DNA of 64,000 bases from NCBI GenBank assembly GCA_021292105.1, contig CM037869.1, positions 1,645,001 to 1,709,000 of the forward strand, in the 5' to 3' direction. The notes beneath the pieces are model-generated. The model had not been told where the DNA came from, searched no databases, and saw nothing but the letters and a program-made list of their open reading frames with translations. This stretch comes from Anadara kagoshimensis. Taxonomy: Eukaryota; Mollusca; Bivalvia; Arcoida; Arcidae. Below are positions 1 to 64,000 of the stretch, piece by piece; within the stretch, counting starts at the first letter, position 1; every line of letters starts with the position of its first letter. The translations under genes were made by a program, and so were the position numbers.

Positions 1-139
1 TAGAAAAATGTCCAGGGCACCACTGTCATTAGTGAAATAAAGTGACAAATTCAAATCAAAATCAGCACCTGATAGAGACATTTTGATTTAAAACAAATTA
101 AAATGAATTGTGTGAATTTATTGCCCTCGTTATTACATA
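1..139 (-). repeat. Left part of RB dispersed repeat, split by the LINE
   Basis: These bases are the reverse complement of sequence found again near 11570-11700 and 21745-21890. The match includes the stretch around the bivalve repeat text 'cagcacctgatagag' and 'ttgccctcg'. The repeat stops at the target duplication at 140-152 and resumes at 5516. The other copies are uninterrupted here, so they show the empty site. Confidence 0.75.
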
Positions 140-152
140 TTATACCAGATTT
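140..152. repeat. Left target-site duplication of the LINE insertion
   Basis: TTATACCAGATTT occurs here and again at 5516-5528, on either side of the LINE. The uninterrupted paralogue near 21735-21755 has the sequence once. One or two bases of the duplication may be shared by chance with the poly(A) end. Confidence 0.75.
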
Positions 153-260
153 TTTTTTTGGTATTAATAGTTTTTATTCCATCTTCCATATATTAAACAT
201 AATCATTTCATTAATATATAAATACACACTTTAACAGAGAAAAATATACAAATTATAAAT

Positions 261-3200
261 TCATCCATTTCTATCTAAAAGTAAATTAATAATATTCCAT
301 GATTGTCTTATGTTGTTTGCTATTTTGGGACTTAACATATATAGAGAGAACAGTTCTAATTTTCTGTAATCTTTGATTGATTGTAAAGCAATTTTATAGT
401 TTGGCCTGGTCTTTCTCAATTTACATAAGTATATGTGATTTTTGATGATCAGAAAACAGAGATTAATTATATGTTTGTTTGGATGATTTGTCAAACCAAG
501 AATAAAATGTCGTATGTTTTTGTCAATAAATAAACCACAACTATTGTAAAGGTCATCTAAAAGACCAAACCAAACCGATCGACTGTAACTACATTCATAA
601 AATAAGTGAATCAATGTTTCTTTTGTTTCAAAACAAAAAGTACACAGTTCTGTTTCTGAAAGTTTACACTTAAATAATCGATCATTTGTAAAAATTATAT
701 TATGATTGATCTTGAACTGCAAAGACTGCAACTTTGAATCGCTGGTAATAATAAAAGGCGATTTATATATCTGTTTCCAGTTTTTTTCGTGGATACTAGT
801 GTCAAGTTGTGTATGAAAAAAATCTTGTGTTTTAAAAGGGTCCTTTTTAACAGATTTTAAGAACATGTTGTAAAATATTTTTGAAACTTTGTCTTTCCAT
901 TTTAAATATTGTATATTAACATTTTTAATTTCTTTATTAAACAAATTATTTTTTAAGATATTTTTCCAGTGTTTTGGTATAGCATTTACTAGTCCCGCGT
1001 AACTCACATGATTTATTGAACAGCCGTATTTTTCGTTGCACTCTCCGCAGTTCAAGAAAAATCCATGTTCGTCAATAATATCATTAATAAAATAAATGTC
1101 ACAATCGACCATGTTCTTGAAAAATACCATTTTTTTATCAATTCTAATCTCGGGATTGTACCATAGAGGTTGGGAAATAATGTCATTCGGGGATGCAGTG
1201 AGGGATTGGTTTAATTTTGCCCAATTTTGAAAAACATCTATCCAAAAAGAATTGAATCCTGCACAACATTTTGATATGCCAATTTCCTGTAGGAAAAGTA
1301 TTTTATCTCCTCCAATTTTTTCAAGCGTATCTAACAAAAGACATTTCCAAGATGAGTTATTCAGAGGGTCAATTAGTTTTTTAATCCATGTCATTTTAAG
1401 TGCTCGATAAAAAGATTGTATATGAGGCACCCGAAGTCCGCCATGTTCCAGGTCGTTATACATAATATTTCGTTTAAGTTTATCTACTTTGCCATTCCAG
1501 ATGAAGTTAAAAATGTGTGATTGTATTTCATCTGTTATTCTTTTAGGGTGATCTGGAAGTGCCATGAAAGTTTGAATCAATATTGGTAATGCGATTGTTT
1601 TCACCACTGTGACTTTTCCCATTAAGGACAAATTTCTATAAGACCAGTTTTTGAGAACGTTTTTAAAAGAGGTAACCTTTTCAGTGTAATTCTCGATATA
1701 TATCGAGTCTGCTTGTAAATTATATTTTAGCCCTAGAAGTTTAAAAGATCCACTGTGATTCCATTTTAAACACTTTTTAGTTTGCAATTCCTCAATGCAT
1801 CCCCTCCTGGCCCCAATCCACACAACCTCGGTTTTTTCAAAGTTTGCTCTCAAACCAGAACAGTCGCCAAAATCTTCAATTATTTTAATAGCAGAGTTTA
1901 GAGATTCAGAGTCATCGTCCGGCATAAGGCTGGTATCATCTGCATACTGTCCTATAAGATATTCAGAATCGTTTATTGTGATGCCTTTTATTTTAGGGTC
2001 TTGTTTAATTGCTGCACTTAATAACTCAGCGGATATGATGAAAAGATAAGGGGAAAGTGGATCACCTTGTCTGACACCCCGTTGAATCTGGAAGAAACTA
2101 GAACAGTGACCGTTGTATTGAGTACAGCTTGTTATATCTGAATAAAAAGCAAGAAACCACTTGATGATTGAGTTCCCAAAACCAAAGAATTTAAGTGAAT
2201 TTTCAATAAAAGACCATTCTATGAAATCAAAAGCTTTTTCAAAATCAAGAAGAAGCAAAATACCTGGAATATTTTCTGTTTCTGTTTTTTCTAAAATGTC
2301 ATATACCAACCTACTTGTCTCCCCAATAAACCTCCCTTTTATAAAGCCTGTTTGTGATTCACTTATTATTGTATTAAGAACTGGTTTAATTCGGCTAGCA
2401 ATTGCTGCTGATGCAATTTTATAATCTACATTCAGTAAGGAAATCGGCCTCCAATTTTTTAAGTAAAATTTTGACTTTCCCTCCTTAGGAATACATGTGA
2501 TCACCCCCTGCCTTTGTGTAATAGAGAATTTACCATTATTATACCCATAATTTAATGATTTGACAACAAATTCTCTAATATCATTCCAAATTTTTTGTAA
2601 AATTCGATTGTAAATCCATCCATTCCTGGCGATTTTCCGTTTTTCATAAAATTCAAAGCATTTGTACATTCGAGATCTGATAGTTCCCCTTCAAGTGTCA
2701 CTGACTGTGTTTCATCAAGTTGATTTAAAAAGGCATTATTTTTATCAAAGAATATGTGATTTTTATCATTGCTCTGAAGGTTTTGGGATGTATATAAGGT
2801 TCTGTAAAAATCTCTTTGGGCATTTATTATATCAGACTGGCTATCCAATTCTGTACCATTATCAAGAATCAATTTTGGTATTGTTTTTTCCTGATATTGT
2901 CTTTTTTCTAAATTGCAAAAATATTTACTGCTTTTATCCCCCTCTATTAACCATTTTGCTTTCGATCTCATATTAATCCTCTTATTTTATCTTCTCTTAA
3001 AGTTTTTAATTCATGTTCTACATTTTCTATTTCGTCTCGAGATGATATGGCTTCATTTTCGTAAAGATTTTTAAGCTTATTTTCTAATTTAAATTCCTTT
3101 TCCATATTACTTTTCTTTTTATATGATGAATATGAAATTGTTTTTCCTCGTAAATTTAATTTAATCATTTCCCATAGTAGTTGGTCGTTTATTGAATATT

Positions 3201-4061
3201 CTGTTAGATTATTAACCGGGTTAATCAAATACTGGTTACATGTTTCTTTAATTGATTTTTTTGCAATATTTATATATTCTTGGTCATACAGTAAACCATT
3301 ATTAAATTTCCAAATACCCCTCCCTTTTACATGTTCTGAAAATTTAAGTTCTATTGTAACAGGTGAATGGTCGGACTTATAACAAGTGTCTATATCAGCA
3401 TTTACCAAAAAAGCTTGAACATCTAAGGAAATCAAAAAATAATCTAATCTACCCATTTTTTGATATTTTTCTTTTGGACCCCTCCAGGTATACCTTTTCA
3501 CATTAGGGTTTAGTTCTCTCCATATGTCTACAAGATCGAATTCGCTCATAATTTCGAGTATTTTTTGCTGAGCTTTTGGATTATTCTTATGGACATAATT
3601 AGTGGTGTCTGCCTGGTAATCAAGTGCCACATTTAAATCTCCACCTAAAATTATTGCGGTATTATTAAAAATACTAATATTATCCATAACTCGTTGATAA
3701 AATTGTGGTTGATCTGTGTTAGGACCATATACTGCCGCAAGAGTAAATCTCTTATTATGAAATTCTACATTTAAAATTAGAAAGTTTCCATTTGGATCTT
3801 GATTTCATCAATTATTTTGAATTGAAATGAATTATTAAATAAAATTGCAACTCCGCGACTGGTATGAGAGCAAAACCTGACACACCCTCCCCATTCATTT
3901 TTCCAATAACTTTCTATATCTTTCGTTGAATGTGTATCAATAAGAAAAGTTATGTCATATTTTGTTCTGCATCTATTAAAAAAATCTCGTCTCTTTATTT
4001 TATCGGAAAAAAGTCCTCTACAATTTAAGCTACCTATTTTTAGACCTGTATTACGCATCAT
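261..4061 (-). pseudogene. LINE ORF2: endonuclease, reverse transcriptase, zinc knuckle
   Basis: The protein nicks target DNA and copies the element RNA at the nick. Reading on the minus strand from ATG at 4061: the endonuclease part has GSLNCRG near 4040, AAVYGPN near 3735, GGDLNV near 3640 and SDHSP near 3370. The reverse transcriptase part has GKSPGMDGF near 2630, NWRPISLLN near 2440, GVRQGDPLSP near 2065 and YADDTSLM near 1935. A CCHC knuckle (C-x2-C-x8-H-x4-C) lies near 590-645. Three single-base-type frame changes are visible, near 3795 (after DEIK), at 2968 (between GLI and RSKAKW) and near 2592 (around FYKKF). Otherwise the frames stay open for 84 to 802 codons. The order and length match L1/Tx1-type ORF2. 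It is closest in style to Tx1/L1 rather than CR1 or jockey, but clade assignment needs a tree. Confidence 0.9.
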
Positions 4062-4218
4062 GATAAGGAATCAATAGTATTTTTGTAAAAAGGATGTAAA
4101 AATAAACTATTACTGTGAATGTAAGGAAAGGAAGATGTTTTTTTAGCTGTAATATTGGTCATCCTAATAACCCCCCTTGAAAACCTCGTCATTTACCCCC
4201 GGTGTAAGTTGAAAAAAG

Positions 4219-4251
<33 letters not shown>

Positions 4252-4441
4252 GGTAGGCTTCTAACGCTCATCAACAATAGTAAGTATCTGAGAAAATATA
4301 AGGTTAGAAAAAAATATATATAAATAACATATTACGTTAATACAAATAGCACATTCAATTCATACGCATAAAATAAAACAGTTGTGGTAACAAAGTAATA
4401 CCATTCATTTACAAATAAGTACAGTTATGATAATATTCTAT

Positions 4442-4523
<82 letters not shown>

Positions 4524-4557
4524 TTTGTTGGTGACAGAAATTGGTCCTTGATGGTTT
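4062..4557. other. Spacer in the LINE with A-tract and (TA)n
   Basis: This is the spacer between the NADAR domain and ORF2. It holds a plus-strand A-tract at 4212-4248 (with one G), a (CA)n/(TA)n microsatellite at 4443-4522 and no ORF. The A-tract is on the wrong strand to be the poly(A) tail of a retrocopied NADAR message, which argues against a processed pseudogene nested in the LINE. Confidence 0.6.
4452..4522. repeat. (TA)n microsatellite
   Basis: About 35 uninterrupted TA units, preceded by a short (CA)n run. It sits in the LINE spacer and its length is probably variable. Confidence 0.97.
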
Positions 4558-5000
4558 TTACTTAAATTTTTCATCTCTGATACACATCAGTAATTTTCCG
4601 AAGTGATTCTCTCCTGTTGCCCATCTTCCGGTTCCCCAAAACTCATGTGGTAGAGGGTGCACGATTTTGTAATTCAATGTATTGCATAGGGCCTTGCGAA
4701 ATTCTGGGACTTGTTCAAATTTTAAATTTAATATGTGTTTCATTACATCAAGTTTCTGTTTGTACCATTCGTATGAGGATTTAGATAGAGGTAAGAATTT
4801 TGATAAATACCTTGCTTGTTTTGCTTTCTGCATATAAAATATCCTTGGCTAATTGGTTATAATTAAAGAAGGAGGCCTTTCGGAATTGATACATATGTTC
4901 TGCACTTTTGAATTTTACGCCGCTTTCAATTAGGTTGCATGGATAAAAATTGGACATGATACATCTTTCCCTTTTACATTTACGCTTTTAGGAGATGAAT
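4558..5000 (-). pseudogene. NADAR-domain protein (YbiA-like), broken, inside the LINE
   Basis: NADAR domains cleave N-glycosidic bonds. Characterised members act on riboflavin-pathway intermediates (YbiA) or remove ADP-ribose from guanine in DNA. Minus-strand reading gives, in order, a VNVKGKD-like lead (about 5000-4960), SNFYPC (about 4955-4938), SAEHMYQFRKA (about 4900-4870), then from 4833 a 91-codon frame with VMKHILNLKF, FWGTGRW and the signature GENHFGKLLMCIRDE, ending at a stop at 4558. The conserved Glu of SAEH and the FWG and G-x-N motifs are present. Two frame changes are visible, near 4957 and near 4820. There is no intron across about 140 codons. A pyrimidine tract plus CAG just upstream (about 5001-5035) resembles a splice acceptor, so an exon origin is the main alternative to a LINE-borne ORF. 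Domain identity is strong; its role in the element is inference. Confidence 0.8.
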
Positions 5001-5515
5001 CTGAAGAAAGAAAAATAAAATAAAATAAATAAGTAAATAAAAACCGTCAAGACCAAGTTCTGTCCAGGTGAGTCGGGTGACATTATCGATCGCCAATATT
5101 GTATTGACCTTCCCTAATTTGCATATAAAAAATTGTGACCAGGAAGGTAGTTTGCAACCAAAGGCAATATTCACGAGTCTAAAATACACATGGCTTGGCC
5201 AACAAAACACGTGATGGCGTGAATATAAGCACATCTGTTAATAATCATGTTGTCATTTGACCTCGAACCACCTTACATAACATTATCGATCAGCATTTTT
5301 GTTGACCTTCTCAAACAGCTCATGTACACTGTAGTTTCATTATAATCTGACCTTCCTTATTAGAATAATTCCCGACATGCAATTGAATAACAAGATTTGT
5401 CATTATCTGTATTATTATAATTATTTTATAGGTAAGTTGACATTGCATTCAGTGGAATTATATAAGAAAGGGAAAGCTAGATAAGTTACTCAAATCAAAT
5501 GTTTATCTTCATTTT
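5001..5515. other. 5' region of the LINE insertion
   Basis: This stretch has no recognisable coding sequence. An 84-codon minus-strand frame at 4980-5234 has no family features. The region contains two loosely similar parts with 'acattatcgatc' (near 5078 and 5282) and is otherwise AT-rich. It may be the LINE 5' UTR or the end of a decayed ORF1. Confidence 0.4.
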
Positions 5516-5528
5516 TTATACCAGATTT
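5516..5528. repeat. Right target-site duplication of the LINE insertion
   Basis: The same 13 bases as at 140-152. RB-family sequence continues directly after it. Confidence 0.75.
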
Positions 5529-6139
5529 AATTTTACAGTTTCGACCATTAAACAGACGAATTTAAGTGAAGTCATAAGCATTAATGTCAAAGTTAAAATA
5601 ACTTTATTTATATCAAGATATCAGGCGAACATCAGATAAATAGAGTAAAAGAAAATGTATTAGTGTATTTTTGACTTTGTCTCCAACAAACATACATTAA
5701 AGCTTTCAGATTTTTAAAAATTAAGTTATTATTTGTACTATTACGAAACGACTAGTGGGAATATATGTCTAGATAGTGTGTATTGCGATGGTGATTTAAA
5801 ATGCTGATATTGACGTCAAATATATTAAAATATGATACTTTACTTTTCAAATAGAATTTATCAATTTATAATATCATGTAATAAAATAAACGTGATATTA
5901 TTTTTATTCGCTTGAGCTCATTTTCATAAATAAGACAGAACAAGTTTAGAATGTTCCATCCAGGACTTATCTAAAACCGATTTTTTCAACACTTGTTTGG
6001 TATACCCATGGGATACATGAATGTACACCAAACAGTTTCAAAGATAAAATTAAGCTCCATGTATGGGATCGATGATAAACTTTGTAATCATTAGTCCATC
6101 ACTAATATATAGATCACGTTCTGTCTCTTAACAATCTTA
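5529..6139 (+). repeat. RB dispersed repeat, continuing after the LINE
   Basis: The sequence is the reverse complement of parts of 20500-21740 and 40500-40800. Examples are the stretches around 'tttcgaccattaaac', 'gtctagatagtgtg', 'cgcttgagctcatttt' and 'atgggatcgatgataaac'. No coding sequence is visible. It leads into a reverse-transcriptase relic on the same strand. Confidence 0.7.
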
Positions 6140-6588
6140 ACAATCCTAAATTTGGAGACTATGTGAATGACATCTATCCTAGTGAGCTTGAAATAAAAGA
6201 CACGACTGATTCCTCAAGTTTTGCTTCATATTTAGACTTATACCTGACTTATGACGCACACGAAAGGCTACTTTTGAAACTTTATGACAAAAGTGATGAC
6301 TTCAATTTTTCTATTGTCAATTTTCTTTTCTATGCAGCAATATACCTGCTTCTCCTGGTTATGGTGTATTTGTTTCCCAATTAATACGCTATGGAAGAAC
6401 CTGTTCCCACTACAGGGATTTTGTACAACGAAGTAGGCTGCTTGCAAATAAATTGTTGACTCAGGGATATTGCAAGCCTAGGCTTATCAAGGCCCTTAAA
6501 ACGTTTTATGGCCGTCATCACAGTATTGTTGATACGTTTGACGTATCTGTGTCCAGAATTGCCCTGGATTTATTTGACGTCCCATAGT
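6140..6588 (+). mobile_element. Fossil retroelement fragment, reverse transcriptase C-terminus
   Basis: The conceptual product matches eight other relics in this window. It carries the conserved order IYPSELEIKDTT, SYLDLYL, KLYDK-DDFNFSIVNF and, further on, a KFYGRHHSIVD-like C-terminus. A YIDDVLS box in the sister copy near 42275 identifies the family as a reverse transcriptase. The layout (short RT, fingers-palm-thumb and little after it) and the hammerhead motifs nearby suggest a Penelope-like element, but I cannot confirm this. The copy is broken and partial. Confidence 0.75.
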
Positions 6589-6705
6589 TCCATGTTCCTT
6601 TCACACAATTTTGATTACACACGTGGTGGGCGTAGCTAGCTAAACAGGCGGTGCTTACCCTTCCGGAGCAACCGGTCTCACTTCCCTGGTGAAAGTATAC
6701 ACACA
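6573..6705 (+). repeat. T module (3'-terminal repeat of the retroelement)
   Basis: T is a module of about 210 bp that follows the stop of the reverse transcriptase relics. It also occurs alone more than 20 times in this window. Landmarks are 'catagttccatgttcc', 'attacacacgtggcgg', 'gtagctagctaaacagg', 'cttacccttccgga' and 'cctcacttccctggtgg', then 'gtcagttcca', 'tactttgcttctgga' and 'catggattagtatg'. This copy is cut after the 'cactccctgg' part. Confidence 0.8.
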
Positions 6706-6749
6706 ATATATAAAAATCTGCTTCATGTGTTAAACTTAAATTGCCAGTT

Positions 6750-6797
6750 TATACGGGAAATGTCCCGGCGCGAAGCGCCGGGAATTTCCCGTCTATA
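6750..6797. repeat. GC-rich hairpin at the head of an unclassified repeat
   Basis: TATACGGGAAATGTCCCGGCGC pairs with the following GCGCCGGGA-ATTTCCCGT-CTATA around a GAA loop, with only small bulges. A TGACGTCA palindrome follows at 6816-6823. The neighbouring sequence is AT-rich, so this GC block stands out. Confidence 0.85.
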
Positions 6798-7560
6798 GGT
6801 AACACGTATGTATTATGACGTCATAGAAAATTGTGGAAAAATTCTATAGACCGTACGTCCAAATCATTTGACGCCGCGCGTGCACCACTTTTCTCACTTT
6901 TCTCAAGGCCATTGAAGGGGTCAAATCGACAGGAAGTGAGCTCCATATGGGGGGAAATCTCGCCCGTCTCGTACATCAGAAATGAAACCAAGAAACGATT
7001 ATCGTGAAAATAATTAATTGAAACAAGTAATAATTTAAATAGGTTGATCGAATACCAAATATTTACGTTTCTTTCGCTATTCTGGCTGATCTCCAAGTGT
7101 AGCGTTTCAAGATTCGCGATGACGTGATTTCTTTTGATCGGGTCAAAGTTCAATTCAGATCGATAACCACTGTAAGCCAATCAGCGACCGACTTTCCCAC
7201 GTGCATCAACCATGATCACACAGTATACAATGCGGGAAGATACAAAATTTGCCGATTTCAAGTTAGATAAATCGATAACCATAGTTACCTGACACAAAAC
7301 TATTACGAGGTTAGCATAACCACAGTATACGGTAACTCTTTTTTTACATATAATTACCTAATTGAATCAAAATTTTGAGTGCATCTGCGACCCTCGCTGA
7401 ATGCAGTGTAAACAAAAAAAGGCGTTCGTCAGGACGGGAAAGACGTTTTCACAAACGATCGATTTTTAAGAAAAATAATAAAATGCGTTTTTCAAAAGAA
7501 TTAATTAACAGTTCGTCCCAATAATCATTTTTATGAAAATACAGATAAAATTTATTGAAT
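6798..7560. other. Unassigned sequence behind the hairpin
   Basis: The stretch holds TGACGTCA (6816-6823) and a more GC-rich block (6850-7200, with 'gccaatcagcgaccgac' near 7174). A 119-codon minus-strand frame at 6821-7180 has no recognisable features. I read it as the body of a non-coding mobile element, possibly a MITE, with the hairpin as one end. Confidence 0.4.
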
Positions 7561-8627
7561 TTATTCCGAATTTAATGTAAATATTGACAAATCCTCTTGT
7601 TTGTTTACATGTGACGTGGATATCATGATCAGCTTATCGGGCTGGACCAGGTGCTGACTAGAACTGACTTCAACTACAATGACTGCACTCATCAAAAATC
7701 TAACTTGGACATAACTGATGAGGAAACTGTACATGTTGTGCAATGAGATGGACCGCTGTCCCAAAAAGTTGTGATGAAAATAACAATAATAAAACAGTAA
7801 TGTTGAGTTAAGCAGCTGACTGTAGTTGTGATCCACTTGGATAAGGTCTGAATTGAATCCTTGAAAACCTCCAGGGATGGCGACTGGACTACAGATGCTG
7901 GCAGGGAATTCCAATAATTTAGTTCTCGGAATGAATATAAAAATTTTAACTAGGGTAAAATCAACATTACCTTCTTCAATATCCCAGACTTGACTCTCGA
8001 AAAAAAGTTGGTATAAGTGAATAAATGCCAATTTCCACTCCATCATCCACATAAGCGGCCATTTCAATATAAATCTTAAAGCACCATCTTTGTAGTATAT
8101 CATCCCAGAATGTTTCATTTCAATTTAGGTGAATAATGAATAATCTTGACTGGGGTAAAAAAAAACTCCAACCCACCATCCTAGAATTAACCGTCTCGAT
8201 ATAAGTGAAAAAAGCATTTTCAACTCTCCGGGGCTGGGGCTCTTCATGCAGTGAAACTTAAAGGGGCTGGGCTAAAATTAACATTATTTCGGTACAAGCC
8301 TGTCAAGTTTTAATCATATCATTTAATGGTCTGTGCTTTAGAAAATTCTCATCATGGTACTATATGCCTGTGAATGTTGAAGGTGCAAGAGGAGCTTACC
8401 CTCATACCACTGTATTAATATCGGGTTGTGGGTTAAAGGTGCTGCCTAACAGAGTCGCAGACAAGCATTCCACTCCCAATTAATATAATTCTATAACCAG
8501 TCGATAACCTATCCTTTCAGCCAAATGTGGCTTGCAAAATGAGGAAGCAGTAACTCAAATTTTGAAGTATTTCATGTATAACACAAGTCAGGTTGGAACC
8601 AAAAACCTTCCACTCTCCAAGAGGATG
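7561..8627. other. Unassigned sequence with one 185-codon minus frame
   Basis: The minus-strand frame 8118-7561 is open for 185 codons. Its composition (many F, Y, L, H) and lack of any motif do not support a gene. The plus strand shows no better frame. The rest (8120-8627) has no ORF and no repeat that I recognise. Confidence 0.4.
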
Positions 8628-8800
8628 CTATACCGGTGTAGCTAGCTAACAGAAGGTGCTATCCCTTCCAGAAAACTCGGTCTCACTTCCCTGGTGGAAG
8701 TTCGCGTGTTTAACCTAACTTGTCAGTTTCAAAGTTTTTTTTTTTACTTTACTCCCGGATTGTGATTTGGACATGGATAAGTATGTTTGTTTTTCATTGG
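8628..8800 (+). repeat. T module
   Basis: Landmarks 'gtgtagctagctaacag', 'ctcacttccctggtgg', 'aacctaacttgtcag' and 'gatttggacatggat' are present in order. No reverse transcriptase remnant precedes it. Confidence 0.8.
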
Positions 8801-9118
8801 TATAACTGCTTCATTAATTGAATGGGGCAATCTTGAACTGTGATATGATACACATCTTGTTTAAGAAACAGGAGTAGTTATTTATGCAATCATAAATCAG
8901 TAGATTAAATTATTCACATGGTATGGTAAAAGGTTATTTAAGATGAGAAGACATTACAACGTGAGAATGTTGTCGTGGTATGGATTAGTATATTCACTAT
9001 ATTGGGTAATTGAATAGCCTTTTGTGTCCTGGAAAGATCATACCAAAACTCAGTTCTGTGTGACAGAACATGATTAAAGAAACTCGGCGGTAGTTAACTA
9101 TAGTCAGTCCCACTAGTA
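8801..9118. other. Unassigned AT-rich sequence
   Basis: No ORF, RNA gene or repeat that I recognise. Confidence 0.4.
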
Positions 9119-9418
9119 TGGGTGTGGAAGCGCGTGGTCTAGTGGTTAAAGCGTTGGACTCATGATTCGAAGGTCGTGGGTTCGATCCCTGGACCGGGCG
9201 ATGTGTTGTGTCCTTGAGCAAGACACTTAATTTCACGTTGTTCCAGTTCACTCAGCTGAAAAATAAATGAGTACCAGCAAAATGCTGGGGGTTAACCCTG
9301 CGATAGACCGGCGTCCCATTCAGGGGAGAGTCTTGTACTCTCAGTCGCTTAACGCCACCGAAACCGGGATAAGCTCCGGTCTGGGACAGACTTTAACTTT
9401 AACTTTAACTAGTATATG
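9119..9418 (+). mobile_element. tRNA-derived SINE
   Basis: The head resembles a tRNA: an A box (TGGTCTAGTGGTT, about 9135-9147) and a B box (GGGTTCGATCC, 9178-9188) at normal spacing form an internal RNA polymerase III promoter. The body has 'tgtccttgagcaagacac' and 'accggcgtcccat', a central domain known from several mollusc and other invertebrate SINEs. The 3' end is a short tandem tail of TTTAAC units (about 9392-9413). SINEs are copied by LINE machinery in trans. No clear target duplication was found. The minus-strand frame over it is a shadow. Confidence 0.88.
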
Positions 9419-9452
9419 GTGAGACAAAACAATGTGTGCCACCCCTTTTTTG

Positions 9453-9478
9453 GGTGTGTGTGTTGGTGTGTGTGTGTG
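9453..9478. repeat. (GT)n microsatellite
   Basis: Short imperfect GT run directly before the next T module. Confidence 0.9.
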
Positions 9479-9540
9479 CACAATAACCCGATAATAAATT
9501 TGGACATTTCCCGGGATAGGCAATGCCTATTTTCATATTA

Positions 9541-10117
9541 TATTTAACGTCCCATAGTTCAATGTTTCCGTTCATTTTCAATTTTGATTGTACACATGGC
9601 GGACGTAACTAGCCAAACAAAAAGTGTTTACCCATCCGGAACACCCGGCTTCACTTCCCGTTTGAAAGTATAACGTTTGTAAATTAATTGGGTAGTTAAA
9701 AGAATTTACTTTGTTTAATAGAATTGTGATTTTGATATGGATTAATTTCTTTGTATTTTAATAAATAACATACGCATTCATTATATTTTTCTTCAAACAG
9801 TAAAAGATTCAGTATTTTTTATATTTTTTCGATGGACATATGATATTGAGATCAACAGATGCGTTTGGTCGACGCGGTCTATTTGAGCGGCTGCTAAATA
9901 ATAGAAACAAACATACTAATCCATGATCAAATTACAATCCAGAAGCAAAGTAAAAACTTTGAAACTGACAAGTTAGGTTAGACACGTGAACTTCCATCAG
10001 GGACGTGATGCCGGGTGCACCGGAAAAGTAAGCACCTCCTGTTAAGCTATCTACACCCGCCACGTGTTTAATCAAAATTGTTTAAAAAAAACATGGAACT
10101 ATGGAATGTTAAACATA
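9541..10117. mobile_element. Foldback composite: two T modules in inverted orientation
   Basis: A plus-strand T module (9541-9740) and a minus-strand T module (9905-10117) face each other around a spacer of about 165 bp that contains 'tggtcgacgcggtctattt'. The same arrangement, including the spacer, recurs at 27437-27955 and, inverted, at 28545-29106. A repeated fixed arrangement means the composite moves or is copied as a unit. No ORF is present, so it is non-autonomous. Confidence 0.75.
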
Positions 10118-10340
10118 TCCAGGGCAATCCTGGACACAGAGACATGAAACTTATACTAATACATGTACATTGTTTATACCTCTCTCTGTCTTCATCAAAC
10201 ACAGACCTGTCCTTTTTCTGTTGGCGTCCATCTCATAAATATCTTAAATATAACAAAAGGGGCAACTTCAATTTTCCAAAATCCACCTACGGCAACTATT
10301 TGAACCTCGCCAAGTGTAAAATTGAAATTGAAAATGGAAA
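10118..10340 (-). mobile_element. Probable decayed reverse transcriptase remnant
   Basis: The minus strand contains a DANRK-like piece near 10225 and continues from a T module, as in the better-preserved relics near 57.9-58.0 kb. The same segment is found at 27956-28175. It is too decayed for a firm call. Confidence 0.4.
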
Positions 10341-11854
10341 CAAAGATGAAATGTTGACTAAAATCGAATACCGATGAATTTAGTCAAACTATGTCACACG
10401 TTCCTTGTGAGAGGATATCGAAATGAAAACATAAACCATTGTTACTATTTCAACGGCCTATTTTCAGTTAATGGCTAATGAGAGACCAATGATTATATTG
10501 TTTATTATTAATCCAATAATTCTTTTTTACCCGATGATTAAAAAGCACAATTTTATTTTTGAAACTGTTTTTCTGTAAATGCATGTAGCAAATAATGGTT
10601 AAAAAAAATCGCCATTAGACTCGGGCGGGACTGAAAATTGTTCTTAGTTATTGATAAACAATTTATGAACAATTTATTTCAACAACTGTTACTGTATCAA
10701 CGGTCGAGTGGAAGACCAATGATTATTTTGGTTATTATAATTCAAATACATTATTTTTAATGATCTTTCTTCCAATAACTCTAAACCTAAATTTTATCTT
10801 TGAAATGCTAGTAGTTTTGGCGTACATACATGTAACATGTAAAATGAATGAGATGAAAAATTCTAAAACTGTTTTTTTATGATGAACAGTCTAATTTTTA
10901 AAAAAAATGAGTTGAAGCGAATAAAATAATATCATTTTGTTTTATTACATCACATCATAAATTTATAAATTCTATTTGAAAAGATCTAGTTAGTTTTAAG
11001 ATGTTATAAAATCACCAGAGCAATAACCACATATCTAGACATACATTCCCACTGGTCGTTATTAGTATGCTACAAATCATACCATTTTAAATAATTAATT
11101 AATTAATAATTAATCAATGTATGTTAGTTTGAGACAAAATCGAAAATACACTGCTACATTTTATTTCCTTCCATCCATCTGATGTTCGTCTTGATATAAA
11201 TAAAGGCATAAACCATGTTTACGCCACTTACACCTACATTATTCTGCTGATTGCTCAACTTTAATGATCGCCCTATTTAACACTTTTGAAGGCCTATAAA
11301 TGTAAAAGGAAAGCATAGGTTATAGTTCATTGTCTCCATATTTTAACTTTATTGGCTTGGTTACAATTTTTAAAAATGCAATTCTTCAAAACCTAAGGTA
11401 TAAAAATTCTTCGATGTATTTCCTTTGTTAATTTAGTAAGTTTTGAGTATCTTTTTTAACTTCTTTGAGAAAAAAATAAGTTTAACAATGTTGGCCCAAT
11501 CACTACTGATGAGGACTTGTATTCCGAAAGGACCAGCTAGTGCTGTACAATTAAACTTGGTATTATATGTAATTTCAAGGGCAACACATTCACAGAAATC
11601 ATATGAATTTGTTTTAATCAAAACGCCTCTATCAGGTACTGAGTATGATTTGAATTTGTCAGTTTATTTCTCGAATGACAGTGATGTCCTGCACATCATC
11701 CAAGACTTCAAAGACTCCTGACGTGCTATTTAAATAATGTTGAGCATCAGCACGAAAAAATTACAATAATAAGACGGCGACATGTCGACGACATTTATGT
11801 GCACGCAAAATTTTAGATGTAAAATATCCGTCATCATCTAGATCGATAATGACC
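10341..11854 (+). repeat. RB repeat, first direct copy (left of satellite S1)
   Basis: The segment 10341-11240 aligns by eye with 29560-30445. The match includes 'gaggatatcgaaatg', 'ctggtcgttattag' and 'ccatctgatgttcg'. The segment 11387-11854 aligns with 20860-22130 and 40890-41500. It ends exactly where the 44-bp satellite starts. It contains a degraded hammerhead motif (11497-11545). No gene is visible. Confidence 0.75.
11497..11545 (+). ncRNA. Degraded hammerhead ribozyme motif
   Basis: CTGATGAG (11506-11513), a short stem-loop and GAAA (11526-11529) are spaced as in a type I hammerhead. The cleavage triplet is AGC instead of GTC and stem I is weaker, so this copy is probably inactive. 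See the better copies near 20.97 and 41.0 kb. Confidence 0.6.
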
Positions 11855-14800
11855 TCGTGATTTCCTAACGACCACTACAATGACCGGTATCATCAATAAG
11901 CATGTGATTTCTAAGCTACTACAATAGCCTTAATCACGAATTAGCATGTGATTTCTAAGCTACTACAATAGCCTTAATCACGAATTAGCATGTGATTTCT
12001 AAACTACTACAATAGCCTTAATCTCGAATTAGCATGTGATTTCTAAACTACTACAATAGTCTTAATCTCGAATTAGCTTGAGATTTCTAAACTACTACAA
12101 TAACCTTAATAACGAATTAGCTTGTGATTTCTAAGCTACTACAATAGCCTTAATCACGAATTAGCTTGTGATTTCTAAGCTACTACAATAGCCTTAATCA
12201 TGAATTAGCTTGTGATTTCTAAGCTACTACAATAGCCTTAATCACGAATTAGCTTGTGATTTCTAAGCTACTACAATAGCCATAATCATGAATTAGCTTG
12301 TGGTTTCTAAGCTACTACAATAGCCTTAATCACGAATTAGCTTGTGATTTCTAAGCTACTACAATAGCCTTAATCACGAATTAGCTTGTGATTTCTAGGC
12401 TACTACAATAGCCTTAATCACGAATTAGCTTGTGATTTCTAAGCTACTACAATAGCCTTAATCATGAATTAGCATGTGGTTTCTAAGCTACTACAATAGC
12501 CTTAATCACGAATTAGCTTGTGGTTTCTTAGCTACTACAATAGCCTTAATCACGAATTAGCTTGTGATTTCTAAACTACTACAATAGCCTTAATCACGAA
12601 TTAGCATGTGATTTCTAAACTACTACAATAGCCTTAATCACGAATTAGCATGTGATTTCTAAACTACTACAATAGCCTTAATCACGAATTAGTTTGTGAT
12701 TTCTAAACTTCTACAATAGCCTGAATCACGAATTAGCATGTGATTTCTAAACTACTACAATAGCCTTAATCATGAATTAGCATGTGATTTCTAAACTTCT
12801 ACAATAGCCTGAATCACGAATTAGCATGTGATTTCTAAACTACTACAATAGCCTTAATCATGAATTAGCATGTGATTTCTAAACTACTACAATAGCCTTA
12901 ATCATGAATTAGCATGTGATTTCTAAACTACTACAATAGCCTTAATCACGAATTAGCATGTGATTTCTAAACTACTACAATAGCCTTAATCATGAATTAG
13001 CATGTGATTTCTAAACTACTACAATAGCCTTAATCACGAATGAGCATGTGATTTCTAAACTACTACAATAGCCTTAATCTCGAATTAGCTTGTGATTTCT
13101 AAGCTACTACAATAGCCTTAATCACGAATTAGCTTGTGATTTCTAAACTACTACAATAGCCTTAATCATGAATTAGCATGTGATTTCTAAACTACTACAA
13201 TAGCCTTAATCATGAATTAGCATGTGATTTCTAAGCTACTACAATAGCCTTAATCTCGAATTAGCATGTGATTTCTAAACTACTACAATAGCCTTAATTA
13301 TGAATAAGCTTGTGATTTCTAAGCTACTATAATAGCCTTAATCATGAATTAGCATGTGATTTCTAAACTACTACAATAGCCTTAATCTCGAATTAGCTTG
13401 TGATTTCTAAGCTACTATAATAGCCTTAATCATGAATTAGCATGTGATTTCTAAACTACTACAATAGCCTTAATCACGAATTAGCATGTGATTTCTAAAC
13501 TACTACAATAGCCTTAATCATGAATTAGCATGTGATTTCTAAGCTACTACAATAGCCTTAATCTCGAATTAGCTTGAGATTTCTAAACTACTACAATAAC
13601 CTTAATAACGAATTAGCTTGTGATTTTTAAGCTACTACAATAGCCTTAATCATGAATTAGCTTGAGATTTCTAAACTACTACAATAACCTTAATAACGAA
13701 TTAGCTTGTGATTTTTAAGCTACTACAATAGCCTTAATCACGAATTAGCTTGTGATTTCTAAGCTACTACAATAGCCTTAATCATGAATTAGCATGTGAT
13801 TTCTAAACTACTACAATAGCCTTAATCATGAATTAGCATGTGATTTCTAAACTACTACAATAGCCTTAATCTCGAATTAGCTTGTGATTTCTAAGCTACT
13901 ACAATAGCCTTAATCACGAATTAGCTTGTGATTTTTAAGTTACTTCAATAGCCGTAATTATGAATTAGCTTGTGATTTCTAAGCTACTACAATAGCCTTA
14001 ATCATGGATTAGCATGTGATTTCTAAGCTACTACAATAGCCTTAATCTCGAATTAGCATGTGATTTCTAAACTACTACAATAGCCTTAATCACGAATTAG
14101 CATGTGATTTCTAAACTACTACAATAGCCTTAATTATGAATTAGCTTGTGATTTCTAAGCTACTACAATAGCCTTAATCTCGAATTAGCTTGAGATTTCT
14201 AAACTACTACAATAACCTTAATAACGAATTAGCTTGTGATTTTTAAGCTACTACAATAACCTTAATCACGAATTAGCTTGTGATTTCTAAGCTACTACAA
14301 TAGCTTTAATCATGAATTAGCTTGTGATTTCTTAGCTACTACAATAGCCTTAATCTCGAATTAGCTTGAGATTTCTAAACTACTACAATAACCTTAATAA
14401 CGAATTAGCTTGTGATTTTTAAGCTACTACAATAGCCTTAATCACGAATTAGCTTGTGATTTCTAAGCTACTACAATAGCCTTAATCATGAATTAGCTTG
14501 AGATTTCTAAACTACTACAATAACCTTAATAACGAATTAGCTTGTGATTTTTAAGCTACTACAATAGCCTTAATCATGAATTAGCTTGTGATTTCTAAGC
14601 TACTCCAATAGCCTTAATCACGAATTAGCTTGTGATTTCTAAGCTACTACAATAGCCTTAATCACGAATTAGCATGTGATTTCTAAGCTACTACAATAGC
14701 CTTAATCACAAATTAGCTTGTGATTTCTAAGCTACTACAATAGCCTTAATCATGAATTAGCTTGTGATTTCTTAGCTACTACAATAGCCTTAATCTCGAA

Positions 14801-17800
14801 TTAGCTTGAGATTTCTAAACTACTACAATAACCTTAATAACGAATTAGCTTGTGATTTTTAAGCTACTACAATAGCCTTAATCACGAATTAGCTTGTGAT
14901 TTCTAAGCTACTACAATAGCCTTAATCATGAATTAGCTTGAGATTTCTAAACTACTACAATAACCTTAATAACGAATTAGCTTGTGATTTTTAAGCTACT
15001 ACAATAGCCTTAATCATGAATTAGCTTGTGATTTCTAAGCTACTCCAATAGCCTTAATCACGAATTAGCTTGTGATTTCTAAGCTACTACAATAGCCTTA
15101 ATCACGAATTAGCATGTGATTTCTAAACTACTACAATAGCCTTAATCTCGAATTAGCTTGTGATTTCTAAGCTACTACAATAGCCTTAATCACGAATTAG
15201 CTTGTGATTTCTAAACTACTACAATAGCCTTAATCATGAATTAGCATGTGATTTCTAAGCTACTACAATAGCCTTAATCTCGAATTAGCATGTGGTTTCT
15301 AAACTACTACAATAGCCTTAATCTCGAATTAGCATGTGATTTCTAAACTACTACAATAGCCTTAATCATGAATTAGCATGTGATTTCTAAGCTACTACAA
15401 TAGCCTTAATCTCGAATTAGCATGTGGTTTCTAAACTTCTACAATAGCCTGAATCACGAATTAGCATGTGATTTCTAAACTACTACAATAGCCTTAATCA
15501 TGAATTAGCATGTGATTTCTAAGCTACTACAATAGCCTTAATCTCGAATTAGCATGTGGTTTCTAAACTACTACAATAGCCTTAATCTCGAATTAGCATG
15601 TGATTTCTAAACTACTACAATAGCCTTAATCTCGAATTAGCATGTGATTTCTAAACTACTACAATAGCCTTAATCTCGAATTAGCTTGAGATTTCTAAAC
15701 TACTACAATAACCTTAATAACGAATTAGCTTGTGATTTTTAAGCTACTACAATAGCCTTAATCACGAATTAGCATGTGATTTCTAAGCTACTACAATAGC
15801 CTTAATCATGAATTAGCTTGTGATTTCTAAGCTACTACAATAGCCTTAATCACGAATTAGCTTGTGATTTCTAAGCTACTACAATAGCCTTAATCATGAA
15901 TTAGCTTGTGATTTCTTAGCTACTACAATAGCCTTAATCTCGAATTAGCTTGAGATTTCTAAACTACTACAATAACCTTAATAACGAATTAGCTTGTGAT
16001 TTTTAAGCTACTACAATAGCCTTAATCACGAATTAGCTTGTGATTTCTAAGCTACTACAATAGCCTTAATCATGAATTAGCTTGAGATTTCTAAACTACT
16101 ACAATAACCTTAATAACGAATTAGCTTGTGATTTTTAAGCTACTACAATAGCCTTAATCATGAATTAGCTTGTGATTTCTAAGCTACTCCAATAGCCTTA
16201 ATCACGAATTAGCTTGTGATTTCTAAGCTACTACAATAGCCTTAATCACGAATTAGCATGTGATTTCTAAACTACTACAATAGCCTTAATCTCGAATTAG
16301 CATGTGATTTCTAAGCTACTACAATAGCCTTAATCACGAATTAGCTTGTGATTTTTAAGTTACTTCAATAGCCGTAATTATGAATTAGCTTGTGATTTCT
16401 AAGCTACTACAATAGCCTTAATCATGGATTAGCATGTGATTTCTAAGCTACTACAATAGCCTTAATCTCGAATTAGCATGTGATTTCTAAACTACTACAA
16501 TAGCCTTAATCTCGAATTAGCATGTGATTTCTAAACTACTACAATAGCCTTAATCTCGAATTAGCTTGAGATTTCTAAACTACTACAATAACCTTAATAA
16601 CGAATTAGCTTGTGATTTTTAAGCTACTACAATAGCCTTAATCACGAATTAGCATGTGATTTCTAAGCTACTACAATAGCCTTAATCATGAATTAGCTTG
16701 TGATTTCTAAGCTACTACAATAGCCTTAATCACGAATTAGCTTGTGATTTCTAAGCTACTACAATAGCCTTAATCATGAATTAGCTTGTGATTTCTTAGC
16801 TACTACAATAGCCTTAATCTCGAATTAGCTTGAGATTTCTAAACTACTACAATGACCTTAATAACGAATTAGCTTGTGATTTTTAAGCTACTACAATAGC
16901 CTTAATCACGAATTAGCTTGTGATTTCTAAGCTACTACAATAGCCTTAATCATGAATTAGCTTGAGATTTCTAAACTACTACAATAACCTTAATAACGAA
17001 TTAGCTTGTGATTTTTAAGCTACTCCAATAGCCTTAATCACGAATTAGCTTGTGATTTCTAAGCTACTACAATAGCCTTAATCACGAATTAGCATGTGAC
17101 TTCTAAACTACTACAATAGCCTTAATCTCGAATTAGCTTGTGATTTCTAAGCTACTACAATAGCCTTAATCACGAATTAGCTTGTGATTTCTAAACTACT
17201 ACAATAGCCTTAATCATGAATTAGCATGTGATTTCTAAACTACTACAATAGCCTTAATCACGAATTAGCTTGTGATTTTTAAACTACTACAATAGCCTTA
17301 ATCATGAATTAGCATGTGATTTCTAAACTACTACAATAGCCTTAATCTCGAATTAGCTTGTGATTTCTAAACTACTACAATAGCCTTAATCTCGAATTAG
17401 CTTGTGATTTCTAAACTACTACAATAGCCGTAATTATGAATTAGCTTGTGATTTCTAAGCTACTACAATAGCCTTAATCACGAATTAGCTTGTGATATCT
17501 AAGCTACTACAATAGCCGTAATTATGAATTAGCTTGTGATTTCTAAGCTACTACAATAGCCTTAATCACGAATTAGCTTGTGATTTCTAAGCTACTACAA
17601 TAGCCGTAATTATGAATTAGCTTGTGATTTCTAAGCTACTACAATAGCCTTAATCACGAATTAGCATGTGATTTCTAAACTACTACAATAGCCTTAATCT
17701 CGAATTAGCATGTGATTTCTAAACTACTACAATAGCCTTAATCTCGAATTAGCATGTGATTTCTAAACTACTACAATAGCCTTAATCATGAATTAGCATG

Positions 17801-18215
17801 TGATTTCTAAGCTACTACAATAGCCTTAATCTCGAATTAGCTTGTGATTTCTAAGCTACTACAATAGCCTTAATCATGAATTAGCTTGTGATTTCTAAGC
17901 TACTACAATAGCCTTAATCACGAATTAGCTTGTGATTTTTAAGTTACTTCAATAGCCGTAATTATGAATTAGCTTGTGATTTCTTAGCTACTACAATAGC
18001 CTTAATCACGAATTAGTTTGTGATTTCTAAACTACTACAATAGCCTTAATTATGAATTAGCTTGTGATTTCTAAGCTACTACAATAGCCTTAATCTCGAA
18101 TTAGCATGTGATATCTAAGCTACTACAATAGCCTTAATCTCGAATTAGTTTGTGATTTCTAAACTACTACGATATGCAGAATCAGCAATCAGCCTGTCAT
18201 TTCTAAGCCACTACG
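11855..18215. repeat. Satellite array S1, 44-bp monomer, about 142 copies
   Basis: The monomer is TGTGATTTCTAAGCTACTAC followed by 24 bases (AATAGCCTTAATCACGAATT, then AGCT). Canonical monomers run from about 11897 to 18170, with weaker ones at each edge. Variants alternate at fixed places: AAGCTAC or AAACTAC; CACGAA, CATGAA or CTCGAA; AGCTTGTG or AGCATGTG; and a diverged pair with GAGATTTC and AATAACG. Because 44 is not a multiple of 3 and the monomer has stops, no ORF exists. The array has higher-order repeats (see findings). Confidence 0.97.
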
Positions 18216-18529
18216 ATGGTCATTATCGTTTATAAATTTGTGATTTCTGATTCATTACGATAGTCGATATTATTGACCGGATGATTTCTAAACCACTACG
18301 ATAGGCGATATCAATGATAAGATTGCAAATTCAATTCCAAGAAACAATGTTAGCAGATTGTAGTAATTAGCTAGTGATTTCTAAGCCAGAACGATAGTCA
18401 ATATCAGTGGTGAGGTTGTGATTTCTAAGCCACTAAGATTGACGATTTCATTGATGAATGTGTCACATCGAAGCCACTATGATAACTGGAATTTACGATA
18501 AGGTTATCGCTCATTTAAGAAAGATATAT
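18216..18529. repeat. Decayed 44-bp satellite monomers
   Basis: Units such as GTGATTTCTAAGCCACTACG followed by ATAGTCGATATC and GTGGTGAGGTT still keep a 44-bp period but differ from S1 by about a third. They look like an older generation of the same satellite. The paralogous stretch is 37860-38200. Confidence 0.8.
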
Positions 18530-18735
18530 CTTTTCAAAATCATTAAAACATTATGAAGACAAAAAGATTTTTAACTTTGCAATATCTAGTGATACCATTC
18601 AAATGGTTGTGTAGGGCGTCCAACAAAGTCTTCGGAACTTTTTATTACAGCTTAAATTCAACCAAATATTTCCAACCACAGTTGTGATCATTGATTAGAT
18701 TTAACTTCCGTCTACCTTCCGACTTAAAAGCCTAA
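18530..18735 (-). pseudogene. Old copy of ORF X (unknown protein of the RB repeat)
   Basis: This stretch resembles 20000-20170 by eye: 'gataccattcaaat', 'gtgtag-gcgtc', 'aatatttccaaccaca' and 'gattagattt'. It lacks an open frame. It sits between two blocks of decayed satellite, as does its paralogue at 38210-38420. Confidence 0.55.
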
Positions 18736-18960
18736 ATCACCGATCAGCTTTTGATTTCTAAGCCACTACGATAACTGATATCAGCTTGTGATTTCTCAGC
18801 CAATACGATATGCAATACCATTTTTCAGTTTGTGATTTCTTAACCCATACGATCGCCAAATTCGGTTATAATTTTGTGATTTCTAAGCCATTACGAAAGT
18901 CGATATCATTGACCGGGTGATTTCTTAACCACACTTCCATATCCGATATCAGTGATAAGG
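18736..18960. repeat. Decayed 44-bp satellite monomers
   Basis: The period and the phrases 'gtgatttctaagcca' and 'acgatatcc' persist. They correspond to 38425-38670 in the second composite copy. Confidence 0.75.
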
Positions 18961-19205
18961 TTATAAATTGAATTCTAAAAAATCAAAAACAAACATACTA
19001 ATCCATGTCCGAATCACAATGCAGAAGCAAAGGAAAAACTTTGGAACTGACCAGTTAGGTTAGACACGTGAACTTCCACTAGTGAAGTGAGGCCGGGTGC
19101 TCCGGAAGGGTAAGTACCTCCTGTTTAGCTAGCTACACCCGCCACGTTTGTAATCAAAATTCTGTGAAAGGAACATGGAACTATGAGATGTCAAATATAT
19201 CCAGG
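18961..19205 (-). repeat. T module
   Basis: All landmarks are present on the minus strand, ending in the 'atatccagggcaatcctgga' junction. That junction normally continues into the reverse transcriptase C-terminus, but here it runs straight into decayed satellite. Confidence 0.8.
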
Positions 19206-19445
19206 GCAATCCTGGACAATGTTTATCGATATCAGCAATAAGCTAGTGATTCCTAAGCCATTACGAAAGCCGATATCAGTGGTTAGGTTGTAATTTCTAA
19301 ATCACCCCTTAGCCGATATTGGTAATGAGTTTGTGATTTCTAAGCCATTGAAATAGACGATTTCATTAATGTGTGTCATATCTTAGCCACTACGATAGCG
19401 TGACTTTACTATGAGGTTTTGATTTCTTATCCCAATGGAAAACGT
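19206..19445. repeat. Decayed 44-bp satellite monomers
   Basis: About five diverged units ('gtgattcctaagccatt', 'gtgatttctaagcc') lie between two T modules. They match 38905-39135. Confidence 0.75.
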
Positions 19446-19694
19446 TATCGCTAATTTAATCAAAAACAAATATACCAATCCATGCCCGAATCACAATCCA
19501 GAAGCAAAGGAAAAACTTTGGAACTTACAAGTTAGGTTAGACACGTGAACTTCCACCAGGGAAGTGAGGCCGGGTGCTCTGGAAGGGTAAGCTCCTCCTG
19601 TTTAGCTAGCTACACCCGCCACGTGTGTAATCAAAATTGTGTGAAAGGAACATGGAACTATGAGACGTCAAATATATCCAGGGCAAACCTGGAC
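19446..19694 (-). repeat. T module
   Basis: Full-length minus-strand copy joined to a reverse transcriptase relic at about 19695, the normal order for the family. Confidence 0.85.
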
Positions 19695-19965
19695 ACAGAC
19701 ACATTAAACTTATCAACAATACTGTGATGACGGCCATAAAACTGTCTGAGGGCCTTGATAAGCCTAGGCTTGCAATATCCCTGAGTCAACAATTTATTTG
19801 CAAGCAGCCTACTTCGTTGTACAAAGTCTCCGTAGTGGGAACAAGCTCTACCATAGCGTATTAATTGCGAAACAAATACACCATAAGTAGGAGAAGGAGG
19901 TCTATTGCTGCATAAAAATGGAAAGTTGTCAATAGAAAAATTGAAGTCATCACGTTTGTCATCAA
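19695..19965 (-). mobile_element. Fossil retroelement fragment, reverse transcriptase C-terminus
   Basis: Conceptual translation matches the KLYDKRDDFNF to KFYGRHHS part of the family. It is broken and partial. On its 5' side the reverse transcriptase core is missing and ORF X follows instead. The same joint is found at 39965, so the two composites share one rearranged ancestor. Confidence 0.7.
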
Positions 19966-20345
19966 AATTGTGTGAAAGGAAGAAAGAAAAAAACTTTTAA
20001 AAATCATTAAAACATTGTAAAGATTTTTCACTTTTCTCATGATACCATTCAAATCGTTGTGTAGCGCGTCTAACCAGTCTTCGAAACTTTTCATTACATC
20101 TTATATTCAACCCAATCTTTCCAACCACAGTAGTGGTCTTTGATTCGATTTCACATTCGTCCATCTTTGTTATTCCTATTTTTGGAGATTCAAATTGCAG
20201 TTTGATTTTTGTCCAAAAATTAATGACTGGCAGATGAGTGTATGAATTTGCTAATACTGTATATTTATTTGAACAAAAAGTAAAATCACGTGTGCATTTA
20301 TCACATGGATTGGCATGTCTGTTTTTTTTTATTAAATTTGATTGT
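19966..20345 (-). pseudogene. ORF X: unknown cysteine-containing, basic-tailed protein
   Basis: I do not recognise this protein. The minus strand reads a C-x2-C-containing start, NKYTVL, LPVINFWTK, KLQFES, MDECEIESK, VVGKIGLN and a basic end (RRLVRRATQRFEWYHEK). This copy is interrupted. The paralogue at 39990-40372 is open throughout. The basic tail and paired cysteines could fit nucleic-acid binding, but that is a guess. Confidence 0.5.
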
Positions 20346-20818
20346 CAGCGATATCATATTGTGAACAAAAACTAATAGTACAATATTTTAATAATAAAAA
20401 TGAAATATTGACTAAATCGAACACCGAGCAAATCAGACAAACGATGCCACATTTTCATTCTTACAGGTAATATTGCAAATGAAAATGTAACAACTATTAC
20501 TGTATCATTTGCCGATTTTTCGTAAATGGTTAGTGATGGACTAATGATTACAATGTTTATCATCGATCCCGTACATGAAGCTTAATTTTATCTTTGAAAC
20601 TGTTTGGTGTACATTAATGTGTCACCTGGGTATACCAAACAAGTGTTGAAAAAATCAGCCTTAGATGAGTCCTGGATGGAACATTCTAAACTTGTTCTAA
20701 CTTATTTATAAAAATGAGCTCAAGCGAATAAAATAGTTTCACGTTTATTCTATTACATGGTATTATAAATTGATAAATTCTATTTGAAAAGATCTAGTAA
20801 GTAATAATTCATGTAAAT
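20346..20818 (-). repeat. RB repeat, non-coding part
   Basis: Shared with 40350-40850 and, inverted, with 5800-6110. Includes 'tcatcgatcccgtacatg' and 'aaatgagctcaagcg'. No gene is seen. Confidence 0.7.
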
Positions 20819-20963
20819 AACAAATGAAGTGTAAGCCTTAAAAATTAAGGTATATTCGCTCATGCAAAGTATTTTCTTGGCTAGTTTTGATAAAATATAT
20901 TTTGGTCCTTTGGGTTTCTTTTCAACATCTTGGAAAAAACTTTTGGTTTCATAATTTTGTCCA

Positions 20964-21009
20964 AGCACAACTGATGAGGAACTGTATTCCGAAACGACCG
21001 TCTAGTGCT
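20964..21009 (+). ncRNA. Type I hammerhead ribozyme, near-complete
   Basis: All core elements are in place: CTGATGAG (20971-20978), stem II GGAA/TTCC with a CTGTA loop, GAAAC (20991-20995), a tiny stem III (CGACCG) and the GTC cleavage triplet (21000-21002). Stem I is AGCACAA with TAGTGCT, six of seven pairs. Hammerheads of this type, with a very short stem III, are known from Penelope-like elements and related retroelements. They self-cleave the RNA 3' of GTC. Activity is untested. Confidence 0.8.
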
Positions 21010-21299
21010 GTAAAATAAAGACTGGCATAATATGTAATTTAAACCCCTGAGTTGGTATCTCTGCTGGTGGCTGGTGCCCGGAGGATATCAGAAATTCAGT
21101 AGGCAATAATAGTGTATTATGGTCAGAAATATACTATTGTCTAAATTTGCTGATAGCAAAAATTTGAAATTCCTCAAAACCTAAGGTATACTCCATTATG
21201 CAAAGTATTTCCTCAGCTGATATTGATAAAATATATTTTGGTTATTTGAGTATCTTTTCAACATCTGGAAAAAAGTTTTGGTTTCATAATTTTGTTCCA

Positions 21300-21346
21300 A
21301 CACTACTGATGAGGAATTGTATTTTATAAAGGCCGTCAAGGGTTGT
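21300..21346 (+). ncRNA. Degraded hammerhead motif
   Basis: CACTACTGATGAGGAA at 21301-21316 is followed by a changed second core and 'ggccgtc'. The GAAA part is lost, so this copy is probably inactive. Confidence 0.55.
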
Positions 21347-21430
21347 AAAATTAAGACTGGTATAATATGTAATGTATACATATTAAAACATGCCATGCAA
21401 TTTAACAGAAATTTGATATTTGAAACTGTA

Positions 21431-22139
21431 TAAATAATCATATTTTAATATATTTGACGTCAATATCAGCATTTTAAATCAACAGAGCAATATACACATA
21501 TCTAGACATACATTCCCACTGATCGTTATTGTTATGTTTCAAAATAATAAATTAATTTTTAAAAAATTGACAGCTTCAATTTATGTTAGTTTAAGACAAA
21601 GTCGAAAATACACTGATACATTTTCTTTTACTCCATTCATCTGATGTTCGTCTTGATATAAATAAAGTTATAGTAACTGTGACATAAATCCTTTTGACTT
21701 CACTTAAATTTGTACGCAACTATTTAATGATCGAAACTATAAAATTAAATCTGGTATAATATGTAATTACGAGGGCAATGAATTCACACAACTCATATTT
21801 ATTTGTTTTTAACCAAAATGCCCCTGTCAGGTGCTGAGTTTGATTTGAATTTGTCGCTTTATTTCACTAAGGACAGTGGCGTCCTGCACATAATCCTATT
21901 TTCTATACCATGCAAGACTTGCAAGACTTGAAGAACTCGTGACGTTCTGTTTAAACACTGTTGCACATGTGCACGAGACAAATACTAAGTTGAAGGACAT
22001 CGTATGGAATCATCATAACAAGAAAAAGACATTTTGACATTTTATGAGCACCCGAATTTTTTAGATTTAAAATATCCGCCATCATCGAGATCGGTAATGA
22101 CCTTATAAATTTCCAAATAACTGCTACAATGGCCGGTTG
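21431..22139. repeat. RB repeat, right part
   Basis: It contains sequence shared with window positions 1-139 and 5529-5820 (reverse complement), and with 11570-11854 (direct). No gene is visible. Confidence 0.7.
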
Positions 22140-22245
22140 CAGCAGTCAGCTTGTGATTTTTAAGCTACTACAATAGCCTAAATCACCAATCAGGTTTTAA
22201 TTCTAAGCCACTACGATAGTCATTATAGGCAACCAGTCTAGATAT
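22140..22245. repeat. Short block of 44-bp satellite monomers
   Basis: Two to three monomers sit at exactly the place in RB where arrays S1 and S2 begin. This is the unexpanded state of the satellite. The matching block at 41510-41715 has four to five monomers. Confidence 0.85.
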
Positions 22246-22513
22246 GTCTAGATAGTGTGTTTTGATCTTGTGATTTAAAAACATCTAAAAACTAACTAGA
22301 TTCTTTTCAAATAGAATTTATAAATTTATAATGTGATGCTATGAACTGATATCATTTTATTCGCTTCACCTTATTTTTATTTTTAAAAAATAAATTGTTC
22401 ATCAAAAATAAAAAAAATAATTTTAGAATTTTTTCATCCCTAGTCTAGGATCGATTTTTATCCCTTTATTTGTACGCCAAAACTGCTAGTATTTCAAAGA
22501 TAAAATTGAGTTT
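22246..22513 (-). repeat. Inverted RB copy, first part
   Basis: Reverse complement of about 29970-30245 and 10780-11050. It is interrupted at 22513 by the solo LTR and continues at 23663. Confidence 0.75.
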
Positions 22514-22518
22514 TAGAG
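22514..22518. repeat. 5-bp target duplication (TAGAG), left
   Basis: TAGAG occurs here and at 23658-23662. The empty paralogous sites near 29975 and 10775 carry it once. Confidence 0.75.
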
Positions 22519-23657
22519 TGTCACAGCATAGTTGTGTGTGAGTACAATTGCAGGAATTAACATATACAAAACATATTATAATACAATTTATTAAAATAAA
22601 ATAAACACATATATATGTACAAATAAATACTTGACTAAATGCCCACAACGCATGTAACTTATTTACTGTCATTGAATGTCAAAGTGGTCAATTTGTCCTC
22701 CGATTGTTTTGAAATTAAATCTTCTTTGTTGATACAACTTTCTAACTTAAACTTCATATTTAAAGCCCCGCATACTCTAATTAAATTTTCAACATGATAT
22801 GAAAGTCAGTTCCTGGATATTTTGTTTCACCCGACCTCTTTTTCCTTATCTGACCCCTAACTTCATCTCTCTTTCTATTCCTTACGTCTATTTTCTCTTA
22901 ATGTTCTCTTTACCACATCGTCACCCACAAAGATGCATAACATCTATGCCTCCTAAATCTTCACTTTTGAAATTAATACTTTCTTTGCCATTATAACAAA
23001 AACCTTGACTGCTCACTAATATGTCTTTGCGTTTGCAATCAAACATATTTAGTTTAAAACAAGACTTCAACATTGAACTGACAAAATAATGTTCTTAAAA
23101 GTCTCTATATTCACTTTTCTTCTTTCACACAGAATTCTCTATATGAATAATTTAAGTTCTCTACTCACAGTACTACGTCAGATTCTTCTTACTTTGAACA
23201 AATCTCTATTTTCTTGTGTCAGCTTCATTTATGACCTTCACTTCTGTCATGTAAAACCCAGACTAAAATAAAACTATTAAACCACCCCTATATACACACA
23301 CCCCATGCACACTGCCCATATGCTCTCACACAGACCACACAAACCACCTTTCCACAAATATAACTTCTATTTTAGACCACAAGATACTTTTTTAAATTTG
23401 CATATAAATGACCATTAAACTATAGCCTCTTCATACCCCTATCAGACTGACAACTTCTATTATGTGACCAATCAATTAAGCAATACACTTTAACCATCTA
23501 AAATGAGCAGAGCATAACGGCATTAACAACCAGCATCTACATCTGACTGAGCACTATACTAACAATACATTGTGAAACTACCTAGCTCACCTGTAAAATG
23601 ACCCACATATATATAAAATACACAAAATGTCAACGAAATCCAATATACATTGTGACA
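22519..23657. mobile_element. Probable solo LTR of an LTR retrotransposon (fossil)
   Basis: The 1,139-bp insert starts TGTCACA and ends TGTGACA, so it has TG...CA ends with a short inverted repeat. It is flanked by a 5-bp duplication and contains no coding sequence with family features. That combination is typical of an LTR left after recombination between the two LTRs of a retrotransposon. The superfamily is unknown. The duplication is perfect, so the insertion is not very old. A non-autonomous DNA transposon with 5-bp duplications is the alternative. Confidence 0.65.
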
Positions 23658-23662
23658 TAGAG
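23658..23662. repeat. 5-bp target duplication (TAGAG), right
   Basis: Matches 22514-22518. Confidence 0.75.
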
Positions 23663-24480
23663 TTATTGGATGAAATAAATCATTAAAAATAATGAATTTG
23701 AATTATAATAACCAAAATAATCATTGGTCGTCCACTCGGCCGTTAATACAGTAACAGTTGTTGAAATAAATTGTAAATAAATTGTTTATAAATAACAAAG
23801 AGCAATTTTCAATCCCGCCCAAGTCTAATAGCGATTTTTTCAACCCTTATTTGCTACATGCATTTACACCAAAAACAGTTTCAAAAATAAATTTGTGACT
23901 TTTAATCATCGGGTAAAAAGAAATCATTGGATTCATACTAAACAATATAATCAGAAGTCTCTCAATAGCCATTAACGGAAAATATGCCGTTGAAATAGTA
24001 ACAATTGTTTTCATTTGCGATATCCCCTCAGATGAAAAATGTGACATCGTTTGACTAAACTTGGTTTTCAATTTTAATCAATATTTCATCTTTATGATCA
24101 ATTATTTTAATGTTAGTTGTGTTATTTTAATTAAATCTGATTTCACAGACAATTTAATATTAATACATAAAACAGACATACCAGTCCGTGTAATTAATTA
24201 CATCTAAACATTTACACATAGGTTAAATGTAAAGAACTTTACTAGCATATTAATACGCTCCTTTGTCATTCATTACTTTTTGGACAAGAAATCAAACTGC
24301 AATTTGTATCTCTGAAGTAAAGAATTACAAAGGTAGACGGATGAGAAAACGATTCAACTCTCACTTCTGTAGTGGAATACATTTTTCTGAATACGGGGGG
24401 GGGGTCTTATTTATATCTAGCAACAAAAAAACCCCGTATTTTGAAAATTCTAATCAATCATGAAGTGGTGGTGGATTCCA
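23663..24480 (-). repeat. Inverted RB copy, second part
   Basis: Reverse complement of about 29400-29970 up to 24240. It is followed by an ORF X-like remnant on the plus strand (24260-24380: TFWTRNQTAICIS, compare INFWTKIKLQFES). No intact gene is present. A run of ten G follows at 24399-24408. Confidence 0.7.
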
Positions 24481-24712
24481 TTGTCGCCTAAATTTAAATG
24501 TCAGTATTTTTAATGTTATAGTATTTAAAACCATTTAATAATATGAAATAAGAAGAACCGTACACAAAGGTGAAACGTGTTTTACAAAAAATAAATCCAG
24601 TTATGTTTTAGAAAATATTTTAACTATGGAATATATCAATTGACCTCATATAATGAATAAACTATATCGACAACATAAAGTAGAAAAAAGTAACTTGGGA
24701 ACTGTGAGCTCT
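24481..24712. other. Unassigned sequence before the 24-bp satellite
   Basis: No feature recognised. Confidence 0.4.
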
Positions 24713-26550
24713 AAGTTGATACATGTCTGTATAACTAAGTTGATACATGTCTGTATAACTAAGTTGATACATGTCTGTATAATTAAGCTGATACATGTCT
24801 GTATAATTAAGTTGATACATGTCTGTATAATTAAGTTCATACATGTCTGTATAATTAAGTTCATACATGTCTGTATAACAAATTTGATACATGTCTGTAT
24901 AACTAAGTTCATACATGTCTGTATAATTAAGTTCATACATGTCTGTATAACAAATTTGATACATGTATGTATAATTAAGTTCATACATGTTTGTATAATT
25001 AAGTTGATACATGTTTGTATAACACAGTTGATGCATGTCTGTATAATTAAAATGATATATGTCTGTATCACTAAGTTGATACATGTCTGTATAACAAAAT
25101 TGATACTTGTCTGTATAACAAATTTGATGCATGTCTGTATAACTATGTTGATGCATGTCTGTATAACTAAGTTGATACATGTCTGTATAACTAAGTTGAT
25201 ACATGTCTGTATAACTACGTTGATACATGTCTGTATAACTAAGTTGATACATGTCTGTATAACTAAGTTGATACATGTTTGTATAACTACGTTGATACAT
25301 GTCTGTATAACAAAATTGATACATGTCTGTATAACTAAGTTGATACATGTCTGTATAACTAAGTTGATACATGTCTGTATAACACAGTTGATACATGTCT
25401 GTATAACTAAGTTGATACATGTCTGTATAACAAAATTGATACTTGTCTGTATAACAAATTTGATACATGTCTGTATAACTAAGTTGATGCATGTCTGTAT
25501 AACTAAGTTGATACATGTCTGTATAATTAAGTTGATACATGTCTGTATAACACAGTTGATACATGTCTGTATAACTAAGTTGATACATGTCTGTATAACT
25601 AAGTTGATACATGTCTGTATAACTAAGTTGATACATGTCTCTATAACTACGTTGATACATGTTTGTATAACAAAGTTGATACTTGTCTGTATAACAAATT
25701 TGATACATGTCTGTATAACTAAGTTGATACATGTCTGTATAACTAAGTTGATACATGTCTGTATAACTAAGTTGATACATGTCTGTATAATTAAGCTGAT
25801 AGATGTCTGTATAACAAAGTTGATACATGTCTGTATAACTACGTTGATACATGTCTGTATAACAAAGTTGATACATGTCTGTATAACACAGTTGATACGT
25901 GTTTGTATAACACAGTTGATACATGTCTGTATAACAAAGTTGATACATGTCTGTATAACTACGTTGATACATGTCTGTATAACTAAGTTGATACATGTCT
26001 GTATAACTAAGTTGATACATGTCTGTATAACTACGTTGATACATGTTTGTATAACAAAGTTGATACTTGTCTGTATAACAAATTTGATACATGTCTGTAT
26101 AACTAAGTTGATACATGTCTGTATAACTAAGTTGATACATGTCTGTATAACTAAGTTGATACATGTCTGTATAACTAAGTTGATACATGTCTGTATAACT
26201 AAGTTGATACATGTCTGTATAACTAAGTTGATACATGTCTGTATAATTAAGCTGATAGATGTCTGTATAACAAAGTTGATACATGTCTGTATAACTACGT
26301 TGATACATGTCTGTATAATTAAGCTGATACATGTCTGTATAACAAAGTTGATACATGTCTGTATAACACAGTTGATACATGTTTGTATAACACAGTTGAT
26401 ACATGTCAGTATAACAATTTTTATACATGTCTGTGTAACAGATTTGATACATGTCTGTATAACTAGGTTGATACATGTCTGTATAACAAATTTAATACAT
26501 GTCTCTATAACAAATTTGATACATGTCTGTATAACTAAATTGATACATAT
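24713..26550. repeat. 24-bp satellite, about 76 copies
   Basis: The monomer is GTTGATACATGTCTGTATAA plus CTAA. Common variants change the last four bases (TTAA, CAAA, TACG, CACA) and the seventh to tenth positions. Since 24 is a multiple of 3 and the unit lacks stops in several frames, long frames run through the whole array: plus 24653-26674 (673 codons, unit LIHVCITK) and minus 26476-24662 (604 codons, unit YTDMYQLS). No homology to a known protein repeat is visible. Substitutions are not biased to third positions, so I read the frames as by-products. Confidence 0.95.
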
Positions 26551-27230
26551 TAATGAAGAACATTGTCTCTTAAGTTATTCACTTCAGGGAGTTCGTTTAA
26601 AACGTGAAGAAACGAGTCTTATGAATTTTGACAAGGAATGTCCATCAAATATGGCACATTGTTATTGTAGGTAAGGGAATCCCGTATCCTCGCCTTATAT
26701 CAATGGGGCTGATATGGTAACTCATGTGTATAAAGCAAACCGACCTGAAGAAGTAGAGTGCAAAGCACAGTTTACGCAACCAGAAGCGAACTGCAGTCAC
26801 CTCCGGTCAAGATAAGGGGTGAAATTGGTAAGTTTTAATTTAAAGACTAATTTCATAATTTCATATAAAAACAAAAGTAATCTATGAATTCAAAGAAGTA
26901 AACATGTGTTATAATTGAGGATGATTCAAAGATATGTCCAAATATGCCGTCTCTACCTTTATAAAAAGAAGCAAGGGGTAAAACAATAACACCATTATCT
27001 TATTTATTAATAAAAATTCGGTTATAATACATCAAAATATCAATTTTAGCAACACCAAATTTGTTGCAAAGGGTTTTGCGGTGTCAAAATTCCAGGTGCC
27101 AGTAAATGGGACTATGAGGTCGATAAATTTGAACTCCATTGTTCTTCAGTAACTTAAGTCTATACGAAAGCAAAACAACCCAAATCTTTGAAAACATGTT
27201 TTGAAATGTACAAAGGGGGATAACCCCGTC
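26551..27230. other. Unassigned sequence after the 24-bp satellite
   Basis: No ORF or repeat recognised. The plus-strand frame from the satellite runs to 26674 without any family feature. Confidence 0.4.
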
Positions 27231-27436
27231 AAATTTTCATTGAGTTGGTGTAGTGGAATATCACCTGTAAGTAACTATAAACAAATTATTTATAAAACAT
27301 GTTAAAAAAGTTAAAAACTAACAAACTTTGCCAAGTCACACGTTACATTTATCGGGACCTCGAAACTTTCGTGTTCGACTTGTATACATACAATATATAA
27401 AAATCTGCTTCATGTGTTAAATTTAAATTGCCAGTT

Positions 27437-27955
27437 TATATATTTAACGTCCCATAGTTCAATGTTTACGTTCATTTTCAATTTTGACGGAACACCCGGC
27501 TTCACTTCCCCTTTGAAAGTATAACGTTTGTAAATTAATTGGGTAGTTAAAAGGATTTACTTTGTTTAATAGGATTGTGATTTTGATATGGATTAATTTG
27601 TTTGTATTTTAATAAATAACATACGCATTCATTATATTTTTCTTCAAACAATAAAAGATTCAGTATTTTTTATAATTTTTTGATGGACATATGATATTGA
27701 GATCAACAGATGCGTTTGGTCGACGCGGTCTATTTGAGCGGCTGCTAAATAATAGAAACAAACATACTAATCCATGATCAAAGCAAAGTAGAAACTTTGA
27801 AACTGACAAGTTAGATTAGACACGTGAACTTCCATCAGGGACGTGAGGCCGGGTGCACCGGAAGGGTAAGCACCTCCTGTTAAGCTATCTACACCCGCCA
27901 CGTGTTTAGTCAAAATTGTTTAAAAGGAACATGGAACTATGGAATGTCAAACATA
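27437..27955. mobile_element. T-module foldback composite, second copy
   Basis: Plus T module (27437-27605, with an internal deletion), the spacer with 'tggtcgacgcggtc', then minus T module (27745-27955). It is collinear with 9541-10117. Confidence 0.75.
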
Positions 27956-28544
27956 TCCAAGGCAATCCTGGACACAGAGACATCAAACTTATACTAATAC
28001 ATGTACATTGTTTATATCTCTCTGTCTTCATCCAACACAGACCTGTCCTTTTTCTGTTGGCGTCCATCTCATAATTACTTAAATATAACAAAAGGGGCAA
28101 CTTCAATTTTCCAAAATCCACCTACGGCAACTATTTGAACCTCGCCAAGTGTAAAATTGAAATTGAAAATGAACGTAACATTGACCTATTGGATTTCACA
28201 TATACTGTATAAACTGGCAGATTAGGTTGAACACGTAAAGCAGATTTTTATATTTTTCAAAACCTGAAACTAGATGAAAGATCTAGGGTAAAGGAAGGAT
28301 GAGAAAAGTAGACAGTGCATCAGTGTTGATACTGAAACAAAAAGCCAGACCGAGAGAAGTAGAGACAGTGTACTTAAATGGAAATACGACCAGAAGGTGA
28401 AGGAAGGACGAGAAGTAGAAACAATGTATCAGGATTGGTGTTAACACCAACTTTAGCAATTGAAAGAATACAACACATCTGTCTGGAAAAGTCTACTTTG
28501 TGTCCCAACATATATGATTACGAAAATACTGCACGCACTGGATA

Positions 28545-29106
28545 TATTTGACCTTCCATAATTACTTGTTTTTTCACACAATTTTAATTACACACATGGC
28601 GGGTGTAGCTAGCTAAACAGGAGGCGCTTACCCTTCCGGAGCACCCAACCTCACTTCCCTGGTGGAAGTTAACGCTTCTAACTTGTCAGTTCCGACGGTT
28701 TTACGTCTTATTGTATGATTAGTATGTTTGGTTTTTATTTATAGCAGCCGCTCCAATGGACTGCGCCTAACGCATCTGTTGATTTCAATATAATATGTCC
28801 ATCGAAAAAAATGAAACAAGTACCGAGTAGTTCACTGTTTAAGGAAAAATAGAAAAATATAATGAATGCGTGTGCCATTTATTAAAATACAAAGAAATCA
28901 ACCAATGTATAAATCACAATCAAATATAACAAAGTAAAATCTTTTAAACTGACCAATTAAGTTCCAAACGTTATACTTTTAAAGGGGAAGTGAGGCCATG
29001 TATTCCGGAAAGGTAAGCGCCTCATGGTTGGCTAGTTACATCCGCCATGTGTAGAATCAAAATTGAAAATGAACGGAAACATTGAACTATGGGACGTCAA
29101 ATATAT
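28545..29106. mobile_element. T-module foldback composite, inverted copy
   Basis: T module plus (28545-28740), a spacer in reverse orientation to the other two copies (contains 'ctgcgcctaacgcatctg'), then T module minus (28885-29106). It forms the right arm of the palindrome. Confidence 0.75.
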
Positions 29107-29330
29107 AAACTGGCAATTTAAGCTTAACACATGAAGCCGATTTGTTTTATATATTTCGTGTGCACAGGTCAAACCCGCTAATTTGGCGGTCCCGATAAAT
29201 GTAACGTATATCTAGGCAAACATTTGTTAGTTATTAGCTATTTTAATATAATTTATCGTCATGATTTGTTTAATAGTTACTTACAAGTGATATTCCAGTA
29301 CATCAAACTAATAAAAAATTGATGCGGTTA

Positions 29331-30459
29331 TCTCCCTTTGTACATTCCAACACTAAAACTTCTTTCAATTTCCAAAACATCCGTTTACCACCTGTAGAAT
29401 ATGCTAATAAAGTTCTTTACATTTAACCCATGTGTATATGTTTGTCTGTAATTAATTACACGGACTGGTATGTCTGTTTTATGTATTAATATTAAATTGT
29501 CTTTGAAATCAGATTTAATTAAAATAAAACAACTAATATTAAAATATATTGAAAATAAAGATGAAATATTGACTAAAATCGAATACCGAGGAATTTAGTC
29601 AAAAGATGTCACAGGTTTCTTGTGAGAGGATATCGAAATGAAAACATAAACAATTGTTACTATTTCAACGGCCTATTTTTAGTTAATGGCTAATGAGAGA
29701 CCAATGATTATCTTGTTTATTATTAATCCAAAATTTCTTTTTCACTCAATGATTACAAAGCACAATTTTATTTTTGAAACTGTTTTGGTGTAAATGTATG
29801 TAGCAAATAAGGGTTAAAATCGCCATTAGACTTGTTCTTAGTTATTTATAAACAATTTATGAACAATTTATTTCAACAACTGTTACTGTATCAACGGCCG
29901 AGTGGAAGACAAATGATTATTTTGGTTATTATAATTCAAATACATTATTTTTAATGATCTTTCTTCCAATAACTCTAAACCTAAATTTTATCTTTGAAAT
30001 ACTAGTAGTTTTGGCGTACATACATGTAACATGTAAAATAAATGAGATGAAAAATTCTAAAACTGTTTTTTTTAAATTTATGATGAACAGTTTAATTTTT
30101 AATAAAAATGAGCTGAAGCGAATAAAATAATATCAGTTTATTTTATTACATCACATCATAAATTTATAAATTCTATTTGAAAAGATCTAGTTAGTTATTA
30201 GATGTTTTAAAATTACCAGAGCAATAACCACATATCTAGACATACATTCCCACTGGTCGTTATTAGTATTCTACAAATCATACCATTTTTAATAATTAAT
30301 AAAGTAAGTAAATCTGACAGCTTCAATGTATGTTAGTTTGAGACAAAATCGAAAATACACTGCTACATTTTATTTCACTCCATCCATCTGATGTTCGCCT
30401 TGATATAAATAAAGGCATAAACCCTGTTTACTCCACCTACACCTATTTCTAACAACTAA
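29331..30459 (+). repeat. RB repeat, second direct copy (left of satellite S2)
   Basis: Collinear with 10341-11240, and for its first part with the inverted copy at 23663-24240. It ends at the first S2 monomer. Compared with the S1 flank it lacks the stretch 11250-11854, including the hammerhead. No gene is visible. Confidence 0.75.
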
Positions 30460-33400
30460 TACAATGACCAGATCATCAATAAGCATGTGATTTCTAAGCT
30501 ACTACAATAGCCTTAATCTCAATTTAGCTTGTGATTTCTAAGCTACTACGATAGCCTTAATCTCAAATTAGCTTGTGATTTCTAAGCTACTACAATATAC
30601 TTAATCATGAATTAGCATGTGATTTCCCAGCTACTACAATAGCCTTAATCACGAATTAGCTTGTGATTTTTAAGCTTCTACAATAGCCTTAATCATGAAT
30701 TAGCTTGTGATTTCTAAGCTACTACAATAGCCTTAATCATGAACTAGCTTGTGGTTTCTAAGTTACTACAATAGCCTTAATCACGAATTAGCTTGTGGTT
30801 TCTAAGCTACTACAATAGCCTTAATCTCAAATTAGCTTGTGATTTCTAAGCTACTACAATTGACTTAATCATGAATTAGCTTGTGATTTCTAAGCTACTA
30901 CAATAGCCTTAATCATGAATTAGCTTGTGATTTCTCAGCTACTACAATAGCCTTAATCACGAATTAGCTTGTGATTTCTAAGCTACTACAATAGACCTAA
31001 TCACGAATTAGCTTGTGATTTCTAAGCTACTACAAAAGCCTTAATCATGAACTAGCTTGTGGTTTCTTAGCTACTACAATAGCCTTAATCATGAATTAGC
31101 TTGTGATTTCTAAGCTACTACAATAACCTTAATAACGAATTAGCTTGTGATTTCTAAGCTACTACAATAGCCTTAATCATGAATAAGCTTGTGATATCTA
31201 AGCTACTACAAAAGCCTTAATCATGAATTAGCTTGTGGTTTCTTAGCTACTACAATAGCCTTGATCACGAATTAGCTTGTGGTTTCTAAGCTACTACAAT
31301 AGCCTTAATCACGAATTAGCTTGTGTTTTTTTAGCTACTACAATAGCCTTAATCACGAATTAGCTTGTGATTTCTAAACTTCTACAATAGCCTTAATCAC
31401 GAATTAGCTTGTGGTTTTTTAGCTACTACAATAGCCTTAATCACGAACTAGCTTGTGATTTCTAGGCTACTACAATAGCCTTAATTACGAATTAGCTTGT
31501 GGTTTCTTAGCTACTACAATAGCCTTAATCATGAATAAGCTTGTGGTTTTTTAGCTACTACAATAGCCTTAATCACGAATTAGCTTGTGATTTCTAGGCT
31601 ACTACAATAGCCTTAATCACGAATTAGCTTGTGGTTTCTTAGCTACTACAATAGCTTTAATCATGAATTAGCTTGTGGTTTCTAAGCTACTGCAATAGCC
31701 TTAATCATGAATTAGCTTGTGGTTTTTTAGCTACTACAATAGCCTTAATCACGAATTAGCTTGTGATTTCTAGGCTACTACAATAGACTTAATCACGAAT
31801 TAGCTTGTGATTTCTTAGCTACTACAATAGCCTTAATCATGAATTAGCTTGTGATTTCTAAGCTACTACAATAGCCTTAATCATGAATTAGCTTGTGGTT
31901 TTTTAGCTACTACAATAGCCTTAATCACGAATTAGCTTGTGATTTCTAAGCTACTACAATAGCCTTATTCACGAATTAGCTTGTGGTTTCTAAGCTACTA
32001 CAATAGACTTAATCATGAATTAGCTTGTGATTTCTAAGCTACTACAATAGCCTTAATCAAGAATTAGCTTGTGATTTCTAAGCTACTACAATAGCCTTAA
32101 TCACGAATTAGCTTGTGATTTCTAAGCTACTACAATAGCCTTAATCAAGAATTAGCTTGTGATTTCTAAGCTACTACAATAGCCTTAATCAAGAATTAGC
32201 TTGTGATTTCTAAGCTACTACAATAGACTTAATCATGAATTAGCTTGTGATTTCTAAGCTACTACAATAGCCTTAATTACGAATTAGTTTGTGATTTCTA
32301 AACTACTACAATAGCCTTAATCATGAATAAGCTTGTGGTTTTTTAGCTACTACAATAGCTTTAATCACGAATTACTTTGTGGTTTCTAAACTACTACAAT
32401 AGCCTTAATCACGAATTAGCTTGTGATTTTTAAGCTACTACAATAGCCTTAATCATGAATTAGCTTGTGATTTCTAAGCTACTACAATAGCTTTAATCAC
32501 GAATTAGTTTGTGATTTCTAAGCTACTACAATAGCCTTAATCACGAATTAGCTTGTGGTTTCTTAGCTACTACAATAGCCTTAATTATGAATAAGCTTGT
32601 GGTTTTTTAGCTACTACAATAGCTTTAATCACAAATTAGTTTGTGATTTCTAAACTACTACAATAGCATTAATTATGAATAAGCTTGTGGTTTTTTAGCT
32701 ACTACAATAGCTTTAATCACGAATTAGTTTGTAATTTCTAAGCTACTATAATAGCCTTAATCACGAATTAGTTTGTGATTTCTAAACTACTACAATAGCC
32801 TTAATTATGAATAAGCTTGTGGTTTTTTAGCTACTACAATAGCCTTAATCATGAATTAGTTTGTGATTTCTAAGCTACTATAAAAGCCTTAATCACGAAT
32901 TAGTTTGTGATTTCTAAACTACTACAATAGCCTTAATTATGAATAATCTTGTGGTTTTTTAGCTACTACAATAGCCTTAATCACGAATTAGCTTGTGATT
33001 TCTTAGCTACTACAATAGCCTTAATTATGAATAAGCTTGTGATTTTTTAGCTACTACAATAGCTTTAATCACGAATTAGCTTGTGATTTCTTAGCTACTA
33101 CAATAGCCTTAATTATGAATAAGCTTGTGGTTTTTTAGCTACTACAATAGCCTTAATCACGAATTAGCTTGTGATTTCTTAGCTACTACAATAGCCTTAA
33201 TTATGAATAAGCTTGTGGTTTTTTAGTTACTATAATAGCCTTAATCACGAATTAGCTTGTGGTTTCTTAGCTACTACAATAGCCTTAATTATGAATAAGC
33301 TTGTGGTTTTTTAGCTACTACAATAGCTTTAATCACGAATTAGCATGTGATTTCTAAACTACTACAATAGCCTTAATCATGAATAAGCTTGTGGTTTTTT

Positions 33401-36400
33401 AGCTACTACAATAGCCTTAATCATGAATTAGTTTGTGATTTCTAAGCTACTATAATAGCCTTAATCACGAATTAGTTTGTGATTTCTAAACTACTACAAT
33501 AGCCTTAATTATGAATAAGCTTGTGGTTTTTTAGCTACTACAATAGCCTTAATCATGAATTAGTTTGTGATTTCTAAGCTACTATAATAGCCTTAATCAC
33601 GAATTAGTTTGTGATTTCTAAACTACTACAATAGCCTTAATTATGAATAAGCTTGTGGTTTTTTAGCTACTACAATAGCCTTAATCACGAATTAGCTTGT
33701 GGTTTCTTAGCTACTACAATAGCCTTAATCATGAATTAGCTTGTGGTTTCTTAGCTACTACAATAGCCTTAATCACGAATTAGCTTGTGATTTCTAAGCT
33801 ACTACAATAGCCTTAATCATGAATAAGCTTGTGGTTTTTTAGCTACTACAATAGCTTTAATCACGAATTAGTTTGTGATTTCTAAGCTACTACAATAGCC
33901 TTAATCACGAATTAGCTTGTGGTTTTTTACCTACTACAATAGCCTTAATCACGAATTAGCATGTGATTTCTAAACTACTACAATAGCCTTGATCACGAAT
34001 TAGCTTGTGGTTTCTAAGCTACTACAATAGCCTTAATCACGAATTAGCATGTGATTTCTAAGCTACTACAATAGCCTTAATCACGAATTAGCTTGTGGTT
34101 TCTAAACTACTACAATAGCCTTAATCACGAATTAGCTTGTGATTTCTAAACTTCTACAATAGCCTTAATCACGAATTAGCTTGTGATTTCTAAACTTCTA
34201 CAATAGCCTTAATCACGAACTAGCTTGTGATTTCTAGGCTACTACAATAGCCTTAATCACGAATTAGCTTGTGGTTTCTTAGCTACTACAATAGCCTTAA
34301 TCATGAATAAGCTTGTGGTTTTTTAGCTACTACAATAGCCTTAATCACGAATTAGCTTGTGATTTCTAGGCTACTACAATAGCCTTAATCACGAATTAGC
34401 TTGTGGTTTCTTAGCTACTACAATAGCCTTAATCAAGAATTAGCTTGTGATTTCTAAGCTACTACAATAGCCTTAATCACGAACTAGCTTGTGATTTCTA
34501 AGCTACTACAATAGCCTTAATCAAGAATTAGCTTGTGATTTCTAAGCTACTACAATAGCCTTAATCAAGAATTAGCTTGTGATTTCTAAGCTACTACAAT
34601 AGACTTAATCATGAATTAGCTTGTGATTTCTAAGCTACTACAATAGCCTTAATTACGAATTAGTTTGTGATTTCAAAACTACTACAATAGCCTTAATCAT
34701 GAATAAGCTTGTGGTTTTTTAGCTACTACAATAGCTTTAATCACGAATTAGCATGTGATTTCTAAACTACTACAATAGCCTTAATCATGAATAAGCTTGT
34801 GGTTTTTTAGCTACTACAATAGCTTTAATCACGAATTAGTTTGTGATTTCTAAACTACTACAATAGCCTTAATTATGAATAAGCTTGTGGTTTCTTAGCT
34901 ACTACAATAGCTTTAATCACGAATTAGTTTGTGATTTCTAAGCTACTACAATAGCCTTAATCACGAATTAGCTTGTGATTTCTCAGCTACTACAATAGCC
35001 TTAATCATGATTTAGCTTGTGGTTTCTTAGCTACTACAATAGCCTTAATCACGAATTAGCTTGTGGTTTCTTAGCTACTACAATAGCCTTAATCACGAAT
35101 TAGCTTGTGGTTTTTTAGCTACTACAATAGCTTTAATCACGAATTAGCATGTGATTTCTAAACTACTACAATAGCCTTAATCACGAATTAGCTTGTTGTT
35201 TCTTAGCTACTACAATAGCCTTAATCACGAATTAGCTTGTGGTTTTTTATCTACTACAATAGCTTTAATCACGAATTAGCATGTGATTTCTAAACTACTA
35301 CAATAGCCTTAATCATGAATAAGCTTGTGGTTTTTTAGCTACTACAATAGCCTTAATCATGAATTAGTTTGTGATTTCTAAGCTACTATAATAGCCTTAA
35401 TCACGAATTAGTTTGTGATTTCTAAACTACTACAATAGCCTTAATTATGAATAAGCTTGTGGTTTTTTAGCTACTACAATAGCCTTAATCATGAATTAGC
35501 TTGTGATTTCTAAACTACTACAATAGCCTTAATCATGAATTAGCTTGTGATTTCTAAACTACTACAATAGCCTTAATCATGAATTAGCTTGTGGTTTTTT
35601 AGCTACTACAATAGCCTTAATCATGAATTAGTTTGTGATTTCTAAGCTACTATAATAGCCTTAATCACGAATTAGTTTGTGATTTCTAAACTACTACAAT
35701 AGCCTTAATTATGAATAAGCTTGTGGTTTTTTAGCTACTACAATAGCCTTAATCATGAATTAGCATGTGATTTCTAAACTACTACAATAGCCTTAATCAC
35801 GAATTAGCATGTGATTTCTAAACTACTATAATAGCCTTAATCACGAATTAGTTTGTGATTTCTAAACTACTACAATAGCCTTAATCACGAATTAGCATGT
35901 GATTTCTAAGCTACTATAATAGCCTTAATCACGAATTAGTTTGTGATTTCTAAACTACTACAATAGCCTTAATCACGAATTAGCTTGTGATTTCTAAGCT
36001 ACTATAATAGCCTTAATCACGAATTAGTTTGTGATTTCTAAACTACTACAATAGCCTTAATCACGAATTAGCATGTGATTTCTAAACTACTACAATAGCC
36101 TTAATCACGAATTAGCATGTGATTTCTAAACTACTACAATAGCCTTAATTATGAATAAGCTTGTGGTTTTTTAGCTACTACAATAGCCTTAATCATGAAT
36201 TAGTTTGTGATTTCTAAGCTACTACAATAGCCTTAATTATGAATAAGCTTGTGGTTTTTTAGCTACTACAATAGCCTTAATCACGAATTAGCTTGTGGTT
36301 TCTTAGCTACTACAATAGCCTTAATCATGAATTAGCTTGTGGTTTCTTAGCTACTACAATAGCCTTAATCACGAATTAGCTTGTGATTTCTAAGCTACTA

Positions 36401-37858
36401 CAATAGCCTTAATCATGAATAAGCTTGTGGTTTTTTAGCTACTACAATAGCTTTAATCACGAATTAGTTTGTGATTTCTAAACTACTACAATAGCCTTAA
36501 TTATGAATAAGCTTGTGGTTTTTTAGCTACTACAATAGCTTTAATCACGAATTAGCATGTGATTTCTAAACTACTACAATAGCCTTAATCATGAATAAGC
36601 TTGTGGTTTTTTAGCTACTACAAGAGCCTTAATCATGAATTAGTTTGTGATTTCTAAGCTACTATAATAGCCTTAATTATGAATTAGCTTGTGATTTCTT
36701 AGCTACTACAATAGCCTTAATCATGAATTAGCTTGTGGTTTCTTAGCTACTACAATAGCCTTAATAACGAATTAGTTTGTGATTTCTAAGCTACTACTAT
36801 AGCCTTAATCACGAATTAGTTTGTGATTTCTAAGCTACTACAATAGCCTTAATCACGAATTAGCTTGTGGTTTTTTAGCTACTACAATCGCTTTAATCAC
36901 GAATTAGTTTGTGATTTCTAAGCTACTACAATAGCCTTAATCACGAATTAGTTTGTGATTTCTAAGCTACTACAATAGCCTTAATCATGAATAAGCTTGT
37001 GGTTTTTTAGCTACTACAATAGCTTTAATCACGAATTAGTTTGTGATTTCTAAGCTACTACTATAGCCTTAATCACGAATTAGTTTGTGATTTCTAAGCT
37101 ACTACAATAGCCTTAATCATGAATAAGCTTGTGGTTTTATAGCTACTACAATAGCTTTAATCACGAATTAGTTTGTGATTTCTAAGCTACTACAATAGCC
37201 TTAATCACGAATTAGCTTGTGATTTCTTAGCTACTACAATAGCCTTAATCATGAATTAGCTTGTGGTTTCTTAGCTACTACAATAGCCTTAATCACGAAT
37301 TAGCTTGTGGTTTCTTAGCTACTACAATAGCCTTAATCATGAATTAGCTTGTGGTTTCTTAGCTACTACAATAGCCTTAATCACGAATAAGCTTGTGGTT
37401 TTTTAGCTACTACAATAGCCTTAATCACGAATTAGTTTGTGATTTCTAAACTACTACAATAGCCTTAATCACGAATTAGCTTGTGATATCTAAGCTACTA
37501 CAATAGCCTTAATCACGAACTAGCTTGTGATATCTAAGCTACTACAATAGCCTTAATCACGAACTAGCTTGTGATTTCTAAACTACTACAATAGCCTTAA
37601 TCACGAATTAGCTTGTGATATCTAAGCTACTACAATAGCCTTAATCACGAACTAGCTTGTGATATCTAAGCTACTACAATAGCCTTAATCACAAATTAGC
37701 TTGTGATTTCTAAGCTACTACAATAGCCTTAATCAGGAATTAGCTTGTGGTTTCTTAGCTAGTATAATAGCCCTAATCACGAATTAGTTTGTGGTTTCTT
37801 AGCTAGTATAATAGCCTTAATCACTAATTAGTTTGTGCTTTCTAAACTACTACGATAT
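30460..37858. repeat. Satellite array S2, 44-bp monomer, about 168 copies
   Basis: The same 44-bp unit and orientation as S1. S2 has its own dominant variants: GTGGTTTTTTAGCTAC, GAATAAGCTTGTGG and GAATTAGTTTGTG are common here and rare or absent in S1. S1 variants such as CTCGAATTAG and GAGATTTC are absent or rare here. The arrays were therefore homogenised separately after the composite was duplicated. Confidence 0.97.
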
Positions 37859-38674
37859 GCAGAATCATTTCTAAGCCAATACGATGGCCATTATCGTTTA
37901 TATTTTTGTGATTTTTGATTAATTACGATTGTCGATATTATTAACCATATGGTTTCTAAACCACTAAGATAGGCAATACCAAGGATAAGATTGCGAATGA
38001 ATTCTAAGAAACAATGTTAGGAGATTTTAGCAATTAGCTAGTGATTTCTAAGCCATTACGATAGTCAATATCAGTGGTGAGGTTGTGATTTCTAAGCCAC
38101 TAAGGTTGACGATTTCAATGATGAGTATGTCACATCGAAGCCACTATGATAACTGGAATTTACGATAAGGATTTGATTTCTTAACCCAATGAAAAACGTT
38201 ACCGCTCATTTAAGAAAGATATATCTTTTCAAAATCATATAACATTATGAAGACAAACGATTTTTAACTTTGCAATATCTAGTGATACCATTCAAATGGT
38301 AGTGTACGGCGTCCAACAAAGTCTTCATAACTTTTTATTACAGCTTAAATTCAACTTAATATTTCCAACCACAATTGTGATCATTGATTAGATTTAACTT
38401 CCGTCTACCTTCCGACTTAATAGCCTAAATCACCGATCAGCTTTTGATTTCTAAGCCACTACGATAACTGATATCAGCTTGTGATTTCTCAGCCAATACG
38501 ATATGCAATATCGGTTTTTAGTTTGTGATTTCTTAACCCCTACGATCGCCAAATTCGGTTATAATTTTGTGATTTCTAAGCCATTACGAAAGTCGATATC
38601 ATTGACCGGGTGATTTCTTAACCACACTTCCATATCCAATATCAGTGATAAGGTTGTAAATTGAATTCTAAAAT
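37859..38674. repeat. Decayed satellite and ORF X relic, right of S2
   Basis: Collinear with 18216-18960: decayed 44-bp monomers, an old ORF X remnant on the minus strand (about 38210-38420), then more decayed monomers. Confidence 0.75.
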
Positions 38675-38900
38675 ATCAAAAACAAACATACTAATCCATG
38701 TCCGAATCACAATTCAGAAGCAAAGTAAAAACTTTGGTACTGACAAGTTAGGTTAGACACGTGAACTTCCACCAGGAGAGTGAGGACGGGTGCTCAGGAA
38801 GGGTAAGTACCTCCTGTTTAGCTATCTACACCCGCCACGTGTGTAATCAAAATTGTATGACTATGAGATGTCAAATATATCCAGGGCAATCCTGGACAAT
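38675..38900 (-). repeat. T module
   Basis: Collinear with 18961-19205. Decayed satellite follows to 39135. Confidence 0.8.
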
Positions 38901-39139
38901 GTTTACCGATATCAGCAATTAGCTAGTGATTCCTAAGCCATTACGAAAGCCGATATTAGTGGTAAGGTTGTGAATTCTAAAACACCACCCTAGCCGATAT
39001 TGGTAATGAGTTTGTGATTTCTAAGCCAAGAAATAGACGATTTCATTAATGTGTGTCATATTTTAGCCACTACGATAGCTTGACTTTACTATGAGGTTTT
39101 GATTTCTTAGCCCGATGGAAAACGTTATCGCTAATTTAA
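38901..39139. repeat. Decayed 44-bp satellite monomers
   Basis: Collinear with 19206-19445. Confidence 0.75.
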
Positions 39140-39364
39140 TAAAAAAAACAAACATACCAATCCATGCCCGAATCACAATCTAGAAGCAAAGCAAAAACCT
39201 TGGAACTGACAAGTTAGATTAGACACGTGAACTTCCACCAGGGAAGTGAGGCCGGGTGCTCTGGAAGGGTAAACATCTCCTGTTTAGCTAGCTACACCCG
39301 CCACGTGTGTAATCAAAATTATGTGAAAGTAACATGAAACTATGAGACGTCAAAAATGTCCAGG
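39140..39364 (-). repeat. T module
   Basis: Collinear with 19446-19694, joined to reverse transcriptase relics. Confidence 0.85.
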
Positions 39365-39965
39365 GCAATCCTGGACACAGAGACATCGAACTTATCAACA
39401 ATACTGTGATGACGGCCATAAAACTTTTTTAGGGCCTTGATAAGCCTAGGCTTGCAATAGCCCTGAGTCAACAATTTATTTGCAAGCAGCCTACTTCGTT
39501 GTACAAAGTCTCAGTAGTGGGAACAAGCTCTACCATAGCGAATTAATTGGGAAACAAATACACCATAAGCAGGAGAAGCAGGTATATTGCTGCATAAAAA
39601 TGGAAAGTTGACAATAGAAAAATTGAAGTCATCACGTTTGTCATCAAAATTATTGTGAAAGGAAAATGGAACTATGAGACGTCAAATACATCGAGGGCAA
39701 TCCTAGACACAGAGATATCAAACGTATCAACAATACTGTGATGACGGCCATAAAACGTTTTTAGGGCCTTGATAAGCCTAGGCTTTCAGTATCCCTGAGT
39801 CAGCAATTTATTTGCAAGCAGCCTACTTCGTTGTACAAAGTCTCCGTAGTGGGAACAAGCTCTACCATAGCGTATTAATTGGGGAAACAAATACACCATA
39901 AGCAGGAGAAGCAGGTATATTGCTGCATAAAAAAGGAAGTTGACAATAGAAAAATTGAAGTCATC
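39365..39965 (-). mobile_element. Fossil retroelement, reverse transcriptase C-terminus in tandem duplicate
   Basis: Two copies of the same C-terminal segment follow each other (39365-39640 and about 39700-39965), separated by the start of a T module. The first composite (19695-19965) has only one, so this is a local duplication of about 330 bp in the second composite. Both are broken and partial. Confidence 0.7.
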
Positions 39966-39989
39966 ACGTTTGTCATCAAAATTGTGTGA

Positions 39990-40372
39990 AAGGAAGAAAG
40001 AAAAAAACTTTTAAAAATCATTAAAACATTGTAAAGATGTTTCACTTTCTCATGATACCATTCAAATCGTTGTGTAGCGCGTCTGACCAGTCTTCGAAAC
40101 CTTTCATAACATCTTATATTCAACCCAATCTTTCCAACCACAGAAATGAGCTTTGATTCGATTTCACATTCGTCTACCTTTGTAATTCTTATTTTTGAAG
40201 ATTCAAATTGCAGTTTGAATTTTGTCAAAAAATTAATGACTGGCAGAGATGTGTATGAATATGATAATACTGTATATTTATTTGAAATAAAAGTAAAACT
40301 ACGTGTGCATTTATTACATGGATTGGCATGTCTGTTTTTTTTTTTATTAAATGTGATTGTCAGCGATATCAT
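39990..40372 (-). CDS. ORF X: open copy of an unknown RB-encoded protein
   Basis: The frame 40372-39875 is open for 165 codons. About the first 120 correspond to ORF X; after that it runs into out-of-frame retroelement sequence. Visible features are an ATG followed by a lysine-rich start (FNKKKNRHANPC), a C-x2-C pair (PCNKC), NKYTVL, LPVINF, KLQFESSK, DECEIESK, VVGKIGLN and a basic C-terminus (RRLVRRATQRFEW). Four relatives lie in the window (18530, 19966, 24260, 38210). The sequence is conserved enough between copies to suggest it once coded. I do not recognise the family. A truncated end of a larger element protein is possible. Confidence 0.45.
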
Positions 40373-40849
40373 ATTGTGAACAAAAACTAATAGTACAATA
40401 TTTTAATAATAAAAGTGAAATATTGACTAAACCGAACACCGAGCAAATCAGACAAACGATGCCACATTTCCTTCTTACAGGTAATATTGCAAATGAAAAT
40501 GTAACAACTATTACTGTATCATTTGCCGATTTTCCATAAATGGTTAGTGATGGACTAATGATCACAATGTTTATCATCGATCGCATACATGGAGCTTAAT
40601 TTTATCTTTGAAACTGTGTGGTGTACATTCATGTGTCACATGGGTATACCAAACAAGTGTTGAAAAAAATCAGCCTTAGATTAGTACTGGAGGGAACATT
40701 CTAAACTTGTTCTAACTTATTTATGAAAATGAGCTCAAGCAAATAAAATAGTTTCACGTTTATTTTATTACATGATATTATAAATTTATAAATTCTATTT
40801 GAAAAGATCAAGTAAGTAATAATTCATGTAAATAACAAATGAAGTGTAT
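40373..40849 (-). repeat. RB repeat, non-coding part
   Basis: Collinear with 20346-20818. Frames on both strands are short and featureless. Confidence 0.7.
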
Positions 40850-41509
40850 ATGCCTTAAAAACTAAGATACGTATACTCCCTCATGCAAAGTATTTTCTTG
40901 GCTGGTTTTGATATAATATATTTTGGTCTTTTGGGTTTTTTTAACATCTTGGAAAAAACTTTTGGTTTCATAATTTTGTAAAACCACAACTGATGAGGAA
41001 CTGTATTCCGAAACGGCCGTCTAGTGCTGTAAAATAAAGACTTGCATAATATGTACTTTAAACCCCTGCTGGTGGCTGGTACCCGGAGGATATCACAAAC
41101 TCAGTAGGCAATGATAGTGTATTATGATCAGAAATATACTGTTATCTAAATTTCCTGATAGCTAAAATTTGAAATTCCTCAAAACTAAGGTATACTACCT
41201 TATGCAAAGTATTTCCTCAGCTGATATTGGTAAAATAAATTTTGGTCTTTTGGGTATCTTTTCAATTTGTCGCTTTACTCACTAATGACAGTGCAAGACT
41301 TGAAGAACTCGTGACGTGCTGTTTAAACACTGTTGGACATGAGCACGAGACAAATACTAAATTGAAGGATATCGTATGGAATCATCATAACAAGAAAAAG
41401 ACATATTGACGACATTTTATGTGCACCCGAATTTTTTAGATGTAAAATATCCGCCATCATCGAGATCAGTAATGACTTTATAATTTTTCAAATGACTGCT
41501 ACCATGGCC
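40850..41509 (+). repeat. Hammerhead-bearing repeat and RB right part
   Basis: Collinear with 20819-22139 but shortened. One full ribozyme unit (40850-41110), a truncated second unit (41170-41265), then the RB right end up to the satellite. Confidence 0.75.
40984..41028 (+). ncRNA. Type I hammerhead ribozyme with intact core
   Basis: CTGATGAG (40990-40997), stem II GGAA/TTCC with CTGTA loop, GAAAC (41010-41014), the palindrome CGGCCG as minimal stem III, GTC (41019-41021), then TAGTGCT. The 5' strand of stem I is altered (CCACAA against the consensus AGCACTA), so stem I is weak in this copy. Confidence 0.75.
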
Positions 41510-41715
41510 GGATTCAGCAGTCGGCTTGTGATTTCTAAGCTACTACAATAGCCTAAATCATCAATCAGGTTTTGATTTCTAAGCCACTACGATAGTCTTT
41601 TAGGCAACCAGCTTGTAATTGCTAAGTATCAACGATAGTCAATGTCTGGAATGAGCGCGTGATTTCTAAGCCACTACAATAGCCAATATCAGCAATCAGC
41701 TTGTGATTTATAGTA
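41510..41715. repeat. Short block of 44-bp satellite monomers
   Basis: Four to five monomers ('gtgatttctaagctactacaa', then diverged ones) at the RB right end, homologous to 22140-22245. Confidence 0.85.
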
Positions 41716-42085
41716 AATGTTATATGCTTAAATATACGGAATATGTTCACTTATTGTAGTAATTATCTACACTAATTACAAAAGTATGGCAGTACTATTT
41801 ATCCGTGATACTTAAACAGAAAGGGCTTACCATCCCCGAACATTTTTACATCTCTTGTGGCAATTGACATTTTTTTTAACTTTTTACTTTGCTTTCCAAT
41901 TGTGATTTGAACATGGATTAATATGTTTGTTGCTGTTTTATTATTATCATTTTCTTGCAGTAGGGGATTTACATTAATTCACAGTTCAAACAATTTGATA
42001 ACAGCAATATGCTGATGGTTTTATGTTTTGAATGATTTATTTTGAAAAAAAACTGATAGGCATTCTGTCATACAAACGTTGAATC
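41716..42085. other. Unassigned AT-rich sequence
   Basis: A T-module tail fragment ('tactttgctttccaattgtg', 'catggattaatatg') lies near 41880-41930. Otherwise nothing is recognised. Confidence 0.45.
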
Positions 42086-42735
42086 GGATATATGACGTTA
42101 TGTGTTGCTCGTATCGACACCTGATAAGCCGCATCATTTAGAAATATTTACAAACTGTGCACCATTGCTTGCTGATTTGTTTCTTTATTCTTACAAAGCA
42201 GAATTTATGCAGAACCTTGTTAAATCTGGAGAGAAAACTGTCGCCAAATCATTCAACTCAACATACAGATATATAGATGACGTTCTGTCTCTTAACAATC
42301 CTAAATTTGGAGACTATGTAAATGTCATCTATCCTAGTGAGCTTGAAAAAAAAGACACGACTGATTCTTCATGTTCTGCTTCATATTTAGACTTATACCT
42401 GAATTATGACGCACAGGAAAGGCTACATTTAAAACTTTATGACAAATGTGATGACTTCAATTTTTCTATTGTCAACTTTCCTTTTTAATGCAGCAATATA
42501 CCTGCTTCTCCTGCTTATGGTGTATTTGTTTCCCAATTAATACGCTATGGTAGAGCTCGTTCCCACTACGGGTACTTGGTACAACGAAGTAGGCTGCTTG
42601 CAAATGAATTGTTGACCCAGGGATATTGCAAGCCTAGGCTTATCAAGGTCCTCAAAAAGTTTTATGGCCGTCATCACAGTATTGTTGATAAGTTTGATGT
42701 CTCTGTGTCCAGGATTGCCTTGGATATATTTGACG
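42086..42735 (+). mobile_element. Fossil retroelement with reverse transcriptase core, longest relic
   Basis: This is the best view of the family. It shows TNCAPLLADLFLYSY (near 42157), then YRYIDDVLSLNNPKF (near 42268, the catalytic YxDD box), IYPSELE, SYLDLYL, LHLKLYD and DDFNFSIVNFPF, followed by the C-terminal region to about 42735. The style of the boxes suggests a Penelope-like reverse transcriptase. I see no GIY-YIG endonuclease after it. The copy is broken and 5'-truncated. Confidence 0.8.
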
Positions 42736-42950
42736 TCTCATAGTTCCATGTTCCTTTCACACAATTTTGATTACACACGTGGCGGGTGTAGCTAGCTAAA
42801 CAGGAGGTGCTTACCCTTCCGGAGCACCCGGCCTCACTTCCCTGGTGGAAATCCACGTGTTTAAGCTAACTTGTCAGTTCCAAGGTTTTTACTTTGCTTC
42901 TGGATTGTGATTCGGGCATGGATTGGTATGTTTGTTTTTGATTACCTTTA
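42736..42950 (+). repeat. T module, full length
   Basis: All landmarks are present in order, directly after the reverse transcriptase relic. Best reference copy in the window for the module. Confidence 0.9.
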
Positions 42951-43960
42951 AGAGTAAAAAATGTCATCAATACTTCGATGTCGGAAATATTACATATTAT
43001 CAACAAATACCCAATAGCAAAAGTTGGCATGCTGCTGTATATATATATATATTACTTTCCTATATGTGAAACACAATACAGCCCGTTTAATCCTTCTAAA
43101 GGAGTACCATAAAATAACTCTTAACTAGGATGAGGTGTTTTGCTGTTCCATAAGACTTTGTATGGGTAAAAGCCATTATTTAAAAATTATGTAATAAATA
43201 TTACCCAGCGCAACTGAACATATTTTGTAAAACCAGATTCTTCCTTTTTCAACATCCTGGATCAATTATGTTGATATCGGTTATAAGATGTATTTTTTTT
43301 TAATTTAAATCTTGATGCCAATAATGTTGTTTTCACTTTGCTTTGGTATTATGGTTTAGGCATGGATTAGTATGTTAAAACCGTAAAATGTTGCTCCAAA
43401 TATCATGTATGATTGATAAATGACATTCCACATTAAGGCTTGTTCTGGACAGAAAAAAGATTCATTCTGGTTCTAGATACCTCTGTCTTACAATGTTAAA
43501 GGTGTAAAATTCTATTAATATAAAGCAAGGATGCATCAGAAACCGGGATTTTTAGAAACAAATCAGCTGATATAATAACTGAATTACGGTAATTATAGAT
43601 TCGTACATGTCCTATTGAAAATTTGTAATATATATATATATATATGTTTTTTTTCTGCAGTAAGGTAAACAAATATTCAGTTAAAGAGTGAAGTTAAAAA
43701 CGTATGATGATTATACGTTTATAATATGACCATTGTGATATTAAACTTTTAATCACCCCTCGAGTCTCGATATCAGCCCTCTATTCCATGTTCCTTAAAT
43801 TCTCAATTTCAAAGTAGCTACATATTTGACTTTTCTAACATACTTCAGGTCAACGTTACTTTAACACAAAATCTCTCAATTCCATCAAAAGAGTACGAGA
43901 GTACATTCAGCACGTATCACGTTTTCCAATGTATATTTATTTTATTTTTTTTATTAACTT
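42951..43960. other. Unassigned AT-rich sequence with a T-module scrap
   Basis: Only a T tail fragment (43330-43385, 'ttcactttgctttgg', 'ggcatggattagtatgtt') and small (TA)n runs (43038-43053, 43629-43646) are recognised. No gene. Confidence 0.5.
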
Positions 43961-45090
43961 GTATTCTAAATTATCCGTGCCTTGGTGAGGCATGGCTTCA
44001 ACAGACGACAGTAATGTTCTTTAAAACTCATGACCAGTATATGAAGCAGTCGATTATTCTAATTAGGTGGCGCTGATAGGCACTATGTTAAATAGCAGTA
44101 AAAGTCGACGGGACGTTTGCTGGAAACGATCAATATGAAACAACTTTTCAATTTCTCACCTAAGAGTAAAGTTAGCTAAACAAGAGATGCTTATCTTCCG
44201 GGGCAACCGGTCTCACTTCCCTAGAAGACATTTACCTGTTTCAGTTAATTTTCAAGTTTTAAATTTTTTACTTTGCTTTGAGATTATGATCTGGATATGG
44301 ATTGGTATGTTTGTATTTAATTTGATTACCAACTGAATGTCCAAAACTATTTTACCTAAAGTTTAATCGAAATGTTCATATTTTTAGTCATAATAAATAT
44401 TGCAATATTACATAAATTGACCTTCAAGTGACTAGATAACCCAAGCACTACAGTTTAAAAGCGATATTATAACTATAACTTATAAAATAAAACAAATTGT
44501 TAGTTTGTAGGCACATAATGTCCGGTTCTAACACACTTACGGTCGATTTCCCCGTCCTTTCATAACTCAATTATCCGTGCCATCATGAGGTCTAAATATA
44601 GCAGACGGCAGGACATTTATATAAAGCTTATGACCTAAGCAGTTAGGAATTATGGTTTGATGGCCATGAGAGGCGCTATGTTAAAATAACGGAAAAGAAT
44701 CAGCTAGATGTTACATGGAACCAGTCAATAATTTCTCACTTAGCGAGTGTAGCTAGTTAAAAAGAAGGGATTACCCTTCCAGAGTAACCGGCCTTACTTC
44801 CCTATTAGAAGTTCATTTGTTTAAGTTATTTTTTTCAGTTTTTAAAGTTTTTCTTTTGCTTTGGGATTGTGTTTTGGACATGTGTGTATTTGTCTGATTA
44901 CCAGTTCAATGTCCAAAACCTCTATTCATCTAGAGTTTATTTGCAGATATTCATCTATTTAGTCATAATTAAAAATTGCAGAATGACACAAATTGGCCTT
45001 TATCTTAGGTGACTAGATGTTCCTAGCACTACAGTTTTAAAGCAGTATTATAACGATAACTAATAACATAAAATAAATTTTAAGGTCTTA
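43961..45090 (+). repeat. Tandem duplication carrying T modules, two units of about 0.6 kb
   Basis: Unit 1 (about 43961-44560) and unit 2 (about 44561-45090) share, in order, 'aattatccgtgcc', 'ggcgct', a T-like module (44160-44330 and 44750-44910), 'atgtccaaaac', 'ttagtcataat' and 'gcactacagttt'. The copies are diverged, so the duplication is old. No ORF. Confidence 0.75.
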
Positions 45091-45546
45091 AATATTTTCT
45101 CAACACAGTGCCCGTTGGGAATTTAATAATCATTGGTCCCTGATATGAATTTGACTTATCTTTTGTTGTCTTTTTCGATGCTTTGAATTGTTAGCAATTT
45201 ATCGTGTACTTGACTATTTAAGGTTGTGCCAAATACATGTTTTTTCAGTATTTATGTAAATATTTACTGTTATATGACATCATGGAATCATTAACTGCTC
45301 TCAAGACAGAAACTACTGAAGAAGAATGCAATTACAACCACAGGTTGTAATTGACTCTCAGTTTGTATATGGAAATGTAGACTGGGTTAAGTCTATGACA
45401 TTAATATTTCTTCAGGGATAAATACTTTTCTTGATACTGTAAATAGTTGACTCATACAGTTTCAACATATAAAAAATAATCACCATTGACGCTTATGCTT
45501 CAAATCAGTTAGAGTTAGAGATGGGTTGGATTGGCACATACATATT
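45091..45546. other. Unassigned sequence with a perfect small hairpin
   Basis: CAATTACAACC (45329-45339), loop ACA, GGTTGTAATTG (45343-45353) form a perfect 11-bp stem. Nothing else is recognised. Confidence 0.5.
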
Positions 45547-45670
45547 ATATACACAGTGTGTATGTACAAGTCTTTTTTCGTAGCCGTATCACTACGAGTC
45601 GCGCTTGCGCGACGAGTAGTGATACAGACGAGACCTGATACGAAAGGTTGTACATACACACTGTGTATAT
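45547..45670. mobile_element. 124-bp foldback element
   Basis: The outer arms (45547-45569 and 45648-45670) are perfect 23-bp inverted repeats. Inside, CGTA pairs with TACG, GTATCACTAC with GTAGTGATAC, and TCGCGC with GCGCGA around a TT loop. It may be one end of a larger repeat running to about 45990 that contains two TGACGTCA palindromes (45782-45789, 45823-45830). Confidence 0.85.
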
Positions 45671-46339
45671 GATATTTTTATCTAACATTTCCAATTAGGT
45701 TATTTAAAATAAAAAAAATACTTTATGTGAAAAAATTACATTTTACCACAGAACTATGTTATGAAATATGTTTTGTAGTAATGACGTCATTATTTACATT
45801 TGACAAATCGGAGATTCCTAAATGACGTCACAATGAGAAATCCGACGTGCACTTTACCGCCAATGTTGTATCACCACACTGTGGTGATGCAAGATTCTGT
45901 ATCATGCGTGTTCGATAAAACATGTATTTCGTCAAATCAGATAGAAAAACTTGTCTAATATTAGATAAAATTTATATATATAATATATAATTATGTATTG
46001 TATTTGGGTTTAAAACGAGTTACATGGCGTATCGAGTAATCGATAGATAATGTTTTCACAGTAACGTTTATCATCGGACGTGAATTTTTTATGTATTGTA
46101 TTTGGATTCAAAATAGGACAAATAAGCTTTGCAGTTTACAAAGATTTGAATATGAGCAAACGAATTTGAAATATACCAATGAACAATGTGCGAAAAATGT
46201 ATTCATTAAGAAAATTACTTAAACTTGATCATTTTTTCAACCATTTTATTTACGTAAAGCAGACCACGTATAATAACAAATGAAAATACATTATGTACAA
46301 TATATACAAGCATACTATATTACTCATTCTGATTCTTGA
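45671..46339. other. Sequence after the foldback, unassigned
   Basis: Contains the TGACGTCA pair and a small palindrome near 45875 (TCACCACACTGTGGTGA). No ORF. Confidence 0.45.
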
Positions 46340-48213
46340 TATATAAATTTAATAAAAGCTGATGTTAAGACCATCTCTTAAACAATCTGTAAATGGATAG
46401 GTTTTCGCAGTATTTTAATTTTAGCGCGTGACGTAAATTCAAGTAATTTCTGTACTTTTGCATTCTTCTTCTCGGATGACAATCAGTTCATTCAAGTTAT
46501 TATTTTAAAATGATTCTCTCTACTTTCGCAAAATACTTTAAAAAAAATAAAACATAGCAAAAAGATCACAACTTATAGTTATCACGCATCTTGGTATCCC
46601 GTTACCAACGTGTTTAGTTAAATGAATTAATTTTGTAATCTAAATATATATTTACATATACCTCACTCGATATAGATAGTGATGGTCTTATTGTTAATAA
46701 TAAAAACACGCTCACAATGTGTCAAAGGTAAAAAAAATGTTTATGCTATATGATAGCGATCTGAATATAGATAAATAAATATAACCAACAATGTTTATAT
46801 TTCTTGCACTAATGAGACAAAACAATGTTGCGATACATCTCATTAAAATACAAATGGTGAATGATTTAAATCGATAAAAACTTCACACATTTCCAAAATC
46901 ATAAAATTATGACAAAAACATCATAAAAAGTCTCTGTTATTTAACATCTTATTTCAAAGCCATATTTAAAACATGAAGTAATTAATTGACATATTCAATA
47001 TACAATTATTATTGGATGGCCCTTCTGCATATCCTAATTCATTTTTTGCAAACTCACCATTTTTAAGGAATTAATGACCACATTATTTCTTTTTTAAAAG
47101 ACAGTTTTAAAACCGTAGTCTTTGCATTCTGTTTAATTGAATGTATGCCATGAACTTTACAAAATGGGTTTATTGTTGTATTAAATTTCAGTGTGTGTTT
47201 GTCATTTTTATCTAAAATTCTTTTAGGGATTTTAAAACAAGTTATTTTAAGAATTGTCAGGGGTATTAGTAAAATGAATATGATTATAGCGCAACGATAA
47301 TATATGCAACCATACCAACAATGTTTACAATACAAATTATTTCAAACAATGGGATAATAAACACAAATGCTTTACATCTAATTTAAATATCGATGGTAAA
47401 TCATTTAAAGTCAAATCACTGTAAAATATTATTCTGAAAACATCAAAATTATTATCAAAAACAAGAAAACCTTCAGATTATAAGCATCATCCATAATGTA
47501 TGTGTTATTTACAAATAATAAAAATTTCAGTTTCCACTGATAAATCTAAATGTTTCAAGTACATTTAAAATTGGATGAGACTTATTCTTTTCTAATACAT
47601 TATTTTCAAGTTCATTGTGTTATTAATTATTTTTTATGACCTTCAGATTTAAAAATCTGCAATTATGAAGGGCGTAAAATTTCTGGAAATTATACGAAGA
47701 GGTTTATTTTATGGTTAATTACTAATGTTTAGGATTAAATAGTGATATAAATAGGAATTTAAAACGCTTATATAACTGTCAATCAATATTAAATTGGTTT
47801 TATCCTCATCATAACGTAGTTGTGGTCACTATCGGATGTTTTTGCATGATTTCACTTAAAATGCTCTAATTGCATTATTCCTCTTGCTCTTCCAAACACT
47901 AAAGCAAAAGTGACAAAATATTTTGAATCAGCAATATGATAACGCCCTACTACCTGGAATAATGTATAAGATGGAATTTTCTGCGATATTAAGAAAATTG
48001 ATTTCTACAATTATGTGTCTTATGAATAAAATTGTGTAGTTTTTTATATTACAATTAACAACATCAATATGTATATATTAAATGGCAATTAAAACAAAAA
48101 CATAAAGGTAGTATACCAATAACACAACATGCTTGCACTAATGCGACAATAAAAATTATCGATAAATATCTAATTGAGATAAAAAATAATAATTTCGTGA
48201 AATTTCGAAAAAA
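46340..48213. repeat. Tandem duplication, copy 1 (about 1.87 kb)
   Basis: Aligns by eye over its whole length with 48214-51297 once the element at 49549-50683 is removed. Shared landmarks are 'gctgatgttaagaccatctc', 'cttcttctcggatgac', 'gttgtggtcactatcgg' and 'gataacgccctactacc'. Minus-strand frame 47335-47063 (90 codons) has one hydrophobic segment (AIIIFILLIPLTILKITCF) and is partly kept in copy 2. It has no recognised family. Confidence 0.85.
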
Positions 48214-49548
48214 GTTATATATAAATTTAATAAAAGCTGATGTTAAGACCATCTCTTAATAAAATCTGTAAATGGATAGTTTTTCGCGGTATTTTAATTT
48301 CGCGCGTAACGTAAATTCAAGCACTTTCTGTACTTTTGCGTTCTTCTTCTCGGATGACAATCACTTCATTCAAGTTCTTATTTTAAAATATTATTATTTC
48401 CGTCTCTTTACTTTCGCAAAATACTTTAAAAAAATAAAACATAGCAAAAAGATCACAACTTATAGTTATCACGCATCTTGGTATCCCGTTACCAACGTGT
48501 TTAGTTAAATGAATTAATTTTGTAATCTAAATATAAATTTACATATACCTCACTCGATATAGATAGTGATGGTCTTATTGTTAATAATAAAAACACACTC
48601 ACAATGTGTCAAAGGTAAATAAAAATGTTTATGTTATATGATAGCGATCTGAATATAGATAAATAAATATAACCAACAATGTTTATAATATAATTATATT
48701 TCTTGCACTAAACAATGTTGCGATACATCTAATTAAAATACAAATGGTGAATGATTTTAATCGCTAAAAACTTCACACACATTTCCAAAATCATAAAATT
48801 ATGATAAATACATGAAAAGTCCCTGTTATTTAACATCAATTATTTCAAAGCCATATTTTAAACATGAAGTAATTAATTGACATATTCAATATACAATTAT
48901 TATTGGATGCCCTTCTGTATATCCTAAATCATTTTTTGACTCAAACAACATTTTAAGGAATTAATGACCACATTATTTCTTTTTTACAAAAGACAGTTTT
49001 AAAACCGTAGTCTTTGAATTCTGTTAAACAAAATGTATGCAATGAACTTTACAATATGGGTTTATTGTTATATTAAATTTCAGTGTATGTTTGACATTTT
49101 TATCTATAATTCTTTTAGGGATTTTAAAACAAGTTATTTTAAGAATTGTCAGGGGTATTAGTAAAATGAATATGATTATAGCGCAACGATAATATATGCA
49201 ACCATACCAACAATGTTTACAATACAAATTATTTCAAACAATGGGACAATAAACATAAATGCTTTACATCTAATTTAAATATCGATGGTAAATCATTTGA
49301 AGTCAAATCACTGTAAAATATTATTCTGAAAACATTAAAAGTATTATCAAAAACAAGAAAACTTTCAGATTATAAGCATCATCCATAATGTATGTGTTAT
49401 TTACAAATAATAAAAATTTCACTGTTTCTACTGATAAATCTAAATGTTTCAACTACAGTTAAACTTAGATGAGACTTATTCTTTGCTAATACATTATTTT
49501 CAAGTTCATTGTGTCGTTAATTATTATTTTATTGACCTTTAGGTTTAA

Positions 49549-50683
49549 CAAGAGGCCCATGGGCCTTAACGCTCACCTGTGACCTTGACCTTAGAACACA
49601 TAACCCTCATTCATATATCAAAATGATCATTAGTCCAATACCTACAATATTCTAGCATAGATGCCTATACAAAATATTTATAGTTTTCAAGACAATTAAC
49701 CAATTCAGTATTAATTTGCATCTGTGACCTTGACCTTTGAACTCATGACCTTTATTCATATATCAAAATTATCATTAGACAATACCTACAATATTCCAAT
49801 ATATATGCGTATACAAAAAGTTTATAGTTTTTTTTTTATAATTTATCATTTCAGTACTTGTTTGCATCTGTGACCTTGACCTTTGAACCCATGACCTTTA
49901 TTAATATATCAAAATGACCATTGTGCCATTACCTACAATATTCTAATATGTATGCCTATACAAAAAGTTAATAGTGTTGCAGATAATCAACTGTAACGGT
50001 AATAGTTGTGCATCTTTGACTTTGGCCTTTGAACCCATGACCTTTGTCTATGTATCAAAATGATCGACATGTCAATACCTACAATTAACTGAAAATCCCA
50101 TTCCATTATCACCTGAAATGTTTAAAAAATTGCATTTTTTATCAAAGGTCAAAAACAGGGACATGACCTTGACCTTTGACCTTGACATCTTTTGGAAGAA
50201 AATAGCAAGACAAGATCAACAGTGAAAACTCCATACAATTGTCTTCAGCCGTTTTTAAGTTATAACAATAAATGTCTCATTTTCAAAATTACATAAATTT
50301 ACGCAAAAAACGCGTAACCTATTTTTCGTTCAATTTTCATGAAAAACACAATTTTAACGTTCCCAGGTATGCTGAATTTAAATATCCAATCAAAATTTGC
50401 CTACACCTTTTGGTTTCAGAGAAGAAGATGTTTTTGTCTTTTTGCTATTTTTAGTAACGGCGGCCATCTTGGTGGGCGAGCCCAAACCCCGAACACAATT
50501 TTAAAAGGCTATTAACTAGGCATAATAATCGCCTAGTTTCATGAAATTTGACCCAGTAGTTTTGGAGGAGAAGAATAAAATGTAAAGTTTACACACGACG
50601 GACGATGGACGACGCACGACGCACGACGGACGACGGACCGTGATAGATTGCAATAGCTCATCTGAGCCTTGGCTCAGGTGAGC
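49549..50683. mobile_element. Non-autonomous bivalve-type element, 1.1 kb, with TAA duplications
   Basis: The empty site in copy 1 (near 47648, TTTAAAAATCTG) shows that this insert brought a 3-bp TAA duplication. It begins CAAGAGGCCCATGGGCC (with the palindrome GGCCCATGGGCC). It carries inverted GCTCACCTG (49571-49579) and CAGGTGAGC (50675-50683). It contains four units of about 146 bp marked by 'gtgaccttgacctttgaac' (49578, 49727, 49869, 50013) and ends with a 'gacgacggacgac' run. It has no coding capacity. A TWA duplication is typical of PIF/Harbinger elements, which is the best guess. Confidence 0.75.
49573..50060 (+). repeat. Internal tandem repeat of about 146 bp, four units
   Basis: Each unit reads 'tgaccttgacctttgaac', 'catgacctttattcatat', 'tcaaaatgatcatta', then 'acctacaatattc' and 'tatacaaaaagtt'. 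Units are about 80-90 % alike by eye. Confidence 0.85.
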
Positions 50684-51297
50684 TAAAAATCTGCAATTAT
50701 GAAAAGGCGTAAAAATTTCTGGAAATTATACGAAGAAGTTTATTTTATGGTTAATTACTTATGTTTAGGATTAAATAGTGATATGAAAAGGAATTTAAAA
50801 CGCTTATATAACTGTCATTTATAACTGTCAATTATAATTTAAAACGCTTATAACTGTCAATCAATATCCAATTGATTTCAATCTCATCAAAACGTAGTTG
50901 TGGTCACTATCGGATGTTTTTGCATGATTTCAATTAAAATGCTCTAATTGCATTATTCCTCTTGCTCTTCCAAACACTAAAGCAAAGGTGACAAAATATT
51001 TTGAATCAGCAATATGATAACGCCCTACTACCTGGAATAATGTATTAGATGAAATTTTTTGCGATGTTATTAAGAAAATTGATTTCTATAATTATAAGTA
51101 ATTAATTAAATTGTCTAGGTTTTTATATTACAATTAACAACATCAATATGTATATATTAAATGGTAATTAAAACAAAAAACATAAAGGTAGTACACCAAT
51201 AACAGAACATGCTTGCGCTAATGCGACAATAAATATTATCGATAAATATCTAATTGAGATAAAAAAAAATAATTTCGTGAAATTACGAAAAAATTTA

Positions 51298-51729
51298 AAT
51301 ACTTAAACTTATTTAGCATTATTTTGTGTCATCTTCAAATATTTAAATTACAACCACTTAATTTGTTAATTTAAGGTCAATATTAGTTAACTTTATTTCT
51401 GTTAATTTCCTTTCTGTAAAATTATTTTCTTGAATTTCCGAAAACATTAAAATTTTTCTCAAAAAGCAACTCCCAGATAAATACTTAGCATTAACTATTT
51501 TGAGTGATATTCTAAAATATTAAAGTTATAACAATTGAAGTTGTTTATTTTATGTATTTTTTAGTTCAGTTAATATTCAATTTCGATTCTGTGAAATCGT
51601 TAAATAGAGTTGGACTTTACCGCTGATTATACCGAGTTAATAGTCATAAAAGTGTTGAGTAAATTCAAGTGAAATGTAAATACCTTTTACATAATTTATC
51701 AACATCGATTATGCATTAAGGTTGCAGTA

Positions 51730-51735
<6 letters not shown>
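51298..51735. other. Unassigned AT-rich sequence
   Basis: Nothing recognised. Confidence 0.4.
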
Positions 51736-51773
<38 letters not shown>

Positions 51774-51826
51774 CTCTCTCTCTCTCTCTCTGTCTGTCAC
51801 TTTTTCTGTCACTCTCTCTCTCTCTT
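51736..51826. repeat. Compound (CA)n (CT)n microsatellite
   Basis: A CA run to about 51768 followed by an imperfect CT run with GTCTGTCAC interruptions. Confidence 0.95.
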
Positions 51827-52500
51827 AATCAATATATCCTCAAAAATCTACGCTCGTCAGATTTTAGGTTTTCAGGTTTCTGTTGGATTTATAAACATTA
51901 TCTGATAACTTTCAGGCTATGTATATCGTACATAGAACCCCGTTTTAATAAGTTATTGAAATTATTTGTTTTAATATGCTGCTATTTAAAATTCGAAATT
52001 CCTCTAAAACTGAGGTATACTCCCTGATATAGCATTTCCGTAGATAAATTTTTACCATACTTTGATCCTTTGGGTAAAATTTTCAATATCTTGAAAACAA
52101 GTTTGGTTTCACAATTTTGGTCCAAGCACTATTGATGTCAAATTAAAACTGGTATAATATGTAATTATTATTCATTTTCCAATTGTATGATTGGATGACA
52201 GAAATTAACAAAGAAAATAAAGGGCCATATAAGTCACACAATTTTCATTTGTTTACATTTAGCGGCATATCCACATAATACATATGGCATGATTATGTCT
52301 ATTACAATGTAATTGGATGTATTTGGCTAAATACATTTGGGTCCATCTATTTTTCTCATTGGAACATCATAAAAAATACTAGTATTTTCTATATTTAGTG
52401 TTCCCAGCATTACTGGAATTTTAATTTGAAACAACAGTCTAGTACTGTCAAATTAAAAAAGATTTGAAAATAATGTACCTGTTTCAACCAAGGTTCAAAA
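51827..52500 (+). repeat. Two decayed hammerhead-bearing repeat pieces
   Basis: 52005-52165 keeps the lead ('aactgaggtatactccctg', 'ggtttcacaattttgg') and stem I (AGCACTA), but the ribozyme core is deleted. 52395-52470 keeps AGCATTACTG, then GAAAC and GTCTAGTACTG, with the CTGATGAG core shortened. Neither can be active. No gene is visible. Confidence 0.6.
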
Positions 52501-52853
52501 CTGTATGTAACTGACAAAAATTCATTTTATGTTTGATTAATACATAGCAGCAAAATAATGAAATATTTATAACTTAAAAATGCGTCATATATGATTCAAA
52601 TTTTATTGCATTTTTTCGCTTTCGTAGCTGTAGTGATCTAAATTTTACAAAAGCAATAATTTTAAGGATGTCAAAGGCACATTATCGTATTAGATTTATT
52701 TGTTTGCACTTTTCAGTAAATATATTATTATTACGTTTTTTGGTAATCTATCTTAAGATGTTGATTTGAATACACAGTTCTAATCAAAATGTTGAAAAAT
52801 TGAAAAAGATATCATTTTATATCAAGGGCTTAAATGTTCGTTATAAGTCCATG
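52501..52853. other. 3' flank of the PAN-domain gene
   Basis: This is the downstream flank of a minus-strand gene. A possible poly(A) signal (AATAAA on the minus strand, 52695-52700) lies about 155 bp after the stop. Nothing else is recognised. Confidence 0.45.
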
Positions 52854-53098
52854 TCAGTTACATTTATCGTTTTTGGGTACGTAATGTATAGCATTGGCTG
52901 GTTTATCGGACGAATTGTCCAGGTGAGACAGACCTTTACATTCCTTTGTTTCGTGTGTAAAGAAGAACGATTTGCAAACATGTTGAGCTTCATTGCAGGA
53001 CATAGCGCAAGAAATTAGATTGCGTGCAGTTATACTCCACACAGTTATGGCATTCGCTCTTACTGGATGACCATTCTCCGACCGTTGGTAAAAAGTTC
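52854..53098 (-). CDS. Last exon of an extracellular PAN/apple-like protein
   Basis: The gene is not identified. The exon follows a splice acceptor (TATTTTAG before 53098). It begins in phase 1, reads TFYQRSENG, then WSITARNLISCAMSC, CKSFFF, THETKEC, ends DKCN and stops at 52854-52856. Cysteine spacing (C-x3-C, then C, then C-x6-8) with the aromatic CKSFFF fits the PAN/apple fold, an extracellular protein- or sugar-binding module common in mollusc secreted proteins. A DNSS sequon is present. The exon joins 53916-54029 with the donor CGAG/GTATAAG; the split codon becomes GGA (Gly). Together with the five exons upstream it gives 256 codons and a stop without a frame break. Confidence 0.75.
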
Positions 53099-53915
53099 CT
53101 AAAATATAAGAACATTATTATTGCAAAAAGATAAGATATTAATTTGTAACTGAAATCCAATCAAGTACACGACAATATAAAAATCATTATTGTTTGTTTA
53201 AATTTATAAAATGGTTTTGCGTTTTGTTGGCAGTTAATTTAAGCAATTTACTTTTAATATATAACATATAATATATAACATAGCAATTGAAGATTGAGCA
53301 GCATGATTCTGTGCAGTTTGTGATACACCATCTTGACCAACTTTATTAGGAGAAAAACCAGACAATTGAAAAAAAAAAACTCTTCATTAATGTCGTTAAT
53401 GAACTACAAACATGTCGATAAATGTTGAAATCACAAAGTAATACAATTTTGAAAACTGGCTAATTAAAGAAAACACGTGACATCCTACAGAGAAACATAC
53501 CAGTCCATGCATAATAGAAACCATGACAGCTGAAAAGGATTAATACAGGTTCTTTTGACACACAGGTGACAAGATACATTTTGAAAGTCTTACAATACTG
53601 AAATGATGAAATATAGGTTTTTGCTGCAAACAATCCCACACTTGATGTAAATCCAGTGAACTGATAATAATGAATCAAATGTCATTCAACTGGTTTTTAT
53701 AAACTACGAAGTTTTCTATTAGTAATTATATTTTGTGTATTTTGTTGTTTTATCTCATTCTATATAATTTACTGGTATTGCATCATGATCGTTGCATTCG
53801 TGGTGGTACCAAGTTAATGTTTTCAGTTGAAAATGTTCTTATTGTGCAACTTTATATTATAATGCTTTACATGAGAGGCAGTTAGGATCTATCTTACTTA
53901 AAAATGTTCTTATAC
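53099..53915 (-). other. Intron of the PAN-domain gene (817 bp)
   Basis: Runs from GTATAAG at 53915 to TTTTAG at 53099. A 72-codon minus frame at 53460-53678 has no motif and lacks a matching pair of splice sites in phase 1, so it is left out. Confidence 0.65.
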
Positions 53916-54029
53916 CTCGTCTGTTTGAAGTTTCACATTTCTTCATGTCGTCACTATTCTGAGCATTTTTAATAACTTCTGTTATTTCTGCTTCTGATAT
54001 CAGCTGACCGTTATCAGTTAAGTTACAAA
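53916..54029 (-). CDS. Exon of the PAN-domain gene (114 bp, phase 1-1)
   Basis: Reads CNLTDNGQLISEAEITEV, then IKNAQNSDDMKKCETSNRR. Acceptor CGTCAAG, donor GAG/GTATAAG. Both ends are phase 1, so the exon could be skipped without breaking the frame. It has two cysteines and one sequon (NLT). The acceptor has only a modest pyrimidine tract, so the 5' border is less sure. Confidence 0.65.
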
Positions 54030-54515
54030 CTTGACGTAAAAATAGAAATGGAAAAACTTTTGTTATTTAATGATCAAATGACTGAAACAAATATAAATAT
54101 ATAGACATATTTATTTGTCCTATCGAGTTTTTATAGACAGGTAGTCTTATTATAGAGTAAATTGATAGTTAAAATCAGGGATCCTATAGCACTTGTTATA
54201 TCAATTTTATAGACAGGTAATCTTATTACAGATTAATAAATGGTGGAAATCAGGGATAATACAGTGCTTGTCCTATCGATTTTATAGACAGGTAATCTTA
54301 TTACAGAATATATTTTACCAAATAAGGAAATACTTTGCATGAGGGAGTATACCTTAGTTTTTGAGGAATTTCAAATTTTAGACAATAGTATCTTTGTGAA
54401 ATAATTTACAAATATTGCCTTACTACTGAGTTTGTGATATCCTCGGAGCTCCAGCCACCAGCGGAGATACTGGGTCTGTGGTTTGAATTACATATTATAA
54501 CAGTTTTAATTTTAC

Positions 54516-54566
54516 AGCACTAGACAGCCGTTTCGGAATACAATTCCTTATCAGTAGTGCTTAGAT
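54516..54566 (-). ncRNA. Hammerhead ribozyme motif with one core change
   Basis: On the minus strand AGCACTA, CTGATAAG, GGAA-loop-TTCC, GAAAC, GGCT, GTC, TAGTGCT. Stem I (seven pairs) and stem II are perfect. The first core has CTGATAAG instead of CTGATGAG, which probably stops cleavage. It lies antisense to the window plus strand but sense to the host gene transcript. Confidence 0.65.
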
Positions 54567-54659
54567 CAAAATTATGAAACCAAAATTGTTTTCAAGATGT
54601 TGAAAAGAAAACCAAATGAACGAAATATATATGTTACCAAATTTAACTAAGAACCCAGT

Positions 54660-54735
54660 GCAAGCTTCCCGTCACGTTTGTAATCAAATTTCAAAATGAA
54701 AGAAACATGGAACTATGATACGTCAAAAAAATTAA
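54660..54735 (-). repeat. T-module fragment
   Basis: Only the 'cccgtcacgtttgtaatc' to 'catggaactatga' part remains. Confidence 0.65.
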
Positions 54736-54844
54736 ATAGGCAGTAATGACGAAGGAGGTTTAAGTATTTGACAAAACATCTACGTTAAGTCTGTTTTCAG
54801 CCATCTTTGTTAGAACAAAATAGGGCAGATTAGATACTTTGCAT

Positions 54845-55245
54845 AAGTCAAATGTCTAACATTTTTTATCTCAATGTAAATGACATCATTTCTAGTAAGC
54901 TTGAAATATACGACATGACTTATTCTTCAAATTCTGCTTTATATTTGGACTTATATCTCCAATATGACGCCCGCAAAAAGGCACAAATTGAAGCTATTGC
55001 TAACATTCCAATTCAATTTCAATGCGGCAACATACCGGCATCTCCTGTTTATTGCTTAATTTTTTTAGAATTATTAAGTTATGGTAGATCTTGTTCCATC
55101 TAAAGAAACTTTATACAACGAAGCAAGCTGCTTACATATATTGTTTCTACTCTAGGATATTGCAAGTCTTAGCTTATCAAGGCCCTCAAATATTTTATGG
55201 CCGTCGTCAGAGTATTGTTGATGGCTCTGCCAGGATTGTCCCTGA
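54845..55245 (+). mobile_element. Fossil retroelement fragment, reverse transcriptase C-terminal half
   Basis: Diverged copy with SKLEIYDMTYSSNSALYLDL and NIPASPVY pieces. It ends near 55245. Older than the other relics by eye. Confidence 0.65.
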
Positions 55246-55690
55246 TAATCAAAAACAAACATACTAATCCATGTCCGAATCACAATCCAAAAGCAAATTA
55301 AAACCTTTGGAACTGACAAGTTAGGTTATATACGTGAACTTCCACCAGGGAAGTGAGGCCGGTTGCTCCGGAAGGGTAAGCACCTCCTGTTTAGCTAGCT
55401 ACACCCGTCACGTGTGTAATCAAAATTGTGTGAAAGGAACATGGAACTATGAGACGCCAAATTAACGTGACATCCCCTAGTTCCATGTTACCTTCCCTCT
55501 CAATTTTGATTACACACGTGGCGTGTGAAGCTAACTAAACACGAGGTGCTTACCTTTCCGGAGAAACCAACCTCACTTCCCTGATGGAAGTTCAAGTGTT
55601 CGTCCTATAATGTCGCTTTTCAAAGTTTCCGCTTTGCTTCTGGATTGTGATACGGACACGGATTAGAATGTTAATTTTGATTTAGTATTC
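55246..55690. repeat. Inverted pair of T modules (tail to tail)
   Basis: Minus module 55246-55462 and plus module 55470-55690 meet at 'gagacgccaaattaacgtgacatcccc', so their RT-proximal ends touch. This is the opposite arrangement to the foldback at 9541, where the distal ends face each other. Confidence 0.8.
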
Positions 55691-55829
55691 TGAGAAATAA
55701 CCCCAACACTAATTATACTGACGTTTGACTCATCAAGATAGTCAAATAATAATAATATATTATTGATAATGTTGAAACAATTGATTGGCTATTTTGTCCC
55801 GGCTGTTGTGTTTCAAATATCAGTCGTGT

Positions 55830-56260
55830 ATAATATCAAAACAAACATACTATCCTATGTCCCAATCATAATCCAAAAGCAAAGTAAAAACTTTGCAACC
55901 TACATACCAGGTTAAAGACGCCAATTTCAAAGAGGTTAGCGAGGCCGCCCTCCCCCTGGAAGGGTAAAGATCCCCGACCTTGTGTTTGGCGTCTCTTTTT
56001 TTGTGTTTCTTTTGCAACTACCATAAACGTATTGAGGGTCTCGACAAGCCCAGACCTGCAACCATCCTGGGTATATCAAAAGTGAAACAACACGTCATTG
56101 GCAGGTGATGCATGCACATCGCTGCATTGATAAGGAAAGTCGATAATAGAAAAAATGAAGACATCATCACGTTTATCATACAGCCTCAAACGAAGCCTTG
56201 GTTGGTAATAGACAAAAATAATCTGTTACAGGAAATTGCTACTGGGGAAAAATCCAATGC
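55830..56260 (-). mobile_element. T module and decayed reverse transcriptase relic
   Basis: T module 55830-55955 (diverged) followed by a heavily decayed RT C-terminal piece (about 56020-56260, still with 'aagtcgataatagaaaaaatg'). Confidence 0.55.
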
Positions 56261-56924
56261 AATCGTTCATTTGTAAAGGGTTTGGAATCAAACAATGAGA
56301 TATAAGACGACCATAACAGATATGTTTTGACTGATGAATATTTAATTAAGTGACAAAGTAATGTCAAGTTATGTATTTAAAGTGTTTTAAGGACAATTCT
56401 TTTATTTTTGTCTTTCACTTATAGTTCTATAATTCTGCATTTTGATATTAGCTATGAAATAAAATACCAATGGCTATTTTCTACTGAACGTTGATAACAG
56501 AATACCGACATAATGAACCATACGGAACGATCTAGAGACAGAAATAAGTTGTACGTCGTCACATTTAAAATTTATCTGTTATCACGCTAAGGTAAGCATT
56601 TCGGTGTAAATACATAATACATTTCACATAATAAATTAGATGTGTTTTATAATCATATTTGCTAATAATGAAATAAATACATCAACTAAACACTTGGGCA
56701 AGAATCGAACTACTTTTGATTCTTCAACTAAATTACCATTTTGTGTAATTGCTTAACAGCTGAATATATATTTTTCAACTGTATATTTTGTTGTACGGAA
56801 TATTGAGAAAGGTATTAGAAGGTATCAAATGTCATAATTACAGAGAACAGCAGTTACCCGAAAAAGTGACAAAAATGGCATTGATGGAAAGAAGGAGCTC
56901 GGTCTAATCAATCAAATACAAACA
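56261..56924. other. Unassigned intronic sequence
   Basis: AT-rich, no ORF, no recognised repeat. Confidence 0.4.
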
Positions 56925-57150
56925 TACAAAATTTTCTTAATCAAATACAAACATACTAATCCATGTCCGAATCACAATCCAGAAGCAAAGTAAAAACTTT
57001 GGAACTGACAAGTTAGGTAAGACACGTGAACTTCAACCAGGGAAGTGAAGCCGGGTGCTCCGGAAGGGTAAGCATCTCCTGTTTAGCTAGCTACACCCGT
57101 CACGTGTGTAATCAAAATTGTGTGAAAGGAACATGGAATTATGAGACATT
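56925..57150 (-). repeat. T module, full length
   Basis: Joined directly to the reverse transcriptase relic that follows. Confidence 0.85.
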
Positions 57151-57455
57151 AAATATATCCAAGGCAATCCTGGACACAGAGACATCAAACTTATCAAAAA
57201 TACTGTGATGACGGCCATAAAACTTTTTGAGGGCCTTGATAAGCCTAGGCTTGCAATATCCCTGAGTCAACAATTTATTTGCAAACAGCCTATTTCGTTG
57301 TACCAAGTCCCCGTAGTGGGAATAAGCTCTACCATAGCGTATTAATTGGGAAACAAATACACCATCAGCAGGAGAAGCAGGTATATTGCTGCGTAAAAAA
57401 GGAAAGTTGACAATAGAAAAATTGAAGTCATCACGTTTGTCGTAAAGTTTCAAAT
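57151..57455 (-). mobile_element. Fossil retroelement fragment with a well-kept RT C-terminus
   Basis: Reads LKLYDKRDDFNFSIVNFPF, SNIPASPADGVFVSQLIRYG, LLTQGYCKPRLIKALKKFYG and RHHSIFDKFDVSVSRIALD, up to the T module. This is the clearest C-terminal part in the window. It is a partial relic lying in an intron. Confidence 0.8.
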
Positions 57456-57529
57456 GTTTCAAATAAGTCAATCCCATCGCTAGTAATGCAAATTTAAACT
57501 GGATACATCCAAAAGTCAAAAAATAAAAC

Positions 57530-57745
57530 CAAAAACAAACATACCAATTCATGTACAAACCAAAATTTCAAAGCAATGTAAAAACCTTAAAGCCTGCAAA
57601 TTAGTATAAACATGTTAACTTCCACCAGAGAAAATGAAGCTAGGTTCTCCGGAAGAGTAAGAACGTTATGTTTAGCTAGCTACACCTATCACGTGTATAA
57701 TTAAAATTGAATGGAACATGGAACAATAGGACGTCAGATAGATCC
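57530..57745 (-). repeat. T module, diverged
   Basis: Same landmarks as the others with more differences, followed by an equally diverged RT relic. Confidence 0.75.
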
Positions 57746-58325
57746 AGGGCAATTCTGGACATAGTGACACAACATTTCTTAAGAATATTAGGATGCCATA
57801 AAACTATGAGGTCCGTGATAAGCTTAGGCTTGCAATATAATTAATATTTACTTGTATGAGGTTCTCCAATGGGAAAGATCTCCACTATAGCGTATTTTTG
57901 TAAAACAAATACAGCATAAGCTGGAAAACAGACACATTGCTACACGGAAAAGGATAGCTAAAAATAAAGATTGAAGTCACCACGTTTGCAAAACAGCTTC
58001 AAATGAAGCTTTCTGTTGGCGTCATCACTGAGATATGAGGCTTGATATTGCCTTATTTTATCAGAACCCGAAGAATCAGTCCAATATGTTATGTCAAGCT
58101 GGGATATGTGACGTTTACATAATTTCCAAATGTATTATTATTAATAGATAGTACATCGTCTACATCTATGTAAGTAGAGTTGAATATTTTGGCAACAGTC
58201 TTTTTCAGATTTAACAATGCTCTCCCTAAAATCTGTTTCATACGAATAGAAAAACAAACCAGCAATTTAATACAAATTAAAACCGAAAGTAACAAACCGA
58301 AACTGAATAACATTAAGGTAAAGGG
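57746..58325 (-). mobile_element. Fossil retroelement fragment, older reverse transcriptase copy
   Basis: Contains a VDDVLSINNNTFGNYVNV piece near 58140-58190 and the KLHLK and FNLYF region near 57990. Older by eye than 57151-57455. Broken and partial. Confidence 0.7.
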
Positions 58326-58732
58326 TTAACTGGATTTTTTTTCAAATTTGTGATGACCGAAATTGTCATGTAAAGCGGTAATTTAGGGGTAGGAGACCAA
58401 AAATGGGCTATTTTGGATCATTGAAATAGTCTAAGACTAACGTGACCAAGAATTTCTAAGAATGTGTATGTGATTAAAAGAACAAATTTTATTCATGTTA
58501 AAAGGTATACATTGTATACTTTTGGGACTATGCACATCGTATAATACCTTACACATTTCATGCATAATGAAATGTTGATATAACTCGTTTATTACAATAT
58601 TAGAAATTTCAGTTTTGCATGATATACAATTGAAGGTAGACATTTTGTTACTTATATATTTATATATAAAAGCAAATCAGCTGATCTGAAAATATCACCA
58701 TCTAAAACGCAATATCCTATCTAATTACTTAC

Positions 58733-58792
58733 TTGAGTCGTATACTCCCCATATTTTTAGAATTCTGTACTCTTCAAAGAGGTTCTCGTCAC
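58733..58792 (-). CDS. Exon of the PAN-domain gene (60 bp, phase 1-1)
   Basis: Acceptor TTATTTTTAAG, donor TCAA/GTAAGTAA (strong). Reads DENLFEEYRILKIWGVYDS. Joining to the exon upstream makes a GGT codon (Gly) and joining downstream makes ATT (Ile). Short, but both splice sites and both phases fit. Confidence 0.7.
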
Positions 58793-59947
58793 CTTAAAAA
58801 TAATAGAAACGAAAGTAAATACCGGTATCAAAGAAATGAAAATCGATTCTTAACAACATTCATATTAATATCTAAATATAAGTTCCCACAAATCTTTAAC
58901 TGACACAAGTGTTGCTTATTTGGTACATTAGCTTACCATTATTTTTAACAGTATTTGAAGGTTTTATCTAGTTGGTAACTCACAAATGGAAAATGGTCAA
59001 ATACGTAATCGCACAACCGAATGATCTAATCTTTATTTTCATAGGATAACGTGTATTTAATATCGTTGCAAAACTGGCTATATCTTTCAGTTTCTCTTGA
59101 ATACAAGAATGTAAGAAAGATAATCATTGGCTTATCAGTCACGTGACATTAGACAGTTGTTACTCGATTACTCTATTTACTAATATTTTAAGTTTTAGCG
59201 GGTTACAAGGCCCCATGTTCCCCGTCAAGGATTTAAAATTTACATTGATCTTTTACAGGGTACATGGGGCCGTGTCAACTGCAAAAACCCTGTATAAAGT
59301 GTTTGTCACCCTTCAAAGCAGTAATAATTCGGTCTGTTTAACTTCGATGTTGTCTTCTGTGTGAGATACGTACGCTGTCGCCATGTTTGATTACCATAAA
59401 AAGTCCGAAGTGTACGAGTTACTTTTCTTTTCCCGCTAAATGTCGCGTGCATTTATGTACCCCGACAGATCTCCGAACATAGTTCTATGTACCCAGACAA
59501 GTGAACATATCGCTATGCGACAAGTGTCTTTTAAGGGTGACAAATTATATTGTTCTAACTTTTGTTCAAACATGAATATCGAGTTTAAATAGTTTTTTTC
59601 TTTTTGGATTGCGATCATTATAATTATGTTTGATTTGATAATAACATCAAGTAATATTTACAATTGCGATTGATCTTCTTTACATTAACCTGATTGGTTT
59701 TGGTGGCATTCAATCGCTAATGAATACGGTGTAGGTCATGACCTTGGATTACGTACCGTTTAACTAACTGATGACGATATAGAATTTGATTGGCCAGCAT
59801 TACAACCTAGTCCCAGCAACAAACCACATAGAATAGTTTTACAATATGAAGTAAGACAATAAAATATGATTGAAATAATATTAACAGAATGGTCGTTTCC
59901 TGTATGAATTTTATGTCATTCAATTTTAATTGTTTTCAATTCAATAC
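58793..59947 (-). other. Intron of the PAN-domain gene (1.16 kb)
   Basis: GTATTG at the donor end, TTTTTAAG at the acceptor. Nothing recognised inside. Confidence 0.6.
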
Positions 59948-60099
59948 CTGGTATATTTCCAAAGACTGATTGTCCTGTTTTAGTGACGTAATACTTAGGA
60001 TAACCTGTTGTTAAGGCTTTAGGATAATGCACAGCAAAATACAAATTCTGTCTTGATTCGCTGCTGTTTGAAGCTTTAAATATTACATCCTCATTTTCT
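59948..60099 (-). CDS. Exon of the PAN-domain gene (152 bp, phase 2-1)
   Basis: Acceptor TTTTTCTATTCAG, donor ACCAG/GTATTG. Reads ENEDVIFKASNSSESRQ, NLYFAVHYPKALTTGYPKY and YVTKTGQSVFGNIP. One sequon (NSS). The regular beta-strand-like pattern suggests a beta-sandwich module shared with the next exon upstream. The fold is not identified. Confidence 0.75.
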
Positions 60100-60175
60100 C
60101 TGAATAGAAAAATGAAATTCATATTTCAAAATATCCTGACATATTAAATTTACATATTATGCCATTTTTATTTTT

Positions 60176-60223
60176 AGAGCATTAGACGTTTTAGAATGCA
60201 ATTCCTCATCAGTAGTGCTTGGA
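60176..60223 (-). ncRNA. Degraded hammerhead motif
   Basis: On the minus strand AGCACTA, CTGATGAG, a GAA/TTC stem II, then TAAAAC and GTCTAATGCT. The second core (GAAA) is changed, so it is probably inactive. Confidence 0.6.
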
Positions 60224-60442
60224 CCAACATTGTGAAAACCAAAACAGTTTTTGGTAGAGGGGCTTGACAGTATATCCAAATGACTCAAATATATATTAAA
60301 TGTATATAAAACTTTCACAAAAATGAACATGCCACACAAATTTGATAAATTAAACACTGAAAACTTTCTCCACCAAATTGTATTTTAGAAATTTAGAAAA
60401 TCAATTACAAAATTAATAAATAATAACGAAGAATGATAATAG

Positions 60443-60593
60443 AATCTATCATGAGTGTCCATGTAGGATAAGGAAAATCTCACCCAAGGGATTGAATATT
60501 TCAGTCAGAGACGGGGCTTACCGAGTCTCTGACAAAAATATTCAACCCCGAGGGTGGGATTTCCCTTTCCTACATGGATAAACTCATGATTTA
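60443..60593. mobile_element. 150-bp foldback element
   Basis: Left arm (from AATCTATCATGAG through 'tccatgtagga', 'aaatctcaccc' and 'gtcagagac') pairs with the right arm ('gtctctgac', 'gggtgggattt', 'tcctacatgga', 'ctcatgattt') with few mismatches and a loop of about 14 bases. Probably the head of a longer non-coding repeat. Confidence 0.8.
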
Positions 60594-62003
60594 TTCTTTT
60601 TTCCATTTTGATTACAATTTGTGGCTTCAAGTATCAGTTACATCGACATCGACGCCATCTTTGTAAATCCGGCTGTATTTACATAAACATAAATATGACC
60701 ATCGGACAGAATGTACCCGATTTTGGTTTATACAAAATGTATAAGCTAGAAAACAAAGCTACTTTTTCTTCTAATATCCCAAAATAAACATTTGAAACGC
60801 AGTGAAAATTTCTAAATTGTTTTAGTCATTTTCCCGCAAGACGACGTAATGTCTCCACAATATGACATAATTTAATTGTCATTTGATTGTGACGTCAGTG
60901 AAAATACGAAGAAGGTGAAAAAAGAATTTTCTACCATCGTTTCATCAAGCGGAAATCTCTATCTCAAACATAGGAAGATGGAAGAAATATCGGAGTTAAA
61001 TTACATACGAAAAGAACAAGCGTGTTTTTATGAAACTTTATTTACATAAAAAGAAGAGATGGCTAAAGTTAGTGATGAAGTAAACACCTTTTGAATGGGC
61101 CCATTATAAACCTGGACAACCTTTAATGAACGCATCCCACAAAAAACAGACGGTATTCTATCTCAACCAATATGGTTCAATAATGACATATTAGTTAACA
61201 ATAAAAACGTTTTTATTCAAACTGGTGCAAGCAAGATGTTGGTTTCACAAATGATTTAGTGAGCGAAAATGGTCAACATAAAGCATACCCTTTCATAGTA
61301 CAGAAGATACATCACTACAATGTTTTCAGTTCAAAATAACCATAGTATTATTAGTATTAGTACCAACCAATGATTTTTGTATGAAAATTGGAATATAAGG
61401 AACAGAACTATGTTCTTTTTAATGAAACGCAATGGAAACTCTTATACATATATTTTCTAAATAGTTAGAAATGTTTGGATACATATAAATTCAACTCTTA
61501 GTCAAACATTCATTACTAATTACAGAATTTGAATGAACTCCCGATAAGATACGTTTTTATTTCCAGAACGATGAAAATAATGCAATAAATATGATATTAC
61601 TTATTATTATACATGCAAAACAAAGAGAAATTCCTTTGTTTGCAAATTCTTTACGTTATTGAACTTTAATTTATTTGTTTCACATTGAATACGCTTTAGA
61701 AGAGGAAGCTCTCATTTCGGAGATTTTCATAAAACAAGGCATTTATTTATATTAGTATCTGATAATCGTATGTAAAACAATTGAATTACGACTAATTTTT
61801 GATAATGCTTAGTTGTCATTGTAAAGGATAAATTCAAATAACGTTTTATTTTAAAGTTTTAATTGTTATACGGTATATATAAAGATTTTTTGACAATATT
61901 GAGCAAACCATTTAAAATATGCATATAAATACTAATACCACTTTTACAGACAGGACAAGTAGTTTATACTGGCATTACTTAATGATAAATGATTTATACT
62001 TAC

Positions 62004-62164
62004 GTTATATTTAGTTGTATCGTATCTAATATAAGTCCGTATGTACTATGTTTGACAAAAATCGGTTCCTTTACAATCCAATCTAATATTGAATTGCTGC
62101 TAAAAGGTTCACTATATCTCATATTAAACTTTACCGATGCATTATTGATAAAGTTAACATCAAT
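62004..62164 (-). CDS. Exon of the PAN-domain gene (161 bp, phase 0-2)
   Basis: Acceptor CTTTTCTTTTACAG, donor ATAAC/GTAAGT, both strong. Reads IDVNFINNASVKFNMRY, SEPFSSNSILDWIVKEP, IFVKHSTYGLILDTIQLNI. Two sequons (NAS; NIT at the splice). Not matched to a family from memory. The pattern looks like an extracellular beta-rich domain. Confidence 0.75.
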
Positions 62165-62179
62165 CTGTAAAAGAAAAGA

Positions 62180-62265
62180 GCAGTAATCTAAAACAAACAT
62201 ACTAATCCAAGTCCGAATCACAATCCAGAAGCAAAGTAAAAATTTTGGAACTGACAAGTCAGTAA
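62180..62265 (-). repeat. T-module fragment
   Basis: Distal part of the module only ('aacaaacatactaatcc' to 'ggaactgacaagt'). Confidence 0.75.
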
Positions 62266-62324
62266 CCGATATTGGGATTTAAAAAGACGCATATGTAATG
62301 TATTATCTAGTTATTAGTTTTTTC

Positions 62325-62475
62325 TAGTTAAACAGGAAGTGCTTACCCTTCCGGAGTACCCGGCCTCACTTCCCTGGTGTTCACGTGTCTAACCTAACTT
62401 GTCAGTTCCAAAGGTTTTACTTTGCTTCTGGATCGCGATTCGGACATGGATTAGTATGTTTGTTTTTGATTTTCA
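62325..62475 (+). repeat. T module, 5'-shortened
   Basis: Starts at 'gttaaacaggaagtgc' and runs to 'tatgtttgtttttga'. The mariner begins at once after it. Confidence 0.8.
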
Positions 62476-63470
62476 ATATAGTCTCCATTTACCCCAATAC
62501 ACTTAGCCCACTTTTCTTTCAGACTGTCTATACCTTTGAAATAGAAGTCTTCGGTTTGGTCCTGAAACCATACCTCTGTGGCAGTCCATCATCATAATGA
62601 AATCTGGTTTCCCGTAAATGGGATTTCAAATTTCTAAATAGAAAATAATCACTGGGTGCCAAATTGGGACTGTAGGGTGGGTGATTAAGTTGTTCGAACT
62701 TGCATTCACGAATCGCTGCTTGTGCAATCCTTGACTTGTGCACAGTAGCATTGTCGTGAAAAAGCAATTCCCCTCAGCTCAACTTTCCCCTCCTTTTTAA
62801 TTTAATAGCAGGTTTCAGCTGCTTCAATAGATAAGCACAGTAAGACCAAGTGATAGAGATTCCAGCAGGTTTATAATTGATTAAACAGAACACCTTTAGA
62901 ATCCCAAAACACAGTGGCCATCACTTTGCCAGCTAATGGTTGGGTTTTGAATTGCTTCCATTGCATGGACTCTTTTTTGGTTTCTGGGTCCCAATGCTGA
63001 ATCCATGTTTCATCACCAGTTACTAAACGTAAATGGAGGCTCTCCGGGTTATCATTATAAATGACTTGACTGGAGTCTTTGGAAGCGATCCTGCACATTA
63101 AAGTTTCTGGGGACCAATCTTGCAGATACTTTTGACATCCCAAGATGCTCGTGGATAACCGTGTATACACTTGCATGTGAAATGTCACACTCCCTAGCTA
63201 TGTCAGCAATCTTAATTGACGATCATTCATGATGAGGGTCTCCACAGACGTGACAATTTCTTTGTGATGGCATCAGCTAGCCGACCTGACCATGGGTCAT
63301 CCTTCAGTGAGGTGCACCCACGTTTAAATTCAGCTGACCATTTTGCCACTGTGGAATAGGCAGCACCACTGTCACCGTACACCGCGGCCATTCGCCGGTG
63401 AATTTCTTTGGCATTTGATCCCTCGACTGTGAGGAACTTTATTACTGCCATAAACTCAACATTTTTGATT
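62476..63470 (-). pseudogene. Mariner transposase (D,D34D), broken
   Basis: Mariner transposase cuts and pastes its element at TA sites. On the minus strand: helix-turn-helix part from ATG 63451 (MAVIKFLTVEGSNAKEIHRR, then TVAKWSAEFKRG), a second DNA-binding part (IHEHLGMSKVSAR near 63150), catalytic DDD with VTGDETWI (near 63020), FHDNATVH (near 62760) and SPNLAPSDYFLF (near 62665). The spacing between the second and third Asp is 34 residues, the mariner signature. The C-terminus (IDSLKEKWAKCI, near 62500) is out of frame. At least four frame changes or stops lie along the roughly 320-codon gene, near 63275, 63200, 63125-63110 and 62585, with further damage near 62850. It is a dead copy. The terminal repeats were not resolved. 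Confidence 0.9.
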
Positions 63471-63654
63471 TTCCATCATTGCTTGATGGTCACCAACTTT
63501 GAATGCTTTTGAGAATTACACAAATATGTTGTGACAAATAAACTTAATATGCTTAAAATGGCAGAATGTTGTGTTGTCTAAATAAGGAAAGAAAATGTGT
63601 GTTACGCTTGGCTGAATACGCTGTTGTATGAATTTTCTGACTTCCCTTGTATAT
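63471..63654. other. Flank of the mariner
   Basis: Probably includes the 5' end of the mariner. Nothing else recognised. Confidence 0.4.
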
Positions 63655-63800
63655 CCAGGGCAATCCTGGACACAGAGACATCAAAATTATCAACAATATT
63701 GTCGGCCATAAACTGCCTTGATAAGTTTAGGCTTGCAATATCACTGCAAGCAACCTGTTCGTTATACAAAATCCCTGTAGGTATATAAGCTCAGTAAATG
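63655..63800 (-). mobile_element. Fossil retroelement scrap, RT C-terminus
   Basis: Short and decayed ('ccagggcaatcctggacac', 'ttgataagtttaggcttgc'), without the T module next to it. Confidence 0.6.
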
Positions 63801-63961
63801 TGATCGTTTGCTTGCACGATAAAGTGTAAGATAACTACATTGTAAATTTGATTGCAATATGCAATTTGGTGACGTCAATTTTTCGGTTCAATCGTCTTAG
63901 TTTGAGGTCAAAGCGCAACATGTATACTTTGTTTTAACACTGTGTACCACTGAATACTTAC

Positions 63962-64000
63962 GAATTTTGGACACCGGCTTGTAAAAGGCAGATCTATTAA
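63962..64000 (-). CDS. Exon of the PAN-domain gene, cut by the window edge
   Basis: The last 13 codons of an exon end at the strong donor TTC/GTAAGTATT (LIDLPFTSRCPKF). It ends in phase 0, which fits the phase-0 start of the exon at 62164. The frame is open to the window edge; the gene start lies beyond. Confidence 0.6.

Follow-up and report, generated by a model that had tools for sequence, protein, structure and literature searches.

Conserved splice signals suggest that a bivalve LINE joins a NADAR domain to the first half of the RNA-binding protein it encodes

The stretch of Anadara kagoshimensis DNA analysed here (the window; 64,000 nucleotides of contig CM037869.1, positions 1,645,001 to 1,709,000) carries near its start a 5'-truncated copy of a LINE of the L1 superfamily. 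The features of this copy and its borders, in window coordinates, are the following:

140..152, no strand: target-site duplication on the element's 3' side, identical to 5516–5528
153..5515, minus strand: the LINE copy (sense is the minus strand, with the 5' side at 5515)
261..2690, minus strand: ORF2 frame piece 4, reverse transcriptase and zf-RVT (RVT_1, E = 1.4e-33; zf-RVT, E = 6.7e-8)
2552..2986, minus strand: ORF2 frame piece 3
2968..3804, minus strand: ORF2 frame piece 2, endonuclease region (Exo_endo_phos_2, E = 3e-4, below the Pfam cut-off)
3777..4070, minus strand: ORF2 frame piece 1, start of the endonuclease region (no Pfam match for this piece alone)
4558..5000, minus strand: NADAR exon (Pfam PF08719), its frame broken in this copy into pieces 4987–4781 and 4848–4558
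5001..5002, minus strand: predicted splice acceptor AG, phase 1 (sense CTTTCTTCAG, then ATTC), with a pyrimidine tract before it and counterparts in 8/8 lineages
5001..5515, minus strand: 3' remnant of a predicted intron, from the alignment to the full-length copy L010; the donor lies in ORF1 of L010 and L020
5080..5125, minus strand: conserved non-coding motif within the predicted intron (sense TATGCAAATTAGGGAAGGTCA...CGATCGATAATGT)
5516..5528, no strand: target-site duplication on the element's 5' side, identical to 140–152; an empty paralogous site lies at 21891–21417

The initial annotation of this DNA had described 13-bp direct repeats at 140–152 and 5516–5528 that enclose a LINE ORF2 and a NADAR domain on the same strand, with an unoccupied paralogous target site in the window. 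All of this holds: the repeats are identical, Pfam matches place the ORF2 pieces and the NADAR domain between them on the minus strand, and the joined flanks match 21891–21417 at 85 per cent. The duplication on the 3' side overlaps a T run at 151–159, which is the A tail in the sense direction. The NADAR domain was also described as complete, which is incorrect for this copy, as it is split over two overlapping frames that match PF08719, the first below the Pfam cut-off (E = 1.9e-6) and the second above it (E = 2.7e-13). ORF2, too, is broken, into four frames. Aligned to L010, the window copy starts 1248 bases downstream of the full-length 5' end, and the part of ORF1 that holds the donor is absent from it. 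A scan of positions 4400–5600 for bacterial promoters gave no excess.

Over the longest piece, the window copy is 97.9–99.4 per cent identical to 16 other fetched loci. The NADAR region is reached by 7 of the 20 fetched loci, all seven of which hold NADAR, and the six of them tested for it (all but L009) have target duplications of their own, 13–16 bp long. Five further loci (L014, L017, L019, L021, and L026) showed no convincing target duplication, the longest common stretch being 6–8 nt. Full-length copies are 6.6 kb long and consist of an L1-type ORF1 (coiled coil-RRM-CTD), NADAR, and ORF2, in this order. Because this separate ORF1 sits upstream of NADAR in the full-length copies L010, L020, and L022 (broken in L010), we rejected a replacement of ORF1 by NADAR, and the earlier placement of NADAR 'where ORF1 would be' has to be given up. 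The NADAR frame is open in the sister copies L009, L010, L015, and L022, and is open with an 8-residue deletion in L020; in L013 it is interrupted, as it is in the window copy.

ORF2 is of the L1 kind (RVT_1, E = 4.9e-35; zf-RVT, E = 1.7e-7), and its nearest solved relatives by sequence are the LINE-1 ORF2p structures (E about 1e-66, versus 3e-21 for R2). The putative apurinic-type endonuclease at its start matches Exo_endo_phos below the cut-off (E = 2.1e-4; 21.6 bits, cut-off 24.5). A Pfam search with ORF1 returned no match over the cut-off. The best Foldseek matches of its AlphaFold model, which is of moderate quality (pLDDT 73, pTM 0.42), are human LINE-1 ORF1p structures (2ldy, 2yko, and 2w7a; E = 1.2e-5), and by this predicted structure ORF1 has an L1 ORF1p-like fold of coiled coil, RRM, and CTD. 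A PHROG match, phrog_1017, has no assigned function. The family bears the L1-type insertion marks of target duplications, an A tail, and 5' truncation, which human LINE-1 shares along with the ORF1p architecture and the closest solved ORF2p; human LINE-1 differs in lacking NADAR and in that its own splicing is reported to yield defective copies (PMC5860796). Within the L1 superfamily, the element probably belongs to the Tx1 clade, a label that we borrow by analogy from a study of oyster elements (PMC12477816).

That study (Genome Biol 2025; elements in Repbase) already reports NADAR in LINEs: Tx1 LINEs of Crassostrea gigas are likewise of the L1/Tx1 kind and carry a YbiA-family NADAR upstream of ORF2. 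As far as its available text goes, and compared by description only, they differ in that NADAR is called the ORF1 protein, with mention of neither a separate ORF1 nor a splice site or a test of selection. The same source describes Ectocarpus Gypsy elements, which are also retroelements with NADAR but of the LTR type. Our search for DUF1768 together with retrotransposons returned no literature, and among titles on splicing designs of LINEs we found none that describes splicing from an ORF1 donor to NADAR.

The association of NADAR with the LINE extends across the genome. Among the 82 LINE reverse transcriptase (RT) places listed, 43 have a same-strand NADAR upstream and 0 have one on the opposite strand (expected, 0.07); these are places rather than elements, with at least three elements counted twice and two being rearranged copies in which NADAR abuts an RT fragment. 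Conversely, 88 of the 148 NADAR places listed have an ORF1 or RT in the correct order and orientation, and 60 are not tied to a LINE among the matches listed (148 of 150 rows were used, leaving out the second pieces of the window copy and of L013). NADAR is present in lineages whose RT identity falls to about 50 per cent, and the distance from ORF1 to NADAR is similar across lineages. No NADAR is among the matches listed at 39 of the 82 RT places and at 44 of 120 ORF1 places (120 of the 150 rows listed, from 152 counted, after further pieces near used rows were left out), many of which are 5'-truncated. Some NADAR-less places have long frames: the RT place C15:61198654 has a frame of 1267 codons, and the RT place C19:48972614 has an ORF1 at C19:48968497, both with no NADAR among the matches listed. 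RT and NADAR identities correlate at 0.62 over 35 pairs (35 of the 43 RT places with NADAR, excluding seven DNA matches without protein identity and one second piece); outside the window element's own family the correlation is weak (0.39; P = 0.03, n = 30).

The open NADAR frame of the sister copy L010 matches PF08719 with an E-value of 2.4e-24, and across five lineages the E-values range from 3.4e-21 to 1.7e-25, over the curated cut-off. In ten lineage pairs, pN/pS is 0.25–0.52, with synonymous sites near saturation, and by these codon comparisons the domain is under purifying selection. The check that the initial annotation had proposed, a collection of other copies of the LINE, thus favours a LINE gene: NADAR occurs in each of the seven copies long enough to hold it and at the same place in divergent sister lineages, with its codons under purifying selection. 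The NADAR model has the YbiA fold (Foldseek: 2b3w, 1.9e-6; 8bau, 3.2e-6), as do Escherichia coli YbiA, the Phytophthora nicotianae NADAR, and phage gp30.3, which share the catalytic Glu and Lys but are cellular or phage genes. Glu50 and Lys57 (L010 frame numbering), the counterparts of E43 and K50 of the P. nicotianae enzyme, are invariant in 5/5. The third catalytic residue of that group is Glu or Asp, and is His in phages, as perhaps in the LINE domain: at the position of E125, His131 aligns in the comparison with 8bau and a gap in that with 2b3w, and the loop is one residue shorter. Activity is not assured, because this third position is His or is shifted by one residue.

The earlier observation of a pyrimidine tract plus CAG before the domain was confirmed (acceptor AG, in the sense direction, at window 5002–5001), and every lineage examined has its counterpart. 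In 8/8 lineages sampled, a phase-1 acceptor opens the NADAR frame and no in-frame ATG precedes the domain; a stop lies 18–129 nt upstream in seven of the eight. A phase-1 donor, GGTGAG, occupies one codon position just before the RRM in 8/8 aligned ORF1s and has the best donor score in the ORF1 stretch scanned (donors were scored with a hand-entered weight table, and acceptors were chosen by eye). Its codons GGT and GAG are fixed in 8/8 aligned rows, though they make up 30 and 22 per cent of their codon families, whereas the six other invariant residues with codon choice use two to five codons; by a rough estimate, invariance of the donor's synonymous sites while neighbouring codons vary comes to about 5e-9. 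This comparison of synonymous sites led us to reject the view that the signals resemble splice sites by accident. Both donor and acceptor are conserved in sequence. Between ORF1 and the acceptor, the motif at 5080–5125 is the only stretch that aligns between L010, L049, and L050 (blastn). The L051 copy has the acceptor and no ORF1 in range. Among the places listed, no intron-less copy was seen, the smallest gap between ORF1 and NADAR being >500 nt. The alternative once offered, a captured host exon, was right in that NADAR is exon-like behind an acceptor, but the exon is one of the LINE itself and not a one-off host capture.

These conserved signals suggest that the element fuses NADAR with the first half of the RNA-binding protein it encodes, and NADAR is probably a LINE gene expressed by splicing from the ORF1 donor to the NADAR acceptor. 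The LINE would then encode three products: ORF1p (coiled coil-RRM-CTD), ORF2p, and the NADAR enzyme. The unspliced RNA would yield ORF1p and ORF2p and serve as the replication template, and a part of the RNA would be spliced from the donor, which lies in ORF1 shortly before the RRM, to the acceptor immediately ahead of NADAR. The product would be a coiled-coil-NADAR fusion protein of about 235 residues, made beside the full ORF1p. Barley BARE1 offers a parallel, as partial splicing of its RNA is reported to give a subgenomic message (PMC3735527), which here is predicted from splice-site sequence; BARE1 differs in being an LTR retrotransposon whose spliced RNA makes Gag only, with no extra enzyme. 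The shared coiled coil may let the fusion enter ORF1p trimers, and such mixed trimers would carry the enzyme in the LINE ribonucleoprotein. There it may remove ADP-ribose from guanine, or a related conjugate, put by host ADP-ribosyltransferases on LINE RNA, cDNA, or nicked target DNA. A role against ADP-ribosylation, taken as the purpose alone, fits the conserved catalytic Glu and Lys and is a tentative proposal. Equally tentative is the full reading: a LINE clade with conserved alternative splicing, as in retroviruses, that makes a third, coiled-coil-NADAR protein, places a de-ADP-ribosylating activity in the retrotransposition particle, and so counters a host ADP-ribosylation defence acting on retroelement nucleic acid.

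With about the same plausibility, the expressed NADAR may have another substrate, acting on small ADP-ribose compounds or other N-glycosides (e.g. a host signal), or may be a non-catalytic binder. Small ADP-ribose compounds and riboflavin-pathway intermediates have been named as NADAR substrates, the small compounds mainly for phage versions (PMC9503650), and the third catalytic position of the LINE domains is not clearly Glu or Asp. Against this, the catalytic Glu and Lys are kept, and four E. coli-related NADAR types, including the phage one with His, are reported to hydrolyse guanosine-ADP-ribose in vitro (PMC11125620). The same source calls the role of animal NADARs unclear; an exception is a NADAR-domain protein of nematode trans-splicing (PMC9303266).

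Rather unlikely is a separate middle ORF, in which NADAR is translated from unspliced RNA (by an internal start, a non-AUG start, or reinitiation) and the splice-like signals are incidental or otherwise used. The three ORFs do stand in order on one strand, and a possible start Met lies just before SNFYPC in the L010 family, L049, and L051. However, L050, L048, and the L056 family have Leu in place of that Met, a conserved VKG..C stretch lies upstream of it, no further in-frame ATG is found upstream in the eight lineages, and this reading explains neither the fixed GGTGAG codons nor the matching phase.

It is less probable still that splicing serves as a brake, diverting RNA from ORF1p and poisoning ORF1p trimers with a coiled-coil protein; the element would thereby keep its copy number in check, and NADAR activity would be secondary. 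The predicted fusion would retain the coiled coil and lose the RNA-binding half, and splicing of human L1 is reported to lower retrotransposition (PMC5860796), but a mere brake does not need the purifying selection that acts on the entire NADAR domain, catalytic residues included. That NADAR is a functionless passenger captured from a host exon is very improbable in spite of its exon-like acceptor and the many NADAR places not tied to a LINE, and a one-off capture was rejected, since NADAR is in each long-enough copy and in lineages of divergent RT at a similar distance from ORF1, and pN/pS between lineages, well under 1, already contradicts it.

The usual description of a LINE is of a single RNA with two ORFs. 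Splicing of human L1, for its part, has been described as inhibiting retrotransposition (PMC5860796). A spliced NADAR fusion would be an unusual route to a third LINE protein, and a splice donor maintained in ORF1 by selection would mean that a LINE allots part of its RNA to replication and part to an accessory enzyme. Should this enzyme remove ADP-ribose from guanine, an ADP-ribosylation defence of invertebrate hosts against retrotransposons would be indicated.

The LINE copy in the window (153–5515, minus strand) is flanked by identical 13-bp direct repeats (140–152 and 5516–5528), its joined flanks match an uninterrupted target-site paralogue at 21891–21417, and its ORF2 and NADAR domain read along the same strand, as the initial annotation described. 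The NADAR domain, reported there as complete, is split over two overlapping frames, and ORF2 is broken into four; neither is intact in this copy. Comparison with full copies shows that the first 1248 bases of a 6.6-kb element are missing. Elsewhere in the window, a long array of short repeats (24644–26674) has open frames of more than 600 codons on both strands, with LIHVCITK-like units on the plus strand; it is a tandem repeat and by itself no gene.

A 1-kb ORF2 probe matched at least 41 places in the same genome (best 40 of 218 candidates scored), 14 of which, window included, match at 99–100 per cent over the entire probe. Twenty loci, the window's own among them, were compared: 17 match at ≥97.9 per cent over their longest piece and the other three at about 90 per cent. 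The initial annotation proposed that NADAR upstream of ORF2 in most full-length copies, with selection on its codons, would support a LINE gene. All seven copies long enough to reach the region (window, L009, L010, L013, L015, L020, and L022) contain the domain, and a separate NADAR-region probe recovered the same seven places at 94–100 per cent, plus two at 83–84 per cent. Three copies share a common 5' end (sense 656 in L010, 646 in L020, and 2306 in L022), which defines the 6.6-kb element. Six of the seven have their own target duplications of 13–16 bp (the 5' end of L009 lies outside the sequence compared); since these copies hold NADAR, the domain moved with the element. NADAR is a real LINE gene.

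Contrary to the initial suggestion, NADAR does not stand where ORF1 would be: a separate 265-codon ORF1 frame lies upstream of it, uninterrupted in L020 and L022 and broken in L010. The AlphaFold model of this protein (pLDDT 73, pTM 0.42) has a helix at residues 28–100, then an RRM-like part and a C-terminal part, and all three Foldseek matches at E < 0.001 are human LINE-1 ORF1p structures. The closest solved relatives of ORF2 in a sequence search are LINE-1 ORF2p. The order ORF1–NADAR–ORF2 recurs in the lineages L049, L050, and L048, with ORF1–NADAR gaps of 0.73–0.79 kb (L010, L049, and L050) and NADAR–ORF2 gaps of roughly 0.35–1 kb; no ORF1 falls within range in the L051 copy.

The association extends across the genome. 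An ORF2 protein search found at least 59 places (best 56 of 7014 candidates scored), and pooling with the probe matches gave 82 reverse transcriptase (RT) places. At 43 of these (0.07 expected), a same-strand NADAR match sits no more than 12 kb upstream, and among the matches listed none is on the opposite strand or downstream. NADAR itself occurs at at least 150 places scored out of 341–468 candidates, many in near-identical dispersed sets (e.g. at least nine sharing a 74.2-bit score). Among 148 NADAR places, ORF1 lies no more than 5 kb upstream at 76 and RT no more than 7 kb downstream at 42, in each case with matching strand; at least one of the two is present at 88 places, and both at 30. 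No opposite-strand NADAR lies within 6 kb of any ORF1 place among the matches listed. The 60 places without a LINE tie among those matches could belong to additional LINE lineages or to other genes. Likewise, no NADAR was listed for 39 of 82 RT places, including C15:61198654 with its frame of 1267 codons, or for 44 of 120 ORF1 places; C19:48972614 has ORF1 3.4 kb upstream and no listed NADAR. Such absences of NADAR, ORF1, or RT say little, because the searches score best candidates only. In two old copies about 84 per cent like the young family (L036, C13:7493385–7494405; L037, C13:11610093–11611107), NADAR abuts an RT fragment, and ORF1 remnants (L043 and L044) lie 14–24 kb away on the same contig; these copies are apparently rearranged and duplicated.

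Between lineages, NADAR has pN/pS of 0.25–0.52 at pS of 0.65–0.80 (five lineages, 10 pairs), which indicates purifying selection over long divergence. ORF1 has pN/pS of 0.19–0.39 at pS of 0.77–0.87 (four lineages, six pairs). Pairs within the young family differ by 0–1 synonymous and 0–3 nonsynonymous changes, too few to judge selection.

NADAR in LINEs is already in print: passages of one study state that in Crassostrea gigas several Tx1 LINE families appear to have a NADAR domain as their ORF1 protein and that Ectocarpus Gypsy elements carry NADAR (PMC12477816). We found no published report of the ORF1–NADAR–ORF2 order or of the splice sites described below in a search that most subscription journals and preprints lay outside.

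The predicted intron runs from a donor inside ORF1 (GGTGAG) to an acceptor just before NADAR. The pyrimidine tract noted initially has a counterpart in all eight lineages (65–100 per cent pyrimidine, ending in AG; acceptors picked by eye), and a conserved V.G stretch follows each putative acceptor, in phase 1. A stop 18–129 nt upstream of the acceptor closes the NADAR frame in seven lineages; in the eighth, L057, the sequence ends after 72 open bases. No lineage has an in-frame ATG between the acceptor and that stop (or within the 72 bases of L057), and the Met before the SNFYPC stretch is replaced by Leu in L050, L048, and the L056 family. The top-scoring donor in the ORF1 stretch scanned falls at one codon position, always in phase 1 (codon G|GT), in L010, L020, L049, L050, L048, and L052–L055, the last four being lineages chosen before their sequences were seen (four of four at the expected position). 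The codons at the donor are GGT and GAG in all eight aligned ORF1 rows. Across these elements GGT accounts for 30 per cent of its codon family and GAG for 22 per cent, whereas the six other invariant residues with a synonymous choice use 2–5 codons each. The chance of both being fixed is about 5e-9, given the first row and independent synonymous sites, a rough figure owing to shared ancestry. Two old copies are degenerate; the donor survives in L043 and is gone from L044. Every ORF1–NADAR gap among the matches listed is longer than 500 nt, and no intron-less copy turned up. The predicted splice design is conserved and, judged from these sequences, is the surprising part of the LINE's NADAR gene.

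The non-coding rest of the predicted intron is unalignable among L010, L049, and L050, with the exception of one motif, present once or more per element: TATG(C/T)AAAT(A/T)AGGGAAGGTCA, then CGATCGATAATG-like sequence.

Window ~5080–5125; L010 2118 and 2316, L049 2508, L050 3100 and 3196 (sense): conserved motif in the predicted intron

It contains an octamer-like site and an AGGTCA-like site; possible roles are those of an internal enhancer, a promoter, or an RNA element. In L009 (C18:5948500–5957000), the ORF1–NADAR interval also holds 1.8 kb of other sequence (sense ~356–2154). This stretch, which includes a 170-codon frame with many charged residues, may be a further mobile element.

Glu50 and Lys57 in the L010 frame match the catalytic Glu and Lys that one study names in the NADAR enzymes of Phytophthora and Escherichia coli C7 (PMC11543638), and both are invariant in five of five sequences. 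The third catalytic residue may be His131, at an alignment ambiguous by one residue; if so, it would resemble phage NADARs, which have His there. Phage NADARs, according to sections of one report, hydrolysed guanosine-ADP-ribose in vitro but left cells unprotected from DarT1 (PMC11125620), and parts of another describe NADAR domains in animal RNA viruses and propose a role against host ADP-ribosylation (PMC9503650). In the sequence and AlphaFold model, the donor lies inside the coiled-coil helix, after residue 87 and ~15 residues ahead of the first RRM strand. Splicing would thus cut out the RNA-binding half of ORF1p and fuse the coiled coil to NADAR, and we infer that this product could form mixed trimers with full ORF1p, which would place the enzyme inside the LINE particle.
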